DNA from: Desulfonauticus submarinus
Lineage (GTDB): Bacteria > Desulfobacterota > Desulfovibrionia > Desulfovibrionales > Desulfonatronovibrionaceae
DNA: 64,000 nt
Direction: 5' to 3'
Assembly: GCF_900104045.1 (NCBI RefSeq)
Contig: NZ_FNIN01000002.1
Coordinates: forward strand, 1 to 64,000
A program made the translations under genes and the position numbers. Of the stretch, positions 1 through 64,000 are shown piece after piece. Under the pieces are notes generated by a model. It had not been told where the DNA came from. It did no database searches and saw only the letters and a list, made by a program, of their open reading frames with translations. Position 1 is the first letter of the stretch. Each line of letters begins with the position of its first letter.

Positions 1-56
1 GCAGATCGGATTCCAAGAAAACTTGGGAATAAATCGGGTTAGACCTAAAAAAATAG
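1..56. repeat. Direct repeat, copy 1 (left edge)
   Basis: The first 56 bases recur with a few substitutions at 149-203. Both copies read, in one frame, a peptide of the form ADR(I/N)PRKLxN(K/E)xG followed by TAG and then a shared GACCTAAAAAA stretch. Copy 1 is therefore the 3' end of a gene whose body lies left of the window (stop at 40-42). Its downstream flank (AGCCAAC near 55-61) loosely resembles an attC R'' box, but no palindrome follows. This suggests a duplication followed by loss of one attC. What the peptide belongs to is unknown. Confidence 0.7.
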
Positions 57-67
57 CCAACAATCTA

Positions 68-190
68 ATGGCAAATTTTGATTTAACGAGCATTGGAAAC
101 AGGCCAAATTGTAATTCAAGACTTGAAGATGCGGAGCCTATGGAACAAGCAGATCGGAATCCAAGAAAGCTTGTGAATGAACTTGGTTAG
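68..190 (+). CDS. Small hypothetical protein (40 aa) of the first cassette
   Basis: An ATG at 68 opens a 40-residue frame that ends with the same C-terminal peptide as the gene ending at 42. No good Shine-Dalgarno precedes it. The protein is hydrophilic (starts MANFDLTSIG, ends RKLVNELG) and I do not recognise it. It lies directly before attC 1, so it is either a very small cassette gene or the surviving 3' end of a longer gene rebuilt onto a chance start. The conserved tail favours the second reading. Confidence 0.3.
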   Translation: MANFDLTSIGNRPNCNSRLEDAEPMEQADRNPRKLVNELG

Positions 191-203
191 ACCTAAAAAA
201 TAA
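149..203. repeat. Direct repeat, copy 2
   Basis: This is the partner of the repeat at 1-56. It forms the 3' end of the 40-codon ORF at 68-190 and runs straight into the first attC. The two copies keep the same reading frame and stop codon, so the match is a duplicated gene end rather than a chance similarity. Confidence 0.7.
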
Positions 204-253
204 CACAACGTTTCAGCGGACGGCTATCGCCGCCGCTGAACTCAGCGTTATCT
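203..253 (+). repeat. attC site 1 (integron recombination site)
   Basis: R'' is ACACAAC at 203-209 and R' is GTTATCT at 247-253. Between them TCAGCGG-CGGC (213-224) pairs with GCCGCCGCTGA (229-239), with one extrahelical base, as expected of an attC folded as single-stranded bottom strand. It is short (51 bp) and resembles site 8. It marks the end of the cassette holding the 40-aa ORF. Confidence 0.75.
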
Positions 254-286
254 GAGAAAGAAATTAAAGAATAGAGGAAATTCATC

Positions 287-622
287 ATGGAAAATAAATT
301 GAAAAAGTTAAATGCATTTGATTTGACCAAGGATATTACTGATGATTGGAAGAATTTTGTTGTTAGCGAAATCAATGACCATGTTGTGCGATTGAGTGTT
401 TTGCAAAGAGATTTTCATTGGCATTACCATGCTGAGAGTGATGAAATGTTTTACGTTATAGAAGGAAAATTGTTTGTAGACCTCGAAGATAGGACCGAGG
501 AACTTAATCCTGGGGAAATGATTACAATACCCAAAAATGTTAAACACAGGACCCGCTCAAGTGAAAGAACTTTAATTCTCTGTTTTGAATCAAAAAATAA
601 TGATGTTAAAGGTGATAGGTAA
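287..622 (+). CDS. Cupin-domain protein (cassette 1)
   Basis: This is a 111-residue single-domain cupin. Motif 1 is visible as HWHYHAESDEMFYVIEGKL around residues 44-62, giving the His-x-His...Glu metal ligands. Motif 2 (GEMITIPKNVKH, around 77-88) supplies the last His. Small stand-alone cupins of this kind bind a metal and act as isomerases, dioxygenases or simple binding proteins, so the substrate cannot be predicted. GAGG lies upstream of the ATG. The gene is the only one between attC 1 and attC 2 and is oriented as in a normal cassette. Confidence 0.85.
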   Translation: MENKLKKLNAFDLTKDITDDWKNFVVSEINDHVVRLSVLQRDFHWHYHAESDEMFYVIEGKLFVDLEDRTEELNPGEMITIPKNVKHRTRSSERTLILCFESKNNDVKGDR

Positions 623-631
623 AATGACAAC

Positions 632-711
632 AGATAACAAGCCAGTTCACCAGACCGCCAACCCGCTGCGCTTCGCTTGCGGATGGCGGCTGGTGACTTT
701 TGACGTTAGAT
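632..711 (+). repeat. attC site 2
   Basis: R'' AGATAAC (632-638) and R' GTTAGAT (705-711) flank an 80-bp imperfect palindrome. CCAGTTCACCAGACCGCCA on the left pairs with TGGCGGCTGGTGACTTTTG on the right, and the tip is GC-rich (CTGCGCTTCGCTTGCGG). It closes the cupin cassette, whose stop codon lies 10 bp before R''. Confidence 0.85.
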
Positions 712-734
712 TAATAAAAAGGAGAAAATAAAAA

Positions 735-941
735 ATGGAAGTAAAAAATGTTTCCATACCAATAGATATAATAATTGAATTGTTGAAAAAATTAAGTGAA
801 GAAGCAAAACAAGAAGTTTTTGAAAAGGTATTTTTAGAAGAAGATACATCACCTTTAATAATGGAAGAAAAATATGAAATAGAAAAAGCTGAAAAAGAAT
901 TAAAAAATGGAGAAACCATTTCATGGCCTTTTGGCAAATAG
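735..941 (+). CDS. Antitoxin-like protein of a RelE/ParE-type pair (cassette 2)
   Basis: This 68-residue acidic, helical protein (MEVKNVSIPIDIIIELLKKL...) lies immediately upstream of a RelE/ParE-like toxin gene and overlaps it by 19 nt. This is the usual antitoxin-first order of type II modules. A good Shine-Dalgarno (AAGGAG) precedes the ATG. I see no clear DNA-binding fold. The antitoxin call rests on size, charge and coupling to the neighbour rather than on a recognised family signature. Confidence 0.7.
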   Translation: MEVKNVSIPIDIIIELLKKLSEEAKQEVFEKVFLEEDTSPLIMEEKYEIEKAEKELKNGETISWPFGK

Positions 942-1189
942 AATTTTCAAAACAAGCGTATAAATACTATAAAACTTTACAAAAAGGATATCAAAAAAAA
1001 ATAAATAAAATTTTAAATCTTTTAATGGATAAAGAAAAAATAGACATAAAGCCTGTAGAAGGGGAAACAGATATTTATAGACTAAGAATTGGGAAATATA
1101 GAATGTTAATTAGAGTTTATAAAGAAAAGCAAATTCTTTTAATAGTAAAAATAGGGCCAAGAGGAGATATTTACAAAAAAATAATCTAA
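923..1189 (+). CDS. RelE/ParE-superfamily toxin (cassette 2)
   Basis: This is an 88-residue basic protein with the RelE/ParE layout: an N-terminal strand (WQIEFSKQAYKYY), a helical hairpin (LQKGYQKKINKIL), then YRLRIGKYRMLIRVYKEKQILLIVKIGPRGDIYKKI. That last segment matches the 'R-x-G-x-Y-R-(v/l)' core and the C-terminal 'R.diYk' of this family. Such toxins cleave ribosome-bound mRNA (RelE) or poison gyrase (ParE). The stop codon TAA is part of the attC R'' box. The start overlaps the antitoxin gene, which implies translational coupling. Confidence 0.88.
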   Translation: MAFWQIEFSKQAYKYYKTLQKGYQKKINKILNLLMDKEKIDIKPVEGETDIYRLRIGKYRMLIRVYKEKQILLIVKIGPRGDIYKKII

Positions 1190-1255
1190 CTAATCGCTTC
1201 ACTGGACTGGCATTTCGCTGCGCTCCATGCCAGCCAGTGAGCTTAGTCGTTAGAT
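1184..1255 (+). repeat. attC site 3
   Basis: R'' ATCTAAC (1184-1190) and R' GTTAGAT (1249-1255) enclose CACTGGACTGGCAT pairing with ATGCCAGCCAGTG, with an unpaired base. This 72-bp site is almost identical to site 4 (one internal difference) and close to site 10. All three close toxin-antitoxin cassettes. Confidence 0.9.
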
Positions 1256-1284
1256 GAAAAAAATGAAATTACATAGGAGATGAA

Positions 1285-1485
1285 ATGGAAATAATTATAA
1301 AAGAAGATGAGATAAAATCTATGTTAGAAGACATTATTTTTAAATTATTTCAAGAAAAAAAAGAAATTTTTAGAGATATTGTTGAAGAAATAATGGAAGA
1401 TATAGCCTTATGTAAAGCCATAGAAGATGGAAGAAAAAATGAATTTGTGTCGCAAGAAAAAATAATGGAAATACTAAACAGATGA
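1285..1485 (+). CDS. Antitoxin-like protein of a RelE-type pair (cassette 3)
   Basis: This is a 66-residue strongly acidic, helical protein (EIIIKEDEIKSMLEDIIFKLFQ...). It ends with a segment 'GRKNEFVSQEKIMEIL' that resembles the C-terminal toxin-neutralising tail of Phd/RelB-like antitoxins. TAGGAGATG lies just upstream as ribosome-binding site. The stop overlaps the next gene's start by ATGA, so the pair is co-translated. The antitoxin role is inferred from this pairing. Confidence 0.75.
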   Translation: MEIIIKEDEIKSMLEDIIFKLFQEKKEIFRDIVEEIMEDIALCKAIEDGRKNEFVSQEKIMEILNR

Positions 1486-1751
1486 AGCTAATATTTGAAA
1501 AAAGATTTGAGAAAGATTTAAAGAAAATAAAAGATAAACGTATTTTAGAAAAAGTAAAATCTATAATAGAAAAAATTTCATTGACAGGTTCTCTATTAGA
1601 GTTAGACGAAAATGTTAAACGAATGAGGAGTAATCCAAATTTTTGGCGTATAAAAATAGGAGATTATAGAATAGGATTGGAGAAAGAAAAAGATAAAATA
1701 ATATTTGTAAGGATTTTGCATAGGAAGGATATTTATAAATATTTTCCATAA
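1482..1751 (+). CDS. RelE-family toxin (cassette 3)
   Basis: This is an 89-residue RelE-like protein: LIFEKRFEKDLKKIKDKRILEKVKSII, then FWRIKIGDYRIGLEKEKDKIIFVRILHRKDIYKYFP. The 'R-I-G-D-Y-R-I' core and the C-terminal 'hRkdIYkyFP' are typical of RelE mRNA interferases, where these Arg, His and Tyr residues contact ribosome-bound mRNA. It overlaps its antitoxin by 4 nt. It is a different lineage from the toxin in cassette 2, sharing only the fold-level pattern. Confidence 0.9.
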   Translation: MKLIFEKRFEKDLKKIKDKRILEKVKSIIEKISLTGSLLELDENVKRMRSNPNFWRIKIGDYRIGLEKEKDKIIFVRILHRKDIYKYFP

Positions 1752-1760
1752 ATTAAAATC

Positions 1761-1832
1761 ATCTAACCAATCGCTTCACTGGACTGGCATTTCGCTGCGC
1801 TCCATGCCAGCCAGTGAGCTTAGTCGTTAGGC
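1761..1832 (+). repeat. attC site 4
   Basis: R'' is ATCTAAC (1761-1767) and R' is GTTAGGC (1826-1832). The body is the same palindrome as site 3 except for one base after R''. It lies 10 bp after the toxin stop codon. The near identity of two adjacent sites points to recent spread of related cassettes. Confidence 0.9.
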
Positions 1833-1864
1833 AAAATTAGTAAATAATAAAAAGATTATATCAG

Positions 1865-2092
1865 ATGAAGATAACATTTTCTCGTCATGCAAAAAGAAGA
1901 GGAAAATTATATAAAATTTCAGAAGAGGCGGTTAAAAATATTTTAGAGAGGAAGAATTTATCCCAAGGTAATCATGAAATCATAGAAGATATTGAAGGTT
2001 TTAAATATCCCTTAAAGATTGTTATTTCTGTAGAAAAGGATATAATAACAGTGATTACAAATTATCCTTTAAAGAAAGGAAGGAAAAAATGA
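1865..2092 (+). CDS. DUF4258-like toxin candidate (cassette 4)
   Basis: This is a 75-residue basic protein starting MKITFSRHAKRRGKLYKISEEAV and ending ITVITNYPLKKGRKK. The early 'F-S-x-H-A-x-x-R' motif and the C-terminal strand are the hallmarks of DUF4258, a RelE-like/BECR-fold family found with DUF2283 partners in putative toxin-antitoxin pairs. It overlaps the DUF2283 gene by ATGA. A nuclease function is a family-level expectation and has not been seen here. In this module the toxin-like gene comes first. Confidence 0.8.
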   Translation: MKITFSRHAKRRGKLYKISEEAVKNILERKNLSQGNHEIIEDIEGFKYPLKIVISVEKDIITVITNYPLKKGRKK

Positions 2093-2322
2093 AGGTTTAT
2101 TATGACGATGAAGTAGATGCATTATATTTAAAACTTAGTGATGATTCTCCAGATGGAGTTATAGAAATCTCTGAGGGTGTTAATATAGATACGACCTCTG
2201 AGGATAAAATAATAGGAATTGAAATTCTGAATGCTTCTAAAAAGCTAGATTTAACTTCATTGTTATCCTACTCCTTTGAATTTGAGAAAGAAATATTAAA
2301 TCGACAACAAAAAATTGCCTAA
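2089..2322 (+). CDS. DUF2283-family protein, probable antitoxin (cassette 4)
   Basis: This is a 77-residue acidic protein. MKVYYDDEVDALYLKLSDDSPDGVIEIS followed by GVNIDTTSEDKIIGIEILNASKKL is the classic DUF2283 pattern ('YD.e.DalYi.l......eis.gv.id.d..g.ivGieil.as'). DUF2283 genes are regularly paired with DUF4258 genes and are considered their antitoxins. Its TAA stop is taken from the attC R'' box. The 4-nt overlap with the upstream gene implies coupled translation. Confidence 0.85.
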   Translation: MKVYYDDEVDALYLKLSDDSPDGVIEISEGVNIDTTSEDKIIGIEILNASKKLDLTSLLSYSFEFEKEILNRQQKIA

Positions 2323-2401
2323 CAACGGGGTGCACTTGACCGCCATTCCGCTGCGGCCTTCGGCCTTGCTACATGTCGGCAAGTGACCCACGACGTTATG
2401 C
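2317..2401 (+). repeat. attC site 5
   Basis: R'' GCCTAAC (2317-2323) and R' GTTATGC (2395-2401) flank an 85-bp palindrome. GCACTTGACCGCCAT pairs with ATGTCGGCAAGTG, and the long variable tip (CTGCGGCCTTCGGCC) can itself fold. Its arms are shared with site 7. Confidence 0.87.
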
Positions 2402-2419
2402 AATAAAAAGGAGGAACAA

Positions 2420-2794
2420 ATGCCGAATTATTGGGTAGTTGGTGCGGCATGGGGAGGTGTTGACCATCAAGATAAGAAATTTGTGAAAGAAGGATATTGG
2501 ATGTTGGGTTGGAAAGAAGATTCTCAGCCCGCTCAGTATGCCTTAGCTGAACAAATGAAGCCTGGCGATAGAATAGCTATTAAAAGAATGAAAGGAAAAG
2601 GAAAAACTGGAATCAAAATATTTCATATTGGAATAATCAAGGGTGTAATCTTGGGGGTTAATAGAATTATCTGTACTGTTGATTGGGTGGCGACAGACTT
2701 GGAGAGGGACATTGAGGAAAGTCGAGGGTGCTTCAAATCTATTCATGGCCCATTTGAAAAAGACGAATGGGTAGAGAAAGTATTTTGTCTGTAA
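2420..2794 (+). CDS. EVE/PUA-like domain protein, function unknown (cassette 5)
   Basis: This 124-residue protein begins PNYWVVGAAWGG and continues YWMLGWKEDSQP...MKPGDRIAIKRMKGKG...IFHIGIIKGVI. A 'yWvvga' start, a mid-protein 'GDrIaik' and a following 'G.ik' strand resemble EVE/PUA-like modified-base or RNA-binding folds, and also the N-terminal domains of some McrB-type restriction proteins. I infer a nucleic-acid-binding role, perhaps defence, with moderate doubt. GGAGG precedes the ATG well. It is the only gene in its cassette. Confidence 0.55.
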   Translation: MPNYWVVGAAWGGVDHQDKKFVKEGYWMLGWKEDSQPAQYALAEQMKPGDRIAIKRMKGKGKTGIKIFHIGIIKGVILGVNRIICTVDWVATDLERDIEESRGCFKSIHGPFEKDEWVEKVFCL

Positions 2795-2802
2795 AAAATT
2801 TT

Positions 2803-2883
2803 GCATAACAAGCGCATCGTGTCGGGCTGGCAACCGCTACGCTTCGCTTCGCGGTTGCCAGCCGCACATGCATAACGTTATGG
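2803..2883 (+). repeat. attC site 6
   Basis: R'' GCATAAC (2803-2809) and R' GTTATGG (2877-2883) bound an 81-bp site whose arms GGGCTGGCAACCGC and GCGGTTGCCAGCCGC are strongly complementary. The R' box overlaps the GGAG ribosome-binding site of the next gene, whose ATG is at 2888. Confidence 0.87.
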
Positions 2884-2887
2884 AGAA

Positions 2888-3667
2888 ATGAAGAAAGATC
2901 CAACCAGACAAATTTTTAATCTAGTTCCAGCTAGTCTTAAGAGATTTAAAAAACTGTTAATTTGTCCTGATATTCCTACGTATGATATTGAAAAAACAGA
3001 TTTATATTTTGTATATCATGATTTCATTTTTGCACTAAGCCTCATCAGTATAATAATAAAAGGAATAAAAGGACTATTGCCAAATTATTTTATCGTCAAT
3101 CCTGCGTCTTTAATTAACTATCCAGTTTTTATTTTATTATTGTCTTTAAATGCTTTGATACCAAGTATCTTAATATTTAGTTTGCTGTTAATTCCGCTTT
3201 ACTATAAGACAAAAAGGGTGCATGTGTGTATATTTTATCATTCGCTAAGGGCTTATTCGTTGGAAATTATTCTAGTATCAATATTATTTGTGATTGCTAT
3301 TAACAGGATATTTATTAATAATACCCCATTTAAAGCTATAAACAACATTGAATTAATATTTTCAGTAATTATTTCGGCATTTACTTTATTTTTTCTATAC
3401 TGGTTAATTGGTTATCCTGTGTCAAAATATCTTACAAATTTTTTTAGCAAAAAAATTGCTTATTCGTTAGGTATTGGATCGATATTGTTTTGTCTGTATA
3501 TAAATCCTACGCTTTCTTTTAAGTATTTCAATAACATAATAGACTATAAGGAGTTTTGTATTCAATATGTTGATTACAAATTTCAGAAAGAAGTGACAGG
3601 CAATATTTATAATAAAGATTGCCTGATCGGGAAGTGTTTTGAATTGAAAGAAAAATTTTTACCATAA
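2888..3667 (+). CDS. Multi-pass membrane protein of unknown function (cassette 6)
   Basis: This 259-residue protein has roughly five hydrophobic segments (about residues 45-62, 76-105, 123-145, 158-180 and 195-210). It is flanked by a basic N-terminus and a hydrophilic, Cys-containing C-terminus (four Cys in the last 45 residues). I do not recognise a family with confidence; a Yip1-like fold is one possibility. The start sits 4 bp after the attC R' box, so the ribosome-binding site GGAG is made partly from the recombination site. The stop TAA lies in the next R'' box. Confidence 0.8.
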   Translation: MKKDPTRQIFNLVPASLKRFKKLLICPDIPTYDIEKTDLYFVYHDFIFALSLISIIIKGIKGLLPNYFIVNPASLINYPVFILLLSLNALIPSILIFSLLLIPLYYKTKRVHVCIFYHSLRAYSLEIILVSILFVIAINRIFINNTPFKAINNIELIFSVIISAFTLFFLYWLIGYPVSKYLTNFFSKKIAYSLGIGSILFCLYINPTLSFKYFNNIIDYKEFCIQYVDYKFQKEVTGNIYNKDCLIGKCFELKEKFLP

Positions 3668-3733
3668 CAAACGGGTGCACTTGACCGCCATTCCGCTGCG
3701 CTCCATGTCGGCAAGTGACTCTAGACGTTAGAA
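3662..3733 (+). repeat. attC site 7
   Basis: R'' CCATAAC (3662-3668) and R' GTTAGAA (3727-3733) enclose GTGCACTTGACCGCCAT pairing with ATGTCGGCAAGTGAC. The body matches site 5 except that the long tip is replaced by the short CCGCTGCGCTCC tip. Confidence 0.87.
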
Positions 3734-3813
3734 ATAAAAAATAAAATTTCTGGTTATGTTAGCTTTTTGTTTTTTGATAGCGGAGTAAAAAATAAGTGGT
3801 TAGAAATTAAATT

Positions 3814-4371
3814 ATGGTTATTAATTCAATAATAAATAACATTGAAGTTTACCTTCAGGTATTAACGGTATTGATATTGTTAGGTGGTTTTATTGTTGGA
3901 ATTCAACAATTAAAAGTGTTGATAACGCAAATAAGAAATCAATATGAATGGAATATGAGAGAATTTGCCTTATCTTATTCTTTAACTAAAAATGAACGTC
4001 TAAGAGAAGCTAGAATAAATTTAGACAATGCTTTTGGGATATTAGCTAAAAGAAAAGAATCACTTACTTTGAAAGAGATCGAAGATGTAATACAAAAAAA
4101 ACCTGCTATATATACAGATATAATTTATTTGCTTGCTCATTGGGAAAATATGGCTTTAGCTATTCATGCAAAAATAGCGGATGAAAATGTTGCTTTTGAA
4201 ATGGTGGCTGGCATGGTGATCTCTTATGTTAGAGTTTTTAGAAACTTTATTGATTCTAGACGAGAAATAAATCCAAGAGCTTATGATTATTTGCTTAATT
4301 TAGCAAACAGATGGGAAAATAGATTGCATAGATTAAAGAAGCCAGCTTTTTTAGATCTAAGAAATGTCTAA
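3814..4371 (+). CDS. DUF4760-like membrane-anchored protein (cassette 7)
   Basis: This 185-residue protein has a single N-terminal transmembrane helix (about 12-33, VYLQVLTVLILLGGFIVGIQ). A long helical cytoplasmic part contains WENMALAIHAKIADENVAFEM and a C-terminal LANRWENRLHRLKKP. This matches the general layout of DUF4760, a family common in integron cassettes and mobile DNA whose function is unknown. The stop codon is supplied by the attC R'' box. About 80 bp of leader after the previous attC has no other gene. Confidence 0.7.
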   Translation: MVINSIINNIEVYLQVLTVLILLGGFIVGIQQLKVLITQIRNQYEWNMREFALSYSLTKNERLREARINLDNAFGILAKRKESLTLKEIEDVIQKKPAIYTDIIYLLAHWENMALAIHAKIADENVAFEMVAGMVISYVRVFRNFIDSRREINPRAYDYLLNLANRWENRLHRLKKPAFLDLRNV

Positions 4372-4425
4372 CAAACCTCTCCAGCGGACGGCGTTACACG
4401 CCGCCGTTGAGTTTAGGCGTTAGAA
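4366..4425 (+). repeat. attC site 8
   Basis: R'' GTCTAAC (4366-4372) and R' GTTAGAA (4419-4425). CCAGCGGACGGCG pairs with CGCCGCCGTTG across a short tip. At 60 bp it resembles site 1 in its CAGCGGACGGC arm. Confidence 0.83.
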
Positions 4426-4429
4426 GACA

Positions 4430-5263
4430 ATGGGAAACGACACTCACAAATTTTCAATAGGAATGGTTGCTGAGGGTATAACAATTGTCGTTGCTATAGG
4501 ATTCGTTATTTCAGTTATATATGACTGGGGTTTCGTTTATGCGATAGATATTGATTTAATGAGTCTCCCGACAACAATATCAGATCATTTTCGTACAGGT
4601 GTGATTTGGTTTCCATACTTACTTGCTTTTGTTCTTATGTATTTTGCCGTAGAGTATCAATTTCAACGTGTGGAAAAGGGGTTAACAGAACAAGAAATTA
4701 TTGAAAGCTCAAAGAACCCCGAAAAACTGAAAAAATTCAGGGAAGGTCCATGGAAACTTATAAAGTGGACTGCTCCTCTTGCGGTCTTTAATTACATATT
4801 AATTGGTGACATCATGTCATCTGCATTACCCTTAATGCTGTCAATATTGTGGATGGGTTTTGCCGAATGGTGCTATTCCGCCCCACTCATAAAACTTCGG
4901 CGAAGCTGGGAATCACAGGCTGCTTTTACCTTTCTTCCCATAATTTTCATTCTTGCATTTTTTTCAGGATACAATGCGGCAGTCGATGCTTCGATGCGTA
5001 AACCGAAACAGGTAATTATCACCTTTAGCCAAAAATCACCACACCTAAAAGGGAAGCTTCTTCGGGAGTTTGAACGAGGGGTATTTATCCTAAACCATAA
5101 TGACCATGTGACTTTTATTCCTTGGGGACAAATTAAAAGCATTAAAACTGTAGAAAAATACAAGCCGTTTCGTGGAATACTTTGTGAGTGGTTTCAAATT
5201 TGTACCGAAACCGCTTCTAACAAGGCTAATTCAGCCGACGCAAAAAGCCGCGCGGGTGATTAG
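4430..5263 (+). CDS. Membrane protein of unknown function with attC-encoded C-terminus (cassette 8)
   Basis: This 277-residue protein has about five hydrophobic segments (near 13-32, 58-78, 112-132, 135-150 and 165-182). A soluble C-terminal part of mixed strands follows (KQVIITFSQKSPHLKGKLL...FILNHNDHVTFIPW). I recognise no family. The reading frame passes through the R'' box and ends inside attC 9, so the last 16 or so residues (SNKANSADAKSRAGD) come from the recombination site. The ATG is 4 bp after the R' box of attC 8. Confidence 0.78.
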   Translation: MGNDTHKFSIGMVAEGITIVVAIGFVISVIYDWGFVYAIDIDLMSLPTTISDHFRTGVIWFPYLLAFVLMYFAVEYQFQRVEKGLTEQEIIESSKNPEKLKKFREGPWKLIKWTAPLAVFNYILIGDIMSSALPLMLSILWMGFAEWCYSAPLIKLRRSWESQAAFTFLPIIFILAFFSGYNAAVDASMRKPKQVIITFSQKSPHLKGKLLREFERGVFILNHNDHVTFIPWGQIKSIKTVEKYKPFRGILCEWFQICTETASNKANSADAKSRAGD

Positions 5264-5274
5264 CAATGTTAGAA
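5215..5274 (+). repeat. attC site 9
   Basis: R'' TTCTAAC (5215-5221) and R' GTTAGAA (5268-5274). GGCTAATTCAGCCGACGC opposes GCGCGGGTGATTAGC with several mismatches. It is the least regular of the ten sites (60 bp), but position and boxes fit. Confidence 0.75.
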
Positions 5275-5298
5275 ATAAAAATATAAAAGGAGAATTTT

Positions 5299-5508
5299 AT
5301 GGTAGAAGATATTGCATATATTCCAATTTCTCAGGAATTGATAATAACAATTGAAAAATTAAAAGAAAAACACGAAAGTGTCCAAGATTTTATAAAAAGA
5401 CTAATAGAAGAATTCGCTTTTCAACAAGATATAGAATTAGCACAATTAGAAAAGATGACAGAATTGTGGAAGAATGAGGAAGATAATATATGGGACAATA
5501 TGAGTTAG
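5299..5508 (+). CDS. Antitoxin-like protein of a MazF/PemK-type pair (cassette 9)
   Basis: This 69-residue acidic protein (IPISQELIITIEKLKEKHESVQDFIKRLIEEF...) has the look of a ribbon-helix-helix DNA-binding antitoxin in its first 45 residues. A charged tail rich in Glu and Trp follows. AAAGGAG precedes the ATG. It overlaps the downstream MazF/PemK-like gene by 19 nt, as in antitoxin-toxin operons. The antitoxin call rests on this pairing. Confidence 0.75.
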   Translation: MVEDIAYIPISQELIITIEKLKEKHESVQDFIKRLIEEFAFQQDIELAQLEKMTELWKNEEDNIWDNMS

Positions 5509-5792
5509 CTTTTGGAGATATTATTTTAGTAGAAGTTCCTTTTACAGATAAACTAGAAATGAAATTAAGACCAGCATTAGTGTTATTTGAAGAAAAGAGT
5601 AATGTAATAATAGCAGGTATTACAAGTAATTTAAAGATGGGAGGTATCTTGCTTTCTAAAAGTGAGGGATTAATAGTAGATAGTGTGTTAAAGTTAAATT
5701 ATATTTTTACAGTTTCTAAAAATAGAATAAAAAAGAAAGAAGTCTGTGAAAATTTATTGGAAAAATTTAAGATATGTATTGAAAATTTCTAA
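5490..5792 (+). CDS. MazF/PemK-family mRNA interferase-like toxin (cassette 9)
   Basis: This 100-residue protein begins FGDIILVEVPFTDKLEMKLRPALVLFEEKSNVIIAGITS. It carries the PemK/MazF signature 'GDIvlv.(f/v)PFtD...K.RPalVl' and the 'ITS' strand that shapes the RNA site, with the family's C-terminal 'k..v.tv.k.riKk' following. MazF-type toxins cut single-stranded mRNA at short motifs. Its stop codon is the TAA in attC 10. Length is normal for the family. Confidence 0.88.
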   Translation: MGQYELAFGDIILVEVPFTDKLEMKLRPALVLFEEKSNVIIAGITSNLKMGGILLSKSEGLIVDSVLKLNYIFTVSKNRIKKKEVCENLLEKFKICIENF

Positions 5793-5858
5793 CAAAACGC
5801 TTCACTGGACTAGCATTTCGCTGCGCTCCATGCCAGCCAGTGAGCTTCGCCGTTAGCC
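5787..5858 (+). repeat. attC site 10 (last of the array)
   Basis: R'' TTCTAAC (5787-5793) and R' GTTAGCC (5852-5858) surround the same body as sites 3 and 4 with a few changes, including CTGGACTAGCAT in place of CTGGACTGGCAT. No further attC is visible downstream, so this is the distal end of the recognisable array. Confidence 0.9.
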
Positions 5859-5871
5859 TGACTAAAAAGGA

Positions 5872-6089
5872 ATAAAAATAATAAATAGAAAAGCAATAAT
5901 TATATTTGGTTCTGTAGTAAGAAATGAATATAATCAAGAAAGTGATATAGCTGTAGTTGGAGAACAAAAATATCCAGATTTGTTTTTATTAGATAAAATA
6001 AAAATAGAACTTGAAGAAAAGTTTAACAAACTAGAAATGATATAAATCCATTGGAATCACTGAATAATAAAAACCAACACACAATATAA
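5872..6089 (+). pseudogene. Broken MNT-type nucleotidyltransferase remnant
   Basis: After the last attC a frame reads AIIIFGSVVRNEYNQESDIAVVG... and continues to a helical KIKIELEEKFNKLEMI before TAA at 6043. This is the GS-x-DxD core of the minimal nucleotidyltransferase family (partner of HEPN proteins). The frame has no ATG, only ATA codons after AAAAGGA. The second Asp of the DxD pair reads Ala, and the expected next strand (NDINPLESL) continues in the +1 frame after 6036. Start loss, active-site loss and a frameshift together make a pseudogene. No HEPN partner is visible. Confidence 0.6.
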
Positions 6090-6333
6090 AAGATCTAGTT
6101 CCTCACTATACAAGATAAATAAAACATAGTGATTCTAATGATATTGGTACCAACAATTGAAAAAATAGGAAGCTATATAAAAAACTAATAAAAAATTTAC
6201 TTCTCACCACAATATCTCTAATATCTCTAATAACAATAACAAAATTGTTAAACAATTTTAAAAAAATATTTTACTTCTTAAAAATATTTGATAGTAGATA
6301 CTACTTTAAATCATTAAAAATTAAAATAGTATT
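6090..6333. other. AT-rich spacer without a recognisable gene
   Basis: This is very AT-rich sequence with a small inverted pair (TCACTAT near 6103, ATAGTGA near 6128) and a tandem ATATCTCTA near 6210. I see no open reading frame, attC or RNA. It separates the integron end from the next chromosomal genes. Confidence 0.5.
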
Positions 6334-7191
6334 ATGTTGCGAAAGATAATTCTATTTACAATCTCTGGACTGGTTGCGCTAATTACCCTAGCCCTGGTAT
6401 ATGGTTCTCTTCGCTGGGCATTTGTTACAGAAAAGATGTATGCCTCTTTAGAGGCTAAACGTTTTAGCCCTAAAAACTTACGATATAACTCCAAAGAATT
6501 AATAGGCTTACCTCCACCAGTGCAACGTTATTTCCGTGCTGTACTTACAGAGGGACAGCCAATAATCTCAGCCGTCACTATTAAACATACTGGCACATTT
6601 AATATAAGTCCAACAGATGAACAGTGGAAACCATTTACTTCCATCCAAAAAGTAATAACAAGCCGAAAAGGTTTTGTCTGGGACGGCAGGATTAAAATAA
6701 TGCCAGGTCTAACAGCATATGTACATGATGCTTACATTGCTGGAGAAGGAATCCTTTATGCCTCACTTTTCGGACTAATCCCGCTGGCTAAGTCGCAAGG
6801 AACCACTAAAATGGCTAAAGGAGAGTTAATGCGTTTCCTTGCAGAAGCAGCGTGGTATCCCACTGCTCTGTTACCAACACAGGGCGTTTGCTGGCACGCA
6901 GTAGATAATTATTCTGCTAAGGCAACATTAACAGACGGCCAAATTACAGTAAGTTTACTGTTCTACTTTAATCAAAAGGGGTTAATCAAATCAGTTCGTG
7001 CTGAGATACGAGGCCGCAATGTTGCTGGAGAGATGGTGCCAACACCATGGGAAGGACAATGGTGGAATTATAAGCTATGCAACGGAATACGCATCCCAAC
7101 ACAAGGAGAAGCAAAATGGATACTTTCCAAAAATTCAAAACCTTACTGGCGAGGCCACATAACAAAAATCAAATATGAATTTGCCCAATAA
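6334..7191 (+). CDS. DUF6544/DUF6920-like protein
   Basis: This 285-residue protein has an N-terminal membrane anchor (about 5-27, ILFTISGLVALITLALVYGSL). The soluble domain contains LPPPVQRYFRAVLTEGQPII, KHTGTFNI, WKPFTSIQKV and MRFLAEAAWYPTALLP. These are the recurring segments of the family annotated DUF6544 or DUF6920, found in many bacteria without a known function. The length fits. It stands alone between AT-rich spacers and has base composition closer to typical chromosomal genes than the cassettes do. No strong ribosome-binding site is seen. Confidence 0.75.
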   Translation: MLRKIILFTISGLVALITLALVYGSLRWAFVTEKMYASLEAKRFSPKNLRYNSKELIGLPPPVQRYFRAVLTEGQPIISAVTIKHTGTFNISPTDEQWKPFTSIQKVITSRKGFVWDGRIKIMPGLTAYVHDAYIAGEGILYASLFGLIPLAKSQGTTKMAKGELMRFLAEAAWYPTALLPTQGVCWHAVDNYSAKATLTDGQITVSLLFYFNQKGLIKSVRAEIRGRNVAGEMVPTPWEGQWWNYKLCNGIRIPTQGEAKWILSKNSKPYWRGHITKIKYEFAQ

Positions 7192-7334
7192 CCAAATCCT
7201 AACTTCTAACAAGACCTCACCTAACTACAATTCTGCTGCTATTTGTTCTAATTCACTTGGCCGAGGTATTTGTATTAAGTAAACTAATTTTAAAACAAAT
7301 TTAAATCCTAACAAACAGTAATGGGTATTTTTTT

Positions 7335-7835
7335 ATGATAATAAGAAAAATTCGAGAACATGATGCAGAAAATTTTCTTTCTCTGTGTAAACAATTAGAT
7401 GAAGAAACACAATTTATGATGCTCGAACCTGGAGAACGCTCAATAACAATAAAACAACAACGAGAAGATATTAAAAATATCCTCTCTACCTATAATCAGA
7501 CCATTATTGTTATAGAAAGCAACAAACAACTAGGTGGATACATTGCTGGTATTGGCGGGAACTATCAGAGAAACAAGCATACTTGTCATATCGTGATAGG
7601 TATTCTTAAATCACTATGCGGAAAAGGTTTGGGAAGAAAGTTATTTATTGAATTAGAGAAATGGGCATATAGTAAAAACATCTACAGACTAGAGTTAACA
7701 GTAATGATGCATAATAAAAAAGCTATTGCCTTATATAAAAAAATGGGGTTTAAGATAGAAGGAATAAGAAGAAAGTCTTTATTGGTCAATAATGTTTATA
7801 TTGATGAATATTATATGGCCAAATTATTATATTGA
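7335..7835 (+). CDS. GNAT-family N-acetyltransferase
   Basis: This 166-residue protein has the full GNAT fold. It starts MIIRKIREHDAENFLSLC, has a central GGYIAGIGGNYQRNKHTCHIVIGILKSLCGKGLGRKL with the acetyl-CoA loop (R/Q-x-x-G-x-G/A appears as CGKGLGRKL), and ends NKKAIALYKKMGFKIEGIRR. This is closest in style to ribosomal-protein or small-molecule acetyltransferases. The acceptor is unknown. It is followed by an EamA exporter 66 bp downstream, so the two could be co-transcribed. Confidence 0.88.
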   Translation: MIIRKIREHDAENFLSLCKQLDEETQFMMLEPGERSITIKQQREDIKNILSTYNQTIIVIESNKQLGGYIAGIGGNYQRNKHTCHIVIGILKSLCGKGLGRKLFIELEKWAYSKNIYRLELTVMMHNKKAIALYKKMGFKIEGIRRKSLLVNNVYIDEYYMAKLLY

Positions 7836-7901
7836 TACTTGAGATATGGTTTTGAATAAAAATAAAAAATAAATTTTATCTAAAAATTAAAGGATAAAAG
7901 T

Positions 7902-8852
7902 ATGTATAACAAAAACATAACAAAAGGAATTATTCTCTCATTTATATCATTAATACTACTTGGGATAATGCCTATTATCTCTAATAGCAGGCCAATGAAA
8001 ATTGATGCGTTACATTTTGCTTTATACTTATCAATTTGGCAATTGATCTTTTCTGTACCTGTTCTTTTTTTTGAATTAAGGAATTATAATCAAGGGATAT
8101 TTAGTGCCAATCTGCCTAATACATTAAAGAAAAAAACTATTTCTATTATTTTAGTTACTGGCATCATGTTTGGTATCTCAACTTTTGCTTATGTATTTTC
8201 CATGGAAAAAGCTGGTGCCACAAGTGCTGCTATTGCCATTCAAGCATATCCTTTATTCGCCATTTTATGGGAAACAATTTTTTTAAACAAAAGAAAAAGT
8301 ATTGGAGAATTATTTTTTACAATATTACTAATTAGTGGTCTTTATTATTTAGGAACAGGAGGAACGTGGAAAATTAAAGGATTATCTTACTGGTTTCTCT
8401 CTGCTCTAAGTGTTCCATTTATCTGGAGTGTAGCTCATGTAATTGTAAAAGAAGTGCTTGATAAAACACCAATCACCCCTGCCCAAGTAACATTTTTTCG
8501 AGTATCAATTTCAGCAGTGTTTCTTTTTGTTATTGCAGTTTATATAAATGATCTGAGTTATATTTTAAATCTATTAAGTAGTTCAACTTTTCAAATATAT
8601 GCTGCTATTATGGGATTTATATATTATCTTGAACTAATAAACTGGTTCTACGCAGTCAAACATGTAGATGTTTCTGTTGCAAGCTCAATAACTGCTCCAT
8701 GGCCAGTAATAACAATAATATTAGCTATCTTATTTCTTCAAGAAACTGTAAAATATTATCAAATAATTACTATGATAACTACTTTAATCAGCGTATATGG
8801 ACTAATTGTTACAGGAAGATTAAAGAATTCTAAATCAAAAATTACAGTTTAA
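7902..8852 (+). CDS. EamA/DMT-family permease
   Basis: This is a 316-residue integral membrane protein with about ten hydrophobic helices in two five-helix halves, the usual drug/metabolite transporter layout. The first half has FALYLSIWQLIFSVPVLFFEL and FVFSMEKAGATSAAIAIQ-like EamA features. The second half has WFYAVKHVDVSVASSITAPWPVITIILAILFLQE, the conserved end of the EamA repeat. The substrate cannot be told; amino acids, nucleotides and metabolites are all known for this family. AAAGGATAAAAG precedes the ATG. Confidence 0.87.
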   Translation: MYNKNITKGIILSFISLILLGIMPIISNSRPMKIDALHFALYLSIWQLIFSVPVLFFELRNYNQGIFSANLPNTLKKKTISIILVTGIMFGISTFAYVFSMEKAGATSAAIAIQAYPLFAILWETIFLNKRKSIGELFFTILLISGLYYLGTGGTWKIKGLSYWFLSALSVPFIWSVAHVIVKEVLDKTPITPAQVTFFRVSISAVFLFVIAVYINDLSYILNLLSSSTFQIYAAIMGFIYYLELINWFYAVKHVDVSVASSITAPWPVITIILAILFLQETVKYYQIITMITTLISVYGLIVTGRLKNSKSKITV

Positions 8853-8993
8853 TTGTACAAAATAAGATCACTGTCAACTTTTGAATTATTCTCTTTTTAA
8901 AAAATATATGTAATATTTAAGTCATCCCCAAAAAATACTTTTTTGAAAATATTATTTGCCAATCTAGGCATGACGCTTTATTATTAATATAAT

Positions 8994-9824
8994 ATGGTTT
9001 ATATAAAATATCCAAATAAAAAATTTTGTAGACATATAGAAAAATATTGGTTTGCAAAAAGTAAAACAAATAATAATTATTCTACTTTTGAATATTTTCC
9101 AGACGGCAATACAGAAATACTCTTTAAAATCTCTAAGTTTGATTGTAAGTTATATTTATTTGGTCCATCTAAAAAACGAGCTATTATTAAAATAAACAGT
9201 AATTATAGCTATATAGGAATTAGGTTTCGCCCTGGGAAAAGCCCACGCATTGAGGGCATAAGCCCATCAGAATTAGTTGACACTTATATAGAACTACCTA
9301 AAAAAATACAAAAAATTAACACTGCAATAATTGGTCAACAGCTTCTTAAAGCACCTACCTATTCTTCAAAACAAAACATTATTGAAAATTTTTTACAAAC
9401 GTTGGGGATAAACAACACAAACATTACTCTAAACCAGAAGGTGATTGAATGTATAGAAGCTTCATATGGACTACAACCAGTAAAAAAAATTGCAGCCAAC
9501 TTACATCTCAGTGTTCGCCAGATGGAACGAATAGTTTTAAAGGAAACTGGTCTAACTCCAAAAATGCTAGCCCGTAGAATAAGACTCCAAAAAGTATTGG
9601 GAAGCCTATTCAAAGGCTATTCAGATACTTTTGCAGATCTTGCCTATTTTACAGGTTATTCAGATCAATCTCACTTTATTAAGGACTTTAAAGAATTAAC
9701 AGGAAAACTGCCAAGCTGGTTTAAATATATTCAAAAAAATATTCAAAAAAAAGAAAACCTAAGCCATTTTATCCCCTATTGTCTTAAATCAATAGAAGAT
9801 AACTGTGTATTCCATCAACTTTAG
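8994..9824 (+). CDS. AraC-family transcriptional regulator with DUF6597-like sensor domain
   Basis: This 276-residue protein has a beta-rich N-terminal domain (IEKYWFAKSKTN...FEYFPDGNTEILFKIS, IGIRFRPGKSP). That domain matches the DUF6597 sensor found on AraC regulators. The AraC double helix-turn-helix occupies about residues 160-255 (VKKIAANLHLSVRQMERIV..., DLAYFTGYSDQSHFIKDFKELTGKLPSWF). It probably controls neighbouring genes, such as the EamA exporter or the C45-type enzyme, but its target is unknown. No clear Shine-Dalgarno precedes the ATG. Confidence 0.88.
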   Translation: MVYIKYPNKKFCRHIEKYWFAKSKTNNNYSTFEYFPDGNTEILFKISKFDCKLYLFGPSKKRAIIKINSNYSYIGIRFRPGKSPRIEGISPSELVDTYIELPKKIQKINTAIIGQQLLKAPTYSSKQNIIENFLQTLGINNTNITLNQKVIECIEASYGLQPVKKIAANLHLSVRQMERIVLKETGLTPKMLARRIRLQKVLGSLFKGYSDTFADLAYFTGYSDQSHFIKDFKELTGKLPSWFKYIQKNIQKKENLSHFIPYCLKSIEDNCVFHQL

Positions 9825-9942
9825 TAACATATAATTTTTTTTTAATAATCTACTTCTTTATTTTTACATTTGTCGCATTTTTCCAATACAAAAGCTCAAG
9901 ATAAGGCTTAAAAGCTTATCAAATAATCTAGAGGTACAATAA

Positions 9943-11010
9943 ATGAAAAATAACAAATTAAATTTTATTGAATGTAAGGGAAGCCACTATGCAATTGGAC
10001 GACAATATGGTGAAGCATGTGCAGATAATATACAAAACTCGGTCCAACTCTTTTACAATATCTTTCAAAACAAGCCCTGGCAAAGTAGCAAAAAAAATAT
10101 CATAGATGCTGCCTTAACCTTTTTAGAAGATGTAAAAAAATTTGCTCCTAACGAAATCAAAATGATTAAGGGGCAAGCAGATGGGGCTAAGGTTGCGTTT
10201 GAGGAGGCTTTTGCACTGCGCTGTATGATTGAAATTATGTTTACCTATCAACTAATTATTCCTATGTGTACTTCCTTTGCTGTTACAGGAAATGCAACAA
10301 AAAATAATAAAACTATTTTAGGACAAAATATAGACTGGCATCCAAACGCTCCAGTTGATCTTCTCAAAATAAAATATACCAACGCTCCAGAAACTCTTTC
10401 TGTCTTCCTTTGTGGCGTTCCTTACTATCATCTAACAAAAGATGGCCTTGCTAATTGCACAAACATGACAATCAATAAACCACAAAATATTAGCCCTATT
10501 ATACCCATTGGCTTTTATCTTCCAAAAATTATGCGTAACAAAACTATTAAAGATGCCGTACAAACTTTAAAAAAAACAGCCAAAGGGTATGCTTACTTTC
10601 ATATAGCTGATACAAATGGTAATATAATCGGTTTGGAGAGTATTTCCAATCACTATACAGAAATCAGGCCTCAACAAAATATACTTATACACGCTAATCA
10701 TTATGAAACAGAAATATATAAAAAAAATGATTGGAGTAAACAAATAATGCCTTGTTCCTATGCTCGGGCTAACCGTATGAAAAAATTAATCCTTAGCAAC
10801 TATGGAACAATTACAGCAGGAGTGATGATGGATATATTAAGAGATCATAAAAACTATCCAGAATCTATTTGTAGACATGTTAACAAAACAAAACCAGACA
10901 GTATGATATCAAGTTCTAAAGCTTCAATTATTATGATTCCCAAAGAAAAAAAGATGTATATTGCGTTTGGCCCACCTTGCGAAAATGAATATAATGAATA
11001 TGTGTTATAA
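9943..11010 (+). CDS. C45-type peptidase / acyl-CoA:6-APA acyltransferase-like Ntn hydrolase
   Basis: This 355-residue protein resembles the fungal isopenicillin N acyltransferase family (peptidase C45). It has an N-terminal GSHYAIGRQYGEACADNI segment and the MCTSFAVTGNATKNNKTILGQNIDW core, where Cys109 would be the nucleophile. C-terminal features include SSSKASIIMIPKEKKMYIAFGPPCE. Family members make or cut amide bonds. The residue before Cys is Met rather than the usual Gly, so self-cleavage may differ. Bacterial substrates are unknown. It follows the AraC regulator by about 120 bp. Confidence 0.8.
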   Translation: MKNNKLNFIECKGSHYAIGRQYGEACADNIQNSVQLFYNIFQNKPWQSSKKNIIDAALTFLEDVKKFAPNEIKMIKGQADGAKVAFEEAFALRCMIEIMFTYQLIIPMCTSFAVTGNATKNNKTILGQNIDWHPNAPVDLLKIKYTNAPETLSVFLCGVPYYHLTKDGLANCTNMTINKPQNISPIIPIGFYLPKIMRNKTIKDAVQTLKKTAKGYAYFHIADTNGNIIGLESISNHYTEIRPQQNILIHANHYETEIYKKNDWSKQIMPCSYARANRMKKLILSNYGTITAGVMMDILRDHKNYPESICRHVNKTKPDSMISSSKASIIMIPKEKKMYIAFGPPCENEYNEYVL

Positions 11011-11028
11011 AATTAATACATAAAATAG

Positions 11029-11496
11029 CAAGTGCACCCTAAAAAGTTTATTGTTTTCCAGGAGGAATCTATGAAATATGTACTTAATCTTCAAGATGGG
11101 CGAAATGAACCAATTAAAGACCTTAATAATGCTAAAAGAATTGTACTCGTAGATAAAGATACAGTAGGTGCTGAAGATATAACCTTTGCATATTGCAAAT
11201 TTGCACCTAAAACTTCATCTCATAAAAAACATATTCATCCAAATGCTGAGGAAATAATTTACATACTTTCAGGAAAAGGAATAAGCGGGGTTAATGACAC
11301 TGAAGTAGAAATGAAAGAAGGTGATACTATGTTTATTCCTAGAGGAGCTGTACACTGGTTTTACAATCCATTTTCAGAACCAGTTGAAATGTTATTTATC
11401 TATACAAAGCCCTCTCTAAAATCAGCAGGTTATAAAATAGTTGAATAAAAAACTAAAATATAAAAACAACTTTAAAAATTATAATGGGTGCACTTG
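11029..11496. repeat. 11-bp inverted repeat flanking the cupin gene
   Basis: CAAGTGCACCC at 11029-11039 and its exact complement GGGTGCACTTG at 11486-11496 bracket the gene at 11071-11448. The same 11-mer occurs in the left arm of attC 7, and ten of its bases in attC 5. It may be a remnant of recombination arms or a chance match built on the GTGCAC palindrome. Confidence 0.4.
11071..11448 (+). CDS. Cupin-domain protein
   Basis: This is a 125-residue single cupin starting MKYVLNLQDG after a strong AGGAGG ribosome-binding site; a GTG at 11032 would add 13 residues but lacks such a site. Motif 1 is HKKHIHPNAEEIIYILSGKG (His, His, Glu ligands) and motif 2 is GDTMFIPRGAVHWFYNP (His ligand). All four metal ligands are present. 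Substrate and reaction are not predictable. It is unrelated in detail to the cassette cupin at 287-622. Confidence 0.88.
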   Translation: MKYVLNLQDGRNEPIKDLNNAKRIVLVDKDTVGAEDITFAYCKFAPKTSSHKKHIHPNAEEIIYILSGKGISGVNDTEVEMKEGDTMFIPRGAVHWFYNPFSEPVEMLFIYTKPSLKSAGYKIVE

Positions 11497-11620
11497 TCTT
11501 TTCTATTTCACTAAATCAAATATTTTGAAGTTATTTACAAAAAACACTTAAAAATATAATAAGCATGAAGTATACATATCTTGACAAATAACCTTCAATA
11601 TTATTAATTCTCATTCTATT

Positions 11621-11947
11621 ATGTTCAATCCATTTATTATAATACTTGATATATTATCTTCTTTAATATTATGTTTTGGAGCATTTTGTTTAATATTGCC
11701 CTTAATAATATATTGTCTGGTACATGGGAATTATCAACGTTATCTTTGGATTATTAACGGACCTTATCCCTGCAACTTATTAGGAAGTAGTACCTTTCAA
11801 CTTTGGCTAACTATAAGTCTATTTATCTTGGGGTTAAGTGCTATTGGTTTAGGACTTATATTACGAAAAAAATTCTATTCTCTATTCAAACTTCATTTAA
11901 AATCGCTAATTAACAACATTAATAAAGAAAACAAAAAGGCTCTTTAA
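11621..11947 (+). CDS. Small membrane protein, unknown function
   Basis: This 108-residue protein has two hydrophobic helices (about 4-31, IIILDILSSLILCFGAFCLI, and 66-86, LWLTISLFILGLSAIGLGLI). A short loop with WIINGPYPCNLLG separates them, and the tail is basic. The sequence is unfamiliar. There is no obvious Shine-Dalgarno. Its stop codon is inside the left arm of a terminator hairpin, which supports it as the last gene of a unit. Confidence 0.6.
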   Translation: MFNPFIIILDILSSLILCFGAFCLILPLIIYCLVHGNYQRYLWIINGPYPCNLLGSSTFQLWLTISLFILGLSAIGLGLILRKKFYSLFKLHLKSLINNINKENKKAL

Positions 11948-11983
11948 GCAATTAAAATATTATTTTGCTCAAAGAGCCTTTTT
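11933..11983. terminator. Bidirectional intrinsic terminator
   Basis: AAAAAGGCTCTTTAAGCA (11933-11950) is mirrored by TGCTCAAAGAGCCTTTTT (11966-11983). The stem has A-rich and T-rich flanks on opposite sides. It can stop both the + strand accessory genes and the - strand leu operon, whose last stop codon is about 17 bp away. Confidence 0.85.
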
Positions 11984-11999
11984 AATAATTTTCTCTATC

Positions 12000-13073
12000 T
12001 TATACTTGCATAGCAATAAAATCACCCATTTGAGAACAAGTGACTTTTTTTTGCCCTTCTCTAAAAATATCTAAAGTACGATAACCAAATCCCAATGTTT
12101 TTTCCACAGCTTGTTCTATTGCGTTTGCTTCTTCTTTTAAACCAAAAGAGTATTCTAACAACATTGCTACAGATAAAATAGTCGCTATAGGGTTTGCAAT
12201 ATCTTTACCTGCAATATCAGGGGCTGAACCGTGAATAGGTTCATACAATCCTAATTTTTGCTCATTTAAGGATGCAGAAGGTAAAGTACCCAAAGATCCA
12301 GTAATAACTCCTGCCTCATCAGATAAAATATCTCCAAATAAATTTGAAGTCACGATAACATCAAAACTATAAGGTCTAGCTACAAGTTGCATAGCTGCAT
12401 TGTCCACATACAAATGCTCTAATTCCACTTCTGGATATTCTTTTGCCACTTCACAAACCACATCTCTCCATAGCTGAGATACTTCTAACACATTAGCCTT
12501 ATCCACAGAGGTAACCTTTTTTTTTCGTCTTAGTGCTGTCTCAAAGGCGAGTCTCGCTACTCTCTGAACTTCTTTCTCTGTATAACGCATGGTATTAAGA
12601 CCAATTTTTTCTCCTTTTTCTTCAAAAATACCCTTTGGTTCTCCAAAATAAATCCCACTAGTTAATTCTCTTATAACAACTAAATCTATACCTTTTGCTA
12701 CAATATCTTGACGCAACACACTTGCCTGCTGAAGAGCTGGCAAAAGTTTAACTGGTCTAATATTAGCAAATAAATCTAATTTTTTTCTAATACCCAAAAG
12801 TCCACTTTCAGGGCGAAGATTTCGGGGTAAATTATCCCATTTAGGCCCTCCAACAGCCCCAAGTAAAACTGCTTGCGAATCTTTGCATTTAAACACTGTA
12901 TCTTCTGGCAAAGGATCAGCTTCTTTATCAAGGGCTGCCCCTCCGATAAGAGCTTCTTCCAGGATTAACTTATGGCCATATTTTTTACTAATAGCTTGTA
13001 AAACTTTTATCCCTTCTCTAACCACCTCTGGCCCAATTCCATCTCCTGGCAAAACACATATCTTTAACTCCAT
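12000..13073 (-). CDS. leuB: 3-isopropylmalate dehydrogenase
   Basis: This 357-residue NAD-dependent enzyme oxidises and decarboxylates 3-isopropylmalate in leucine synthesis. It shows the isocitrate/isopropylmalate dehydrogenase signature ([26 protein letters not shown]) and [12 protein letters not shown] at the N-terminus. [21 protein letters not shown] and the [13 protein letters not shown] loop are also present. It is the last gene of the leuA-leuC-leuD-leuB block, 3 bp after leuD, and ends at a bidirectional terminator. Confidence 0.97.
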
Positions 13074-13076
13074 AGT

Positions 13077-13574
13077 TTACTCTCCCTGTAATCTTTTTTG
13101 GGCAAAAGGAATAAGTCCTCCAGCCTCCAATATTTTTTGCATAAATGGTGGTACAGGATTAATTTGAATATTTAAATTTTTAGTTAAATTCTTTATTATT
13201 CCTGTAGATGGAATAATTTCTAGTTCATCTTTTGATTGAATCTCACTTATTTTCTCTCCTATCTCTAGCAATAATAACCCCATATTAAAGCCATTGCGAT
13301 AAAAAATTCTTGCAAAACTATGAGCAATAACTAATTTTATTCCTGCTCCTAAAATTGCTAAGGGAGCATGTTCGCGTGAAGACCCACAACCAAAATTTTT
13401 ACCTGCAACTAAAATAGTATTGGACCCAATTTTTTCTCTAAAATTTTCTTCTAAACCACACAAACAATGCTTTCCCAATTCTTTAGGATCAGTAGTAACT
13501 AAAAAGCGGGCAGGAATAATAGCATCTGTATCTATATGATCTCCTATCTTTAAGGCAAAACCTTTATATTGCAT
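13077..13574 (-). CDS. leuD: 3-isopropylmalate dehydratase small subunit
   Basis: This 165-residue protein has the LeuD swivelling-domain signature: GDHIDTDAIIPARFLVTTDPKELG at the N-terminus and NFGCGSSREHAPLAILGAG for substrate binding. It pairs with LeuC to isomerise 2- to 3-isopropylmalate. Its short form is typical of the LeuC/LeuD type shared with archaea and deltaproteobacteria. It overlaps leuC by 11 nt. Confidence 0.97.
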   Translation of the reverse strand: MQYKGFALKIGDHIDTDAIIPARFLVTTDPKELGKHCLCGLEENFREKIGSNTILVAGKNFGCGSSREHAPLAILGAGIKLVIAHSFARIFYRNGFNMGLLLLEIGEKISEIQSKDELEIIPSTGIIKNLTKNLNIQINPVPPFMQKILEAGGLIPFAQKRLQGE

Positions 13575-14841
13575 CTGTTTCTCCTTTTATCTCTTGAGGG
13601 TTAGTTATACAACCAGTAACAGCTGAAGCTGCAGCAACATAAGGACTTGCAAGATAGACTTCACTCTCTAGACTTCCCATTCTGCCTTTAAAATTACGAT
13701 TAGTTGTAGCCAAACAACGTTCTCCTCCAGCTAAAATACCCATATGTCCTCCAAGACAGGGGCCACAAGTAGGTGGGCCAATTACTGCACCAGCTTCTAA
13801 AAATATTTCCAAAAGACCTTCTTTTAAGGCTTGTTTATAAATAAGAGGTGTGGCAGGAAGTACAATAAATCTAACTCCCTTCGCCACTTTATGTCCTTTT
13901 ATAATTTCAGCTGCTTGTCTTAAATCTGTAATTCTTCCATTAGTACAAGAACCTAAAACAACTTGATCTATTTTTACATTTTTCAATTCGTCCACATTAC
14001 GGACATTTTCTGGCAAATGAGGACAAGCCACAACAGGTTGCAAATCTTCGGCTCTAAATTCAATTCGTTGAACATATTCAGCATCTTCATCCAAAGAAAG
14101 AACTCTATCTTTTCTTCCTGCTTTTTGGGTATAAGCCAAAGTTTTATCATCTGCAGCAAAAATCCCTGCTTTTCCGCCTGCTTCAATTGCCATATTAGCG
14201 ATAGTCATTCTTTGTTCTATATCTAAATTTGCTATAGCATTGCCCGTAAACTCCAAAGCCTTATATAAAGCCCCATCAACTCCAATTTTACCAATTAAAA
14301 ATAAAACTATATCCTTTCCCGTAACAAATAAAGGCAATTTACCTTCTACCTTTACTAAAATACTCTCAGGCACTTTAAACCATGTTTCCCCAAAAGCCAT
14401 AGCATAAGCAATGTCTGTAGAACCAAGACCAGTGGCAAATGCACCTAAGGCTCCATAAGTACAGGTATGACTATCTGCTCCCACAATAATTTCCCAAGGT
14501 CCAACCAAGCCTAATTCTGGGAGCAAGGCATGTTCTACGCCAACATTTCCTCCTTCATAATAGTGAACAATACCCTGTCTCTTAGCAAATTCGCGCACCT
14601 TTTTTACTTGTTCTGCAGATTTAATATCCTTATTAGGCGTAAAATGATCACACACTAAAATTATTTTTTCTGTATCAAAAACTTCTTTGGCTCCCATCTT
14701 ATTAAAAGACTCAATAGCTAAAGGCGCGGTAATATCATTGGCCAAAACTTTATCTACCTGAACTTGAACTATCTGGCCAAAAGATTTTATTTCCTCTTCT
14801 GTATGAGCCTGCAATATTTTTTGTGCAAGGGTTTTACCCAT
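13564..14841 (-). CDS. leuC: 3-isopropylmalate dehydratase large subunit
   Basis: This is a 425-residue aconitase-family protein. Cys ligands for the [4Fe-4S] cluster are visible in VVLGSCTNGRITDLR and in GPPTCGPCLGGHMG. GADSHTCTYGALGAFATGLGS carries catalytic residues. The length fits the shorter bacterial/archaeal LeuC type (about 420) rather than the 465-residue enterobacterial form. It overlaps leuA by 8 nt and leuD by 11 nt, so all three are translated together. Confidence 0.97.
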   Translation of the reverse strand: MGKTLAQKILQAHTEEEIKSFGQIVQVQVDKVLANDITAPLAIESFNKMGAKEVFDTEKIILVCDHFTPNKDIKSAEQVKKVREFAKRQGIVHYYEGGNVGVEHALLPELGLVGPWEIIVGADSHTCTYGALGAFATGLGSTDIAYAMAFGETWFKVPESILVKVEGKLPLFVTGKDIVLFLIGKIGVDGALYKALEFTGNAIANLDIEQRMTIANMAIEAGGKAGIFAADDKTLAYTQKAGRKDRVLSLDEDAEYVQRIEFRAEDLQPVVACPHLPENVRNVDELKNVKIDQVVLGSCTNGRITDLRQAAEIIKGHKVAKGVRFIVLPATPLIYKQALKEGLLEIFLEAGAVIGPPTCGPCLGGHMGILAGGERCLATTNRNFKGRMGSLESEVYLASPYVAAASAVTGCITNPQEIKGETDAI

Positions 14842-16357
14842 TATTTTTTTCCTCCTCTTTTTTAACCAGTCTATTCAAGGCATTAATATAAGCTTTTGCA
14901 CTAGCAACAATAATATCAGGATCAGAAGCCCGTCCCACAGCAGTAATGCCTCTTTCTTCTAAACGAACTGTTACCTCCCCTTGAGCATCTGTACCACCTG
15001 TAATAGCGTTTACAGAATAACGCAACAATTTAGGTTTTCTCTTCACAATTCGACAGATGGTATTAAATACCGCATCAATAGGTCCTACACCAAACTCTGC
15101 AAGTTTTTTTTCTTCCCCATCTATTTCCATTTCTAATACTGCAGTGGGTATGGCCATATTTCCAGAAATAGCGCTAAGATATTTTAATTTATATTTATCA
15201 GGCAAACGAAATATTTCTTCTAAAACTACGGCTTCTACATCTTCTTCAAAAATTTGTTTTTTCTTATCTGCAAGCTGTTTTATTACTTGAAAAACTTTTT
15301 CTAACTGTTCCTCTGTAAGAGAATAACCCAATTCTTCTAATTTATTTTTTACTGCATGTCTTCCAGAATGCTTACCAAGAATAATATCAGAAGAAGTTTT
15401 GCCAACGCTTTGAGGTGTCATTATTTCATAGGTGGCTCTATGCTTTAAAACTCCATCTTGATGAATACCAGACTCATGAGCAAAAGCATTGGCTCCTACA
15501 ATGGGCTTGTAAGGGTATATAGGCTGTCCAATAATTCTAGAAAGTAATCTACAAGAAGGATAAATTTGTTCTGTATTAATATTGGTCTCAAGCTGATAAT
15601 AATCCTTACGTACTGTCAAATTCATTGCCACTTCTTCTAAAGCTGCATTGCCTGCTCTTTCTCCAATCCCACTAATAGTTACTTCTGCTTGTCTTGCACC
15701 TGCTCTTAAAGCTGCTAAAGTATTGGCAACAGCAAGGCCTAAATCATTATGACAATGCACGCTAAATACAACATCTTCGGTTCGTTTTACCTTTTTTAAC
15801 AAAAATTGAATAAGTTCAAAAAACTCTCCAGGTTGAGTATAACCAACTGTATCAGGAACATTTAACACCTTTGCCCCAGCTTCTACTGCGACATTAAAAA
15901 CCTCTACTAAATAATCCCAATCAGATCTTGAAGCATCTTCTGCTGAAAACTCTACATTTGAACATAAACTAGAAGCAAAACCCACAGCTTCTTTTACCAG
16001 ATCTAAGACCTGTTCTCTATTCTTTCTAAGCTTATATTTTAAATGAATATCTGAAGTTGCTATAAAAGTATGAATACGAGGCAAAGGACTATCCTTCACT
16101 GCCTCGTATGCCAATTCAATATCCTTTTTTACAGCTCTGCAAAGACCAGCCACTTGAACATTTTTCACTGCCTTGGAGATTTCTTTTACTGCCTCAAAAT
16201 CTCCGCTACTTGCAGCAGGAAAACCCGCTTCTATAATATCAACACCTAATTTTTCCAGTTGTTTTGCCATGCGCACCTTTTCTTGTAAATTCATGGTAGC
16301 ACCAGGAGACTGTTCTCCATCACGCAAAGTTGTGTCAAAAATATATACTCTATCCAT
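14834..16357 (-). CDS. leuA: 2-isopropylmalate synthase
   Basis: This 507-residue enzyme condenses acetyl-CoA with 2-oxoisovalerate, the committed step of leucine synthesis. The DTTLRDGEQSPG motif (8-19) holds the metal and acid residues, and HCHNDLGLAVANTLAALRAGA carries the His pair. The C-terminal part (about 390-500, PTAVLEMEIDGEEKKLAEFGVGPIDA) is the leucine-binding LeuA regulatory domain. An excellent AAGGAGG precedes the ATG. The 65-bp gap to pssA contains a stable hairpin rather than a recognisable leader peptide. Confidence 0.97.
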   Translation of the reverse strand: MDRVYIFDTTLRDGEQSPGATMNLQEKVRMAKQLEKLGVDIIEAGFPAASSGDFEAVKEISKAVKNVQVAGLCRAVKKDIELAYEAVKDSPLPRIHTFIATSDIHLKYKLRKNREQVLDLVKEAVGFASSLCSNVEFSAEDASRSDWDYLVEVFNVAVEAGAKVLNVPDTVGYTQPGEFFELIQFLLKKVKRTEDVVFSVHCHNDLGLAVANTLAALRAGARQAEVTISGIGERAGNAALEEVAMNLTVRKDYYQLETNINTEQIYPSCRLLSRIIGQPIYPYKPIVGANAFAHESGIHQDGVLKHRATYEIMTPQSVGKTSSDIILGKHSGRHAVKNKLEELGYSLTEEQLEKVFQVIKQLADKKKQIFEEDVEAVVLEEIFRLPDKYKLKYLSAISGNMAIPTAVLEMEIDGEEKKLAEFGVGPIDAVFNTICRIVKRKPKLLRYSVNAITGGTDAQGEVTVRLEERGITAVGRASDPDIIVASAKAYINALNRLVKKEEEKNNG

Positions 16358-16422
16358 TAGGAGTACCTCCTTGTTTTAAGTTTTACTAAAAAAAGAATAT
16401 GCTTATGTGGGGTTAAAATAGC

Positions 16423-17181
16423 TTACGAGAGTTCCTTGTGGAACTCTCGTAGGTTAGATTTTCTTAGAGGTAGGAAAATTAAGGTGTAGAAATATCCAGA
16501 AAATACATACAAAATAAAAAATACAAACCCCAGAAACTTAGGTTCTGAGGCTATCAAAGCAAAAAGAAAAATAACTAACACCGTACTTGTAAAAGGATGA
16601 GCTCGCGCCATTTCTACATCTTTAAAAGAGGCATATTTAATTTTACTAACCATAGTTAAAGCTAATAAAAAAGTCAAACCCAAGGTTAATCGAGCCATCC
16701 ATATTGAAGGTATAAATCCAATATATGGGTGAAATAAAATAAAAGTTGCCAAGGTACACGCAGCTGCTGGAATTGGTAATCCAATAAAAAACTTTTTAGA
16801 ACTAACTTTTGCTTGAAGGTTAAAGCGAGCAAGTCTTAAAGCACCACAAGCCAAAAACAAAAAACTTACCATTATTCCTATACGTCCAAACACATGAGTT
16901 TGCCATAAATAAACCAGCAAGGCAGGTCCTACTCCAAAGGCAACCAAATCTGCTAAAGAATCATACTGAATTCCAAAGTCAGAACTTGCTCTAGTAAGTC
17001 TTGCCACTTTCCCATCAATACCATCAAAAAAACAACTAATCAAAATTGCAAGAGCTGCTTGTTCAAAAGCCCCATTAATGGCCAATAACATACCCCAAAA
17101 ACCAGCAAACAAACTGGCTGTGGTAAGCAAGTTTGGCAAGACATATAAAGACTTATGTTTAGGTCCAAGATTACTATTCAT
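16423..17181 (-). CDS. pssA: CDP-diacylglycerol-serine O-phosphatidyltransferase
   Basis: This is a 252-residue integral membrane enzyme. The CDP-alcohol phosphatidyltransferase motif DGIDGKVAR...GIQYDSLAD (D-G-x2-A-R-x8-G-x3-D-x3-D pattern) is intact. About seven hydrophobic segments follow. It joins serine to CDP-diacylglycerol to make phosphatidylserine, the substrate of the psd product encoded just upstream. Its start overlaps psd by 8 nt. Confidence 0.95.
   Translation of the reverse strand: MNSNLGPKHKSLYVLPNLLTTASLFAGFWGMLLAINGAFEQAALAILISCFFDGIDGKVARLTRASSDFGIQYDSLADLVAFGVGPALLVYLWQTHVFGRIGIMVSFLFLACGALRLARFNLQAKVSSKKFFIGLPIPAAACTLATFILFHPYIGFIPSIWMARLTLGLTFLLALTMVSKIKYASFKDVEMARAHPFTSTVLVIFLFALIASEPKFLGFVFFILYVFSGYFYTLIFLPLRKSNLREFHKELS
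16424..16451 (-). terminator. Perfect hairpin overlapping the pssA stop codon
   Basis: TACGAGAGTTCC and GGAACTCTCGTA form a 12-bp perfect stem with a 4-base loop, lying almost wholly inside the last codons of pssA. On the transcribed strand it is followed by CTATTTTAACC, a poor T-run. It could be a weak terminator, a processing site or an mRNA-stabilising end between pssA and leuA. Confidence 0.6.
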
Positions 17182-17821
17182 TACGTTTTTTGGCTAAAAT
17201 GCTTGCACCAGCTAAAACTTTATCCCCTATCTCTACTCTAGGTTCATAAGAGGATGGCAAATAAACGTCAAGTCTAGAACCAAATTTAATTAGACCAAAA
17301 CGTTCACCTCGCTTTGCCTTTTCCCCAATCTTCCAAAAACACACTATTCGTCTAGCCACGAGGCCAGCAATTTGAACAACTGTCCATAAATTACCTTCCT
17401 CATCTTCGATATGCAGTAAATTTCTTTCATTATCTTTTGAAGCTTTATCCAAAGAAGCATTAAAAAATTTACCTGGGATATATTTTAAATCTTTTAACTC
17501 ACCTGAAACAGGACTTCTATTCACATGCACATTAAAAATATTCATAAATACTGAAATAACTTGCTTTTCTTCTCCAGTAAAAGGACATTTATCCTTCCAG
17601 ATCTTTACCACCTTGCCATCAGCAGGAGAAACAGCAACTCCCTCTTCCTGAGGCACAACTCTATATGGATCTCTAAAAAAATTTAAAACCAAACTAAACA
17701 AAATAAATAATAAAAAACTTCCAAATTTAAAGCCCCATAGAGCTAAAAGAATTGTTAAAAAACCCAACCAAATAAGATAAATAGCACCTTCAGGGCATAT
17801 ACGAAATTTTGGCTTATACAT
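17174..17821 (-). CDS. psd: Phosphatidylserine decarboxylase (short type)
   Basis: This 215-residue protein has two N-terminal hydrophobic segments, then FRDPYRVVPQEEGVAVSPADGKVV and NVHVNRSPVSGEL, both conserved in Psd. The maturation site is FGSRLDVYLP near residue 182, where the Gly-Ser bond is cut to make the pyruvoyl group. It produces phosphatidylethanolamine from the PssA product. The short length fits the archaeal/deltaproteobacterial Psd type. Confidence 0.95.
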   Translation of the reverse strand: MYKPKFRICPEGAIYLIWLGFLTILLALWGFKFGSFLLFILFSLVLNFFRDPYRVVPQEEGVAVSPADGKVVKIWKDKCPFTGEEKQVISVFMNIFNVHVNRSPVSGELKDLKYIPGKFFNASLDKASKDNERNLLHIEDEEGNLWTVVQIAGLVARRIVCFWKIGEKAKRGERFGLIKFGSRLDVYLPSSYEPRVEIGDKVLAGASILAKKRNE

Positions 17822-17873
17822 TAAATCTCCTTATTTTATTTTTAAATTTTATTAATACTAATAAGATGCTTGA

Positions 17874-18080
17874 TTATCCAACACTATCTTTTCTTAATTC
17901 CATTGCTTTTTGACTAATTTCTTCTATAGATAAATCTTCATCTAAGCTTTGCTTCCTCCATGCCGTATAATCAAATGGTTCTCGCTGAATCAACGCAATA
18001 AATCGCTCTGCTTCAACATCTCCAAGATATTTTACAAGAACTTGCAAACCTTTTAATTTAATCTCTGTATCAGTAATCAT
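17874..18080 (-). CDS. Antitoxin-like protein paired with a PIN-domain protein
   Basis: This 68-residue protein (MITDTEIKLKGLQVLVKYLGDVEAERFIALIQREPFDYTAWRK...) resembles small antitoxins found with PIN-domain toxins. Its start overlaps the toxin stop by ATGA. On the - strand it is the second gene, so the order is toxin first. It may neutralise the PIN nuclease and repress the pair, which is inferred from the arrangement. Confidence 0.7.
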   Translation of the reverse strand: MITDTEIKLKGLQVLVKYLGDVEAERFIALIQREPFDYTAWRKQSLDEDLSIEEISQKAMELRKDSVG

Positions 18081-18523
18081 AAAACAGTCTCCCTTATAAA
18101 ATTTATTGGATCATTAATTTTTATATCAGACAATAAATTTGCACGTTTAAGAATATAATCATCAGTCGTTAAAAAATATTCACAATTAGAAACTATTGCA
18201 CACGCAATATGTAAGAAATCAATTTTATGAAATCCTTTTTTATTTATATCTTTTGCAAGTTTTATAACTGTATAATTTTCTTCTATATCCTCTATTGCAT
18301 ATTTCTTCCATTTGCTTATTCGTATTTTTCTTTCCTGAAAGGGATTTTTATAATTTTCATAATCTAAAATATATGACCAAACTAAATAAAGCCTTCCTGC
18401 TCTAATTTCTTCTTGAATTTTTAGTTTAGCTTCTGTCTCAAGTCTAATTCTAATTTGCGATTGATCGTCAAATGGTCGATTAAAGCAACAATTATCCAAA
18501 TATAGTTTAATTATTTTCCCCAT
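18077..18523 (-). CDS. PIN-domain ribonuclease-like toxin
   Basis: This is a 148-residue PIN-fold protein. The first acidic residue is in LYLDNCCFNRPFDD, another in KIDFLHIACAIVSNCEYFLTTDDYIL, the usual spacing of the metal-binding Asp residues. Such proteins are VapC-like RNases. It is separated from the CgeB-like gene by 44 AT-rich bases. The pair interrupts an otherwise metabolic gene row, as mobile toxin-antitoxin modules often do. Confidence 0.83.
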   Translation of the reverse strand: MGKIIKLYLDNCCFNRPFDDQSQIRIRLETEAKLKIQEEIRAGRLYLVWSYILDYENYKNPFQERKIRISKWKKYAIEDIEENYTVIKLAKDINKKGFHKIDFLHIACAIVSNCEYFLTTDDYILKRANLLSDIKINDPINFIRETVL

Positions 18524-18567
18524 ATTTTAATATATTTTTTAAATTCTTCTTTAAAAAATTTGTAAAA

Positions 18568-19845
18568 TTATTTATTTTTTAAATACTGTTTTTTCCACTC
18601 ATCTAAAAAAAGCAAAGCAGCTTCTATAGGAGAAAGCTCGCCATTCTCCTGACGTAAACGATGAATAACTTCTTCAAACTCACTATTTATGTTTAATCCT
18701 AAATGAGCTAAAAACTCTTCTAACTCGTCTCTTAAATCTTCTGGCAAGTCAACTTCGCTTAAAGAATCTCCCCGAACATAAGAAAGATTGGTCTTATTAG
18801 CAATAAAGTCAAGGAATCTTTCCATTCGATGAGAATAAGTATGTTCAGATATAGCTCTAGAATAAGCCGCTGCTGCTATTTCATTACGTTTGTCCTCGTG
18901 TTCTAAGAAAAAGTCTATTTTTTTCTTTAAATCTTCTATAGAGCTAAATGTTATAATCTCTTCTTCAGGCTTAAATAATTCTGAAAGCAAACTTCTCTCA
19001 TCAACTAACTGAAAACCTCTACATCCAGCTATCTCAAAAGTTCTAGGATTTACAAAGTCTCCTTTGCTCACTAATTGAGATGATTTTATGCTTGAATGCA
19101 AATTTAAATTAATCTTAGTAGCATTAAAAATTTTTACTATTTCTTCAGGCTCTAATCTTCTCCCTTCTTCTTGAACTAATGGTTCTAAACTTGTTTCACC
19201 TTCCCACTCAGTTCCCCAAATTTTAAAATCATAATCTAAAAGCTCAATAAAGGCTTTTCTTCTATTAGGATAACCTGCTCCCATAAAGGAAATATCGCTT
19301 CCATATCGTTTTTTTTCAATAGAATTTAAAACAAGAGGTTTATGAATCTCAGGACAACAAGCCAAGGGTAAATAGCAAAAATTTTTTACTCCAATATTTC
19401 TTAATCCTTGAAAAAAAGGTTCTTTTTGTATTACCGCAAAAAAATCATACAAAGGAGCAAAAGCCCTCCAATAAGTAAAAAGTTTGAAATCTTCTACAAA
19501 CCACATTGCTGTGGGAACACCTTGCTTTTTTAACTTCAAAAGTATTTGGCGAGTAAGGGGAGCTTGAGCTAAGGCTAACACTAAAGAAGGAGAAAATTCT
19601 TCTATTTTTGCGTAAATAGCCTGAGATACTACCTGGATAAAACTCTGCTCCAAATATTCTAGCCTATTAGAGCCTATTCTTAATTTTTTTAAACCTTGAA
19701 ATGCAGAATAGAAAAGAGGAGACTCAAAAACCTCTACTAAATGACCGAGTTGCTTAAGACCATTGGCTGCAAAACGCCCTATTGGAAGAGAGCCGCCATA
19801 AAAAGGCAAAACAATTAAAATTTTATATTTGTTTTTTTTAGACAT
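18568..19845 (-). CDS. CgeB-like glycosyltransferase / DUF3880-type protein
   Basis: This is a 425-residue cytosolic protein with a GT-B-like layout. The N-terminus is KILIVLPFYGGSLPIGRFAANGLKQLGH, with a middle FFAVIQKEPFFQGLRNIGVKNFCYLPLAC and GAGYPNRRKAFIELLDYDFKIWGTEW. A CgeB-type C-terminal end follows (NPRTFEIAGCRGFQLVDERSLL...). CgeB-like proteins are common near flagellin and surface-glycosylation genes in Desulfovibrio relatives. The sugar and acceptor are unknown. It sits 20 bp after ybeY. Confidence 0.78.
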   Translation of the reverse strand: MSKKNKYKILIVLPFYGGSLPIGRFAANGLKQLGHLVEVFESPLFYSAFQGLKKLRIGSNRLEYLEQSFIQVVSQAIYAKIEEFSPSLVLALAQAPLTRQILLKLKKQGVPTAMWFVEDFKLFTYWRAFAPLYDFFAVIQKEPFFQGLRNIGVKNFCYLPLACCPEIHKPLVLNSIEKKRYGSDISFMGAGYPNRRKAFIELLDYDFKIWGTEWEGETSLEPLVQEEGRRLEPEEIVKIFNATKINLNLHSSIKSSQLVSKGDFVNPRTFEIAGCRGFQLVDERSLLSELFKPEEEIITFSSIEDLKKKIDFFLEHEDKRNEIAAAAYSRAISEHTYSHRMERFLDFIANKTNLSYVRGDSLSEVDLPEDLRDELEEFLAHLGLNINSEFEEVIHRLRQENGELSPIEAALLFLDEWKKQYLKNK

Positions 19846-19865
19846 ATAAAAAACCTATATTCAAA

Positions 19866-20315
19866 TTATAAACTGTACTGACGATTATATTTCGAATCAT
19901 TGCTGTTTTGCAACAAATATAATTTTTCTACCATATCATCAGTAAGAACAAACATTTCTGGACCATGTTCATATCCTAAAAGATGCAATATACCATGACA
20001 TACCAATCTCCAAAAATGTTCTATCCTTTCTTGCTTATATAAAAAAGATTCCCTAATTACAGCAGGAATACTTACTACAATATCACCTAAATTAAATTCA
20101 TCTCCCAGAGGAAAACTCAATACATTGGTAGGTCCTATACAGTTTAGGAATTTCTCATTCAAAGACTTAATAAAATTATCATTACACAAAATTAAATCTA
20201 TTTGTACATCTTTATGTAAATTTAAAAAATCAAAAATAAATGTAAATCCCCTTTTGATTTCTGTCTTACAAATAATTAATCCTAATAAATTTGTTTTAAC
20301 TATTACCTTTACCAT
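19866..20315 (-). CDS. ybeY: Endoribonuclease YbeY
   Basis: This 149-residue protein has the zinc site CHGILHLLGYEHG (His-x3-His-x5-His). The NVLSFPLGDEFNLGDIVVS segment is characteristic of YbeY. It acts in 16S rRNA 3'-end maturation and ribosome quality control. The start overlaps the phoH stop by 20 nt, a conserved phoH-ybeY arrangement. Confidence 0.94.
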   Translation of the reverse strand: MVKVIVKTNLLGLIICKTEIKRGFTFIFDFLNLHKDVQIDLILCNDNFIKSLNEKFLNCIGPTNVLSFPLGDEFNLGDIVVSIPAVIRESFLYKQERIEHFWRLVCHGILHLLGYEHGPEMFVLTDDMVEKLYLLQNSNDSKYNRQYSL

Positions 20316-21270
20316 TAACCTTTCCCGTAAATTTATCGTATGCCTCTACAATTCTCCCAACCAGTTTATGTCTTATCACGTCTTTTTGATCAAAATAAAT
20401 AAATTCAACATCATTCAAATCAGAGAGAACATCTATAGCTTCTATTAAACCAGATTTTTTATCTGGTAAATCAACCTGGGTAATATCTCCAGTAACTACC
20501 ATTTTAGAATTAAAGCCCATACGAGTTAAAAACATTTTCATTTGCTCAGATGTAGTGTTTTGGGCCTCATCTAAAATTATAAAGGCATTATTTAAAGTTC
20601 TTCCCCGCATAAATGCCAGTGGAGCTACTTCTATTTGACCACTATCCAACATTTCTTGGACTTTTTTAAAGTCAAGCATATCATTCAATGCATCATAAAG
20701 AGGTCGTAAATATGGATTGACTTTTTGAACCAAGTCTCCAGGTAAAAAACCAAGCCTTTCTCCAGCTTCCACAGCAGGACGAGTTAAAATGATTCTTTTT
20801 ACCTTATGTTGCAAAAAATGAGACACTGCCACTGCTACTGCTAAATAAGTTTTTCCTGTACCTGCAGGTCCAATAGCAAATACCAAGTCCCTTTGCTTAA
20901 TCGCTTTTAAATATCTTTTCTGACTAATAGTACGTGGGGATATAACCTTTTTCCCAGCAACTGTTAAAATCTCTTCTTTAAAAAAACTATGTAAATCTGC
21001 CTTTTTGTCCTTAGCTAAAACCTTTAAAGAAGATTCTACGTCTTCTGGATAAATCTTATAACCCCGTTTTAAGAGATTATAGAGTTCTAACAAACATTTT
21101 TTTGCCCAAAGCAAATTTTCTTTATTTTTACATTTAAGTAAGATAGTGTTTCCTCTATTTTCTAAAGTCACTCCAGTAGTTTTATGAATAATATCTAAAT
21201 GACTTCCCAAAGGACCAAATAAATCTACCAACAGCCTAGTATCCTGAAATTCTAAGGTAAGTTCTTTCAT
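20296..21270 (-). CDS. phoH: PhoH-family ATPase
   Basis: This 324-residue protein has an N-terminal KH-like part (to about 90). The PhoH ATPase domain follows, with Walker A GPAGTGKTYLAVAVAV near 137-152 and Walker B FIILDEAQNTT. The RPAVEAGERLGFLPGDL motif is diagnostic. PhoH is linked to RNA metabolism, and its neighbour ybeY supports that. A good AAGGAGG precedes the ATG. Confidence 0.95.
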   Translation of the reverse strand: MKELTLEFQDTRLLVDLFGPLGSHLDIIHKTTGVTLENRGNTILLKCKNKENLLWAKKCLLELYNLLKRGYKIYPEDVESSLKVLAKDKKADLHSFFKEEILTVAGKKVISPRTISQKRYLKAIKQRDLVFAIGPAGTGKTYLAVAVAVSHFLQHKVKRIILTRPAVEAGERLGFLPGDLVQKVNPYLRPLYDALNDMLDFKKVQEMLDSGQIEVAPLAFMRGRTLNNAFIILDEAQNTTSEQMKMFLTRMGFNSKMVVTGDITQVDLPDKKSGLIEAIDVLSDLNDVEFIYFDQKDVIRHKLVGRIVEAYDKFTGKVNGKGNS

Positions 21271-21305
21271 TCTCCTCCTTATAACCCTTTAATTTTTTAA
21301 TAAAA

Positions 21306-22217
21306 TTATTTTTCTTCCCCATTTATTAATTTATAATTTTCTCTCTTAGCTTGTCTTACAACAGTTCCAGGAGCAACATCATGGGTAATCCAAACATTAC
21401 CTCCTATAATTGAGCCTCTCCCAATGGTAACTCTGCCTAAAATAGTAGCTCCTGCATAAATAATAACTTCATCTTCTACAATAGGATGTCTAGGAAGACC
21501 TTTTACTAACATATTTTTTTCGTCTTTAGGGAAACTTTTTGCTCCTAAAGTAACTCCTTGATAAATTCTTACATTATTACCAATAATACATGTCTCTCCA
21601 ATAACCGTTCCTGTTCCATGATCAATAAAAAAACTCTTGCCTATTTCTGCGCCAGGATGAATATCTATGCCTGTCTCAGAGTGGGCCATTTCTGTAATTA
21701 TTCTTGGAATTATTTTTACTCCGAGTTTATGTAAAGCATGAGCTAAACGATAGTTAGTAAGAGCTCTGACCGAGGGATAACAAAAAATAGCTTCTCCTGG
21801 AGTTTTGGCTGCTGGATCACCTACATAGGCAGCCATCACATCACTTACTAACAATTCTCTTATAGTTGGTAAACTTTCTAAAAACTTCTGCGCTATTAAT
21901 TCAGCATCTTGCTCACATTGTTCACAATTCTCTTTTTTTTCTGCACAAACAAAACAAGCTCCACATAATATCTGTTCTTTTAATGCCCTATATACCTTGT
22001 CCAAGCTTGCTCCAAGATAATAAGCTTTTGTTTTCTCATCTACATAACACGGCCCAAAATATCCAGGAAACAAAATTGACCTTAATTCTTCTACTATGCT
22101 TTTTAAAACAGGAACAGAAGGCAGTGGCCTATTTTTTTCTACTGCGATTCTACTTTTTGAAAAAAATTCTTTTTCAACCAAAGAAAAAACTATTTTTTGA
22201 AATTTTTCTTTATCCAT
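21306..22217 (-). CDS. cysE: Serine O-acetyltransferase
   Basis: This 303-residue protein makes O-acetylserine for CysK. The C-terminal left-handed beta-helix is evident (GAEIGKSFFIDHGTGTVIGETCIIGNNVRIYQGVTLGA..., hexapeptide repeats), with catalytic His in HGTG and HSETGIDIHPGA. The N-terminal half is longer than in the short EpsC forms and has a Cys cluster (CGACFVCAEKKENCEQCEQ). I chose ATG 22217 because GAGG lies before it; a TTG at 22232 is the alternative. It overlaps cysK by 8 nt. Confidence 0.93.
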   Translation of the reverse strand: MDKEKFQKIVFSLVEKEFFSKSRIAVEKNRPLPSVPVLKSIVEELRSILFPGYFGPCYVDEKTKAYYLGASLDKVYRALKEQILCGACFVCAEKKENCEQCEQDAELIAQKFLESLPTIRELLVSDVMAAYVGDPAAKTPGEAIFCYPSVRALTNYRLAHALHKLGVKIIPRIITEMAHSETGIDIHPGAEIGKSFFIDHGTGTVIGETCIIGNNVRIYQGVTLGAKSFPKDEKNMLVKGLPRHPIVEDEVIIYAGATILGRVTIGRGSIIGGNVWITHDVAPGTVVRQAKRENYKLINGEEK

Positions 22218-23145
22218 TGTTCTTTTCCTCAAAAAGAATAGTGCTTAAATACCTCTCTGCAGTATCACACGCAAGAAAAATTATGTTTTTTCCTTTATTT
22301 TCTGCAATTTTAGCCAGTTCTACAGCTGCCCAGCAATTTGCTCCTGAAGAAATTCCTGCCATAATACCTTCTTTTGCTATCAACCAAGAAGCCATATCCA
22401 AAGCATCTTCATCTCTTACCTTAATAACACCATCAACTATACTCGCATCAAAAATTTTAGGCACAAAACCCGCCCCAATACCTTGAATTAAATGGGATCC
22501 AGCTTCACCTCCAGACAATACAGCAGAATTAGCTGGTTCCACCGCATATACTTGAATTGTAGGTTTATACTCTTTTAATCTTTTACCTACCCCTGTAATA
22601 GTACCTCCAGAGCCAACCCCTGCCACAAATATATCTATCTGACCATTAGTGTCTTCCCATATTTCTTTTGCTGTAAACAAATAATGGGCTTCAACATTAT
22701 ACAAATTTTCAAACTGAGAGACTAAAAACACATTCTTTTCCTCTTTACAAATGGTTTGAGCTTTATTTACTGCTCCTTGCATGCCTTGTTCTTTAGGCGT
22801 TAAAATAAGCTTAGCTCCTAGTTTTCTTAAAAGCCGTTGCCTTTCTGTACTCATATTTTCAGGCATCACAATAACTAAATTCAAACCCAACATACTACAA
22901 ACTAAAGCAAGTCCTATTCCGGTATTCCCACTTGTTGCTTCTACAATTAAAGTATTTTGGTCTATTTTCCCTTCTTCTCTTGCTTTTATAAGAATATGTT
23001 TAGCAATACGATCTTTTACAGAACCTCCTGGGTTAAAATATTCTAATTTTGCAATTATCTTAGATTTACATTTATGAGATAAAGAATTTAAATATACCAT
23101 AGGAGTACAACCAATTATATCTAATACAGACTTATATATCATCAC
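22210..23145 (-). CDS. cysK: Cysteine synthase (O-acetylserine sulfhydrylase)
   Basis: This 311-residue PLP enzyme has the PLP-lysine segment PGGSVKDRIAKHI, and EATSGNTGIGLALVC binds the substrate. GVGSGGTITGVGKRLKEYKP is the phosphate loop, and GISSGAN is near the C-terminus. It makes cysteine from sulfide and O-acetylserine, coupled to the cysE product of the next gene. AAAAAGGAGG stands before the ATG. It is the first gene of the long leftward series. Confidence 0.96.
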   Translation of the reverse strand: MMIYKSVLDIIGCTPMVYLNSLSHKCKSKIIAKLEYFNPGGSVKDRIAKHILIKAREEGKIDQNTLIVEATSGNTGIGLALVCSMLGLNLVIVMPENMSTERQRLLRKLGAKLILTPKEQGMQGAVNKAQTICKEEKNVFLVSQFENLYNVEAHYLFTAKEIWEDTNGQIDIFVAGVGSGGTITGVGKRLKEYKPTIQVYAVEPANSAVLSGGEAGSHLIQGIGAGFVPKIFDASIVDGVIKVRDEDALDMASWLIAKEGIMAGISSGANCWAAVELAKIAENKGKNIIFLACDTAERYLSTILFEEKNNG

Positions 23146-23331
23146 GAACCTCCTTTTTAATTTTATTTTTGTAAATATTTAAAAAATATAAAAACATTCT
23201 CTCTTTTTTTAAAAGAAAATTTTTTTATATTTATATAAAAAAGAGTTCAAAAGCATAAAAAACAAAGCCTTAGCTTTAGGTAAAAATAATATTTACTTTG
23301 TGTTTAAAATAAGCTAGGCAGAACTTCCAGT

Positions 23332-25851
23332 ATGTTATCGATCCGACGCAAAATTATAATTTTCTGGATAATTACCAGCATTCTTCTCTTTGTAGGAACT
23401 CTTCTTCTTATTCAAGGAACTTTTTTCTCTACTTTTCAAAGTCTGGAAAAAAATCAAGCCATCAAACAAATCAACGTGGCTAAAGAATGGCTTGAAGGGA
23501 TCAAAGAACACCTTAAAGGATATGCAATTGATTGGGCAGCCTGGGATGAAACGTATGATTTTATCTATAATTTAAGTCCTGACTATGTTTCTCGCAATCT
23601 TATGCCAGACAGCTTCACCGCCCTTCAAACAAATGCAATAATGTACTATAACGCAAAAGGCAAACTTCTCTATTATAAGGCAATAGATATTTATCAAAAA
23701 ACAGAGATTTCTCTCCCAATAGATTTTTTAGAATTTCTTTCTAAATTCATTAAAACCCAAAAAGTTGATTTTCCTCACACTAAAGCGTGGGGAGATTATT
23801 TCTATTCTTCTCAGGGGTTAATCATTTTTACAGGTTCTCCAATCGTTACTAGTGATTTTCAAGGTCCTATTAGAGGTACTGTAGTTCTAGCTAGAATTAT
23901 AACTCCTCAAGATTTAAGTGTTTTCTTTAAAAAATATCATTTTCTTTTAAAAATATTACCAGCCAAAAACAAAAATTTTAAACAAGTAGAATTTATTTCA
24001 GATTTAAAGATGAAAGTTGCCACCCTTCTTTCAGCTCAGGGAGAAAAACAATATATACTGCTCCAAACAATCTTGCCTAGAAATCTTCACCTTCAATTTA
24101 AAAAATTACAGCTTTTTTTCACAGGTAGTATGGTGGTCCTAACTATAGTAATCTTTTTAGGCTTTGCTTTCTTTTTACAAAAAAATATACTTCAAGATTT
24201 GCACCTTCTAGTAAAAAGTCTGCCCACACTAGTATCACCATCTAAATTTGAAAAAATAACTCTACAACCTAAAAGTCGAGAAACCTTCACTTTAATCTCT
24301 TCTATCAACACCCTATTAGATAAAATAAAAAATCTTTTAGAAGAAGAAAATAAAAAGAAGAAAACCCTTAATACTATCTTAGAAAATTTACCACTAGGAA
24401 TCGTTTTAATTAGAAAAAAAGATAACCAAATTCTATGGACAAACTCTAACTTTCTTAAAATGACTAATTATTCTCTAAAAGAATTACAGTCAAAAAAATG
24501 TTCGCATTACATTTGCCAACCAACTACAGAAATAGATCTCCAAGATTTTGATAAAGATTTAGATCTATTAGAGGTAGAACTACTCTCTAAACAAGGACAA
24601 AAAATATTTTGCCTAAAAAAAGCAATAGAAATTGACTACGAAGGGGAAAGCTGCATCCTTGAAATTTTAATTGATATTACTAAATATAAAGAATTAGAAC
24701 ATGAACTTCGCCAAGCAGAAAAATTAAAAACCACAGGGCTCTTAGCAGGTACAGTCGCTCACGAACTAAATAATTTATTCTCTTCTCTTGTTCTCTATCC
24801 TGAAATACTTCAAAGAAAACTACCGCGTAACAGTGATCTCAACAAACCTCTTACAACTATTAAAGATTCGGCTCTCCGCGCTGCAACCCTTGTAGAAGAC
24901 CTTTTAACCTTAGCTAGACGCAACTTACCAACTCAAGAAACATTAAATTTAAGTGAGGTAATAAAAGAATGTCAAAATTCACCAGAAATACAAAAAATAT
25001 TAACCCATTATCCTAAAATTAAACTAAAATGGCCACATTCTGATTTAAAAGCTCCAATTAAAGGGAATAAAACTCTCTTAATGAAGGCTATTTTCAACAC
25101 TATAAAAAACAGTGTAGAAGCCATTGATAGTCAAGGTGAAGTTAAAATAACATTAAAAGTGATAAGGTTAAAAGAAACTCTTCAAGGGTATGAAACAATC
25201 CCTGCTGGCGAATATGTTTACCTATCTATCGAGGACACAGGAAAAGGTATTTCTCCCCAAGTACTATCACACATTTTTGAGCCTTTTTTTAGCCAAAAAC
25301 CTTTAGGGCAAAGCGGTACGGGGCTAGGAACAACTGTCATCTGGAATGTTATAAAAGATATGAAGGGATACATTGATGTTAAAAGTAAATTGGGTAAAGG
25401 AACAATATTTTCCTTTTACTTACCTCTAAGCAAAGAAAAAATACCTACTATTCCCAAAAACTCTAATGTAAACTTACAATATTTGCCAGCCTATAACTTA
25501 AAAGTGCTTGTTGTTGATGATAAAAAAGAACAACGAGATTTGGCAAAAACTGTTTTAGAAGAATTTTCTTGTAAAGTAGAAACAGCTACAAATGGGCAAG
25601 AAACTTTCGATAAACTCCAAAATAAATCATTTGACCTTATCATGCTCGATGTATTACTTGAAAATGAGAATGGTATTGATATTGCTGAAAAAATATTAAA
25701 AATCGACTCTGAACAAAAAATTATCTTGGTAACAGGGTATGCTGAAACTGAAAAAATTGAACAAGCTCTAAAACTAGGAGTATTAACTTATATTAAAAAA
25801 CCTTATACCTTAGAAAAAATATATCAAACCCTAAAAAAATACTTCTCTTAG
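23332..25851 (+). CDS. Hybrid sensor histidine kinase (CHASE4-PAS-HisKA-HATPase-REC)
   Basis: This 839-residue membrane kinase has a first membrane helix near 8-30 and a periplasmic part (KGYAIDWAAWDETYDFI, characteristic of CHASE4) up to about 255. A second helix lies at about 262-282 and a PAS domain near 345-450. The H-box is GTVAHELNNLFSSL with phospho-acceptor His477. The ATPase motifs NSVEAI, DTGKGIS and GTGLGTTVIWNVI are intact. A C-terminal receiver domain has the acceptor Asp773 (LIMLDVLL) and Lys in IKKPYT. The signal is unknown. It is divergent from cysK. Confidence 0.93.
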   Translation: MLSIRRKIIIFWIITSILLFVGTLLLIQGTFFSTFQSLEKNQAIKQINVAKEWLEGIKEHLKGYAIDWAAWDETYDFIYNLSPDYVSRNLMPDSFTALQTNAIMYYNAKGKLLYYKAIDIYQKTEISLPIDFLEFLSKFIKTQKVDFPHTKAWGDYFYSSQGLIIFTGSPIVTSDFQGPIRGTVVLARIITPQDLSVFFKKYHFLLKILPAKNKNFKQVEFISDLKMKVATLLSAQGEKQYILLQTILPRNLHLQFKKLQLFFTGSMVVLTIVIFLGFAFFLQKNILQDLHLLVKSLPTLVSPSKFEKITLQPKSRETFTLISSINTLLDKIKNLLEEENKKKKTLNTILENLPLGIVLIRKKDNQILWTNSNFLKMTNYSLKELQSKKCSHYICQPTTEIDLQDFDKDLDLLEVELLSKQGQKIFCLKKAIEIDYEGESCILEILIDITKYKELEHELRQAEKLKTTGLLAGTVAHELNNLFSSLVLYPEILQRKLPRNSDLNKPLTTIKDSALRAATLVEDLLTLARRNLPTQETLNLSEVIKECQNSPEIQKILTHYPKIKLKWPHSDLKAPIKGNKTLLMKAIFNTIKNSVEAIDSQGEVKITLKVIRLKETLQGYETIPAGEYVYLSIEDTGKGISPQVLSHIFEPFFSQKPLGQSGTGLGTTVIWNVIKDMKGYIDVKSKLGKGTIFSFYLPLSKEKIPTIPKNSNVNLQYLPAYNLKVLVVDDKKEQRDLAKTVLEEFSCKVETATNGQETFDKLQNKSFDLIMLDVLLENENGIDIAEKILKIDSEQKIILVTGYAETEKIEQALKLGVLTYIKKPYTLEKIYQTLKKYFS

Positions 25852-25916
25852 TTTTTAAGCAAAAAAAGAAAAAATAACCTTTACCCTAAACTTATTTTAA
25901 GTTATACTCAAAATTT

Positions 25917-27152
25917 ATGAAAACAAGTTTTTTTAGAAAAATTCTTTTTATTTATATTTTTGCTATTCTCTTTAGCTCACTTTTAATTTGGTATAGTCAA
26001 AGCCAATTAACTTCTTATATCTATTCCAATTTCCTAAAAAACCAACATAGCTCAATTGGCACACAAATCAATTCAATATTAAAGTTAAAATTCAATCTTT
26101 TTTCAAATTCCTCTTCTCAACTTGCATCTCAAATAAAAAATATTTTACAAGCTAAAGATGTAATTATCTTAGAACCTCCTTCCTTTAGCATTATCTCAAA
26201 AACTAATATCTCTCCCCTTAAATTATCCACTAATTTTTATGAGCAAGTGTTTTTTAAAGATAAAAAAATATTTTCTCTAAAAAAAGATGTTACCCTCTTT
26301 TATAATACAGTTGATATAAACAATAAAACACTATGTATAATATCTATCTTCAAAAACAATAAACTCAAAAATAAGTTTTTAACTATAATATTGCCTTACC
26401 AAGAATATATGGCTTTAGCATTAATAATTATATTTATTATTTTTGGAATTACTTTATTTATCTCTTATAAGATATATAAAAACAAACTAGAACAGACAAC
26501 AAATGAAGATATAGCTTTAATAGAAGCACTTGCTTATCAAGCAGAAAACAAAGAGTCTGGCATAGAAAAACATTTGGAAAGAACAAAACATTACATATAT
26601 CATCTAGCTCAACACCTAAAAAAATACACTAAATACCGAAAAATCCTAACTCAAGAATATATTGAGAATCTAGTAAAGGCATCTATTGTCCATGATATTG
26701 GTAAGGTCGCTGTACCTCAAAACATTTTATTTAAGAAAGGAAAATTAACTGAACAAGAGTTTGAAATTATTAAAGAACACTGTTTATATGGGGCAAAAAT
26801 AATTAATATTGCTAAAACTAAATTCCCTAATTCTTTGTTTTTAAAACTTGCCATGGAAATTATTTTATACCATCATGAGAGATTCGACGGCACTGGTTAT
26901 CCCAAAGGATTAAAAGCAGAAAACATTCCTCTTAGCGCTCGTATTATGGCAATTGTAGATGTATATGATACCATGCGAAGTAAAAAATGCTATAAAGAAC
27001 CTCTTGAACATGAACAATGTGTTCAGTATATTCTTTCTGAACGGGGTAAACATTTTGACCCTGTCTTAGTTGACGCTTTTTATTCAGTAGAGAGAACATT
27101 TCTCAAAATCTCCTTAAAATTTGCAGAATCCAGAGACAGTTTGATAGATTAA
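25917..27152 (+). CDS. HD-GYP domain protein (probable c-di-GMP phosphodiesterase)
   Basis: This 411-residue protein is anchored by helices at about 8-27 and 165-187 around a short extracytoplasmic region. The C-terminal HD-GYP domain is intact: HDIGKVAVP starts at residue 259, and HHERFDGTGYPKGL starts at 319, followed by DVYDTMRSKKCYKEPL. This class degrades cyclic di-GMP. It follows the hybrid kinase by 65 bp and may work with it. No separate output domain is present. Confidence 0.92.
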   Translation: MKTSFFRKILFIYIFAILFSSLLIWYSQSQLTSYIYSNFLKNQHSSIGTQINSILKLKFNLFSNSSSQLASQIKNILQAKDVIILEPPSFSIISKTNISPLKLSTNFYEQVFFKDKKIFSLKKDVTLFYNTVDINNKTLCIISIFKNNKLKNKFLTIILPYQEYMALALIIIFIIFGITLFISYKIYKNKLEQTTNEDIALIEALAYQAENKESGIEKHLERTKHYIYHLAQHLKKYTKYRKILTQEYIENLVKASIVHDIGKVAVPQNILFKKGKLTEQEFEIIKEHCLYGAKIINIAKTKFPNSLFLKLAMEIILYHHERFDGTGYPKGLKAENIPLSARIMAIVDVYDTMRSKKCYKEPLEHEQCVQYILSERGKHFDPVLVDAFYSVERTFLKISLKFAESRDSLID

Positions 27153-27169
27153 TATTCATGGAGAACTTT

Positions 27170-27808
27170 ATGATTGCTATTATTAATTATGAAGCAGGTA
27201 ACTTAACGAGTGTCAAAAGAGCCTTAGACTATTTAAATATTCCTAATATTATAACCAAAGATCCTACTACCATTTTAAACAGCCAAGCTATTATTTTTCC
27301 AGGGGTTGGAGCTGCTGGCTCTGCAATGTCTAATCTAATTGAAAACAATCTAGACAAAGTTTTACATCAAGCAAAAGACAACTCCATCCCAATATTAGGA
27401 ATATGTCTTGGCTCTCAAATAGTTCTAGAAGTTAGTGAAGAAAATAATACCAAAACTTTGGGTTTAATTCCTGGTAAATGCAAAAGATTTTCTCCTGATT
27501 TAAAAGATCAAGATGGGAATTATATAAACATTCCACACATGGGATGGAATAGTGTTTCTTTAAAACAAGAATGTATTTTATTTGACAATATAGAATCTAA
27601 AGCTGAATTTTATTTTGTCCATTCATATTATCCTGCACCTGAAAAAAATTTTATTCTGGGTACTACTAAATATGGTCTGGAATTTTGCTCAGTGCTTGGC
27701 AAAGATAGGCTTTGGGCTGTTCAGTTTCATCCTGAAAAAAGTGGCCGTCCTGGACTAAAATTATTAGAAAATTTCTACAACTATGCACGGAGAATAAAAA
27801 ATGCTTAG
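27170..27808 (+). CDS. hisH: Imidazole glycerol phosphate synthase, glutamine amidotransferase subunit
   Basis: This is a 212-residue class I amidotransferase. The nucleophile Cys lies in GICLGSQ (Ser replaces the more common Met), and the His/Glu pair in QFHPEKSG. It hydrolyses glutamine and passes ammonia to HisF. Start 27170 ([11 protein letters not shown]) has GGAG at good spacing; the in-frame ATG at 27158 is less likely. It overlaps hisF by 8 nt. Confidence 0.94.
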
Positions 27809-28580
27809 TAAAAGAGTAATCCCTTGTCTTGATGTAAGAGACGGCAAGCTTACTAAGGGTATAAAGTTTAAAGGGAACGTAGATATCGGCGATCCTGTAG
27901 AAACAGCTCGCATTTATTATGAACAAGGAGCTGATGAAATAGTATTTTATGATATTACTGCCTCTCATGAAGGCAGAGGCATTATGTTAAAAGTAGTAGA
28001 AAAGGTAGCTTCTCAAATTTTTATCCCCTTTTCAGTAGGAGGAGGTATTTCTTCTGTTAAAGATATGCGCAACGTTCTTTTAGCAGGAGCAGAAAAAATT
28101 TCTATTAACTCTGCAGCAGTAAAAAATCCTTCTCTTATCTCTGAAGGAGCAGAGGCATTTGGTTCCCAATGTATTGTAGTTGGCATGGATGTATTAAAAG
28201 TCCCTGTTTCTAAAAAAATACCATCTGGATATGAGGTCGTTATTCATGGAGGCCGCAAACCAATGGGAATAGATGCCCTTTGGTGGGCCAAAGAAGTAGA
28301 ACGTTTAGGAGCAGGAGAAATTTGTTTAAACTCTATTGATGCAGACGGCACAAAAAATGGTTATGAATTAAATATAACCAGCCTTATTGCAGAAAATGTC
28401 AGAATCCCTGTTATTGCTTCTGGAGGGGCAGGTCATCCACAACATATGGTGGATGCTGTTACCAAAGGAAAAGCATCTGCAGCTCTAATTGCGTCTATTG
28501 TTCATTATGGAGAATGGACAATCCCAAATATAAAAAAATATATGCAAGATAAAGGAGTAAAAGTTAGAATTGTCTGGTAA
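27801..28580 (+). CDS. hisF: Imidazole glycerol phosphate synthase, cyclase subunit
   Basis: This is a 259-residue (beta-alpha)8 barrel. [15 protein letters not shown] has the first catalytic Asp, and [12 protein letters not shown] the second. [27 protein letters not shown] and [11 protein letters not shown] are phosphate-binding loops. With HisH it forms imidazole glycerol phosphate and AICAR in histidine synthesis. No other his genes are in the window. Confidence 0.95.
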
Positions 28581-28824
28581 AATTATTTTAGAAGTAATGA
28601 CCCATTGTGAGGCAGAGGTAATTGTAAAAGAAATAGAGATTAAAGAAAACTTGGAACAAGAAATAAAAAAAATATTAGAAAAAATGAGAAAAAATAAATT
28701 TCAAAGCGTAGCTTGGTTAAAAGATAAATATATTGGGGGCACATGGTTTGACTTAAACACCTTTAAGTGGAGCGCAGAATATCTGGATAAAATATGGAAT
28801 GAAGAAGAAAATGGACAAAACTGA
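28570..28824 (+). CDS. Small hypothetical protein downstream of hisF
   Basis: This protein of up to 84 residues is hydrophilic and helical in the middle ([20 protein letters not shown]). It ends [31 protein letters not shown]. The start is uncertain: TTG at 28570 overlaps hisF and has AAGGAG 12 bp away, while ATG at 28597 has a weak AGAAG. I do not recognise the family. Its tight coupling with hisF suggests it is expressed with the histidine genes. Confidence 0.55.
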
Positions 28825-28869
28825 AAAAATAATTTTTCTTATTCTTAAATATATTAATTACTAGGCTAC

Positions 28870-29346
28870 CTAAGGAGCCCTAAAAGTCCCACTTTTCCCA
28901 CCAGTTTTAAACAAAAGACGGACGTCCTTTAAAAGGATATCTTTTTGTACTGCTTTACACATATCATAGATAGTTGACATTGCTATTTGTACTGCAATAA
29001 TAGCCTCCATTTCCACACCTGTTGTGCCTACAGTTTCAACTATTGATTCTACTCTAATAGCATTTTCTTTTTCTTGAAGTTCAAACTTTATGTCCACAAA
29101 AGACAAATTTAAGGGATGACAAAGAGGGATCAAATCTCCTGTTTTTTTTGCTGCCAAAATACCAGCTACTTTTGCAGTGGTTAAAACATCTCCCTTAGGT
29201 AAAGCCTGTTCTTTTAATAAAGCAAATGTCTTTGCTGAAAGTTTTACATAACCCTCTGCTCTTGCCACTCTTTTGGAAGACTGTTTTTCCCCTACATTCA
29301 CCATTTTAATTTGCCCATCATCTGTAAGATGGGAGAAATTACTCAT
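28870..29346 (-). CDS. moaC: Cyclic pyranopterin monophosphate synthase
   Basis: This 158-residue protein makes cyclic pyranopterin monophosphate in molybdopterin synthesis. It shows PLCHPLNLSFVDIKFE, GVEMEAIIAVQIAMSTIYDMCKAVQKD and the C-terminal KTGGKSG, the classic MoaC residues. ATG at 29346 follows GGGTGGGTAAG and overlaps dnaJ's stop; a GTG at 29355 would add three residues. Molybdenum or tungsten enzymes are expected in such an anaerobe. Confidence 0.94.
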   Translation of the reverse strand: MSNFSHLTDDGQIKMVNVGEKQSSKRVARAEGYVKLSAKTFALLKEQALPKGDVLTTAKVAGILAAKKTGDLIPLCHPLNLSFVDIKFELQEKENAIRVESIVETVGTTGVEMEAIIAVQIAMSTIYDMCKAVQKDILLKDVRLLFKTGGKSGTFRAP

Positions 29347-29347
29347 C

Positions 29348-30448
29348 TTACCCACCCATTACTTTTTTAAATATCTTTTTAAAGCCCTTATCTTTTTTTT
29401 CCTGCTCTATTTGCTCAAATTCCTTTAAAAGCTCTACTTGACGTTTGGTAAGATGTCTTGGCGTTTTTACTATAATCTCTACTAATAAATCGCCTCTATA
29501 AGAACTGTTAACTGAAGGAAGCCCTAAACCACGTAGCTTAAAAACTTCTCCCGATTGAGTACCTTTAGGAATTTCCATCTCTACTGGTTCATCTAAAGTA
29601 GGAACCTCTATTTTTGCTCCTAAAGTCGCCTGCACAAAACTCACTTCTACCTGAACAATGATGTCTTGCCCTTGTCGTTTAAAGACTTTATCTTCTTCTA
29701 CGTAAATAACTACATACAAATCTCCAGGAGGACCTCCAAACTCTCCAGGTTCTCCTTCTCCTCTAATTCTAAGTCGTGTACCGTTATCAACTCCAGCAGG
29801 AACTCTTACTTTGATTTTTTTATTTACATTTACAATTCCTCTACCTCTACACTTGCGACAAGGATTTACTATTACCTCTCCTCTCCCATTACAAACAGGA
29901 CAAGGCATAGAAACTCTAAAAAATCCTTGAGAACGATAAACTTGGCCCCTACCACCACAATGTCGACAAGTTTCCACAGAGCTTCCAGGTTCTGCTCCTG
30001 TTCCACCACATACTTCGCATAAATCTCTTTTAGGGATAGTAAGGTCTACTTCTGTCCCTTTGGCTGCGTCACGAAACGAAATTTTTAAGTTATAACGTAA
30101 ATCAGCACCTGGACGAGCTCGCGAAGAACTAGAGCTTCCAAATCCAAAGAACTCAGCAAAAATATCACTAAAAGTACTGAATATGTCCTCTGTGCTCTCA
30201 AATCCCCCAAAGCCACCGCCATTGCCTAAACCAGCATGTCCAAAACGATCATATTGGGCTCTTTTCTGCGGATCTCTTAAAACTTCATACGCTTCTGCTG
30301 CTTCTTTGAACTTTGCTTCGGCCTCTGGATCATCAGGATTTCTATCTGGATGATATTTAAAGGCAAGTTTCCTGTAAGCCCTTTTTATCTCTTCTTCTGA
30401 AGCATCCCTAGATACTCCTAAAACTTCATAATAATCTCGCTTGGCCAT
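29348..30448 (-). CDS. dnaJ: Chaperone DnaJ (type I)
   Basis: This 366-residue protein has a J domain at 4-70 with HPD in [10 protein letters not shown], then a Gly/Phe-rich linker. Four zinc-finger repeats follow ([32 protein letters not shown]), then the substrate-binding C-terminal domains. It stimulates DnaK and delivers misfolded proteins. It lies 1 bp after rpoZ and overlaps moaC. Confidence 0.97.
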
Positions 30449-30664
30449 TTAACTAGACCTACCTCCAACTTCCAAACTCTCGTCTGCTAATAATACCTTC
30501 CCAGCAGCTATCTCTCTTAAAGCAGTAACAACTTCTTTATTTTTACTTTTAACCAAAGGATTATATCCTTCTTTATACTGCTTTATTCGTTTTATAGTCA
30601 TATGAATTAAGACAAACCTATTATTAACTTGTTTTAAGCAATCATCTACTGTAATGCGGGCCAT
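30449..30664 (-). CDS. rpoZ: RNA polymerase omega subunit
   Basis: This 71-residue protein begins MARITVDDCLKQVNNRFVLIHM and continues NKEVVTALREIAAGKVL, the usual omega pattern (family length 60-95). Omega binds the beta-prime subunit and helps polymerase assembly. GAGGAAAAATGG precedes the start. It is directly followed by dnaJ, an arrangement common in Desulfovibrio relatives. Confidence 0.92.
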   Translation of the reverse strand: MARITVDDCLKQVNNRFVLIHMTIKRIKQYKEGYNPLVKSKNKEVVTALREIAAGKVLLADESLEVGGRSS

Positions 30665-30717
30665 TTTTCCTCCTCTAATCTTTAAAATTAAAACTTCTTC
30701 TCTATAATAAAAACAGC

Positions 30718-31983
30718 CTAAAACTTATCTTTTAACCTGTTTTGCACTTCTTGTACTAAATCAGTCTCTACTAAATAAATATCATCTCGTCCTCTAACTT
30801 TTACCCAAAACCTATCTTTAGCCTCCTTTGAAGGCCAGAAAGAAACTTGTAACAATTCTTTGTTTTTAGCATCTTTTAGAATTAGAACTAATTTTTTTGT
30901 ACCTTTTACCACCTCTCTCTTATGAGAAATCTTAGTATATTCTAAATCTTTTAACTCCCATAAAATCAAATTAAGCCCATAAAATTCTTTATTTGAAGAG
31001 AGTTCATACCAAGACTTTTCTTTTCTATAAATAGAAATATCTTTGGTTGGGGTATAGATCTCTACTCTATTAACATTATCCTCGTCCAAGGAAAGAAAAT
31101 GACGATCTCGTAACAAAAAAGCGTCTTTATTTAGACTATCTACCCGTGATTGGTCAAGTATATAATACCATGTTTTTTGAGGACATTTAGCTAAAAATGT
31201 TTGTCCTGACTTTAAAATATAAAGTTTTCCTTTAGAATAATCTTTTAAAGTATACTCTAAAGTAAAAAGCAGCTTGGGTTTATCTGGGTCTACCACAAAA
31301 TCAGTCCCTTGCAAAGAAGCTAAATTAAAAAACAAAGAAGTAGCCTCACTTACACTGACTTTATATCTCTTTAAACTTGGTGGATTTGCAAAAACAAAGC
31401 TTGAGCTTCCTATGCGTTTAATCTCCCACTTTAAACTCTTATTTTCAAACTTTTTTAAACGAAGGATATCCTCATCTTGAAAAGAAAATAAGTGGAGTTG
31501 ATAAAATTCTTTTGGTTGTCCCTTAAATTTTGTTTTATACTCCCATGGCAACAAAATCAATTTGTTAGGAAATAAAGAGGTTAAAGCATAAATTCCATCT
31601 TTGGTTGGATTTTCATCTCCATAAATTAAAGAAAAATTAAACTTATCCCCCTTTATAACTATTTTTTGGGTCTCTTTTAAACCAAAATTGGTCCATTCCT
31701 TAGTGCTAATTGTCCCAACTATCCTTTTTAGTCTATTCTGGGTTAAAAAACGAAAAAGTGCTTCTATCTCTGAACTATTTGCTGGAAACAACTTATCTGC
31801 TTTTTTAACCCACCACTTATTTTCTTTTTTAAGTAAAGAAAAATTAGGAAATACAATTTGATCTATTCTTTGCTTTGAAAAATTTGGCCATTGCAATTGC
31901 TCTTTCTTAGTAGCTTTATCTCCCCAATATACTCCTATCCAAACAAGTACAGCCACTATACATAAAATCCAAATGCGTTTCAT
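30718..31983 (-). CDS. DUF4340-domain protein of an ABC operon
   Basis: This 421-residue protein has an N-terminal membrane anchor (about 3-20, RIWILCIVAVLVWIGVYW) and a large extracytoplasmic part made of repeated DUF4340-like units. Each unit follows the pattern 'I...g..W.l.......d...v..ll..l'. The family regularly sits behind GldG-like proteins in ABC-2 export operons. It starts 14 bp after the GldG-like gene. Its function is not known. Confidence 0.85.
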   Translation of the reverse strand: MKRIWILCIVAVLVWIGVYWGDKATKKEQLQWPNFSKQRIDQIVFPNFSLLKKENKWWVKKADKLFPANSSEIEALFRFLTQNRLKRIVGTISTKEWTNFGLKETQKIVIKGDKFNFSLIYGDENPTKDGIYALTSLFPNKLILLPWEYKTKFKGQPKEFYQLHLFSFQDEDILRLKKFENKSLKWEIKRIGSSSFVFANPPSLKRYKVSVSEATSLFFNLASLQGTDFVVDPDKPKLLFTLEYTLKDYSKGKLYILKSGQTFLAKCPQKTWYYILDQSRVDSLNKDAFLLRDRHFLSLDEDNVNRVEIYTPTKDISIYRKEKSWYELSSNKEFYGLNLILWELKDLEYTKISHKREVVKGTKKLVLILKDAKNKELLQVSFWPSKEAKDRFWVKVRGRDDIYLVETDLVQEVQNRLKDKF

Positions 31984-31997
31984 AAAAAATCATCCCC

Positions 31998-33347
31998 CTA
32001 TTTCTCCCATCTTCTTCGTACAACGACCAAAATAGCCATAAACAAACAGACTAAAGGCAAAATAACAAGCGGGACCCAGGTTAAAATCCATTTCTCTCCT
32101 GGTTTTAGAAATAAAAATGAATTTGCTATCTTAGGCTTAGAGATACTAATAAATGCATCTCGTTCTCTTATCCATCTCAAAGCATTCCTAAGCAAATCTT
32201 TATTACCACCAATGCCTATATATTTATCTGTAAAAAAATCATCATCTCCAAATACTAAAACTCTACTCTTTAGTTTTGTTTTACTCTCACTATTTAAAGA
32301 CCTTTCTGCCCAAAATGCAAATACTATAGGACCTTGCATATCTTCCTTGGGATCAAATTCTGCCTTGCCCTGCTTTAAGGACTCAATATCTGTTTCTAGC
32401 CAAGCTCCTTGCCCTGTTTGAAGCAAGGGCCCTACCTTCCATTTATTGGAGCTAGTTTGTTTTTTTAACTCAAAACCTAAAGCTGTAGGAAATACTGTAA
32501 GAACATTAAAATTATCAGTAATTGCATGATATGGATAATCTTGAGCCAACGCTGCCATAAAGCTACCAACTACTAATTTACCCACAGGATCTAAAATAAA
32601 CCCTTTTAGAACCTTAATTTTAAATTGGGAAGTCACAAAAGAAGTCAAATTGGTCTTCTCCTCAGGGGCTAAGGCGATAAAAAGTCTTCCGCCTTTAGAT
32701 AAATATTTTTGTAAAAGCTTTAATTCTACTTCTAAAAAATCTTTTTTAGGACCTAAAATTAATACAGCCAGAGCATCTTTTGGAATTTCTTTTAAGCCAA
32801 GCAAACTTAGCTCTTCTACTTGAACCCCCTCTTCAGCCAATATTGAATCCAACTTAGCAATACTTCTCTCTCCTCCATTTAAACTTTCTTCTCCATGCCC
32901 TTTAACTATATAAACTTTTCCCTTCTCTTCATTACAAAGTCTAATGAGGGCATTAGTAAGTTTCTCCTCATTAGGAAACAAAAGTTTTTCCTTTTTTTTA
33001 CCTTTTATCACCACTACTTGTCCTGACTGATAAATATCATACTCCTTAGCCAAGGCAGGAGCTCTATCTGGATCAATAAACTCATAAGAAAAATTTTTAC
33101 TTTCCCTTGCATATAATTTTAAGAGTTCTTCTAAATGTTTTTTACCACTTTCTCCTGGCCTATAAAAACACAAAACTGTAACTTTATCTTTCAAATCTTG
33201 GACAATTTTTTTACTTTGATTAGAAAGCGAATAGCGTTTATTCTTTGTCAAATCTACCTGCCAATCTGCTTTTTGCACCAACACATTCACTCCTACTAAA
33301 ATAACTAAACCCAAGAGAACAGTAAAAAATATCTGAATTCTTCTCAT
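31998..33347 (-). CDS. GldG-like ABC auxiliary protein
   Basis: This 449-residue protein has a first helix near 7-24. A large extracytoplasmic DUF4350/GldG-type domain follows (YSLSNQSKKIVQDLKDKVTVLCFYRPGESG..., EEKGKVYIVKGHGEESL). A C-terminal helix lies near 418-440, before RRRWEK. Proteins of this type accompany GldF/GldA-like permease and ATPase genes. In Bacteroidota the homologues serve gliding; elsewhere the role is unknown. It begins 1 bp after the permease gene. Confidence 0.88.
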   Translation of the reverse strand: MRRIQIFFTVLLGLVILVGVNVLVQKADWQVDLTKNKRYSLSNQSKKIVQDLKDKVTVLCFYRPGESGKKHLEELLKLYARESKNFSYEFIDPDRAPALAKEYDIYQSGQVVVIKGKKKEKLLFPNEEKLTNALIRLCNEEKGKVYIVKGHGEESLNGGERSIAKLDSILAEEGVQVEELSLLGLKEIPKDALAVLILGPKKDFLEVELKLLQKYLSKGGRLFIALAPEEKTNLTSFVTSQFKIKVLKGFILDPVGKLVVGSFMAALAQDYPYHAITDNFNVLTVFPTALGFELKKQTSSNKWKVGPLLQTGQGAWLETDIESLKQGKAEFDPKEDMQGPIVFAFWAERSLNSESKTKLKSRVLVFGDDDFFTDKYIGIGGNKDLLRNALRWIRERDAFISISKPKIANSFLFLKPGEKWILTWVPLVILPLVCLFMAILVVVRRRWEK

Positions 33348-33348
33348 T

Positions 33349-34113
33349 TTAAACTCTCCAGCGTTGGTTTTCTAAACTAATTAAAGTGAGTCCAATAAAA
33401 GCAATTATAAAAGAGAGAAAATAAATTAAATCTACACCTGAAATCACTCCTTTGGCAAAAGATTCAAAATGAGTTAATAAGGAACAAGAATTAACTAATG
33501 CTTGATAAGATTTTGGAACTATATCCTTAATCCACGCTAGAAGCCACAAAATCAATAATGCTCCAAAACTAAGACAGGCTGAAATAATCTGGTTCTCAGT
33601 AAGAGAAGATAAAAACAATCCCAAAGAAACAAATCCAATGGCTAAAAGAAAAAGACCACTATATCCTGCTAAAGTAGATAAAAATTCAGGCTGAGAATAA
33701 ACAAAAAGCAAAGCAGGACCTACACCATTTAAAACAAGAGCCACAAAAATAAATATACCTACAGCCATTAACTTTCCAAGCACTATTTGGTATTCTTTAA
33801 CTGGATAACTAAGCAGCAATTCAAATGTACCTAATTTTTTCTCTTCACTAAAAGCTCTCATGGTAATAAGAGGGATAAAAAATAACAAAATAACTCCAGA
33901 ATTTTGGAGATAAGGCCGAATAATCCACTCTTGGGGAGTAAAATTCTCTATACCTTGCATTTGCATGGCTTGAAGGCTAAAAAGTTGATACTGGGCAACT
34001 AAACTTAAGAAAAAATAACCAGAAATAAATAAAAAACATGCTAAAACTATATAAGCCAATGGAGAACTAAACAAAATCTTTAAATCTTTTTTTGCTAAGG
34101 TCCAAGTTTTCAT
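33349..34113 (-). CDS. ABC-2 type permease (GldF-like)
   Basis: This 254-residue protein has six hydrophobic segments. The conserved ITMRAFSEEKKLGTFELLLSYPVKEYQIVLGKLMA is the classic ABC-2 permease region. It forms the membrane channel for the ATPase encoded 2 bp upstream. The substrate is unknown. The gene order ATPase-permease-GldG-DUF4340 is a conserved block in deltaproteobacteria. Confidence 0.9.
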   Translation of the reverse strand: MKTWTLAKKDLKILFSSPLAYIVLACFLFISGYFFLSLVAQYQLFSLQAMQMQGIENFTPQEWIIRPYLQNSGVILLFFIPLITMRAFSEEKKLGTFELLLSYPVKEYQIVLGKLMAVGIFIFVALVLNGVGPALLFVYSQPEFLSTLAGYSGLFLLAIGFVSLGLFLSSLTENQIISACLSFGALLILWLLAWIKDIVPKSYQALVNSCSLLTHFESFAKGVISGVDLIYFLSFIIAFIGLTLISLENQRWRV

Positions 34114-34115
34114 TT

Positions 34116-35045
34116 TTACTGCTCCTCCCCGCTATAAACCAACTTTACAAATGCTTCTTCCAGACTAGAACGCTTTGGAAAAAGCTCTAACAGCACACCA
34201 TTACTTTTTATAGCTGCGGCAAAAATTTTCTCCCTAAAATCACCTTCTCTCTTTTGACTTAATTCCAATTTATATCCATCTGTTACTTCTTTTAATTCTA
34301 TTAAAGAAAAACAATCGCCAATTTCTTCCTTAAAGATATTCAAATCTGTTTTTCTTGAAAGCAATAAAATAAATCTCTTTTCACCCGCTTTCTTCACCAG
34401 TTCTTCTAAACTCTCATCAGCTAAAATGCGACCCCGATTAATAATTATTACCCTTTTACATAATAATTCTACCTCTGAAAGAATATGAGTACTTAGTAAA
34501 ATAGTCTTCTCTTTCCCAAGCTCTTTAATAAGGTTCCTTATCTCTCTCACCTGGGTAGGATCTAAACCTACTGTTGGTTCATCTAAAATAATGAGTTTAG
34601 GATCTCCTAACAGTGCCTGAGCTAAACCAACTCTTTGTCTGTATCCTTTACTTAAATAACGAATAAGTTTTTTTTGTACTGTTTTTAACCCACACTCTCT
34701 TATTACCTTATCAACTTCTTTGTTTATATTTTCTACTGATTTTACTTCAGCTACCCACTTAAGATATTCTTCAACCTTTAACTCAGGATAGATAGGAGCA
34801 GTTTCAGGTAAATATCCTAAGTGTTCTCGCAAAAAAAGAGGATTTTTGCTTACATCTTTATCTAAAAAAAATACTTCTCCTTTTGAAGGCCGCAAATACC
34901 CAGTTAATATCCTCATAGTACTAGACTTTCCAGCTCCATTAGGTCCTAAAAAACCTAAAATCTCTCCCTGATGGAGATTAAAGTTAAGATTAAAAAGTAC
35001 CTGCTGTGTTCCATAAGATAAATCAATCCCTTGCACCCTCAGCAT
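34116..35045 (-). CDS. ABC transporter ATP-binding protein (GldA-like)
   Basis: This 309-residue ATPase has Walker A GPNGAGKSST, signature YLSKGYRQRVGLAQALL (the usual LSGGQ reads LSKGY), Walker B LIILDEPTVGLDP and the switch His in LLSTHILSE. The LSKGYRQR form is typical of the ABC-2 subfamily with GldA/CcmA-type exporters. The C-terminal 90 residues resemble regulatory extensions of that subfamily. It is the first gene of the four-gene operon. Confidence 0.93.
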   Translation of the reverse strand: MLRVQGIDLSYGTQQVLFNLNFNLHQGEILGFLGPNGAGKSSTMRILTGYLRPSKGEVFFLDKDVSKNPLFLREHLGYLPETAPIYPELKVEEYLKWVAEVKSVENINKEVDKVIRECGLKTVQKKLIRYLSKGYRQRVGLAQALLGDPKLIILDEPTVGLDPTQVREIRNLIKELGKEKTILLSTHILSEVELLCKRVIIINRGRILADESLEELVKKAGEKRFILLLSRKTDLNIFKEEIGDCFSLIELKEVTDGYKLELSQKREGDFREKIFAAAIKSNGVLLELFPKRSSLEEAFVKLVYSGEEQ

Positions 35046-35079
35046 AAAAAACTCCTTGTTTCAGACATGTAGAAAAAAA

Positions 35080-35108
35080 TTGAATTAATCTAAACCTTAA
35101 ATTATAAA
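35080..35108 (+). promoter_or_regulatory. Possible sigma-70 promoter of the TtcA-like gene
   Basis: TTGAAT (35080-35085) and TATAAA (35103-35108) are separated by exactly 17 bp. They lie about 50 bp before the ATG at 35162, in the divergent gap with the ABC operon. In AT-rich DNA such matches can occur by chance. Confidence 0.4.
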
Positions 35109-35161
35109 TCTAGATTTTAAAGTGTCAAGATACAGATAAGAAGTACTAAACTTATAAAGTC

Positions 35162-35893
35162 ATGGGACGTTTTAAAAAATTACACTTTAGTCAAAAGCAA
35201 GTTATTGGCCTTTGTGGCAAACTTATGCAAAGCCAAAATATGCTTTACGAAGGTGCACGCGTAGGTGTAGCGCTCTCTGGAGGTGTAGATTCTTGGGTAC
35301 TTATTAAGACCCTTATTATTAGAAGAAAAATCGTACCTTTTAATTTTGAACTAATGATACTTCACTTAAATCCAGGTTTTTCACCTACAAACCATAAACC
35401 CCTTTTAAATTGGCTAAATCATAATCAAGTTGCTGCTCATATAGAAATAACTGACATTGGGCCAAAAGCCCACTCTCAAGAAAACCTAAAAAAATCTCCT
35501 TGTTTTTTGTGTGCTTGGGAAAGAAGAAAAAAACTATTTGAATTATGCAATAAGTATAAACTATCACATTTAGCCTTTGGACATATTCTTGATGACTTGG
35601 TAACAAACTTCTTCATGAACCTAGTTCAAAATGGGAGAGTGGATGGTCTTCAAGCTAAGGAGTCATTTTTTAATGGAAAATTAACTGTTATTAGGCCTCT
35701 TCTTGCAATAGACAAAAAAACTATTGTTCAAGCTGCCAAAAAATGGAAACTTCCTATATGGGAAAATCCTTGTCCTTCAGCTAATACTACTAAACGCAGT
35801 TACTTTAAACATATTCTATCCACTATTGCACCTGAAAAGAGATTAGTAAAAAATATTTTTCGAGGAATACGGCGTTGGCAACTTGACTTTTAA
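35162..35893 (+). CDS. TtcA-like tRNA sulfur-carrier/thiolation protein
   Basis: This 243-residue PP-loop ATPase has SGGVDSWVLIKTL for ATP binding. It has CFLCAWERRKKLFELC (the CxxC that binds an Fe-S cluster in TtcA) and a third Cys in ENPCPSANTTKR. TtcA installs 2-thiocytidine at tRNA position 32. Related enzymes thiolate other tRNA bases, so the exact target is uncertain. The SGGVDS motif differs from the TtcA-typical SGGKDS. Confidence 0.82.
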   Translation: MGRFKKLHFSQKQVIGLCGKLMQSQNMLYEGARVGVALSGGVDSWVLIKTLIIRRKIVPFNFELMILHLNPGFSPTNHKPLLNWLNHNQVAAHIEITDIGPKAHSQENLKKSPCFLCAWERRKKLFELCNKYKLSHLAFGHILDDLVTNFFMNLVQNGRVDGLQAKESFFNGKLTVIRPLLAIDKKTIVQAAKKWKLPIWENPCPSANTTKRSYFKHILSTIAPEKRLVKNIFRGIRRWQLDF

Positions 35894-35967
35894 AAAATAT
35901 CCCCATAGATATAGAAAAATTATTATTCATATATAGTTAAAAAATAAATCAAGTTCTAAAAAAGGCC

Positions 35968-36870
35968 ATGCTAACTCAAAAATACGAAATTCTAATTTTT
36001 AAAGACAAAAAAGGTTTAAGCAAAAAAATCACTCTTAAAGGATGGATGCTCTATTTATTTATTTTTCTTTTTGTAGGAATTACGGGAGTAAATATTTATT
36101 TTGGATATAGAGCAATTAATTATACTAATTTACAAAATCTTTACCATAAAACAGCTGCAAAATTAGAAAAACAAAATTCTCAACTTCTTTCTTTTGCAAA
36201 AAAGATAAAACAACTAGAGTCCAATGTTGCTAAAATGAGTGAATTAGACAGGAAATTAAGAGTTATGATGAATTTAGAAGGAAGTACAAATCTTTTAGAA
36301 GCAATTGGAGGAACACCAGAAAACTCCTTTACTTTTGACTTCATCCCATCTTATCGCCAAGAAGCTCTTGCTCGAAAAATGCATAACTTTTTAGAACAAC
36401 TTACTACGCAAACTAAATTAGAGAAGGTTAGACAAGAACAATTAATTGAACTTCTAAAAAATAAACAAGCTATTCTAGCCTCTACTCCTTCTATTTGGCC
36501 AACCCAAGGATGGATTTCTTCAGGATTTGGCTATAGAATTTCTCCGTTTACAGGACAACGGGAATTCCACAAAGGATTAGATATATCTGGACCTGTGGGT
36601 ACTCCCATTATTGCCCCTGCAGATGGCGTGGTAGTGTTTTATGGAGTAAACGGTGGATATGGACTTTCTTTATTAATCGACCATGGGAATGGTATAACCA
36701 CAAGATATGCACATCTCCAGAAAGCAGTTGTAAAAAAAGGCGAAAGAGTGAAACGAGGCGAAATAATTGCTTATATGGGAAATAGTGGTAGATCAACAGG
36801 ACCTCATTTACATTATGAAGTCCGAATAAACGGAGTTCCAGTAAATCCTCTGCATTATATTTTAAATTAA
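35968..36870 (+). CDS. M23-family murein endopeptidase
   Basis: This 300-residue protein is anchored by one helix (about 27-46) and then has a coiled-coil region to about 170. The LytM/M23 domain has all zinc ligands: His and Asp in FHKGLDIS, and the HxH in GPHLHYEV. YAHLQKAVVKKGERVKRGEIIAYMGNSG is typical. Such proteins cleave peptidoglycan peptide bridges during growth or division. It precedes the flagellar genes by about 170 bp. Confidence 0.93.
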   Translation: MLTQKYEILIFKDKKGLSKKITLKGWMLYLFIFLFVGITGVNIYFGYRAINYTNLQNLYHKTAAKLEKQNSQLLSFAKKIKQLESNVAKMSELDRKLRVMMNLEGSTNLLEAIGGTPENSFTFDFIPSYRQEALARKMHNFLEQLTTQTKLEKVRQEQLIELLKNKQAILASTPSIWPTQGWISSGFGYRISPFTGQREFHKGLDISGPVGTPIIAPADGVVVFYGVNGGYGLSLLIDHGNGITTRYAHLQKAVVKKGERVKRGEIIAYMGNSGRSTGPHLHYEVRINGVPVNPLHYILN

Positions 36871-37043
36871 TTTGCCATGTTGCCCTGCTCTTTAGTGAAT
36901 TCTTTTTTAAAGTAAAATTATTCAAAAATCTGTTTTTTCCTTCAAAAAATTCATATCGTTAAATTTTATCTTTTTCTTATATTTATTAAGTCTCTAAAGA
37001 TTCCTCTCTTCTATTGTGGCCTTATTTTTGCTTTTTCACCAGC

Positions 37044-37823
37044 ATGAATCTTTTTAATTTTTCTCCTGATACAATTTTAAGTTTTTTTCTTACTCTTTTT
37101 AGAGTAAGTATAATTCTCTTTTTTCTTCCTTTTTTTGGAGCAGGCGCTATTCCAAATAAGATTAAGGTTATGATTTGTTTAACTTTAAGTTTTGCATTAT
37201 GGCCCTATCTTAATTTCCCAGCTCACTATTTCCCTGCTCATCCTCTAAATATATGCTTAATGATATTTGGTGAAGCTCTGTTGGGCCTAACCCTTGGGCT
37301 TATTATTCATTTCCTTTTTGCTGCCATTCAAACAGGTGGACAGTTAGTAGGATTTCAAATGGGATTTGCTATGATTAACGTAATTGATCCAATTACTGGA
37401 GTATCAGAGGCTGTAACAGCTCATTTTCTCTATATGGTCTCAATCTTAGCCTTTCTCAGTCTAAATGGGCATCTATTTATACTTAGAGGTCTTGCTGAAA
37501 GCTTTAAATTTATTCCCCCAGGGCAAGTTTTTTTCTCTCCTTTTTTAGTAAAAAATATGCTTTATTTTTCTAGTCAAATTTTTGTCTTGGCGATCAAGAT
37601 TGCTGCACCAGTTATGGCGGCTTTATTTTTAATTGACCTAGCCTTAGCCCTAATATCAAGAGCAGCCCCACAAATGAATGTCCTTTTTGTTGGATTTCCT
37701 TTAAAAATTATAGTTGGCTTTTTATTCTTAGGATTTTTATTTGAAATCATGGTTCTATATATGCAGGATTTTATTCTGCATCTTGATAAATATTTTTCAA
37801 TTATTTTAAAAGGGATACATTAA
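37044..37823 (+). CDS. fliR: Flagellar export apparatus protein FliR
   Basis: This protein of about 259 residues has six or more hydrophobic helices and FliR features: FRVSIILFFLPFFGAGAIPNKIKVMI, then GGQLVGFQMGFAMINVIDPITG and the C-terminal NVLFVGFPLKIIVGFLF. It forms part of the export gate with FliP and FliQ, whose genes are not in this window. ATG 37044 is preferred; a GTG at 37014 is possible. No strong ribosome-binding site is seen for either. Confidence 0.93.
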   Translation: MNLFNFSPDTILSFFLTLFRVSIILFFLPFFGAGAIPNKIKVMICLTLSFALWPYLNFPAHYFPAHPLNICLMIFGEALLGLTLGLIIHFLFAAIQTGGQLVGFQMGFAMINVIDPITGVSEAVTAHFLYMVSILAFLSLNGHLFILRGLAESFKFIPPGQVFFSPFLVKNMLYFSSQIFVLAIKIAAPVMAALFLIDLALALISRAAPQMNVLFVGFPLKIIVGFLFLGFLFEIMVLYMQDFILHLDKYFSIILKGIH

Positions 37824-37832
37824 GAGAATACA

Positions 37833-38900
37833 ATGCCCCAACGAGATCCTTCCAGAACTGAAAAAGCTACTCCTAAAAGACGCAGAAAAGCAAGAAACGA
37901 AGGAAATGTTCCTAAAAGCGGAGAATTAAATAAAGCAATATCCATACTAGGGGGACTAATTGGACTGAAAATATTACTAGGTCTTATTAGTGAAAGGTTA
38001 TCAGAAGTGTATTTATATTTTATAAAGCAAAGCTTTAATATCTCTCTAAATAGAGAAAATATATTTCACTTACTAATATACTCTAGCAAACAAATAGCTA
38101 TAATGGTCTTACCTATTATGACTTTTATACTATTATTATCAGTAGTTAGCCTAAGATTACAAGTTGGTCCGTTGTGGACAACAAAGCCATTACAACCAAA
38201 ATTTAAAAATTTTAACTTAATAAATGGTATAAAAAGATTATTCTTTGATGTGAAAACCCTTATCAATATGTTAAGAAGCGTCTTACAAGCTCTTTTTGTA
38301 GGAATAGCTCCTTATATAATTCTTAAAACAGAGTTATCCCATAATATTTTAAATTTATTTTATGCATCTATTCCTCAAATATCTAGTTATATTCTCCAAA
38401 CTGGTTATAAAATGACCATTTATGCTCTTGTGCCTATGTTTATTATTGGATTAGCTGACCTCGCTTATACTAGATGGGATTATGAAGAAAACCTTAAAAT
38501 GACCAAAGATGAAGTTAAAGACGAACGCAAACAGGCTGAGGGTGATCCTACTATAAAAAACAAACAAAAGAAAAAAATGCTTTCAGTTATGCAAAAAAGA
38601 ATGCTCCAAGATGTACCAAAAGCAGATGTAGTTATCACTAACCCTACCCATATTGCTGTAGCTATTTTATACGATCCTACAAAAGCACCTGCCCCTATAG
38701 TCCTAGCCAAAGGAGCTAATAAGATAGCTGAAAAAATAAAGGAAATCGCTAGAGAAAACAATGTCCCTATCAAAGAAAATAAACCTCTGGCACGAGCCTT
38801 GTATAAAAGTGTAGAGATAGGAGAAACAATTCCAGAGGAGCTTTATCGAGCAGTAGCAGCAGTACTAGCTCAGCTTTATAAATACAAAAAACAAAGGTAA
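37833..38900 (+). CDS. flhB: Flagellar export apparatus protein FlhB
   Basis: This 355-residue protein starts with the hydrophilic RTEKATPKRRRKARNEGNVPKSGEL, has four membrane helices, and carries the autocleavage motif NPTH (ADVVITNPTHIAVAILYDP). FlhB switches export specificity from hook to filament proteins after self-cleavage. It follows fliR by 9 bp and precedes flhA by 15 bp. Confidence 0.97.
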   Translation: MPQRDPSRTEKATPKRRRKARNEGNVPKSGELNKAISILGGLIGLKILLGLISERLSEVYLYFIKQSFNISLNRENIFHLLIYSSKQIAIMVLPIMTFILLLSVVSLRLQVGPLWTTKPLQPKFKNFNLINGIKRLFFDVKTLINMLRSVLQALFVGIAPYIILKTELSHNILNLFYASIPQISSYILQTGYKMTIYALVPMFIIGLADLAYTRWDYEENLKMTKDEVKDERKQAEGDPTIKNKQKKKMLSVMQKRMLQDVPKADVVITNPTHIAVAILYDPTKAPAPIVLAKGANKIAEKIKEIARENNVPIKENKPLARALYKSVEIGETIPEELYRAVAAVLAQLYKYKKQR

Positions 38901-38915
38901 AATTAGGTCAAAAAA

Positions 38916-41018
38916 ATGGCAGTAAAAGTCCCAACTATTAATATTGATTACTCTCGATTCTCTAAACAGGGCGATCTATTACTTGCGGCAGGCGTTGTAA
39001 TTATACTTTTTGTAATGCTTATTCCCATGCCAACAATTATTTTAGACGTAATGTTGGCCTTTAATATTTCTTTTGCCCTTGTGATCCTTATTACCACAAT
39101 GTTTATGCGCACTCCCTTAGAATTTTCTATTTTCCCCTCTCTTTTGCTTATAACCACTCTTTTAAGATTAGCCCTAAATGTAGCTTCTACCAGACTTATC
39201 CTTTTAAACGGCGATCAAGGGACTGTAGCTGCAGGTAAAGTAATTCAGGCCTTTGGGAACTTTGTGGTAGGTGGCAACTATGTTATTGGAATTGTTATCT
39301 TTCTAATTTTATTCGCTTTAAATAAAATGGTTATTACCACAGGTACAACCAGAATTGCAGAAGTAGCAGCTCGTTTCACCTTAGATGCCTTACCAGGTAA
39401 ACAAATGGCCATTGAAGCAGATTTAAATGCAGGTATTATTGATGAAGACGAAGCTAGACGCCAAAGAGAAGCAATTAGAAGAGAAGCTGATTTTTATGGA
39501 GCAATGGATGGTGCAGGTAAGTTTGTTTCAGGAGATGTAAAAGCAGGTATGCTTATTACCTTAATAAATATTATAGGAGGTTTTTTTATTGGGGTTTTAC
39601 AAAAGGGTATGCCCTGGCAAGAAGCTGCTCAAACATATACTTTACTCACTATAGGAGATGGTCTTGTTTCTACCATTCCTTCTCTTATTATCTCTACATC
39701 AGCAGGTATTATTGTAAGTAGAGCTGCAGCAGAAGCCCAAATGGGTGAAGAATTCTTAGGGCAACTTACCATGCATCCCAGAGCTTTAAAGTTAGTAGCT
39801 AGTGTTCTACTTTTATTTGCTCTGGTCCCAGGCATGCCTACTATTGCGTTCCTGATTCTTGCTAGCGTCCTATTTATGCTCTCTCTTATTGCAGCCAAAG
39901 AAAAAGCTAGAGTAACAAAACAAGAACAAACACAAGCAAGCAAATCTCAAAAAAGTCAAGATTCTCCAGAAGAAGTAACCGCACTTCTTCCTTTAGATAC
40001 CCTTTCTCTAGAAGTGGGATATGGATTAATTCCATTGGTAGATGAAGAACAAAATGGTAACCTTTTAACTAGAATTAAATCTCTTAGAAGACAATTTGCT
40101 TTAGAAATGGGTGTTATTATCCCTGCTATTCACGTCAAAGACAACCTAGAATTAAAACCAGGCGAATATAGAGTGCTTATTAAAGGAAACGAAATAGCTA
40201 AAAGTGAAATTTTAATAGATCACTATTTGGCCATTGATCCAGGAGATATTAAACACAAAATAAAAGGGATTGAAACTTTAGAACCTGCTTTTAACATGCC
40301 TGCCCTTTGGATACCTAAAAACAGAAAAGAAGAAGCACTTTTAGCGGGCTATACTGTAGTAGACCCAGCTACAGTTATAACTACTCATCTAACCCAAATA
40401 TTTAAACGTCATCTACATGAATTTCTAGGCAGACAAGAAGTACAAAACCTCTTAGATAACCTTTCCCAAAGAGCCCCAAAAGCTGTGGAAGACCTTGTTC
40501 CAAATATTTTATCTCTTGGCACAGTTCAAAAAGTTTTACAAAATCTTGTAAAAGAAGGCGTATCAATTAGAGATCTCTTAACTATTGTTGAAACTTTAGC
40601 AGATTATGGTCAAACTACAAAAGATCCTGTGCAACTTACAGAATATGTGCGTCAAAACATGGCTAGAACTATAGTCAAGCCTTATTTAAGCGCAGATAAC
40701 ACTTTACCCATTATACTTTTAGATCAAGAAATAGAAAATATGTTTCAAGAAAGCCTCCACCAAACAGATTCAGGCACTTTCTTAACAATGGATCCCAATC
40801 TTGCCCATAAAATAATCCAGCGCATCAACCAAACTTTAGAAAATATTGTAGTAAAAGATGGTCAACCCGTGCTTTTAGTACCACCAGTGTTAAGACCTCA
40901 TTTGGCCCAAATTTTAATCCGCTTTATACCCACTTTACCTGTGATTTCTCAAACAGAAATTCCTCCAGATATTAAATTAGAAACAATAGCACAAGTGAGT
41001 CTAAACAATGCAAATTAG
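38916..41018 (+). CDS. flhA: Flagellar export apparatus protein FlhA
   Basis: This 700-residue protein has eight N-terminal helices and the cytoplasmic FHIPEP-loop region (GTTRIAEVAARFTLDALPGKQMAIEADLNAG). A large C-terminal domain from about 350 binds chaperone-substrate complexes. It is the main component of the type III flagellar export gate. It overlaps flhF by 11 nt. Confidence 0.97.
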   Translation: MAVKVPTINIDYSRFSKQGDLLLAAGVVIILFVMLIPMPTIILDVMLAFNISFALVILITTMFMRTPLEFSIFPSLLLITTLLRLALNVASTRLILLNGDQGTVAAGKVIQAFGNFVVGGNYVIGIVIFLILFALNKMVITTGTTRIAEVAARFTLDALPGKQMAIEADLNAGIIDEDEARRQREAIRREADFYGAMDGAGKFVSGDVKAGMLITLINIIGGFFIGVLQKGMPWQEAAQTYTLLTIGDGLVSTIPSLIISTSAGIIVSRAAAEAQMGEEFLGQLTMHPRALKLVASVLLLFALVPGMPTIAFLILASVLFMLSLIAAKEKARVTKQEQTQASKSQKSQDSPEEVTALLPLDTLSLEVGYGLIPLVDEEQNGNLLTRIKSLRRQFALEMGVIIPAIHVKDNLELKPGEYRVLIKGNEIAKSEILIDHYLAIDPGDIKHKIKGIETLEPAFNMPALWIPKNRKEEALLAGYTVVDPATVITTHLTQIFKRHLHEFLGRQEVQNLLDNLSQRAPKAVEDLVPNILSLGTVQKVLQNLVKEGVSIRDLLTIVETLADYGQTTKDPVQLTEYVRQNMARTIVKPYLSADNTLPIILLDQEIENMFQESLHQTDSGTFLTMDPNLAHKIIQRINQTLENIVVKDGQPVLLVPPVLRPHLAQILIRFIPTLPVISQTEIPPDIKLETIAQVSLNNAN

Positions 41019-42045
41019 AACATTTGAAGGAAAATCTCTTTCCTCTCTAATGGCCCAAATAAAAAAAGAAATGGGACCAGAAGCAGTAATTTTAAATACA
41101 GAGACAATAGGGAAAAATGGGTCTACTACATATAAAGTAAGCGTTGCTATAGAATCCTCAGAGAATTACCCCTCTTCAAAAAAAAATAATCTCTCTCTTC
41201 CTGAAGCTAAATTGACTGTCCCTCAAGAAGAATGGTTTAAAACCATTATGCTAGAATGGGAAAACTTTAAGGAATCGATTTTTACTCTTTTAGAACCTCA
41301 ATCCAAACTTAAATTACCAGCCAAATATGCTCAGGCCATACGTTATCTTGAAAAACAAGGGGTAAAAAAAGAAATTTTAATAAAAATAATATCTTCTCTA
41401 ACCAATATAAAAGATAATTCCCTGTTAGGAGTATTAAAAGAAAAAATAAAAGTTAAACCCTGGCCTAAAAATTTTTTAAATAAAAAAATTCACTTTTTCC
41501 TAGGACCTCCAGGTTGTGGTCAAACATCAAACCTTTTAAAAATGCTTTTAAAACTAAAACAACTAAATCCTTCCAATATTTTACTTGCTTATCCCTTAAA
41601 TGGAAATCTAGAAGGCAAGCTTATTTTAGAGCACTATGCCAACCTAATTGATATAGACTTTAAAAAAATTTCACCTGAAAACCTAGACACCCTGCAAAAT
41701 GCTCCTTATGATTATATTTTTATAGATTTACCTCATCAACTACAAGAATTTAAAAAATTTTTAAGTTTGAAAAAAAATAACTCTTGTTTGCATGTAAGCT
41801 TAAGCCCTGTATATGAAGAAAATTATCTAAAATTATTTTTAAATAAAGTAGGAATTAATAAAATTTCAAGTTTAATATGGACAAGGCTTGATGAAGCTAC
41901 AAAACTAGGAAGTATAATAAACTTTTGTGTTGACTATAATTTACCTATATCATTTTTAAGTTATGGAAGTCAGTTAAAAAACTCTTCTTTTATGGGTAAT
42001 AAGGATAAAATATTACGATACATATTTAAAAGAGAAATAAATTAG
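41008..42045 (+). CDS. flhF: FlhF-like protein with degenerate GTPase motifs
   Basis: This 345-residue protein begins with the FlhF-typical MQIRTFEGKSLSSLMAQIKKEMGPEAVILNTE and has the SRP-GTPase NG layout. Its nucleotide motifs are degraded. The P-loop reads GPPGCGQTS, with Gln172 where Lys is required. The G3 DTAGR position reads DLPHQ at 240-244, and TKLDE reads TRLDE at 292-296. FlhF normally places the first flagellar proteins at the pole using GTP. This one probably keeps a structural role only, or no activity. It overlaps flhA and precedes flhG. Confidence 0.88.
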   Translation: MQIRTFEGKSLSSLMAQIKKEMGPEAVILNTETIGKNGSTTYKVSVAIESSENYPSSKKNNLSLPEAKLTVPQEEWFKTIMLEWENFKESIFTLLEPQSKLKLPAKYAQAIRYLEKQGVKKEILIKIISSLTNIKDNSLLGVLKEKIKVKPWPKNFLNKKIHFFLGPPGCGQTSNLLKMLLKLKQLNPSNILLAYPLNGNLEGKLILEHYANLIDIDFKKISPENLDTLQNAPYDYIFIDLPHQLQEFKKFLSLKKNNSCLHVSLSPVYEENYLKLFLNKVGINKISSLIWTRLDEATKLGSIINFCVDYNLPISFLSYGSQLKNSSFMGNKDKILRYIFKREIN

Positions 42046-42056
42046 AGGGAATTGAA

Positions 42057-42869
42057 ATGGCATTTGCTCCAATAGTATTTTCTGTGACTTCTGGCAAAGG
42101 TGGTGTGGGGAAAACAAACATCTCTGTAAGTTTAGCTTATGCGCTTGCAAGCTTAAACCAAAGAGTTGTTCTTTTGGATGGAGATTTAGGATTAGGAAAT
42201 ATAGATGTACTTTTAGGATTAACCCCTCCATACAACCTTCTCCATCTACTTAGAGGAGAAAAAAAATTAAAAGAAATCCTTTATCCCACAGATTTTGGCT
42301 TTTCTATTTTACCTGCTGCTTCTGGTATGTTAGAAATGACTACTTTATCTAATGGGCAAAAACTTGAATTATTAGAAGCTATGGATCCTTTAGAAAATGA
42401 AGTTGATTACCTCATAGTAGATACAGGAGCAGGTATCCACGATCATGTAATTTATTTTAATCTTGCAGTGGAAAGAAGAATAATCGTAATGACTACTGAA
42501 CCTACATCTTTAACAGATGCTTACGCTCTGATTAAAATTCTTAAAAACAAACATAAAGTTAATAACTTTGAAATAATCATTAATATGGCTCCAGATTTAG
42601 CTCAAGGCAAAGAAACATTTAAAAAATTATATCTAGCCTGTGATAAATTCTTGGATAGTGTATCTTTAAACCTTCTAGGAATTGTGCCTTTAGAAAAAAA
42701 GATTAGAAAATATGTTCAAAAACAAAAACCTTTTATGCAAGATAAAAGTCTAAAATCTACTAAAGTTATCAATCAAATAGCAAAAACCATCTTAAATTGG
42801 CCTAAAAAAAGAGAATTAGATGGAAACATTAAATTTTTCTGGAAGAAACTCCTTTTTCAGAATGAATAA
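42057..42869 (+). CDS. flhG: FlhG (MinD/ParA-like flagellar number regulator)
   Basis: This is a 270-residue MinD-type ATPase. The deviant Walker A SVTSGKGGVGKTNISVSLAYAL is intact, as are DGDLGLGNIDVLLGL and the DYLIVDTGAG Walker B region. It ends with a C-terminal helix rich in basic residues. FlhG limits flagellar number by acting with FlhF. Its motifs are complete, in contrast to FlhF here. Confidence 0.95.
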   Translation: MAFAPIVFSVTSGKGGVGKTNISVSLAYALASLNQRVVLLDGDLGLGNIDVLLGLTPPYNLLHLLRGEKKLKEILYPTDFGFSILPAASGMLEMTTLSNGQKLELLEAMDPLENEVDYLIVDTGAGIHDHVIYFNLAVERRIIVMTTEPTSLTDAYALIKILKNKHKVNNFEIIINMAPDLAQGKETFKKLYLACDKFLDSVSLNLLGIVPLEKKIRKYVQKQKPFMQDKSLKSTKVINQIAKTILNWPKKRELDGNIKFFWKKLLFQNE

Positions 42870-43608
42870 CCCTTGGAAAATACTAGAACAATCAGGAAAT
42901 AAGTTTTCCTCTCTTTCTCCCAGAGAGCAGGAAGAAATTGTAAAGTGTTATTCTCCAAAAATAAAAATTATTGCTTTAAGATTAAAAAGCAAATTACCTA
43001 ACCATATTACTTTAGAAGAATTAATAAGTGCCGGGACCTTAGGCTTATTAGAAGCCTTGCATAACTTTGATGCCAACCAAAATATTAAATTTGAGACCTT
43101 TGCAGAAAATAGAATTAGAGGCGCGATGCTAGACGAGTTAAGGAAAATGGATTGGTTTTCTAGGGGAATGCGCCATAAAATGAAACAAGTAGAAGAAGTA
43201 TTACAAAAAGTTGAATCTCTTCCTCAAAATGACATCCGCAAATATATTCAAAATAAAACAGGTTTTGAATCCCAAGAGATAGAAAACATCCTGCTTGCCC
43301 TACAAAACCAGATCTGGCTAAGTTTAGAAGAAATTCAAAATGCTATCTCAATAGAACATAACACCACTTATCAACCTCAAGAAAAAATTATCAAACAAGA
43401 CTTGATTGACAAAGTTGCTAAATTAATAAAGGAATTAACAAATAAAGAGCAAATGGTACTCTCTCTTTATTATGTGGATGAACTTACAATGAAAGAAATC
43501 GCTCAAGTTTTAAATATTACAGAAGGAAGAGTATCTCAACTGCGTTCTCAGGCTTTACAAAAGCTAAAGAAAAAATTTAAAAGGAAATATAAAGAAGAAG
43601 CAATATAG
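42820..43608 (+). CDS. fliA: RNA polymerase sigma factor for flagellar genes (sigma-28)
   Basis: This 262-residue protein has region 2 (LEELISAGTLGLLEALHNFDANQNIKFETFAENRIRGAMLDELRKMDWFSR). Region 4 with its helix-turn-helix is at the C-terminus (LTMKEIAQVLNITEGRVSQLRSQAL). This is the FliA/SigD pattern. The start is uncertain: ATG 42820 has a GAGA nearby and overlaps flhG by 50 nt, while ATG 42862 (MNNPWKILE) would shorten it by 14 residues. It controls late flagellar and chemotaxis genes. Confidence 0.95.
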   Translation: METLNFSGRNSFFRMNNPWKILEQSGNKFSSLSPREQEEIVKCYSPKIKIIALRLKSKLPNHITLEELISAGTLGLLEALHNFDANQNIKFETFAENRIRGAMLDELRKMDWFSRGMRHKMKQVEEVLQKVESLPQNDIRKYIQNKTGFESQEIENILLALQNQIWLSLEEIQNAISIEHNTTYQPQEKIIKQDLIDKVAKLIKELTNKEQMVLSLYYVDELTMKEIAQVLNITEGRVSQLRSQALQKLKKKFKRKYKEEAI

Positions 43609-43617
43609 GAGGCAGAG

Positions 43618-44004
43618 ATGGCTGTTGACAAAAATATGCGTATTTTAGTTGTTGACGACTTTTCTACAATGCGAAGGATTATCAAAAATATTCTTCGCCA
43701 ATTAGGCTTCAATAATATAGTTGAAGCAGACGATGGAACTACTGCATGGGATATTTTAAATAAAGATAAAATTGATTTTATTATTAGTGACTGGAATATG
43801 CCCAAGATGACAGGAATAGAACTTTTAAGAAAAGTACGAGCAAGTGAAGAATTTGCAGATCTTCCCTTCTTAATGGTTACAGCAGAGGCTCAACAAGAAA
43901 ATATTATTGAAGCTGTTCAAGCAAAGGTATCAAATTATATTGTAAAGCCATTTACAGCAGAAACCCTTCAACAAAAAATAGATAAAATATTTGAAGCTAA
44001 CTAA
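43618..44004 (+). CDS. cheY: Chemotaxis response regulator CheY
   Basis: This 128-residue single receiver domain has the acidic pair in VVDDFSTMRR, phospho-acceptor Asp in DFIISDWNMPKMTG, the Thr/Ala switch in VTAEAQ and Lys in YIVKPFTAE. All catalytic positions are intact. It would bind the flagellar switch after phosphorylation by CheA. AGGAGG is well placed before the ATG. Confidence 0.96.
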   Translation: MAVDKNMRILVVDDFSTMRRIIKNILRQLGFNNIVEADDGTTAWDILNKDKIDFIISDWNMPKMTGIELLRKVRASEEFADLPFLMVTAEAQQENIIEAVQAKVSNYIVKPFTAETLQQKIDKIFEAN

Positions 44005-44012
44005 TAAAAAAT

Positions 44013-44714
44013 ATGTCTAAAGATAAAGATTCTAATAACATTCAACAAGAATCTCAAAAAGAAACTGATAAAGTAAATTTAGATAAAGATGATTTAGAAT
44101 ATATAGAGGAGGAAAATAAAAAGAAAAAAAAAGTAGAATTAGATCTAGATGACGCCCCTTTCCTGCAAGAAGAAGAACCTAAAGAAAAACAAGAAGAACC
44201 AGCTACATCTCCTTCTCAAGAAAAAGAAAGCGAAGAAGAACCTACTCCTCCCCCAAAGAAAAAAAAGTGGCTTTTAATAGGTATAATTGCTTTATTTTTG
44301 ATCCTTATAGGGGGGGGATATTTTTTATTCTTTAATAAAACAGCTCCTCCCCCTCCTACTCCTGTGGAACAAAAACCCAAAGAGACAAAACAGACTCCAC
44401 CTCCTCCTGAGGAAAAAGTAATTCCTCTAAAGCAATTTTTGGTGGAATTAAAAAATAAAAAAAAACAACCTCTTTTTCTAGAAATTAAACTTTCTTTTGC
44501 TACCACAAATAACCGTCTAGAATGGGAAATAAAAAGAAAAAAAATTGTCTTAAGAGATGCAATTTATTATTATCTAACAAATAAAGAATATAATTTTCTA
44601 GCAAATACCAAAAATATCCCTAAACTTAAGCAGGATATTTTAAATGTTGTTAACCAATATTTAAACAATGGGCAGTTAAAAAAAATTTTAATTGAACATT
44701 ATGTAATAAGTTAA
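44013..44714 (+). CDS. fliL: FliL-like flagellar basal body protein
   Basis: This 233-residue protein has a long acidic N-terminus to about 85, one helix (about 90-107, LLIGIIALFLILIGGGYFLFF) and a Pro-rich linker. The C-terminal FliL domain follows (PLKQFLVELKNKKKQPLFLEIKLSFATTN...LRDAIYYYL). FliL is associated with the stator ring. The acidic N-terminus is longer than in typical FliL. Confidence 0.85.
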   Translation: MSKDKDSNNIQQESQKETDKVNLDKDDLEYIEEENKKKKKVELDLDDAPFLQEEEPKEKQEEPATSPSQEKESEEEPTPPPKKKKWLLIGIIALFLILIGGGYFLFFNKTAPPPPTPVEQKPKETKQTPPPPEEKVIPLKQFLVELKNKKKQPLFLEIKLSFATTNNRLEWEIKRKKIVLRDAIYYYLTNKEYNFLANTKNIPKLKQDILNVVNQYLNNGQLKKILIEHYVIS

Positions 44715-44718
44715 AAAA

Positions 44719-45030
44719 ATGGTTACCCCTATTGATTTGCCAGTTTTATTTTCCCAAATTCCTCAACTTCAAAAATTACAACACAGTTCCCAGGCATATC
44801 CTGAAGGGGCTCAAAATGTTTTAGCAGATGTAGTAATACAAAAGCAAAAAGAAGATAACAAAAGAATTTTAAAACCAGAAAAAACAGAGAAACAGGAGAA
44901 AATTTCTCCAGACAAAGAAAAAGATGCTCCTGCAAATTATTATATGTCTAAAAAACATAAAGAAAAGAAAAAAAATCAACAAGAAATTATAGAAGTTGAG
45001 AAAAAACACATTATTGATATAAAAATATAA
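44719..45030 (+). CDS. Hydrophilic protein of unknown function in the flagellar operon
   Basis: This 103-residue protein is almost entirely hydrophilic after residue 35, with many Lys and Glu (a low-complexity KKQEKISPDKEKD-like stretch). The N-terminus TPIDLPVLFSQIPQLQKLQHSSQAYPEGAQNVLADV is the only distinctive part. I see no known domain. It lies between fliL and a coiled-coil protein, so a flagellar or membrane-associated role is plausible. Confidence 0.65.
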   Translation: MVTPIDLPVLFSQIPQLQKLQHSSQAYPEGAQNVLADVVIQKQKEDNKRILKPEKTEKQEKISPDKEKDAPANYYMSKKHKEKKKNQQEIIEVEKKHIIDIKI

Positions 45031-45045
45031 AGCTAAAACAAACAT

Positions 45046-45462
45046 ATGACAAATATAGAAATTATTCTTCTTATTCTTTCAGTAATTGAAATTATTCTTT
45101 TAATTTTAGTCTTATTATTTTTCTTTCGTTTAAAAAAATCAGAGAAATTTGTGGCCAATTTACAGAAAAAACAAGAAGACTTTATCCAAAAACTCTCTTT
45201 TAGCTCTGAGATGGAAAAAGAATTCCTAAATACTTTTACCACTCGGCAAGAAGAACTTATAGAATTAGAAAAAATTCTAAGTAAAAAAACCAAAGAACTA
45301 AAAAAGTTGATTTTAAAAGCAGAACAGTTTACCAATTCTCCGCTTTTTGTAAAACAAATAATTTTAATGGGCCATAAAGCAGGAGAAAGTATAGAAAGCT
45401 TGGCTAAAACATTTAATCTCACCCAAGAGGAGGTAGAATTAATCCTTGAACACTCAAAATGA
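45046..45462 (+). CDS. Membrane-anchored coiled-coil protein of the flagellar operon
   Basis: This 138-residue protein has one N-terminal helix (about 4-29, IEIILLILSVIEIILLILVLLFF) and then a charged coiled coil (about 35-95). It ends MGHKAGESIESLAKTFNLTQEEVELILEH, which looks like a helix-turn-helix or LysM-like tail. I do not know its function. Its place after fliL suggests involvement with the flagellum. Confidence 0.7.
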   Translation: MTNIEIILLILSVIEIILLILVLLFFFRLKKSEKFVANLQKKQEDFIQKLSFSSEMEKEFLNTFTTRQEELIELEKILSKKTKELKKLILKAEQFTNSPLFVKQIILMGHKAGESIESLAKTFNLTQEEVELILEHSK

Positions 45463-46180
45463 TATTTACCTAAGTGTCATAATCCCTGTTAAAAATGAAG
45501 AAGAAAATATTCCAATTCTAGGCAAAGAAGTAAGCGAGGCCCTATTGCATTTTCCTCATAAATGGGAATGCTTGTGGATAAACGATGGATCAACAGATAA
45601 TAGTGAGCAAGCCTTGGAAAGCCTCTGTGCCCAAGATAATCATCATAAACTTATTAACTTAGCTCAAAATTATGGGCAATCTGCTGCCATGTATGTTGGT
45701 TTTCAGCTGGCAAAAGGCAAAATATTAGTTACCCTAGATGGCGATGGCCAAAACGATCCTAAAGACATTCCCAAGTTGGTAAATTTTTTAGAGAAACACA
45801 ACGCTGATGTAGTAAATGGATATAGAGCAAAAAGACAAGATAACTTTATTCGCAAAATAGCTTCTAAAATAGGAAATGGGTTTCGCAATTTTATTACTAA
45901 AGACAAAATTAGGGATGTAGGGTGTTCTATTAGAGCTATTCGAAAAGAATGTGTGCAAAACATTTTTCTTTTTAAGGGAATGCATCGTTTTTTGCCTACG
46001 TTAATCAAAATTCAAGGATATAAAAAAATTTTAGAAACTCCTGTAAATCATAGACCAAGAGTAAGAGGAAAAACTAAATACAATATCAACAATCGTCTTT
46101 GGGTAGGTCTATTTGACACCTTTGGAGTATTGTGGATGAGAAAACGAAAAGTTTTACCAAAATTGAGAGAAAAAAAATAA
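45446..46180 (+). CDS. Family 2 glycosyltransferase (dolichol-phosphate-mannose-synthase-like)
   Basis: This 244-residue GT-A enzyme begins YLSVIIPVKNEEENIPILGKE. It has DGSTDNS and VTLDGDGQNDPKDIPKLVNFLEK with the metal-binding DGD. RPRVRGKTKYNINNRLWVGLFDTFGVLWMRKRK is near the C-terminus, typical of ArnC/DpmA-like enzymes that make polyprenyl-phosphate sugars. The start is a TTG at 45446 preceded by AGGAGG, overlapping the previous gene by 17 nt. Confidence 0.88.
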   Translation: MNTQNDIYLSVIIPVKNEEENIPILGKEVSEALLHFPHKWECLWINDGSTDNSEQALESLCAQDNHHKLINLAQNYGQSAAMYVGFQLAKGKILVTLDGDGQNDPKDIPKLVNFLEKHNADVVNGYRAKRQDNFIRKIASKIGNGFRNFITKDKIRDVGCSIRAIRKECVQNIFLFKGMHRFLPTLIKIQGYKKILETPVNHRPRVRGKTKYNINNRLWVGLFDTFGVLWMRKRKVLPKLREKK

Positions 46181-46470
46181 TGGCAGAAAAAATTTGGTTA
46201 ATTATTGGCTTTTTAGCTCAAGGACTCTTTTCAGCAAGATTTCTAGTTCAGTGGATTGCAAGTGAAAAGGCTAAAAAAAGTGTTATCCCCATTTACTTCT
46301 GGTATTTCAGTTTAGGAGGTGGACTTTTACTTTTGGCCTACTCTATTTATAGAAAAGACCCTGTTTTTATCTTAGGACAATCCACAGGAGTTTTAATCTA
46401 CTCCAGAAACCTATATCTTATTTATAAAGAAAAAAAACGACTTCAATTTTCAAGTGAGTCCAAATCGTAA
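46180..46470 (+). CDS. Lipid A biosynthesis N-terminal domain membrane protein
   Basis: This 96-residue protein has three hydrophobic segments: IWLIIGFLAQGLFSARFLVQWIASEK, VIPIYFWYFSLGGGLLLLAYSIYRKDP and ILGQSTGVLIYSRNLYLI. These match the stand-alone LABNTD domain. Such proteins often sit next to polyprenyl-phosphate glycosyltransferases and are thought to take part in lipid-linked sugar transfer. The ATG overlaps the stop of the glycosyltransferase (TAATG). Confidence 0.88.
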   Translation: MAEKIWLIIGFLAQGLFSARFLVQWIASEKAKKSVIPIYFWYFSLGGGLLLLAYSIYRKDPVFILGQSTGVLIYSRNLYLIYKEKKRLQFSSESKS

Positions 46471-46693
46471 AATCTTAACGTTTAAGTCCCGTCACCAAGT
46501 AGGTGAAATTATTGAAGGGAAAATACTTGAGTATAAAGAGCCTAATCTTGCCTTAGTAGAAATAGAAGATATAGAAATACTGGCTCGAATTTATATCAAT
46601 TGTCCTAAAAATAAAAAATTAAAATTTAAAATAATGTCTTTAAAACCTCAAATAATTTTAAAAGAAATTAATCATTTGGAAATAATTATCTAA
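46454..46693 (+). CDS. Small hypothetical protein
   Basis: This 79-residue protein begins at a GTG overlapping the previous gene by 17 nt (VSPNRKILTFKSRHQVGEIIEGKILEYKE). It ends FKIMSLKPQIILKEINHLEIII. The alternating strands (GEIIEGKILEYKEPNLALVEIEDIEILARIYI) suggest a small OB-like barrel. It resembles no family I can name. Its close spacing to both neighbours suggests it belongs to the operon. Confidence 0.6.
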   Translation: MSPNRKILTFKSRHQVGEIIEGKILEYKEPNLALVEIEDIEILARIYINCPKNKKLKFKIMSLKPQIILKEINHLEIII

Positions 46694-46717
46694 AATTTTT
46701 GAAAATAAGGATATTTA

Positions 46718-47671
46718 ATGTCTCTTCCTCTTGGCCCCAACTATCCTTGGTTAGCGCCTTTAGCTGGATTTTCAGACTTGCCATTTCGTTTAGTATGTAG
46801 AAAATATGGCTGCGACTTAGCTTTTACAGAAATGGTCAGTGCCTCAGGATTAATCTATAATAGTAAAGGAACATTTTCTATTTTAAAAACTTGTGCTCAA
46901 GATTCACCTCTTATAGTTCAGCTCTTTGGTGCAGACCCCAAAATAATTTTTAAGGCTGTTAACATATTAAAAAAACTAGGTTTCAAATACTTTGATCTAA
47001 ACTGTGGCTGTTCAGTGAAAAAAGTTATAAAAACAGGTTCTGGAGCATATCTTTTAACTCAAATAAAAAAAATCGAAGAAATTGTAAAAACAATGCAATC
47101 TCTAGTGCCAGCCAAACAAGTAGGAATCAAAGCCAGATTGGGCTATTCTTTAAAAGAAGATATTTATCTAAAGTTAGGTGAAAAAATGGCCAAACTAGGT
47201 ATTGGTTGGTTCACTCTCCATCCTAGATATGCCAAGCAGAAATTTTCTGGCACAGCTGATTGGACTGCTCTAAAAAAATTAAAACATACCTTCCCTGAAT
47301 TAAAAGTGATTGGCAGCGGTGATATATTTACTGCTGAAGATGGGATAAATTGTCTTTCTTCTACTCAAATTGATGGAATCATGTTTGCTAGGGGAGCATT
47401 AAGCAACCCTTTTATTTTCCAAGAATATAAAGCGTTATTACAACAAAAATCTATAACCATACCTAAAAGCAAAATCATAGCCCAACTACTTTTAGATTTT
47501 GCCAAATACTATCCCAAATTTGCTCCACAAAAAGCTGTTTTAAAAATGAGAACACTACTTCCTAAAATGATAAAAAATATCCCTGAGGCTAAAAAAATTC
47601 GTCATAAATTAACTTCTATTTCTTCTTGGGAACAAGTAATCCAAATAGCAAATCAATTAAAAGAGGAATAA
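46718..47671 (+). CDS. dus: tRNA-dihydrouridine synthase
   Basis: This 317-residue FMN enzyme reduces uridine in tRNA D-loops. It has LAPLAGFSDLPFRLVCRKYGCDLAFTEMVSASGL and QLFGADP. The active-site loop is FDLNCGCSVKKVIKTGSGAYLL, where the Cys is present but the usual GCPVKKV reads GCSVKKV. GSGDIFTAEDGINCL is part of the flavin site. It is followed 3 bp later by ispH. Confidence 0.93.
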   Translation: MSLPLGPNYPWLAPLAGFSDLPFRLVCRKYGCDLAFTEMVSASGLIYNSKGTFSILKTCAQDSPLIVQLFGADPKIIFKAVNILKKLGFKYFDLNCGCSVKKVIKTGSGAYLLTQIKKIEEIVKTMQSLVPAKQVGIKARLGYSLKEDIYLKLGEKMAKLGIGWFTLHPRYAKQKFSGTADWTALKKLKHTFPELKVIGSGDIFTAEDGINCLSSTQIDGIMFARGALSNPFIFQEYKALLQQKSITIPKSKIIAQLLLDFAKYYPKFAPQKAVLKMRTLLPKMIKNIPEAKKIRHKLTSISSWEQVIQIANQLKEE

Positions 47672-47674
47672 ATT

Positions 47675-48517
47675 ATGACCCAAAATATTCTCTTAGCCCC
47701 AAAAGCAGGTTTTTGCATGGGAGTAAGTCTTGCTCTTAAAAAGCTGGATAAAGCTATTCTAGATAACCCAAACTGCAAAATATATACTCTTGGCCCAATT
47801 ATCCATAATCCCCAAGTATTAAAACAATATGAACAAAAAGGTGTAAAGATAGGAGATGATAAAACTCATTTTCAACCAGGAGATATAGTCTTAATTCGGG
47901 CTCATGGAATACCTTTTGGATTAGAACAAAATCTAAAACAAAAACAGATAAAAATTATTGATGCCACCTGTCCTAAAGTTAAAAAGGCCCAACTCTTAAT
48001 CCAAGAACAATCTAAAAAACGCGTGCTTCTTTTATATGGAGAAAAAAATCATCCAGAAGTAAAAGGATTACTTAGTTATGCTCAAAATCAAATAATTTTG
48101 TTTGAAAGCCTGCAAGAATTATTAAATCTACAACTCAACTCTAATTTAGAATATGTTTTAGCCGCCCAAACTACTCAAGACCAAAATGAATTTTATCAAA
48201 TTCAAGATTATTTAAAAAGACAAAATATTTCTTTTATAGCTTTAAATACCATTTGTAATGCAACAGAAGAAAGACAAAAAGAAGCAATAGAACTAGCCAA
48301 AAAAGTAGATTTTATGATTGTAGTAGGTGGAAAAATAAGTGGAAATACAAGAAGATTAGCCAAAGTTGTCTCTAAATATGCACCATATCTTCATATTGAA
48401 ACTTCTCTAGAATTGGACTTAAATGAACTATCCAAGTATTCTACAATAGGAATTACAGCAGGAGCATCTACACCACAAGAAATAATTGATGAAGTAATTT
48501 TAAAATTAAAAAAATAA
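47675..48517 (+). CDS. ispH: 4-hydroxy-3-methylbut-2-enyl diphosphate reductase
   Basis: This 280-residue enzyme catalyses the last step of the MEP isoprenoid pathway. The three Fe-S ligands are visible in KAGFCMGVSLALKK, DATCPKVKKAQ and NTICNATEERQKE. GITAGASTPQEIIDEV is the substrate-binding end, and HGIPFG and HPEVKG give conserved His residues. It ends 2 bp before the convergent HD gene. Confidence 0.96.
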   Translation: MTQNILLAPKAGFCMGVSLALKKLDKAILDNPNCKIYTLGPIIHNPQVLKQYEQKGVKIGDDKTHFQPGDIVLIRAHGIPFGLEQNLKQKQIKIIDATCPKVKKAQLLIQEQSKKRVLLLYGEKNHPEVKGLLSYAQNQIILFESLQELLNLQLNSNLEYVLAAQTTQDQNEFYQIQDYLKRQNISFIALNTICNATEERQKEAIELAKKVDFMIVVGGKISGNTRRLAKVVSKYAPYLHIETSLELDLNELSKYSTIGITAGASTPQEIIDEVILKLKK

Positions 48518-48519
48518 AG

Positions 48520-49764
48520 TTAATCAAAATCAGCTAGTATTGCTCCAATATGAACTCTATCAGCTAAAATATAGTTTTGATATTTATTCTTAATACGAAG
48601 CTGAGCAAGTTGAAGATGCTCATTAATTATTCCATTTCTTGTAGCAGTATAAGCTTCTATAAACGCCGCTATATTATCGCATACTTTTAATAACTCCCCA
48701 TCCTTGGGCTCAAAAGTATTTTTATTATACTCTGTCTGTAATTGTCTTAAAGTAACCTCTTTAACCTCATTATCTTTAATAATAGTAGAAATAAATTCCG
48801 ATCCAACCTCAATTCCCAAAAAATATTTTAACTTTCTTAATAATTCTTTATATTGTGATTCAACAAAAAGAGAAAATATTTTTTTATTTAGCTCCTGCTC
48901 TTCATATTCTCGAATAAGACTTCCAATTCTGGAAACCGATTTTTTAACAGGAGAAATAATATCCCTAGTTAAAAGTTCTGGTATATCATGGAATAATCCT
49001 GCAAAAAAATTATTTTCTCTTCTCCTTTTACATGCTCCTACTGCTAAACTAAAAAAATAAGCATAACAAGCAACTATAAAAAGATGTCCTAAAACAGAAG
49101 TTTCTGGTATTCTAGGCGTCTGAGACCATCTTTTTTGGAATCGCAACTGACCACACAAATTCATAAATTGCGTCAAAGCTGACTGTTGGTTCTCTGTCAA
49201 ATCTTTTACTCCTTTTAAATCATAAAAACCTCTAAGACGTTGAATAAATGAATGCTCTATTTCCTCCATCTCTGGATCCAAAAAATTTAACTTTTTCAAA
49301 ACTGAAAACTCCCATCTACTAGCCAAAAGATGAGACGCCCCTAAAATTTTAGAACTTAAATCCTCTATAGGATGATAAAAATAATTTTTTAATTGTTGCC
49401 AAAAATCTTTCCCTAAGCCTTCTACTCTAGGATTTAATTGTTCTAACACCCAATTAGTTAGTTCAGCAAAGTGAGCAGGATTAGATTTAATTTTGTAAAA
49501 TACAGGAGGTTTTATATCCGTAATAATTAAACGATAAAAATAGTCAAAGATTCCCCCCAAAATAACCTTTTCCCCTAACTCTACTTGTTCCTCTAATTTC
49601 ATATCTTTGGTATTTAAAACCAACAAAATAAAGGCTATTATCATCTTGTGAGCTTGTTTCTCCACCTCTACTAATTCCATGGGTCTTAGTTTATCATTCC
49701 ATCGTTTCATAAAAGACCCAGAAAAAACAAATTGTAACAAACCTTTGCGCAAATTAACCTTCAT
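48520..49764 (-). CDS. HD-domain protein (YfbR-like phosphohydrolase superfamily)
   Basis: This 414-residue protein has its metal-dependent HD core in the C-terminal half: VLGHLFIVACYAYFFSLAVGA, then FFAGLFHDIPELLTRDIISPVKKS. HDIPE gives the metal site, with a later Asp in LLKVCDNIAAFIEA. The first 200 residues are helical and unfamiliar. Nucleotidase or dNTPase activity is a family-level possibility. It is convergent with ispH, with no visible terminator between them. Confidence 0.82.
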   Translation of the reverse strand: MKVNLRKGLLQFVFSGSFMKRWNDKLRPMELVEVEKQAHKMIIAFILLVLNTKDMKLEEQVELGEKVILGGIFDYFYRLIITDIKPPVFYKIKSNPAHFAELTNWVLEQLNPRVEGLGKDFWQQLKNYFYHPIEDLSSKILGASHLLASRWEFSVLKKLNFLDPEMEEIEHSFIQRLRGFYDLKGVKDLTENQQSALTQFMNLCGQLRFQKRWSQTPRIPETSVLGHLFIVACYAYFFSLAVGACKRRRENNFFAGLFHDIPELLTRDIISPVKKSVSRIGSLIREYEEQELNKKIFSLFVESQYKELLRKLKYFLGIEVGSEFISTIIKDNEVKEVTLRQLQTEYNKNTFEPKDGELLKVCDNIAAFIEAYTATRNGIINEHLQLAQLRIKNKYQNYILADRVHIGAILADFD

Positions 49765-49949
49765 AATAATTCCTCATTTTTTTTCTTCTCAAATCTTAAT
49801 GATTCTACTTCTTTTTTAATATTTTTTTTAAATAAAATCCTTTTGTCTTTCTTATTTTTTTAATATACTTTTCAAAATCAAGCAAATAAACTCCGCAGCG
49901 ATTAATGGCTCATAAGTACGAGAAACATCTTTTGGTTCATATAAAAAGG

Positions 49950-49978
49950 TTGACAGGATTTTCAAAAACACATAAACA
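49950..49978 (+). promoter_or_regulatory. Sigma-70-type promoter of rplM-rpsI
   Basis: A perfect TTGACA at 49950-49955 and TAAACA at 49973-49978 have a 17-bp spacer. They lie about 30 bp before the rplM start. The short leader includes GAGGGG as ribosome-binding site. The match is strong and its position suits a ribosomal protein operon. Confidence 0.7.
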
Positions 49979-50010
49979 GACTTTCTTCAGTTCAACGAGG
50001 GGTAAGAAAA

Positions 50011-50439
50011 ATGAAGACCTATAGTCCAAAGCCAGAAGAGATTTCTCGCAATTGGTTTATTGTGGATGCCGAGGGTAAGACATTGGGACGTCTGGCCACA
50101 GAAATAGCCAAAAGGCTAAGAGGAAAACATAAACCAGAATTTGCTCCCCATCTCGACTGTGGGGATTTTATTGTTGTTATAAATGCTGAAAAAGTTAGTT
50201 TTACTGGTCGTAAAAGAGACCAAAAAATGTATTATTGGCATACAGGATACCCTGGTGGAATTAAAAGCAGAACTTTGGGCCAGATGTTAGAAAGTAAGCC
50301 AGAACAAGTCATTTTAAAAGCAGTAAAAGGGATGTTACCTAAAAATCGTCTAGGCAGAAAATTGCTTAAAAAGTTAAAGGTTTACCGTGGAACAGATCAT
50401 CCACATCAAGCCCAACAACCTAAACCTTTAGAAATTTAA
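50011..50439 (+). CDS. rplM: 50S ribosomal protein L13
   Basis: This 142-residue protein has the L13 core: [50 protein letters not shown], and [14 protein letters not shown] with [13 protein letters not shown]. The length matches the family. It is directly followed by rpsI, the near-universal L13-S9 pair. Confidence 0.98.
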
Positions 50440-50454
50440 AGTACGGAGACAGTT

Positions 50455-50847
50455 ATGAGTACTGATTTCTTCTATGGAACAGGAAGAAGAAAAACTTCGG
50501 TAGCTAGAACAAGGCTCTACAAAGGAAGTGGCCAAATTATTGTCAATGGTCGTCCTTTAGAAGAATATTTTCCTCGTCCAACTTTACAAATGATTATCAA
50601 GCAACCACTAAAACTTGTAAAGCTGGAAGATAAGTTTGATATTAAAATCAATGTAAAAGGTGGTGGAATAAGTGGTCAAGCTGAAGCAGTAAGACATGGA
50701 ATTAGTAGAGCTCTCTTAGACTATGATCCAGAATTAAGGCCAGCACTTAAAAAAGCAGGATTTCTAACCCGTGATCCTCGGGCAAAGGAAAGAAAAAAAT
50801 ATGGACAAAAAGGTGCCCGAGCCAGGTTCCAATATTCAAAACGTTAA
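50455..50847 (+). CDS. rpsI: 30S ribosomal protein S9
   Basis: This 130-residue protein has [33 protein letters not shown] and ends with the basic [17 protein letters not shown] tail that reaches the P-site tRNA. It is 15 bp downstream of rplM. A strong terminator hairpin follows within 70 bp. Confidence 0.98.
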
Positions 50848-50870
50848 TTCATCTTCGCCTCCCCTTTTGG

Positions 50871-50916
50871 AAAAGACAGTTTTCTGGTTTTCCCAGAGAG
50901 CTGTCTTTTCTTTTTT
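50871..50916 (+). terminator. Intrinsic terminator of rplM-rpsI
   Basis: AAAAGACAG (50871-50879) and CTGTCTTTT (50901-50909) form the outer stem, and TTCTGG/CCAGAGA extend the fold inside. TTTTC and a T-rich run follow. It lies between rpsI and the radical SAM gene, only about 15 bp before the next start. Confidence 0.8.
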
Positions 50917-50928
50917 CAGGACAATATT

Positions 50929-52179
50929 ATGAAAAAAATAAAACCCCATTTGGTTTTTGCAGACAAACAAGGCAATATCTATGATCATCCTCATCTCCTA
51001 ATGTTAGTGAGGCGTGGAAAGGAATGGGGGCTACCATATCCAGGAGAACTTATAGAGTTGCCTTCAGAAAGCACCTTTTATCTTCTCCCAGAACGCCAAG
51101 CTGTAGGTCTAGATCCAGATACAGGTAAAATTGAAGTATTAGAAGAAGCTCCAGTAGCTGCTTTTATTGCTCCAGGTTATACTCTATCCGGACATGTAGT
51201 TTATACAGAAAACCACCACGCACCTAAATTACCTCTTTTTGCCTACGGTGCTTTAGGATATTATAAAGGAAAATTTTATGTAGCTGCCCAACAAGTAGAT
51301 ACTGATAAACGTCAAGTTTTTTTAGGTATCTCTAAACAAAAAATAATATACGGAGCTCAAAATTTAAGAAAAAAGTTACCTAACAATAGGCTAATCGCCC
51401 ATCTCACTCGATGCGCTCTTACTTATGGCTGTCCTGCTGCAAAAAATTTAGCTTTGGGTAGATTTGAAGCACCTTTGCCTACTGCAAAAACTTGTAATGC
51501 TAGATGTATTGGCTGTATTTCTCTTCAATCTAAAGATTCTGGATTTCCTGCTACCCAAAAAAGAATTAATTTTACACCTTCTCCCAAAGAAATTGCTGAG
51601 ATTATTCTTATCCATGCAAAACGAGTTAAAAAGCCTATTTTCTCTTTTGGCCAAGGATGTGAAGGTGAGCCTCTTACTGGGTGGAAAAATATATTAAAAG
51701 CTATTAAGTTGGCTAAAAAAAATCTCTCTAAAGGCACAATTAATATAAACACTAATGGAAGTTTTCCAGAAGCTATGGAGCCCTTAGCCAAGGCTGGTCT
51801 TAAATCTATTCGGATAAGTTTAAATTCCCTACGACCGCATATTTATAAAGCTTATTATAGACCTACTTATGACTTTAATAAAGTAATTGAATGTATTAAA
51901 GAGGCAAAAAAAAATGATCTTTTTGTTTCCCTAAATTATTTATTTTTCCCTGGATTTAGTGATACAGAAGAAGAGTTAGATAGCCTTATATCTACAATAC
52001 AAGACACAAAACTCGACTTTATTCAAATGAGAAACCTCAATATAGATCCACTTCTTTATCTTAATTTATATTCTAATGAAAAAGAAAAACCAAGCTTTGG
52101 ACTTAAAAATTTTATGTTAAGAATAAAAAAAGAATGCCCTTGGATAAAATTTGGCTATTTTAATCCTTATTTAGGATAA
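50929..52179 (+). CDS. Radical SAM protein of unknown specificity
   Basis: This 416-residue protein has a long N-terminal region of about 180 residues (PHLVFADKQGNIYDHPHLLMLVRRG...). The radical SAM core follows, with KTCNARCIGCISLQS (Cys-x3-Cys-x2-Cys) near 185-200. SFGQGCEGEPLTGWKN and NINTNGSFPEAMEPLAKAGLKSIRISLNSLRP continue the barrel. The substrate is unknown. Proteins with this N-terminal extension occur in Desulfovibrio relatives. It is convergent with purM. Confidence 0.85.
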   Translation: MKKIKPHLVFADKQGNIYDHPHLLMLVRRGKEWGLPYPGELIELPSESTFYLLPERQAVGLDPDTGKIEVLEEAPVAAFIAPGYTLSGHVVYTENHHAPKLPLFAYGALGYYKGKFYVAAQQVDTDKRQVFLGISKQKIIYGAQNLRKKLPNNRLIAHLTRCALTYGCPAAKNLALGRFEAPLPTAKTCNARCIGCISLQSKDSGFPATQKRINFTPSPKEIAEIILIHAKRVKKPIFSFGQGCEGEPLTGWKNILKAIKLAKKNLSKGTININTNGSFPEAMEPLAKAGLKSIRISLNSLRPHIYKAYYRPTYDFNKVIECIKEAKKNDLFVSLNYLFFPGFSDTEEELDSLISTIQDTKLDFIQMRNLNIDPLLYLNLYSNEKEKPSFGLKNFMLRIKKECPWIKFGYFNPYLG

Positions 52180-52218
52180 GTCTGTTATTCTCTAAAAAAT
52201 TTTTGCTAAATAACAAAC

Positions 52219-53271
52219 CTAAAATTTAATTTGTACTACTTCTTCATTGGAAGAACATATCTCTACTCTCCCAATTTCCCAAGCATCTATCTGTTGAGCT
52301 TTTAATCTAAGAAGCACATCTTCTTTTAAGTCTGGTTTAATAATCAAAATAAACCCAATTCCACAATTAAAAATATTTGCCATTTCTTCCCAAGAAAGAT
52401 TACCTTCTTCTTTAATCCAATGGAAAACTGCTGGTTTAACAAATGAATTAAAATCTATGACAACCTTAACCCCTGTTGGTAATATTCTAGGGATATTATC
52501 GTAAAACCCTCCTCCTGTAATATGAACCATTCCTCTTATCTCTAAATCCCTCAGCACATTCAGAACAGGTTTTACATAAATTTTAGTAGGTTCAAGTAAA
52601 ACTTCCCATACATTTTTGTCTGTTCCTGGGAACTTGTCATCTCTTTGTAATTTTGAAGAGGAAAAAAGTTTACGTACCAAAGAAAATCCATTTGAATGTA
52701 GACCAGAAGATGCCAAGCCAATTAAAATATCTCCCTTTCGTATCTGAGATCCATCTACAATTTTATCAAAATCTACCATCCCAACACAAAAACCAGAAAG
52801 ATCATATTCTCCAGATCCATAAAAATCTGGCATTTCAGCTGTTTCTCCACCTAAAAGCGCACATCCTGCTTGTTTACAACCCTCTACTACACCAGCAATA
52901 ACTTTTTCAGCCTTTTCCACTTCTAATTTTCCTGTTGCAAAATAATCTAAAAAAAATAGTGGCTTAGCTCCTTGTACCAAAATATCGTTAACACTCATTG
53001 CTACTAAATCTATTCCAACCGTATGATGTACATCAAACAAAAAAGCCAGTTTTAGTTTTGTGCCAACTCCATCTGTGGCTCCTACTAATACAGGCTGTTT
53101 TAGACCTTCCATATCTATCTTAAATAATCCCCCAAATCCTCCCAGATCTGTAATCACTCCTCTAGTAAAAGTAGTCCCAACCATTTTTTTTATTCTAGAA
53201 ATCAATAAATTACCTGCTTCTATGTCCACCCCAGCATCTTTATAAGCAGCCGTTCTATTAGAAGAGCTCAT
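52219..53271 (-). CDS. purM: Phosphoribosylformylglycinamidine cyclo-ligase
   Basis: This 350-residue enzyme makes aminoimidazole ribotide in purine synthesis. Features are YKDAGVDIEAGN at the N-terminus, GATDGVGTKLKLAF, AMSVNDILVQGAKPLFFLDYFATGKL, LLGGETAEMP and ITGGGFYDNIPRILP. These are standard PurM segments. AGGAGGAATAA precedes the start. The gene stands alone here, with no other pur genes nearby. Confidence 0.96.
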   Translation of the reverse strand: MSSSNRTAAYKDAGVDIEAGNLLISRIKKMVGTTFTRGVITDLGGFGGLFKIDMEGLKQPVLVGATDGVGTKLKLAFLFDVHHTVGIDLVAMSVNDILVQGAKPLFFLDYFATGKLEVEKAEKVIAGVVEGCKQAGCALLGGETAEMPDFYGSGEYDLSGFCVGMVDFDKIVDGSQIRKGDILIGLASSGLHSNGFSLVRKLFSSSKLQRDDKFPGTDKNVWEVLLEPTKIYVKPVLNVLRDLEIRGMVHITGGGFYDNIPRILPTGVKVVIDFNSFVKPAVFHWIKEEGNLSWEEMANIFNCGIGFILIIKPDLKEDVLLRLKAQQIDAWEIGRVEICSSNEEVVQIKF

Positions 53272-53396
53272 TTATTCCTCCTGGTCTAATTTTTGCTGAA
53301 ATTTAATTAGAACTTTTTAGGTCAGATTTTTACTAAAGACAAGAAAATTAATATACGAATAAAACGCAAAGACAAAGCCAACAAGGAGATAAAAAA

Positions 53397-53651
53397 ATGA
53401 AAAAATATTTATGTTTTATAATAATTCTTATATTCGTCTTTTATTTAAATCAAAAAGTTTATTCCCAAATAAAAATTCAAACTACCCAGGACAATCTAAT
53501 TATTGAGGTCAATTCAACATTGCCCCCCGATATACTAACGAACTCTACTTTTACTCCTGAAATATATCTTCAAATCTATTTAGACAATAATACACTTCCT
53601 AAAGTTCCCAACTCAGGCCAAAATAAAAGGCAAAAAAGTAAAACCAAATAA
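53397..53651 (+). CDS. Small exported protein, unknown function
   Basis: This 84-residue protein has a signal peptide (MKKYLCFIIILIFVFYLNQKVYSQ), probably cut near residue 23. The short mature part is rich in Asn, Thr and Pro (TTQDNLIIEVNSTLPPDILTNSTF). A good AAGGAG lies before the ATG. Its last 25 codons overlap the end of the convergent dctM gene by 76 nt. I do not recognise it. Confidence 0.6.
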   Translation: MKKYLCFIIILIFVFYLNQKVYSQIKIQTTQDNLIIEVNSTLPPDILTNSTFTPEIYLQIYLDNNTLPKVPNSGQNKRQKSKTK

Positions 53652-54883
53652 CAAGGCATAAACAACAAGATACCTTTAAAAATTGTCTTCATAGAAACAT
53701 CTTTGGCCATAGAAGCCACAATAAAGGTATTAATCCCTACAGGAGGAGTTACTGCCCCTAAGGTAGTTACAATAGTAATAAACACAGCAAACCAAATGGG
53801 ACTATAGCCAAGAGAAGTTGCTAAGGGAAAAAAAATAGGGATAGTAATAATAAGAAGCGCCAGTGCATCCATAACTGCTCCACCAATAATATAGATTAGA
53901 GCAACCCCTAACATAATTAAATAAGAAGGCATATGCCAACTGCTAACACTCACTGCAAGTTCATAAGGAAGTCTTGTAACAGCTAAGAATCTACCAAAAA
54001 TAATAGCACCTAAAATGATTACCATAATCATGGAAGTAACTTTTAAGGTATCTTCTAAAGCCAAAATAAAATTACGAAAGCTTAGTTGTTTACGCAGCAC
54101 TGCGATTATTAAAGCCAAAAACGCTCCAACTCCTCCTGCCTGAGAAGGGGTAAAAAAACCAGCCAATAATCCTGTCATAACTAAACCAAACAAAACAAGC
54201 ATTTCTATTGAACCTTTTAAAGAAATAAATCTTTCTTTCCACGAAGATTTAGCAGCTGCAGGAGCAAAATCTGGTCTAAAATGACAAAATAGTCCCACTG
54301 CAAGCATAAAAAAAATTGTAAGTAAAACTCCAGGAATAAAAGAAGCCCAAAATAACACTGCAATAGATTGTCCAGTTTGCAAGCCAATTATAATTAAAAC
54401 CACACTAGGAGGGATAACAACGCCCAAAGTAGCACCAACAGCTACGCTTGCAGTAGAAAGCAATGGATGGTATTTAAATTTTTGCATTTCAGGAAGAGCA
54501 ACAGTACTCATTGTAGCTGCCGTAGCTGTATTAGAGCCACATATAGCAGCAAACCCAGCGCATGCCAAAATAGTAGCATGTACTAGCCCACCTTTAATAT
54601 GACCAAACCAATGATAGGCAGTTTCATAGAGTCTTTTATTCACTCCAGCATAAAAACAAATCTGACCCATTAAAATAAAAAGCGGTATAACAGTAAGACC
54701 ATAAGAAGAAAATACTTTCCAACACTCATCAGCCAACATACTAGAAGCAGCTTTAAAATTAATCACATAACCAAAGCCCAAGTAGCCAATAATGGCCATT
54801 GCAAAACCTACAGGCAAGCGTAAAATAAAAAGCGAAAATAATAAAACTATTATTCCTAATACACCAATTGTAATCAAATCCAC
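53576..54883 (-). CDS. dctM: TRAP transporter large permease (DctM)
   Basis: This 435-residue protein has about twelve hydrophobic helices. DctM features include LFILMGQICFYAGVNKRLYETAYHWFGHIKGGL, CAGFAAICGSNTATAATMSTVALPEM and VTTLGAVTPPVGINTFIVAS. With DctQ it takes up organic acids by sodium-coupled transport using a periplasmic binding protein. The 3' end overlaps the small exported gene on the other strand. Confidence 0.95.
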   Translation of the reverse strand: MDLITIGVLGIIVLLFSLFILRLPVGFAMAIIGYLGFGYVINFKAASSMLADECWKVFSSYGLTVIPLFILMGQICFYAGVNKRLYETAYHWFGHIKGGLVHATILACAGFAAICGSNTATAATMSTVALPEMQKFKYHPLLSTASVAVGATLGVVIPPSVVLIIIGLQTGQSIAVLFWASFIPGVLLTIFFMLAVGLFCHFRPDFAPAAAKSSWKERFISLKGSIEMLVLFGLVMTGLLAGFFTPSQAGGVGAFLALIIAVLRKQLSFRNFILALEDTLKVTSMIMVIILGAIIFGRFLAVTRLPYELAVSVSSWHMPSYLIMLGVALIYIIGGAVMDALALLIITIPIFFPLATSLGYSPIWFAVFITIVTTLGAVTPPVGINTFIVASMAKDVSMKTIFKGILLFMPCYLVLLFCLLFWPELGTLGSVLLSK

Positions 54884-54929
54884 TGCTATCTCCTATCTAC
54901 TTTTAAAAACAAATTTCAGAAGGTTCAAC

Positions 54930-55406
54930 TTAACTTTCTAAAGAATTATTTTTACAATTGATAAGTTGAGAAAATAAGGTAATACAACACAAAGCTATTC
55001 CCAATCCCAACACAAAAACAACTGGATAAAATGCTATATTTAAAGTTTGAGAAAGTTCTTCCCATTCTCGTAATTCCAATGCCAATCTAAATATTTGCCA
55101 ATCTAAAATAACAAAAAAAGCTAAACTAAGAGTCAAAGAAATTACATCTAAAATATATTTAGTTTTTTTTGACCAAAAATTATCTAATAAGTTTACTCGA
55201 ATATGCCCTTTTTGGGCCTGGGTGGGAGAAATAGCCATCCCACCCAGTAAAGCCCCTAAAAAACCAAGAAGTTCAAAAGCTCCTTTTATAGGGTACCCTA
55301 TAAAAGTTAAAAACATATTTAAAACTGTAAGCAACAACATCAACACTAACACTATACTACCAATTCTACAGGCTAGAAGATTTAACTTTCTAATAAAGGT
55401 TAGCAT
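54930..55406 (-). CDS. dctQ: TRAP transporter small permease (DctQ)
   Basis: This 158-residue protein has four hydrophobic helices (near 12-34, 42-62, 85-105 and 125-148). It contains the DctQ-type ELLGFLGALLGGMAISPTQAQKGHIRVNLLDNFW, where 'GHIRVNLL' is the family signature. It anchors the complex with DctM. It lies 39 bp after dctP and 46 bp before dctM. Confidence 0.93.
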   Translation of the reverse strand: MLTFIRKLNLLACRIGSIVLVLMLLLTVLNMFLTFIGYPIKGAFELLGFLGALLGGMAISPTQAQKGHIRVNLLDNFWSKKTKYILDVISLTLSLAFFVILDWQIFRLALELREWEELSQTLNIAFYPVVFVLGLGIALCCITLFSQLINCKNNSLES

Positions 55407-55445
55407 AATTGCTCCTGACTTTAACTCTAAAAATTTCTTTTTATT

Positions 55446-56462
55446 CTAATATCCCATTTGTTCATATTTTGCTTTAAATTTATATACATCCTGTAATATC
55501 TTTTCTGCTGGAAGCCCTTTTGTTTCAGCTCTTTTTTTCCAATTATCTATTAAAATTTTAAGCTTTTCTCTAGCTAGATCCATATCCTGTTGAGGTAAAG
55601 TAAATAATTTAAAACCATACTTTTTCTTTGCATAACCTAAAGCCTCCTGAATATGATTATCCATATAACGTCCTGTCCACAAAGCCTGCTCTTTGCCCAA
55701 TTCATTGAACACCTTTTTTATCCTTTCTGGCAAACTATTCCACTTATCTTTATTCATAACCACAGCAAAAGGATACACTTGAAAATTAGTGATTGTGCCA
55801 TAAGGCAAATAAGCAGCAAAATTTAAATCTTTTAAAACTTCAAAAGAAGTTAAAAGACCCTTGGCAACACCTTTTTGAATAGCTTCTGGGGTTTCTGACA
55901 TTGGGAGGGCAATAGGAGCTCCTCCTAAAATTTCAACAATTTTACCTGCTGCCCCAGCTGCTCTAATAGGAACGCCTTTTAGATCTTTTAAAGATTTAAT
56001 AGGTTTTTTGGACATAAGATTTGAAGGTGCTGAAGTAAACACAGTCAAAACCTTTACTCGGGCAAATTCTTTGGGATGATATTTTTGAAATATCTCCCAT
56101 AAAACCATGCTGGCAACTTTTGCAGACTTAAACCCTAAAGGCAATTCACAGACTGTAGTTAAAGGAAACACTCCTGGCTGATAAGACATTACCAAACACC
56201 CAATATCAGCTTGTCCTGCTATCACTCCTCTAAACATATTTTTCGCCCCAAGCAAGGTACCCCCGGGATATGTCTGAATAATCACTTGTCCATTTGTTCT
56301 TTTTTCAACTTCTTGTTTAAATCGCTCCATTTGAACACAAGGAAAGGTAGATGCTGGGGGAAAATTAGCATAGCTTAGCTTAATTACCTTTGCTTCTGCT
56401 CGTAAACACAAACTACATAAAAAAAACATAACAAGACCAAGGACCAAAATTCTTTTTACCAT
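55446..56462 (-). CDS. dctP: TRAP transporter substrate-binding protein (DctP)
   Basis: This 338-residue protein has a signal peptide (MVKRILVLGLVMFFLCSLCLRAEA). The DctP fold follows: LSYANFPPASTFPCVQMERFKQEVEKRTNGQVIIQTYPGGTLLGAKNMFRGVIAGQADIG, then LKDLKGVPIRAAGAAGKIVEILGGAPIALPMSETPEAIQKGVAKGLLTS. The conserved Arg for carboxylate binding is in PIRAAG. The ligand class is unknown. The gene has a structured leader ending in a terminator about 22 nt before its start. Confidence 0.95.
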   Translation of the reverse strand: MVKRILVLGLVMFFLCSLCLRAEAKVIKLSYANFPPASTFPCVQMERFKQEVEKRTNGQVIIQTYPGGTLLGAKNMFRGVIAGQADIGCLVMSYQPGVFPLTTVCELPLGFKSAKVASMVLWEIFQKYHPKEFARVKVLTVFTSAPSNLMSKKPIKSLKDLKGVPIRAAGAAGKIVEILGGAPIALPMSETPEAIQKGVAKGLLTSFEVLKDLNFAAYLPYGTITNFQVYPFAVVMNKDKWNSLPERIKKVFNELGKEQALWTGRYMDNHIQEALGYAKKKYGFKLFTLPQQDMDLAREKLKILIDNWKKRAETKGLPAEKILQDVYKFKAKYEQMGY

Positions 56463-56642
56463 CTTCTCCTCCTCATTTTTTGCTAAAAAAAAAGCCGCAA
56501 GGTTATTTAACCTTGCGGCCTGAAAAGCACCTTTATTTTTAAAAATTGTCTACAAGGCCCCCTCCAGACCGCAAAAATCTACCCAAAGCCACCAGCAATT
56601 TTGCCACTTAAAGTTTGCGGTCTGAAAGTATCTTGTAAACAT
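56463..56642 (-). promoter_or_regulatory. Structured leader of dctPQM (riboswitch or attenuator candidate)
   Basis: The dctP 5' region has two linked structures on the - strand. The first is a long helix made of CAGACCGCAAA and its exact complement (56565-56575 with 56614-56624). It is extended by an outer TACAAG/CTTGTA pair (56551-56556, 56632-56637) and encloses a 38-nt loop. The second is a terminator hairpin (56494-56519). The 3' strand of the first helix (UUGCGGUC) can also pair with the terminator's left arm (GGCCGCAA), so the two folds are mutually exclusive. No known riboswitch class was recognised. The terminator-to-start distance leaves no room for another promoter. Confidence 0.6.
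56485..56519 (-). terminator. Intrinsic terminator in the dctP leader
   Basis: GCCGCAAGGTT and AACCTTGCGGC form an 11-bp stem with a 4-base loop (56494-56504, 56509-56519). On the transcribed strand nine T residues (56485-56493) follow. The T-run ends about 22 nt before the dctP ATG at 56462, so it stands inside the 5' untranslated region. It may also stop transcripts coming from fadL. Confidence 0.85.
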
Positions 56643-56648
56643 ATTTCT

Positions 56649-56678
56649 TTTTTAACCTCTTAAGCTGTAAAAAGTCAA
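56649..56678 (-). promoter_or_regulatory. Possible promoter of the dctP leader
   Basis: On the - strand TTGACT (56673-56678) is followed after 17 or 18 bp by TTAAAA or TAAAAA (56649-56655). Transcription would start near 56642, about 5 nt before the outer strand of the leader helix. The -35 is good; the -10 is weak. Confidence 0.4.
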
Positions 56679-56695
56679 GTTTTAAACTTAATAAA

Positions 56696-57943
56696 CTAAA
56701 ACTTATAACTAACACTTAGTCCAACTAAGTGAGCTTTACCATCAGTAAACTTACCATCCTTAACTCCATCATTTCTACCATCTACGTCTCTATCTTCATA
56801 CATTAAATAGTTATATGAAAAATCAACACTCCAGTTATTAGCTTTATAACCTATACCAGCACCAAATAGATGTCTATTATTAGCAGGCAAAAGATAGTCC
56901 ACATGCTCATCAGGTATAGGGCTTTGATCATAAACATAACTTGCCCTCAAGCTTAAATTAGTAGTAGCCTTATATTCTATACCAAACTGAAATCGCCAAA
57001 CATCTTTCCAGTCCTTCTTAGAACTTGTTTGAGTATTTCCTAGGGGAGGGGTTAAATCATCGCCATATTCAATCACTAATTTATCATAGCAACTCCATCT
57101 TGTGTAAACCACATCTCCTTCTATGCTTAATTTATCAAATGGATAAAAAGTAATCCCTAAAGCATAAGAGTCTGGCAAAGTAATATCTCCTTGAACATCT
57201 GTATCTCTAAACCAAGTGGAATGAATAAGAACCAACGCTGCAGGTCTATCAAATGTTGCCCTCCCTGAGAGTCTATGCTGAATCTGACTTCTATAAATAA
57301 AACCTATTTTTAACCACTTAACAGGTACATAGTGAAAAGAAACATTAAAACCATAGTTAAAACTTTTGCCATGAACCTGAGAGTCCATATCCTCTACAAT
57401 TCCCAGGGTCGTTAGATCCTTCATTTTCTTTTTTGTAAAATCAAAATACATTCCCTCTAAACCAAAGGCAAAAGATAAGTTATCTGTTAATTTAATGGCC
57501 AAACAGGGAACAATTGAATAGGATTTAATTTCTGCATAATAAGAGTTATATCTTCCAGGCCAATTAGAAGGGAAATCTGTAGCCAATCCAAACCTTGTAA
57601 ATTCTCCTACGCCAAGCCAATATCTATCATTTAATTGTTGAACAGCATAAACATGGGGAACTAAAAACACATTGTTTTTTTCACTCGTGCTATCCTCCCC
57701 TTTAACTTTCACTGTCACATCTGGAGCAATAGCAGTAACACCACCTAAAACATGTGTACCTTTAAGTTGAGTAATTCCAGCAGGATTATAAGCTATTGCA
57801 GAAGGATCATCAGCCCTACCTATCAAAGTACCACCCAAAGCATTTCCTCTGGCACTCCATTCGTAAAGAGCAAACCCAGCTCCAGAACAAACCTGAGCCA
57901 TTACTAAACACCATAACACTGCAAATAACCAGCTCTTTTTCAT
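56696..57943 (-). CDS. OmpP1/FadL-family outer membrane transport protein
   Basis: This 415-residue protein has a signal peptide (to about residue 23, MKKSWLFAVLWCLVMAQVCSGAGF). The mature start is the FadL-like FALYEWSARGNALGGTLIGRADDPSAIAYNPAGITQLKG, including the NPA motif. The rest is a beta-barrel of alternating strands ending in Phe (HLVGLSVSYKF), as outer membrane barrels do. FadL proteins pass hydrophobic compounds across the outer membrane. Confidence 0.93.
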   Translation of the reverse strand: MKKSWLFAVLWCLVMAQVCSGAGFALYEWSARGNALGGTLIGRADDPSAIAYNPAGITQLKGTHVLGGVTAIAPDVTVKVKGEDSTSEKNNVFLVPHVYAVQQLNDRYWLGVGEFTRFGLATDFPSNWPGRYNSYYAEIKSYSIVPCLAIKLTDNLSFAFGLEGMYFDFTKKKMKDLTTLGIVEDMDSQVHGKSFNYGFNVSFHYVPVKWLKIGFIYRSQIQHRLSGRATFDRPAALVLIHSTWFRDTDVQGDITLPDSYALGITFYPFDKLSIEGDVVYTRWSCYDKLVIEYGDDLTPPLGNTQTSSKKDWKDVWRFQFGIEYKATTNLSLRASYVYDQSPIPDEHVDYLLPANNRHLFGAGIGYKANNWSVDFSYNYLMYEDRDVDGRNDGVKDGKFTDGKAHLVGLSVSYKF

Positions 57944-58099
57944 ATCAACTCCTTAGGTAAAAGTTTAAGATATAAAACTTATTTTGGCTAAGCAAAAATA
58001 AAAAAAAGGTGCAAGAAATTTATGTTTTTTTTAATAAAGACTAAAAAAATAATCTATTTAAGATTGTCAAAAGACGCCTTTTTTTTTACATCCAGCTAT

Positions 58100-58870
58100 A
58101 TGAACAATCTTTTACAGGTAAAAAACCTTTATTTTAAATATGGAGAAACCACTGTCTTAGAAAATATTTCTTTTTCCTTAAATCCAGGACAAATTATTGG
58201 AATTCTCGGTCCCAATGGAAGTGGAAAAACTACCCTTCTTTTATGTCTAAGTGGCTTTTTAAAAAATTATCAAGGCAAAATTTTAATCCAAAATAAAAAT
58301 TTAAAACAAATGCCTTTTAAATTACGCGCTAAAACAATAAATCTAGTCCAACAAAATCCTTATTTTCCCAATATTGAAACTTTTACCTATCTTTTATGGG
58401 CTAGATTTCCCTATCTAAAATTTCTTAGCTCATATGGGAAGGTAGAAAAAAATATAGTTCTAAAAAAAGCAAAACAAACTAAGGTTGAACAATTTCTAAC
58501 TAAATCTCTTAAATCCCTTTCAGGAGGCGAACAAAAACGCATACTTCTTACTAAAAGCCTTATCCAAGATACAGCTATTCTTCTCTTTGATGAAATTACG
58601 TCTAATTTAGACCCACAAATAAATATGCAATTTTTACAAATTATAAAACATATATCTAAAAAAGGAAAAGGACTTATCCTTAGCCTACATGACTTAAATT
58701 TAGCTGCTATTCTTTGTCCTTATCTCATTTTTCTAAAACAAGGAAAGATTGTGGCCAAAGGACCAACAAAAGAAGTTTTTAACAGTCAAATACTGGAGCA
58801 AGTTTATGAAACATCATTTACTGTATTTCAACATCCTAAAAAAAATATACCTCAAGCTGTGTTGTGTTAG
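58100..58870 (+). CDS. ABC transporter ATP-binding protein (FecE/BtuD-like)
   Basis: This 256-residue ATPase has Walker A GPNGSGKTTLLLCL, signature SLSGGEQKRILLTKSL, Walker B ILLFDEITSNLDP and switch His in LSLHDLNLAA. This is the iron-siderophore/heme/cobalamin uptake subfamily. ATG 58100 (MNNLLQVKNLYFKYGE) gives the normal length; an ATG at 58022 would add a 26-residue hydrophobic leader. No FecCD-type permease lies beside it. The binding protein gene overlaps its 3' end. Confidence 0.92.
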   Translation: MNNLLQVKNLYFKYGETTVLENISFSLNPGQIIGILGPNGSGKTTLLLCLSGFLKNYQGKILIQNKNLKQMPFKLRAKTINLVQQNPYFPNIETFTYLLWARFPYLKFLSSYGKVEKNIVLKKAKQTKVEQFLTKSLKSLSGGEQKRILLTKSLIQDTAILLFDEITSNLDPQINMQFLQIIKHISKKGKGLILSLHDLNLAAILCPYLIFLKQGKIVAKGPTKEVFNSQILEQVYETSFTVFQHPKKNIPQAVLC

Positions 58871-59723
58871 TTTTATTATCTTCTTACCATTAAATGCCTT
58901 TTCTATTACTATTCAGGATGATTTAGGACAAAAAATTTTTCTAGCAAAGCCTGCCAAAAAAATTGTTAGTTTATATGGAGGAATAACTGATATCCTTCTC
59001 TCTTTAAATTTAAAAGAACATATTGTGGGTTGGACAAAACCAGATGCTCTAGAGTGGGGAGGGAATATTGTAAGTATAGGAACTCATATGCGTCCCAACT
59101 TGGAAATTATTCTAAGTCTTCATCCTGATTTGGTACTTCAAATGGGTACAGCAAAACATAGTATTTTGCCTATCAAACATTTAAAAAAATATAACATTCC
59201 TGTAGCTGTATTTAATCCCCATAATTTTAAAGAATTATTCCACACCATTCTAAGAATAGGAAAACTGGTAGGCAAAAAACAATTAGCTCATCAATTAGTC
59301 AAACAATATCAACAAAAACTTAAAAATTTAAACACAGATAAAATACCTTTTACTAAAAGACCTACTATATTCTTTGAAGTCCGATATCCTAATCTTTTAA
59401 GTGTCGGTCAAGGCTCAATTGTCTCAGAAATAATTTATTGGGCAGGTGGAAGAAATATACTAAAATCATCTAAAAAACTTCTTAGGATAAGTGAAGAAAA
59501 GCTATTATCCTTAAATCCCCAGGTATATATAATTCAAAAAGGACCTATGAATAAAAAACCTATCTCTCTCCACAAAAGACCTCTCTTTAAAAAAATAAAG
59601 GCCGTTCTCACTAATCACATTCTTATAGTAAAAGAAAAGAATTTTTCCCGACCAGGACCTAGAAGTATAGAAGCAGTATTATTTCTACACCACTATTTAA
59701 AACAACAACACCTAATTCCTTAA
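58806..59723 (+). CDS. Periplasmic substrate-binding protein (FecB/BtuF-like)
   Basis: This 305-residue exported protein has a signal segment near 10-33 (ILKKIYLKLCCVSFIIFLPLNAFS). The typical helical-backbone fold follows: PAKKIVSLYGGITDILLSLNLKEHIVGWTKPDA, then IILSLHPDLVLQMG and FEVRYPNLLSVGQGSIVSEIIYWAGGRNIL. It probably binds a metal-chelate, heme or corrinoid. ATG 58806 has GGAG upstream and overlaps the ATPase gene by 65 nt. The following hairpin ends the transcript. Confidence 0.87.
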   Translation: MKHHLLYFNILKKIYLKLCCVSFIIFLPLNAFSITIQDDLGQKIFLAKPAKKIVSLYGGITDILLSLNLKEHIVGWTKPDALEWGGNIVSIGTHMRPNLEIILSLHPDLVLQMGTAKHSILPIKHLKKYNIPVAVFNPHNFKELFHTILRIGKLVGKKQLAHQLVKQYQQKLKNLNTDKIPFTKRPTIFFEVRYPNLLSVGQGSIVSEIIYWAGGRNILKSSKKLLRISEEKLLSLNPQVYIIQKGPMNKKPISLHKRPLFKKIKAVLTNHILIVKEKNFSRPGPRSIEAVLFLHHYLKQQHLIP

Positions 59724-59753
59724 AATACAGCTAACCCAAATTCTAACCATCTT

Positions 59754-59788
59754 AAAAAGTGTGTCCTATTACTTTAGGACACACTTTT
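59754..59788. terminator. Bidirectional terminator hairpin
   Basis: AAAAAGTGTGTCC is mirrored by GGACACACTTTT across a 10-base loop (59754-59766 and 59777-59788). T-rich flanks occur on both outer sides. It separates the binding protein gene (+) from the His-rich gene (-). Confidence 0.8.
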
Positions 59789-59867
59789 CCTCCTATTTCA
59801 GTAAAAAACGCTATTTTATATCATTCTTACCATTATTTATTTTTTAAATTCTATAAACTCATAAAAA

Positions 59868-60041
59868 TTATTCATGCTCGTGTTCATGTTTAGGTATTAC
59901 TTCTCCTGTTACAGGATCATGCTCATGATCATGCTCGTGAGGATGAGAATGAACCATATCACCATGCCTATGTTCATGTTCATGAACAAATTTTTCATAC
60001 TTAGAATCACTGCCTTGGCCACAACCACAAGTTTTACACAT
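59868..60041 (-). CDS. His-rich metal-binding protein with HypB-like N-terminus (57 aa)
   Basis: This 57-residue frame starts with MCKTCGCGQG, the CxxCGCG opening found on the nickel-binding N-terminal tails of HypB. An alternating His/Glu/Asp stretch follows (VHEHEHRH..., HSHPHEHDHEHD, KHEHEHE), 13 His in all. A strong AAAGGAGG stands before the ATG. It resembles the detached metal-binding tail of HypB or a small nickel/zinc store. It lies beside the FecE/BtuF pair. An ORF on the opposite strand over the same bases is a shadow. Confidence 0.82.
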   Translation of the reverse strand: MCKTCGCGQGSDSKYEKFVHEHEHRHGDMVHSHPHEHDHEHDPVTGEVIPKHEHEHE

Positions 60042-60091
60042 TTTTGCCTCCTTTATAAAATTGAGTTACAATATAAAAAATAGTCACAAAC

Positions 60092-60319
60092 TTAACGCCT
60101 AAAAATAGATAAAATAAGTGTTAAAACTATACTAATAATTAAACACGTAACCCAAGGGAAGTAAAAAGTAAAGTTTCCTTTCTTATAAACAATATCCCCA
60201 GGTAATCCCCCGAAACGAAGACCTAATTTATCTCCTAAAAGAAAAATAACTCCTATGCCAATTAATAAAAAGCCCAATAAAATTAAAAATTTTCCTATTT
60301 CACTTCCCCAACCAAACAT
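60092..60319 (-). CDS. DUF2905-family small membrane protein
   Basis: This 75-residue protein has two hydrophobic helices (about 8-30 and 52-72), with GLRFGGLPGDIVYKKGNFTFYFPW between them. This is the DUF2905 pattern (lG.L.gD......n...yfPi). The function is unknown. Its start overlaps the end of hemW by 25 nt. Confidence 0.88.
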   Translation of the reverse strand: MFGWGSEIGKFLILLGFLLIGIGVIFLLGDKLGLRFGGLPGDIVYKKGNFTFYFPWVTCLIISIVLTLILSIFRR

Positions 60320-61449
60320 CTTTTCTCCTCCATAAAAAATTGAGGTATAATACTATCACTTAAAAGCATTCCTGTTCTTGTCAAACGCAAATATCCATCT
60401 CTAATACTAATAAGTTTATTTTTATGTAAAAGACAAATCACTGACTCAAATTTTTTAAAAAAGTTTATACCAGTAAGCTTATAAAATTCTCTAACATTTA
60501 GACCTTTAGTAGTACGCAAAGATAACATAATAAATTCATTGATCTTTTTCACTCTATTAATTTTTTCTCGTTCTCTTAAAAGACAGCCATTTTCTACCAT
60601 TAAAACATATTCTTTTATATTAGCTGGATTCTGCCATCTTTTACTATTTATAGTAGAAACAGCCGAAGGACCTAGTCCCAAAAAATCCTGTCCTTCCCAA
60701 TATCCCAAGTTGTGTAAACACCTATATCCCATCCGGGAAAAATTGGAGATTTCATATTGAATATAGCCATTTGCCTCTAAATACTCTCCACCATAAATAT
60801 ACATTCGACTAACTTCTTCTTCATCTGGCCACTTATAGTTTTTTTTATTCTCGCAAAGATAAGTGCCTTGTTCAAAAGTAAATCCATAGCACGAAAGATG
60901 CTCTGGTTTTAATCTAATTGCTTGTTTTAACTCTTCTAACCATCTCTTTACTGTCTGTTTAGGCAGTCCAAACATCAAATCTAAATTTATATTTTTAAAA
61001 CCAATCCCTCGTAACAAAAAATAAGATTCTCGAACTTGCTTTAAATTATGAATTCGCCCAAGTAAGAATAAACTTTCTGGGTCGAAACTTTGAACTCCTA
61101 AACTAACTCTATTTACTCCTATATTTTTCCAAACAACCAACTTATCCTTTGGTTTACAAGACTCTGGATTAACTTCCAAAGAAAATTCTATCTGTCTCTC
61201 CACAGCAAAGTTTTTATAAATTAAAGAAACAATCCTATCTAATTCTTGCTCTTTTAGTAAAGAGGGAGTGCCACCACCTATATAAATACTATGAACTCTT
61301 GGAGATTGAAAATATCTAGACCAAAAATAAATTTCTTGTTCTAAACCTTTTAGATACAGTTCAACCATCTCGGGAACATATTCTAAAGAAAAAAATGCAC
61401 AATAATTACATTTCTTCAAACAAAAAGGAAAATGAATATAAAGTAACAT
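60295..61449 (-). CDS. hemW: HemW-like radical SAM heme chaperone
   Basis: This 384-residue protein begins LLYIHFPFCLKKCNYCAFFS, with the CxxxCxxC cluster motif. YIGGGTPSLL, NPESCKPKDKL, NRVSLGVQSFD and NLDLMFGLPKQ follow, as in HemW. HemW was long called oxygen-independent coproporphyrinogen III oxidase, but it lacks that enzyme's specific Cys set and inserts heme into proteins. It is followed by DUF2905. Confidence 0.9.
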   Translation of the reverse strand: MLLYIHFPFCLKKCNYCAFFSLEYVPEMVELYLKGLEQEIYFWSRYFQSPRVHSIYIGGGTPSLLKEQELDRIVSLIYKNFAVERQIEFSLEVNPESCKPKDKLVVWKNIGVNRVSLGVQSFDPESLFLLGRIHNLKQVRESYFLLRGIGFKNINLDLMFGLPKQTVKRWLEELKQAIRLKPEHLSCYGFTFEQGTYLCENKKNYKWPDEEEVSRMYIYGGEYLEANGYIQYEISNFSRMGYRCLHNLGYWEGQDFLGLGPSAVSTINSKRWQNPANIKEYVLMVENGCLLREREKINRVKKINEFIMLSLRTTKGLNVREFYKLTGINFFKKFESVICLLHKNKLISIRDGYLRLTRTGMLLSDSIIPQFFMEEKRCLVGEVK

Positions 61450-61451
61450 TT

Positions 61452-62000
61452 TTATTCAAACATTAATTCTTTTTTAAATCTATCAAATTCGCTATATATA
61501 CAACCACAATATTCCTGACGATAGATGCCTAATTGTTTACTTTTATCCTGGCCAATTTTCCACCCCTCTCTAAAATCATAATACCAAAAATCAATTTTAC
61601 TTCCTGAACATAAATCACGTCCTATTTCAAAAATCATATTATGCTTTTGAAATTTACTATATAGTAATGTTGTGGTAAAAAGATCAAATTTTCCCCTTCT
61701 GGCAATAAAAAATGTCTTTTCAAGGCGCATGTAATAACAATAAAAACATCTATTATTTTCTCTAAAATTAATTAATTGAAAATATTTCTGAGGATTATAA
61801 TCTTTATCAAAACATAAATACCTAACATTAAAATATTTACATACCTCAATAAAAGCTTCCCTTCGCCTTAAATACTCTTTTAAAGGATGGATATTCGGAT
61901 TAAAATAAATAGCAAATATATTAAAACCTTTTTGCTGTAAAACTTCAAAAGGATAAATAGAACAAGGCCCACAACAACAATGTATTAAAATATTTTTCAC
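61452..62000 (-). CDS. queH: Epoxyqueuosine reductase QueH
   Basis: This 182-residue protein begins KNILIHCCCGPCSIYPFEVL and has FNPNIHPLKEYLRRREAF, CFYCYYMRLEKT and a C-terminal YCGCIYSE. This is the QueH (former DUF208) pattern. Conserved Cys and Asp residues bind a 4Fe-4S cluster and an extra iron. It makes queuosine in tRNA from epoxyqueuosine. It overlaps rng by 4 nt. Confidence 0.93.
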   Translation of the reverse strand: MKNILIHCCCGPCSIYPFEVLQQKGFNIFAIYFNPNIHPLKEYLRRREAFIEVCKYFNVRYLCFDKDYNPQKYFQLINFRENNRCFYCYYMRLEKTFFIARRGKFDLFTTTLLYSKFQKHNMIFEIGRDLCSGSKIDFWYYDFREGWKIGQDKSKQLGIYRQEYCGCIYSEFDRFKKELMFE

Positions 62001-63481
62001 ACTTTTTTCTCCTCAATAATAATTTGCGTTTTAAATTTATCTTCCAATTTTAGGATATTTCTCTTCTTATTATTTAATAAATATAACGCCAAGGTAGAGG
62101 GGAAATCAAAAACATATTGAGATTTTTTTTCTTCACTATGACGCAAAGTAGCATAAATTTTCTTCAAACTTAACTGAGCTTGCCACTCTAAACTAGGAAG
62201 AATACCTCGTCCTTGACAACAAGGACACATTTCCAAAGAAGAAGCAAAGGCAGATGTGCCCAAACGTTGACGAATAATTTGGGCCAAACCAAACCTTGAA
62301 ATAGGGATAAAATCTGTCCTTGCTCTATCTTGTTTTAAACCATTTTTTAGTGTTTTTTCCACTTCTCGAATATATTTTTTGTCTTTCATTTCAATAAAAT
62401 CAACAACTACCTGCCCACCAATATCTCTCAACCTAAGTTGTAAAGGAATAATTTGAGCTGCCTCTAAATTGGCCTTATAAGCCATCTCTTTAAAATTCTT
62501 TTCGCCAGATATTTTTCCAGAATTTATATCAATAGCAGTCAAGGCCTCTGTATAGTCAAAAACTATTCTAGCTCCTGAAGGCAAATGGATTTCTCGGGAG
62601 TAAATTTGCTCAATTTGTTCGTCTAGATCAAAACGTTCAAATAACCCTAGCCCTCCTTTAGATATGTGCAAGCGAACTAAATTTTTCTTTCTAGGAAACA
62701 TCAAGGCAATGTATTCTTCTAAGCGCACTGCTACAAGTTCATGATCAACCCACACTTCTTCTATATCTTGAGTTAAATAATCTCTAACAGCTCTAAAAAT
62801 TAAATCCTTTTCCTCATAAACTAAACATGGTGCTTTTTGGGTTCTTGCCTTATGTTTAATATCTTTCCATAATCTCTTTAAAAAATTTAAATCCCTCACT
62901 AAACTGGCTTTTGTCTGGCCTTCACTCACTGTTCTCACAATAATACCCAAACCATCTTCTAACTCCATACTTTCTACTATTTTCTTAAGCCTTGTTCTTT
63001 CTTTAGGATCATCTATTTTTCGAGAAATACCAATATCCTCACTACCAGGAGTTAAAACAAGATATCTTCCAGGCAAAGATAAATAAGTAGTTAAATAAGC
63101 GCCTTTAGAGCCTGTAGGCTCTTTTACAACTTGAACCAATATTTCTTGTCCAGGACGCAAAACTCTATGTAGTGGAGGATATTTTTGTCTTGGCAATGGC
63201 TTTATATCTTTTTGGTAATACTCAGGATGAACTTCATCTACTTGTAAAAAGCCATTTTTTTCTGCTCCATAATTTACAAATGCAGCCTGTAAGGATGCAT
63301 CAATATTATGAATTTTACCTTTATAAATATTTCCTTTGGTTTTAGCTTGAGAAATAACTTCTACATAATATTCTTCTAAAATCCCATTTTTAGTAATTGC
63401 TACCTCAACTTCTTCTTCAGGAAGATAACTAATAAACATTTTTCTTTTTGAATCTACTTTTTTCTTCATTTTCATCTCCAC
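61997..63481 (-). CDS. rng: Ribonuclease G (RNase E/G family)
   Basis: This 494-residue protein has an S1-like RNA-binding region (about 20-125, GNIYKGKIHNIDASLQAAFVNYGAEKNGFLQVDEV). The catalytic DNase I-like part has FDYTEALTAIDINSGK and GGQVVVDFIEMKDKKY, whose Asp residues hold magnesium. The zinc-link CPCCQGRG is near 420. It lacks the long C-terminal scaffold of RNase E, hence RNase G. It processes rRNA and mRNA. It starts at the end of the following radical SAM gene. Confidence 0.95.
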   Translation of the reverse strand: MEMKMKKKVDSKRKMFISYLPEEEVEVAITKNGILEEYYVEVISQAKTKGNIYKGKIHNIDASLQAAFVNYGAEKNGFLQVDEVHPEYYQKDIKPLPRQKYPPLHRVLRPGQEILVQVVKEPTGSKGAYLTTYLSLPGRYLVLTPGSEDIGISRKIDDPKERTRLKKIVESMELEDGLGIIVRTVSEGQTKASLVRDLNFLKRLWKDIKHKARTQKAPCLVYEEKDLIFRAVRDYLTQDIEEVWVDHELVAVRLEEYIALMFPRKKNLVRLHISKGGLGLFERFDLDEQIEQIYSREIHLPSGARIVFDYTEALTAIDINSGKISGEKNFKEMAYKANLEAAQIIPLQLRLRDIGGQVVVDFIEMKDKKYIREVEKTLKNGLKQDRARTDFIPISRFGLAQIIRQRLGTSAFASSLEMCPCCQGRGILPSLEWQAQLSLKKIYATLRHSEEKKSQYVFDFPSTLALYLLNNKKRNILKLEDKFKTQIIIEEKKV

Positions 63482-64000
63482 TATAGAATAATTTTATAGT
63501 ATTGCTCACTCGTTTCAAAATCTTTTATTAATTTAACCTTTTGTTTTAAAATAAGTTTTTCAATCTCTTTTTTGACTTCATCTTCTTGAATACTAAGCGC
63601 AACACTAATATCTTTTATTGTTTGTGGCCGTCTCTTTAAAGAGTTTAAAATAAGGAAACTTATATCCTTAATATAACGAGAACTTATATTGTCTTCATTA
63701 GTGTTAGTTGATCTTTGTCTAGTAAAAGAAAAATTTGCAAATTTTTGCCTCCATGCTTCTAATTCTAGCTTATTTAAAGGATTTTTTACATAGGTACCAG
63801 GTCTTGTTAAAGTGGTAATGTCTACTCTATCAGGTTGAAGCTTTCGCACAAATTCATAAAGTTTTTGTTTATTCCTTTCACTTGCATTAATATTTGGTAA
63901 AAGAAGAATCTCTAAGAATATTTTCCCTTTAAACATCTGTTTTAAATTTAAAAGACCACCTTCAATATTTTTTACCCCTATTTCTTTAACAGGACGATTT
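63481..64000 (-). CDS. Radical SAM protein, COG0731-like (C-terminal part, cut by window edge)
   Basis: The frame continues to the window end without a start (NRPVKEIGVKNIEGGLLNLKQMFKG...), so an apparent start at 63936 is internal. LEILLLPNINASERNKQKLYEFVRKLQPDRVDITTLTRPGTYV matches the distal half of the COG0731-type radical SAM barrel. The last 60 residues form a winged-helix-like tail (KDISVALSIQEDEVKKEIEKL). The Fe-S motif lies outside. It overlaps rng by 1 nt. Confidence 0.82.
   Translation of the reverse strand, partial: NRPVKEIGVKNIEGGLLNLKQMFKGKIFLEILLLPNINASERNKQKLYEFVRKLQPDRVDITTLTRPGTYVKNPLNKLELEAWRQKFANFSFTRQRSTNTNEDNISSRYIKDISFLILNSLKRRPQTIKDISVALSIQEDEVKKEIEKLILKQKVKLIKDFETSEQYYKIIL

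Follow-up and report, generated by a model that had tools for sequence, protein, structure and literature searches.

The dctPQM operon of Desulfonauticus submarinus, which encodes a TRAP transporter, raises the question of how it comes to be transcribed. In the 64,000-nucleotide stretch of DNA analysed here (the window), a terminator stem of 13 pairs with a 4-nt loop (56521-56492, minus strand), followed by nine T, ends 22 nt before the dctP ATG (56462) and, as a preliminary description of the locus had recognised, leaves no space for a promoter in between. That description left the choice between a riboswitch and an attenuator. Mutually exclusive, conserved folds support the attenuator, whereas the aptamer that a riboswitch would need turns out to be a Trp-rich leader ORF. 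The element is very probably a trp-type ribosome-mediated transcription attenuator of dctPQM. The importer would accordingly be induced by Trp starvation, and its cargo is most likely tryptophan or an indole acid. This reading is based, by sequence and comparison, on the leader ORF, its Trp codons, three alternative helices, their conservation and a set of paralogous attenuators.

The long helix upstream of the terminator does exist, with 14 bp and an outer 10 bp in the minimum free energy fold instead of the 11 and 6 bp first given. The ORF that fills the whole of the supposed aptamer (56642-56550) had been missed. Its four Trp codons are packed into eight codons, an arrangement that none of the window's other short ATG ORFs (479 in all) shows, and its stop codon is situated between regions 2 and 3, like that of trpL. 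The locus thus combines a short leader ORF, in which the codons for the regulatory amino acid are clustered, with an intrinsic terminator between this ORF and the first gene, as expected of an attenuator. Conservation of the leader peptide is confined to the Trp cluster, plus the tail between the closest copies. Because the leaders also contain Phe and Tyr, other aromatic amino acids may elicit a minor response.

Table. Features of the dctPQM locus, its paralogous attenuators and the leaders of dctP orthologs
Feature	Location	Strand	Basis or remark
Predicted sigma-70 promoter TTGACT-18-TAAAAA	56649..56678	minus	sequence; TTGAC position shared with related leaders
Leader ORF, 30 codons, MFTRYFQTANFKWQNCWWLWVDFCGLEGAL-stop	56550..56642	minus	Trp-rich; comparable leaders in relatives
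Putative regulatory Trp codons 13, 17, 18, 20 (W-QNC-WW-L-W)	56583..56606	minus	sequence
Region 1 (CAGACCGCAAA), 5' arm of anti-antiterminator	56614..56624	minus	folds
Region 2 (UUUGCGGUCUG), partner region 1 or region 3	56565..56575	minus	folds, alignment
Region 3 (CAGGCCGCAAGG), partner region 2 (antiterminator) or region 4 (terminator)	56511..56522	minus	folds, alignment
Region 4 (CCUUGCGGC) and nine-U tract of intrinsic terminator	56485..56502	minus	sequence, folds, alignment
Shine-Dalgarno of dctP (GAGGAGGAG region)	56466..56474	minus	sequence
dctP, TRAP solute-binding protein	55446..56462	minus	PF03480; PDB sequence matches; structure model
dctQ, TRAP small permease	54930..55406	minus	PF04290
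dctM, TRAP large permease	53576..54883	minus	TIGR00786 above cut-off; PF06808
fadL	56696-57943	minus	upstream of leader, same strand as dctP
W+F+Y-coded attenuator before aro/pheA/tyrA/trp supraoperon	L125 (G000:C2:158000-172000), 13566-13406	minus	leader MNVQLSNHNLSYFWFFWYYYFMRACGLEGEL-stop
F/Y-coded attenuator before small ORF and SSS sodium:solute symporter (PF00474)	L156 (G000:C2:258800-261200)	minus	leader MNNQVVSSFYFYGYYFFGRYRTAAK-stop
Trp-coded attenuator before trpB-like gene (NF009057)	L160 (G018:C5:41900-44200), about 193-350		leader MDITCTCIASFGTAWSWRLAANGRGRGVRL-stop, two Trp codons
Leader before dctP ortholog, G002 Desulfonauticus sp. 38_4375			MKKLNFQTAALDFSWTGFWWWRSRICCGLKGAL-stop
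Leader before dctP ortholog, G023			MVLNIASIPDIWNMNWWRFWGEVRSGLDSV-stop
Leader before dctP ortholog, G057 Desulfothermus okinawensis			MKVIVASISYTWNLNWWWRFW...
Leader before dctP ortholog, G014			MEANIRSAWPNEYALYWWRR...
Leader before dctP ortholog, G010			MQGTNRSAWHIEYGLYWWR...
Leader before dctP ortholog, G004			MRNKAGSFLSEHGLNWWWP...
Leader before dctP ortholog, G012			MRENFRLIWCSTSGLYWWW...
Leader before dctP ortholog, G018			MTQNNCLDLFLPPRVQAWAWRFW...
Leader before dctP ortholog, G019			MAIYSTTQHAVFMNTRLWWWR...
Leader before dctP ortholog, G022			MRRTQFSHTFLAPVSTAWWWQWWR...
Leader before dctP ortholog, G016			MPKKIFMKFFQRYALIWWRSRK-stop
Leader before dctP ortholog, G078			MPISRTTDTCSFCCTANRWWWR...
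Leader before dctP ortholog, G260			MHTVACYPLSASFTARCWWW...

The pairing proposed earlier between a strand of the upstream helix and the terminator arm proved correct: UUGCGGUC (56573-56566) pairs with GGCCGCAA, and the two resulting folds exclude each other. The region as a whole is 5.3 sd more stable than its dinucleotide shuffles, none of which (0/200) was as stable. With a ribosome modelled as stalled at codon 17 or 18 and the RNA extending up to region 4, the 2:3 antiterminator forms (-32.0 kcal/mol); with the ribosome at the leader stop, only the 3:4 terminator is available (-21.5 kcal/mol); and with no ribosome, 1:2 forms and 3:4 is left free. In these models, 2:3 excludes 3:4 and 1:2 excludes 2:3, the behaviour expected of an attenuator. 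If region 4 is included and the fold is allowed to equilibrate, the lowest computed energy for stalls at codons 17 and 18 is again that of 3:4, so the antiterminator has to prevail while transcription is under way, as the classic model also requires.

In the mechanism that we infer, ribosome stalling included, transcription would begin at, or within a few nucleotides of, the leader ATG. With tRNA-Trp charged, the ribosome would reach the UAG and cover region 2, the 3:4 terminator would form and dctPQM would be off. With tRNA-Trp uncharged, it would stall at the Trp cluster and mask region 1, leaving 2:3 to pair, the terminator blocked and dctPQM transcribed. An untranslated leader would form 1:2 and then 3:4, and transcription would stop. 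Since a stall at the Trp codons would switch dctPQM on, the operon would encode an importer induced by Trp starvation. The transported acid or a related metabolite had been put forward as a possible ligand; the leader ORF points elsewhere, and what is sensed is most likely charged tRNA-Trp, with a ribosome as the reader, and not a ligand bound by the RNA.

Relatives conserve both the terminator and the antiterminator, which exclude each other. A stall modelled at the Trp cluster gave the 2:3 helix in all TRAP leaders tested (11/11). In an alignment of 12 sequences (11 TRAP leaders and the aro/trp leader of D. submarinus itself), the 3:4 helix is 89.6% paired and has 11 cells changed on both sides, a value reached by 0/500 shuffles, while the 2:3 helix is 82.6% paired versus at most 43% when slid. 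The covariation in relatives on which the preliminary description had made its proposal depend is present in 3:4 and modest in 2:3, because region 3, almost invariant in this alignment, must pair with region 4 as well.

In 13 other Desulfovibrionales genomes, the orthologous dctP is preceded by a leader containing two to five Trp codons, followed by a terminator; the layout is the same and the sequences are very different. The pooled TRAP and trpB-like leaders have 43 TGG triplets in the leader frame, versus 11 and 9 in the other two. A more distant bacterium (locus L070, dctP 52% identical) has the leader MKHPVINSKWAWWWQTLLV-stop, and its Shine-Dalgarno sequence is normal. On the dctP tree, the attenuator has a patchy distribution, with six state changes on the best tree, at least three of them forced by well-supported branches. 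No recognisable Trp leader was found at many TRAP orthologs, so Trp attenuation is not universal for this transporter; most orthologs of one family (f5) are without a leader, G260 being the single exception among those checked. In G007 (L161, G007:C114:655000-656900), the terminator half is kept before dctP and the Trp leader is gone, apparently a decaying copy of the attenuator. A Trp-rich ORF upstream at another locus (L075) was rejected, as it overlaps a tRNA-like sequence and is not followed by a terminator.

The -10 element of the predicted leader promoter ends 6 nt upstream of the leader ATG, which puts the predicted start on or next to the A of this codon, and the 18-nt spacer would place the first transcribed base on that A. 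A generic promoter scan did not pick up this promoter because its -10 ends in A. In 38 of 40 related leaders, TTGAC begins 35-40 nt upstream of the leader ATG (mode 36-37), compared with 1.6% of background ATGs for the same slot; leader starts were partly chosen by promoter scores, which makes 38/40 somewhat favourable, yet it lies far beyond the background. Of the two exceptions, L173 conforms when its upstream in-frame ATG is taken as the start. A Shine-Dalgarno-like tetramer is found in only four of the 40 leaders. From the position of the TTGAC box, we infer that the Desulfovibrionales leader is probably translated leaderless, as in Sinorhizobium meliloti, where trpL is a leaderless uORF whose ATG forms the 5' end of the leader transcript (PMC7298713).

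A covariance model built from Desulfovibrionales leaders and searched at E 0.01 matched 181 of 199 Desulfovibrionales genomes; the weaker of these matches are putative. The D. submarinus genome has three attenuators of this kind, before the TRAP operon, an aro/trp supraoperon and an SSS symporter. The aro/trp type is present across Desulfovibrionales, outside Rfam thresholds. In D. submarinus, the supraoperon comprises ADH synthase, DHQ synthase II, pheA, aroA, tyrA and trpE to trpA (some names were assigned by reading translations), and its leader tail (CGLEGEL-stop) resembles that of the TRAP leader (CGLEGAL-stop). A second terminator-like hairpin (AAGCCGTGTCCTCCCTGAGGATACGGCTT TTTTT; L125 8280-8420, minus strand) lies between tyrA and trpE, a possible point of internal attenuation or processing. 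The stall model gave an antiterminator in the aro/trp leader and a partial one in the trpB-like leader; in its simple form it gave none for the SSS leader.

Aromatic codons (W/F/Y) total 36/145/91 in 30 aro/trp leaders, 0/32/8 in four symporter leaders and 41/22/9 in 12 TRAP leaders. Their use differs sharply among the three groups (Fisher 2e-13 and 5e-11), values that overstate the evidence, since related genomes are among those counted and the events are not independent. Together with the Trp leader at the trpB-like gene, these totals argue that the leader codons track the controlled gene. This suggests that the SSS-family symporter is a Phe/Tyr importer. In the symporter leaders of two other genomes (G002 and G107), the aromatic codons are nearly all Phe. 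On balance, we favour an order-wide Desulfovibrionales family of leaderless attenuators that arose from one ancestral element and was re-tuned by Trp/Phe/Tyr codon swaps for the aro/trp supraoperon, a Trp/indole TRAP importer, a Phe/Tyr sodium symporter and a trpB-like gene, and in which the codons predict transporter substrates.

The mutually exclusive helices and the terminator 22 nt before dctP would also suit a metabolite-binding riboswitch, whose aptamer, the long helix, would sense the transported acid and switch between terminator and antiterminator. However, the 'aptamer' sequence varies between relatives except for the Trp codons and pairing segments, and no conserved aptamer core was found in the aligned leaders; a Trp-rich leader ORF takes its place in 11/11 aligned TRAP leaders; and the same scaffold stands before aro/trp and SSS genes with the codons changed to suit. 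A riboswitch is extremely improbable. It is also highly unlikely that the hairpin is a plain fadL terminator and that dctPQM is read from another promoter: fadL does lie upstream on the same strand with no strong terminator right after it, but both in D. submarinus and in relatives the TTGAC-18 promoter directly precedes the leader, a promoter has no space after the terminator, and the leader codons appear to track the downstream gene. Between fadL and the leader promoter (56660-56696), no terminator clearly belongs to fadL, and transcription of fadL may therefore continue into the attenuator as well.

If Trp-controlled attenuation is accepted, the cargo remains to be weighed. The two closest solved structures to DctP (structure model pLDDT 95) are Desal_3247 (4N6D; 58% identical, 1e-128, Z 44.0) and Dde_0634 (4NAP, by sequence also 4PGN and 4PGP; 51% identical, 1e-108, Z 46.1). 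Since the leader codons seem to follow the controlled gene and DctP resembles Dde_0634, the cargo of dctPQM is probably tryptophan or an indole acid. A rather unlikely variant, differing from our preferred explanation in cargo only, is that Trp-sensed attenuation serves an importer not of tryptophan but of an indole acid (indole-3-acetate, indole-pyruvate) or of some other precursor that the cell salvages to make Trp. Carboxylates are the usual ligands of TRAP binding proteins, which agrees with this variant, but the 4NAP entry was presumably solved with D-tryptophan, so the Dde_0634 family may also accept Trp; control through Trp-tRNA is compatible with both cargoes. In favour of the variant, Dde_0634 binds indole-3-acetic acid (PMC9973260, PMC9543091), and a TRAP review names 'indole acids' among new ligands (PMC5812351).

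With the E. coli trpL-type attenuator (RF00513), the dctPQM element shares a Trp-codon leader peptide, the 1:2, 2:3 and 3:4 helices and a U-tract terminator before the first structural gene. It differs in controlling a TRAP transporter and not trpE, in having its leader start codon at the predicted transcription start, and in scoring below the RF00513 cut-off (18.6 versus 41 bits; permissive scan, 56485-56603, minus strand). No Rfam family reached its gathering score in the window, in line with the preliminary description, which had matched the element to no known class; the class is nonetheless that of the classic trp-type attenuator. RF00513 exceeded its cut-off in 0/61 relatives, and its best matches there, scattered and often paired on opposite strands of one site as from a palindrome, were not used as evidence. 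Most other permissive matches in the window belong to unrelated families. The S. meliloti trpLE(G) system (rnTrpL/peTrpL) likewise has Trp codons, attenuation and a leader that starts at its ATG (predicted here), but it controls trpE(G), which the dctPQM element does not, and its released leader RNA and peptide act in trans. In the same order, a putative attenuator from the Merino database was reported in 2005 before the Desulfovibrio vulgaris aroA'-aroB'-pheA-aroF-tyrA-trp supraoperon (PMC1173090). The homologous D. submarinus supraoperon has the paralogous attenuator with the similar leader tail; its leader codes for W, F and Y, whereas in the accessible part of the D. vulgaris account neither a leader sequence nor a TRAP or symporter target appears. 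In the searchable literature, where absence is not proof, we found no description of trp attenuation at a TRAP transporter, of the attenuator before the symporter or of the leaderless geometry that these leaders share. The mechanism is classic trp attenuation; its TRAP target was found undescribed in that literature.

The locus places trp-type attenuation on a TRAP transporter and, from DNA alone, links a transporter annotated only as 'dicarboxylate' to the signal that would regulate it and to a probable class of substrates. The start-at-AUG geometry offers a testable case of leaderless initiation in attenuation control outside Alphaproteobacteria. In Desulfovibrionales, one attenuator design appears to have been reused, with its codons changed, on several aromatic amino acid genes, and the TRAP attenuator and its paralogs constitute a natural experiment in which the codons on one RNA scaffold vary with the target.
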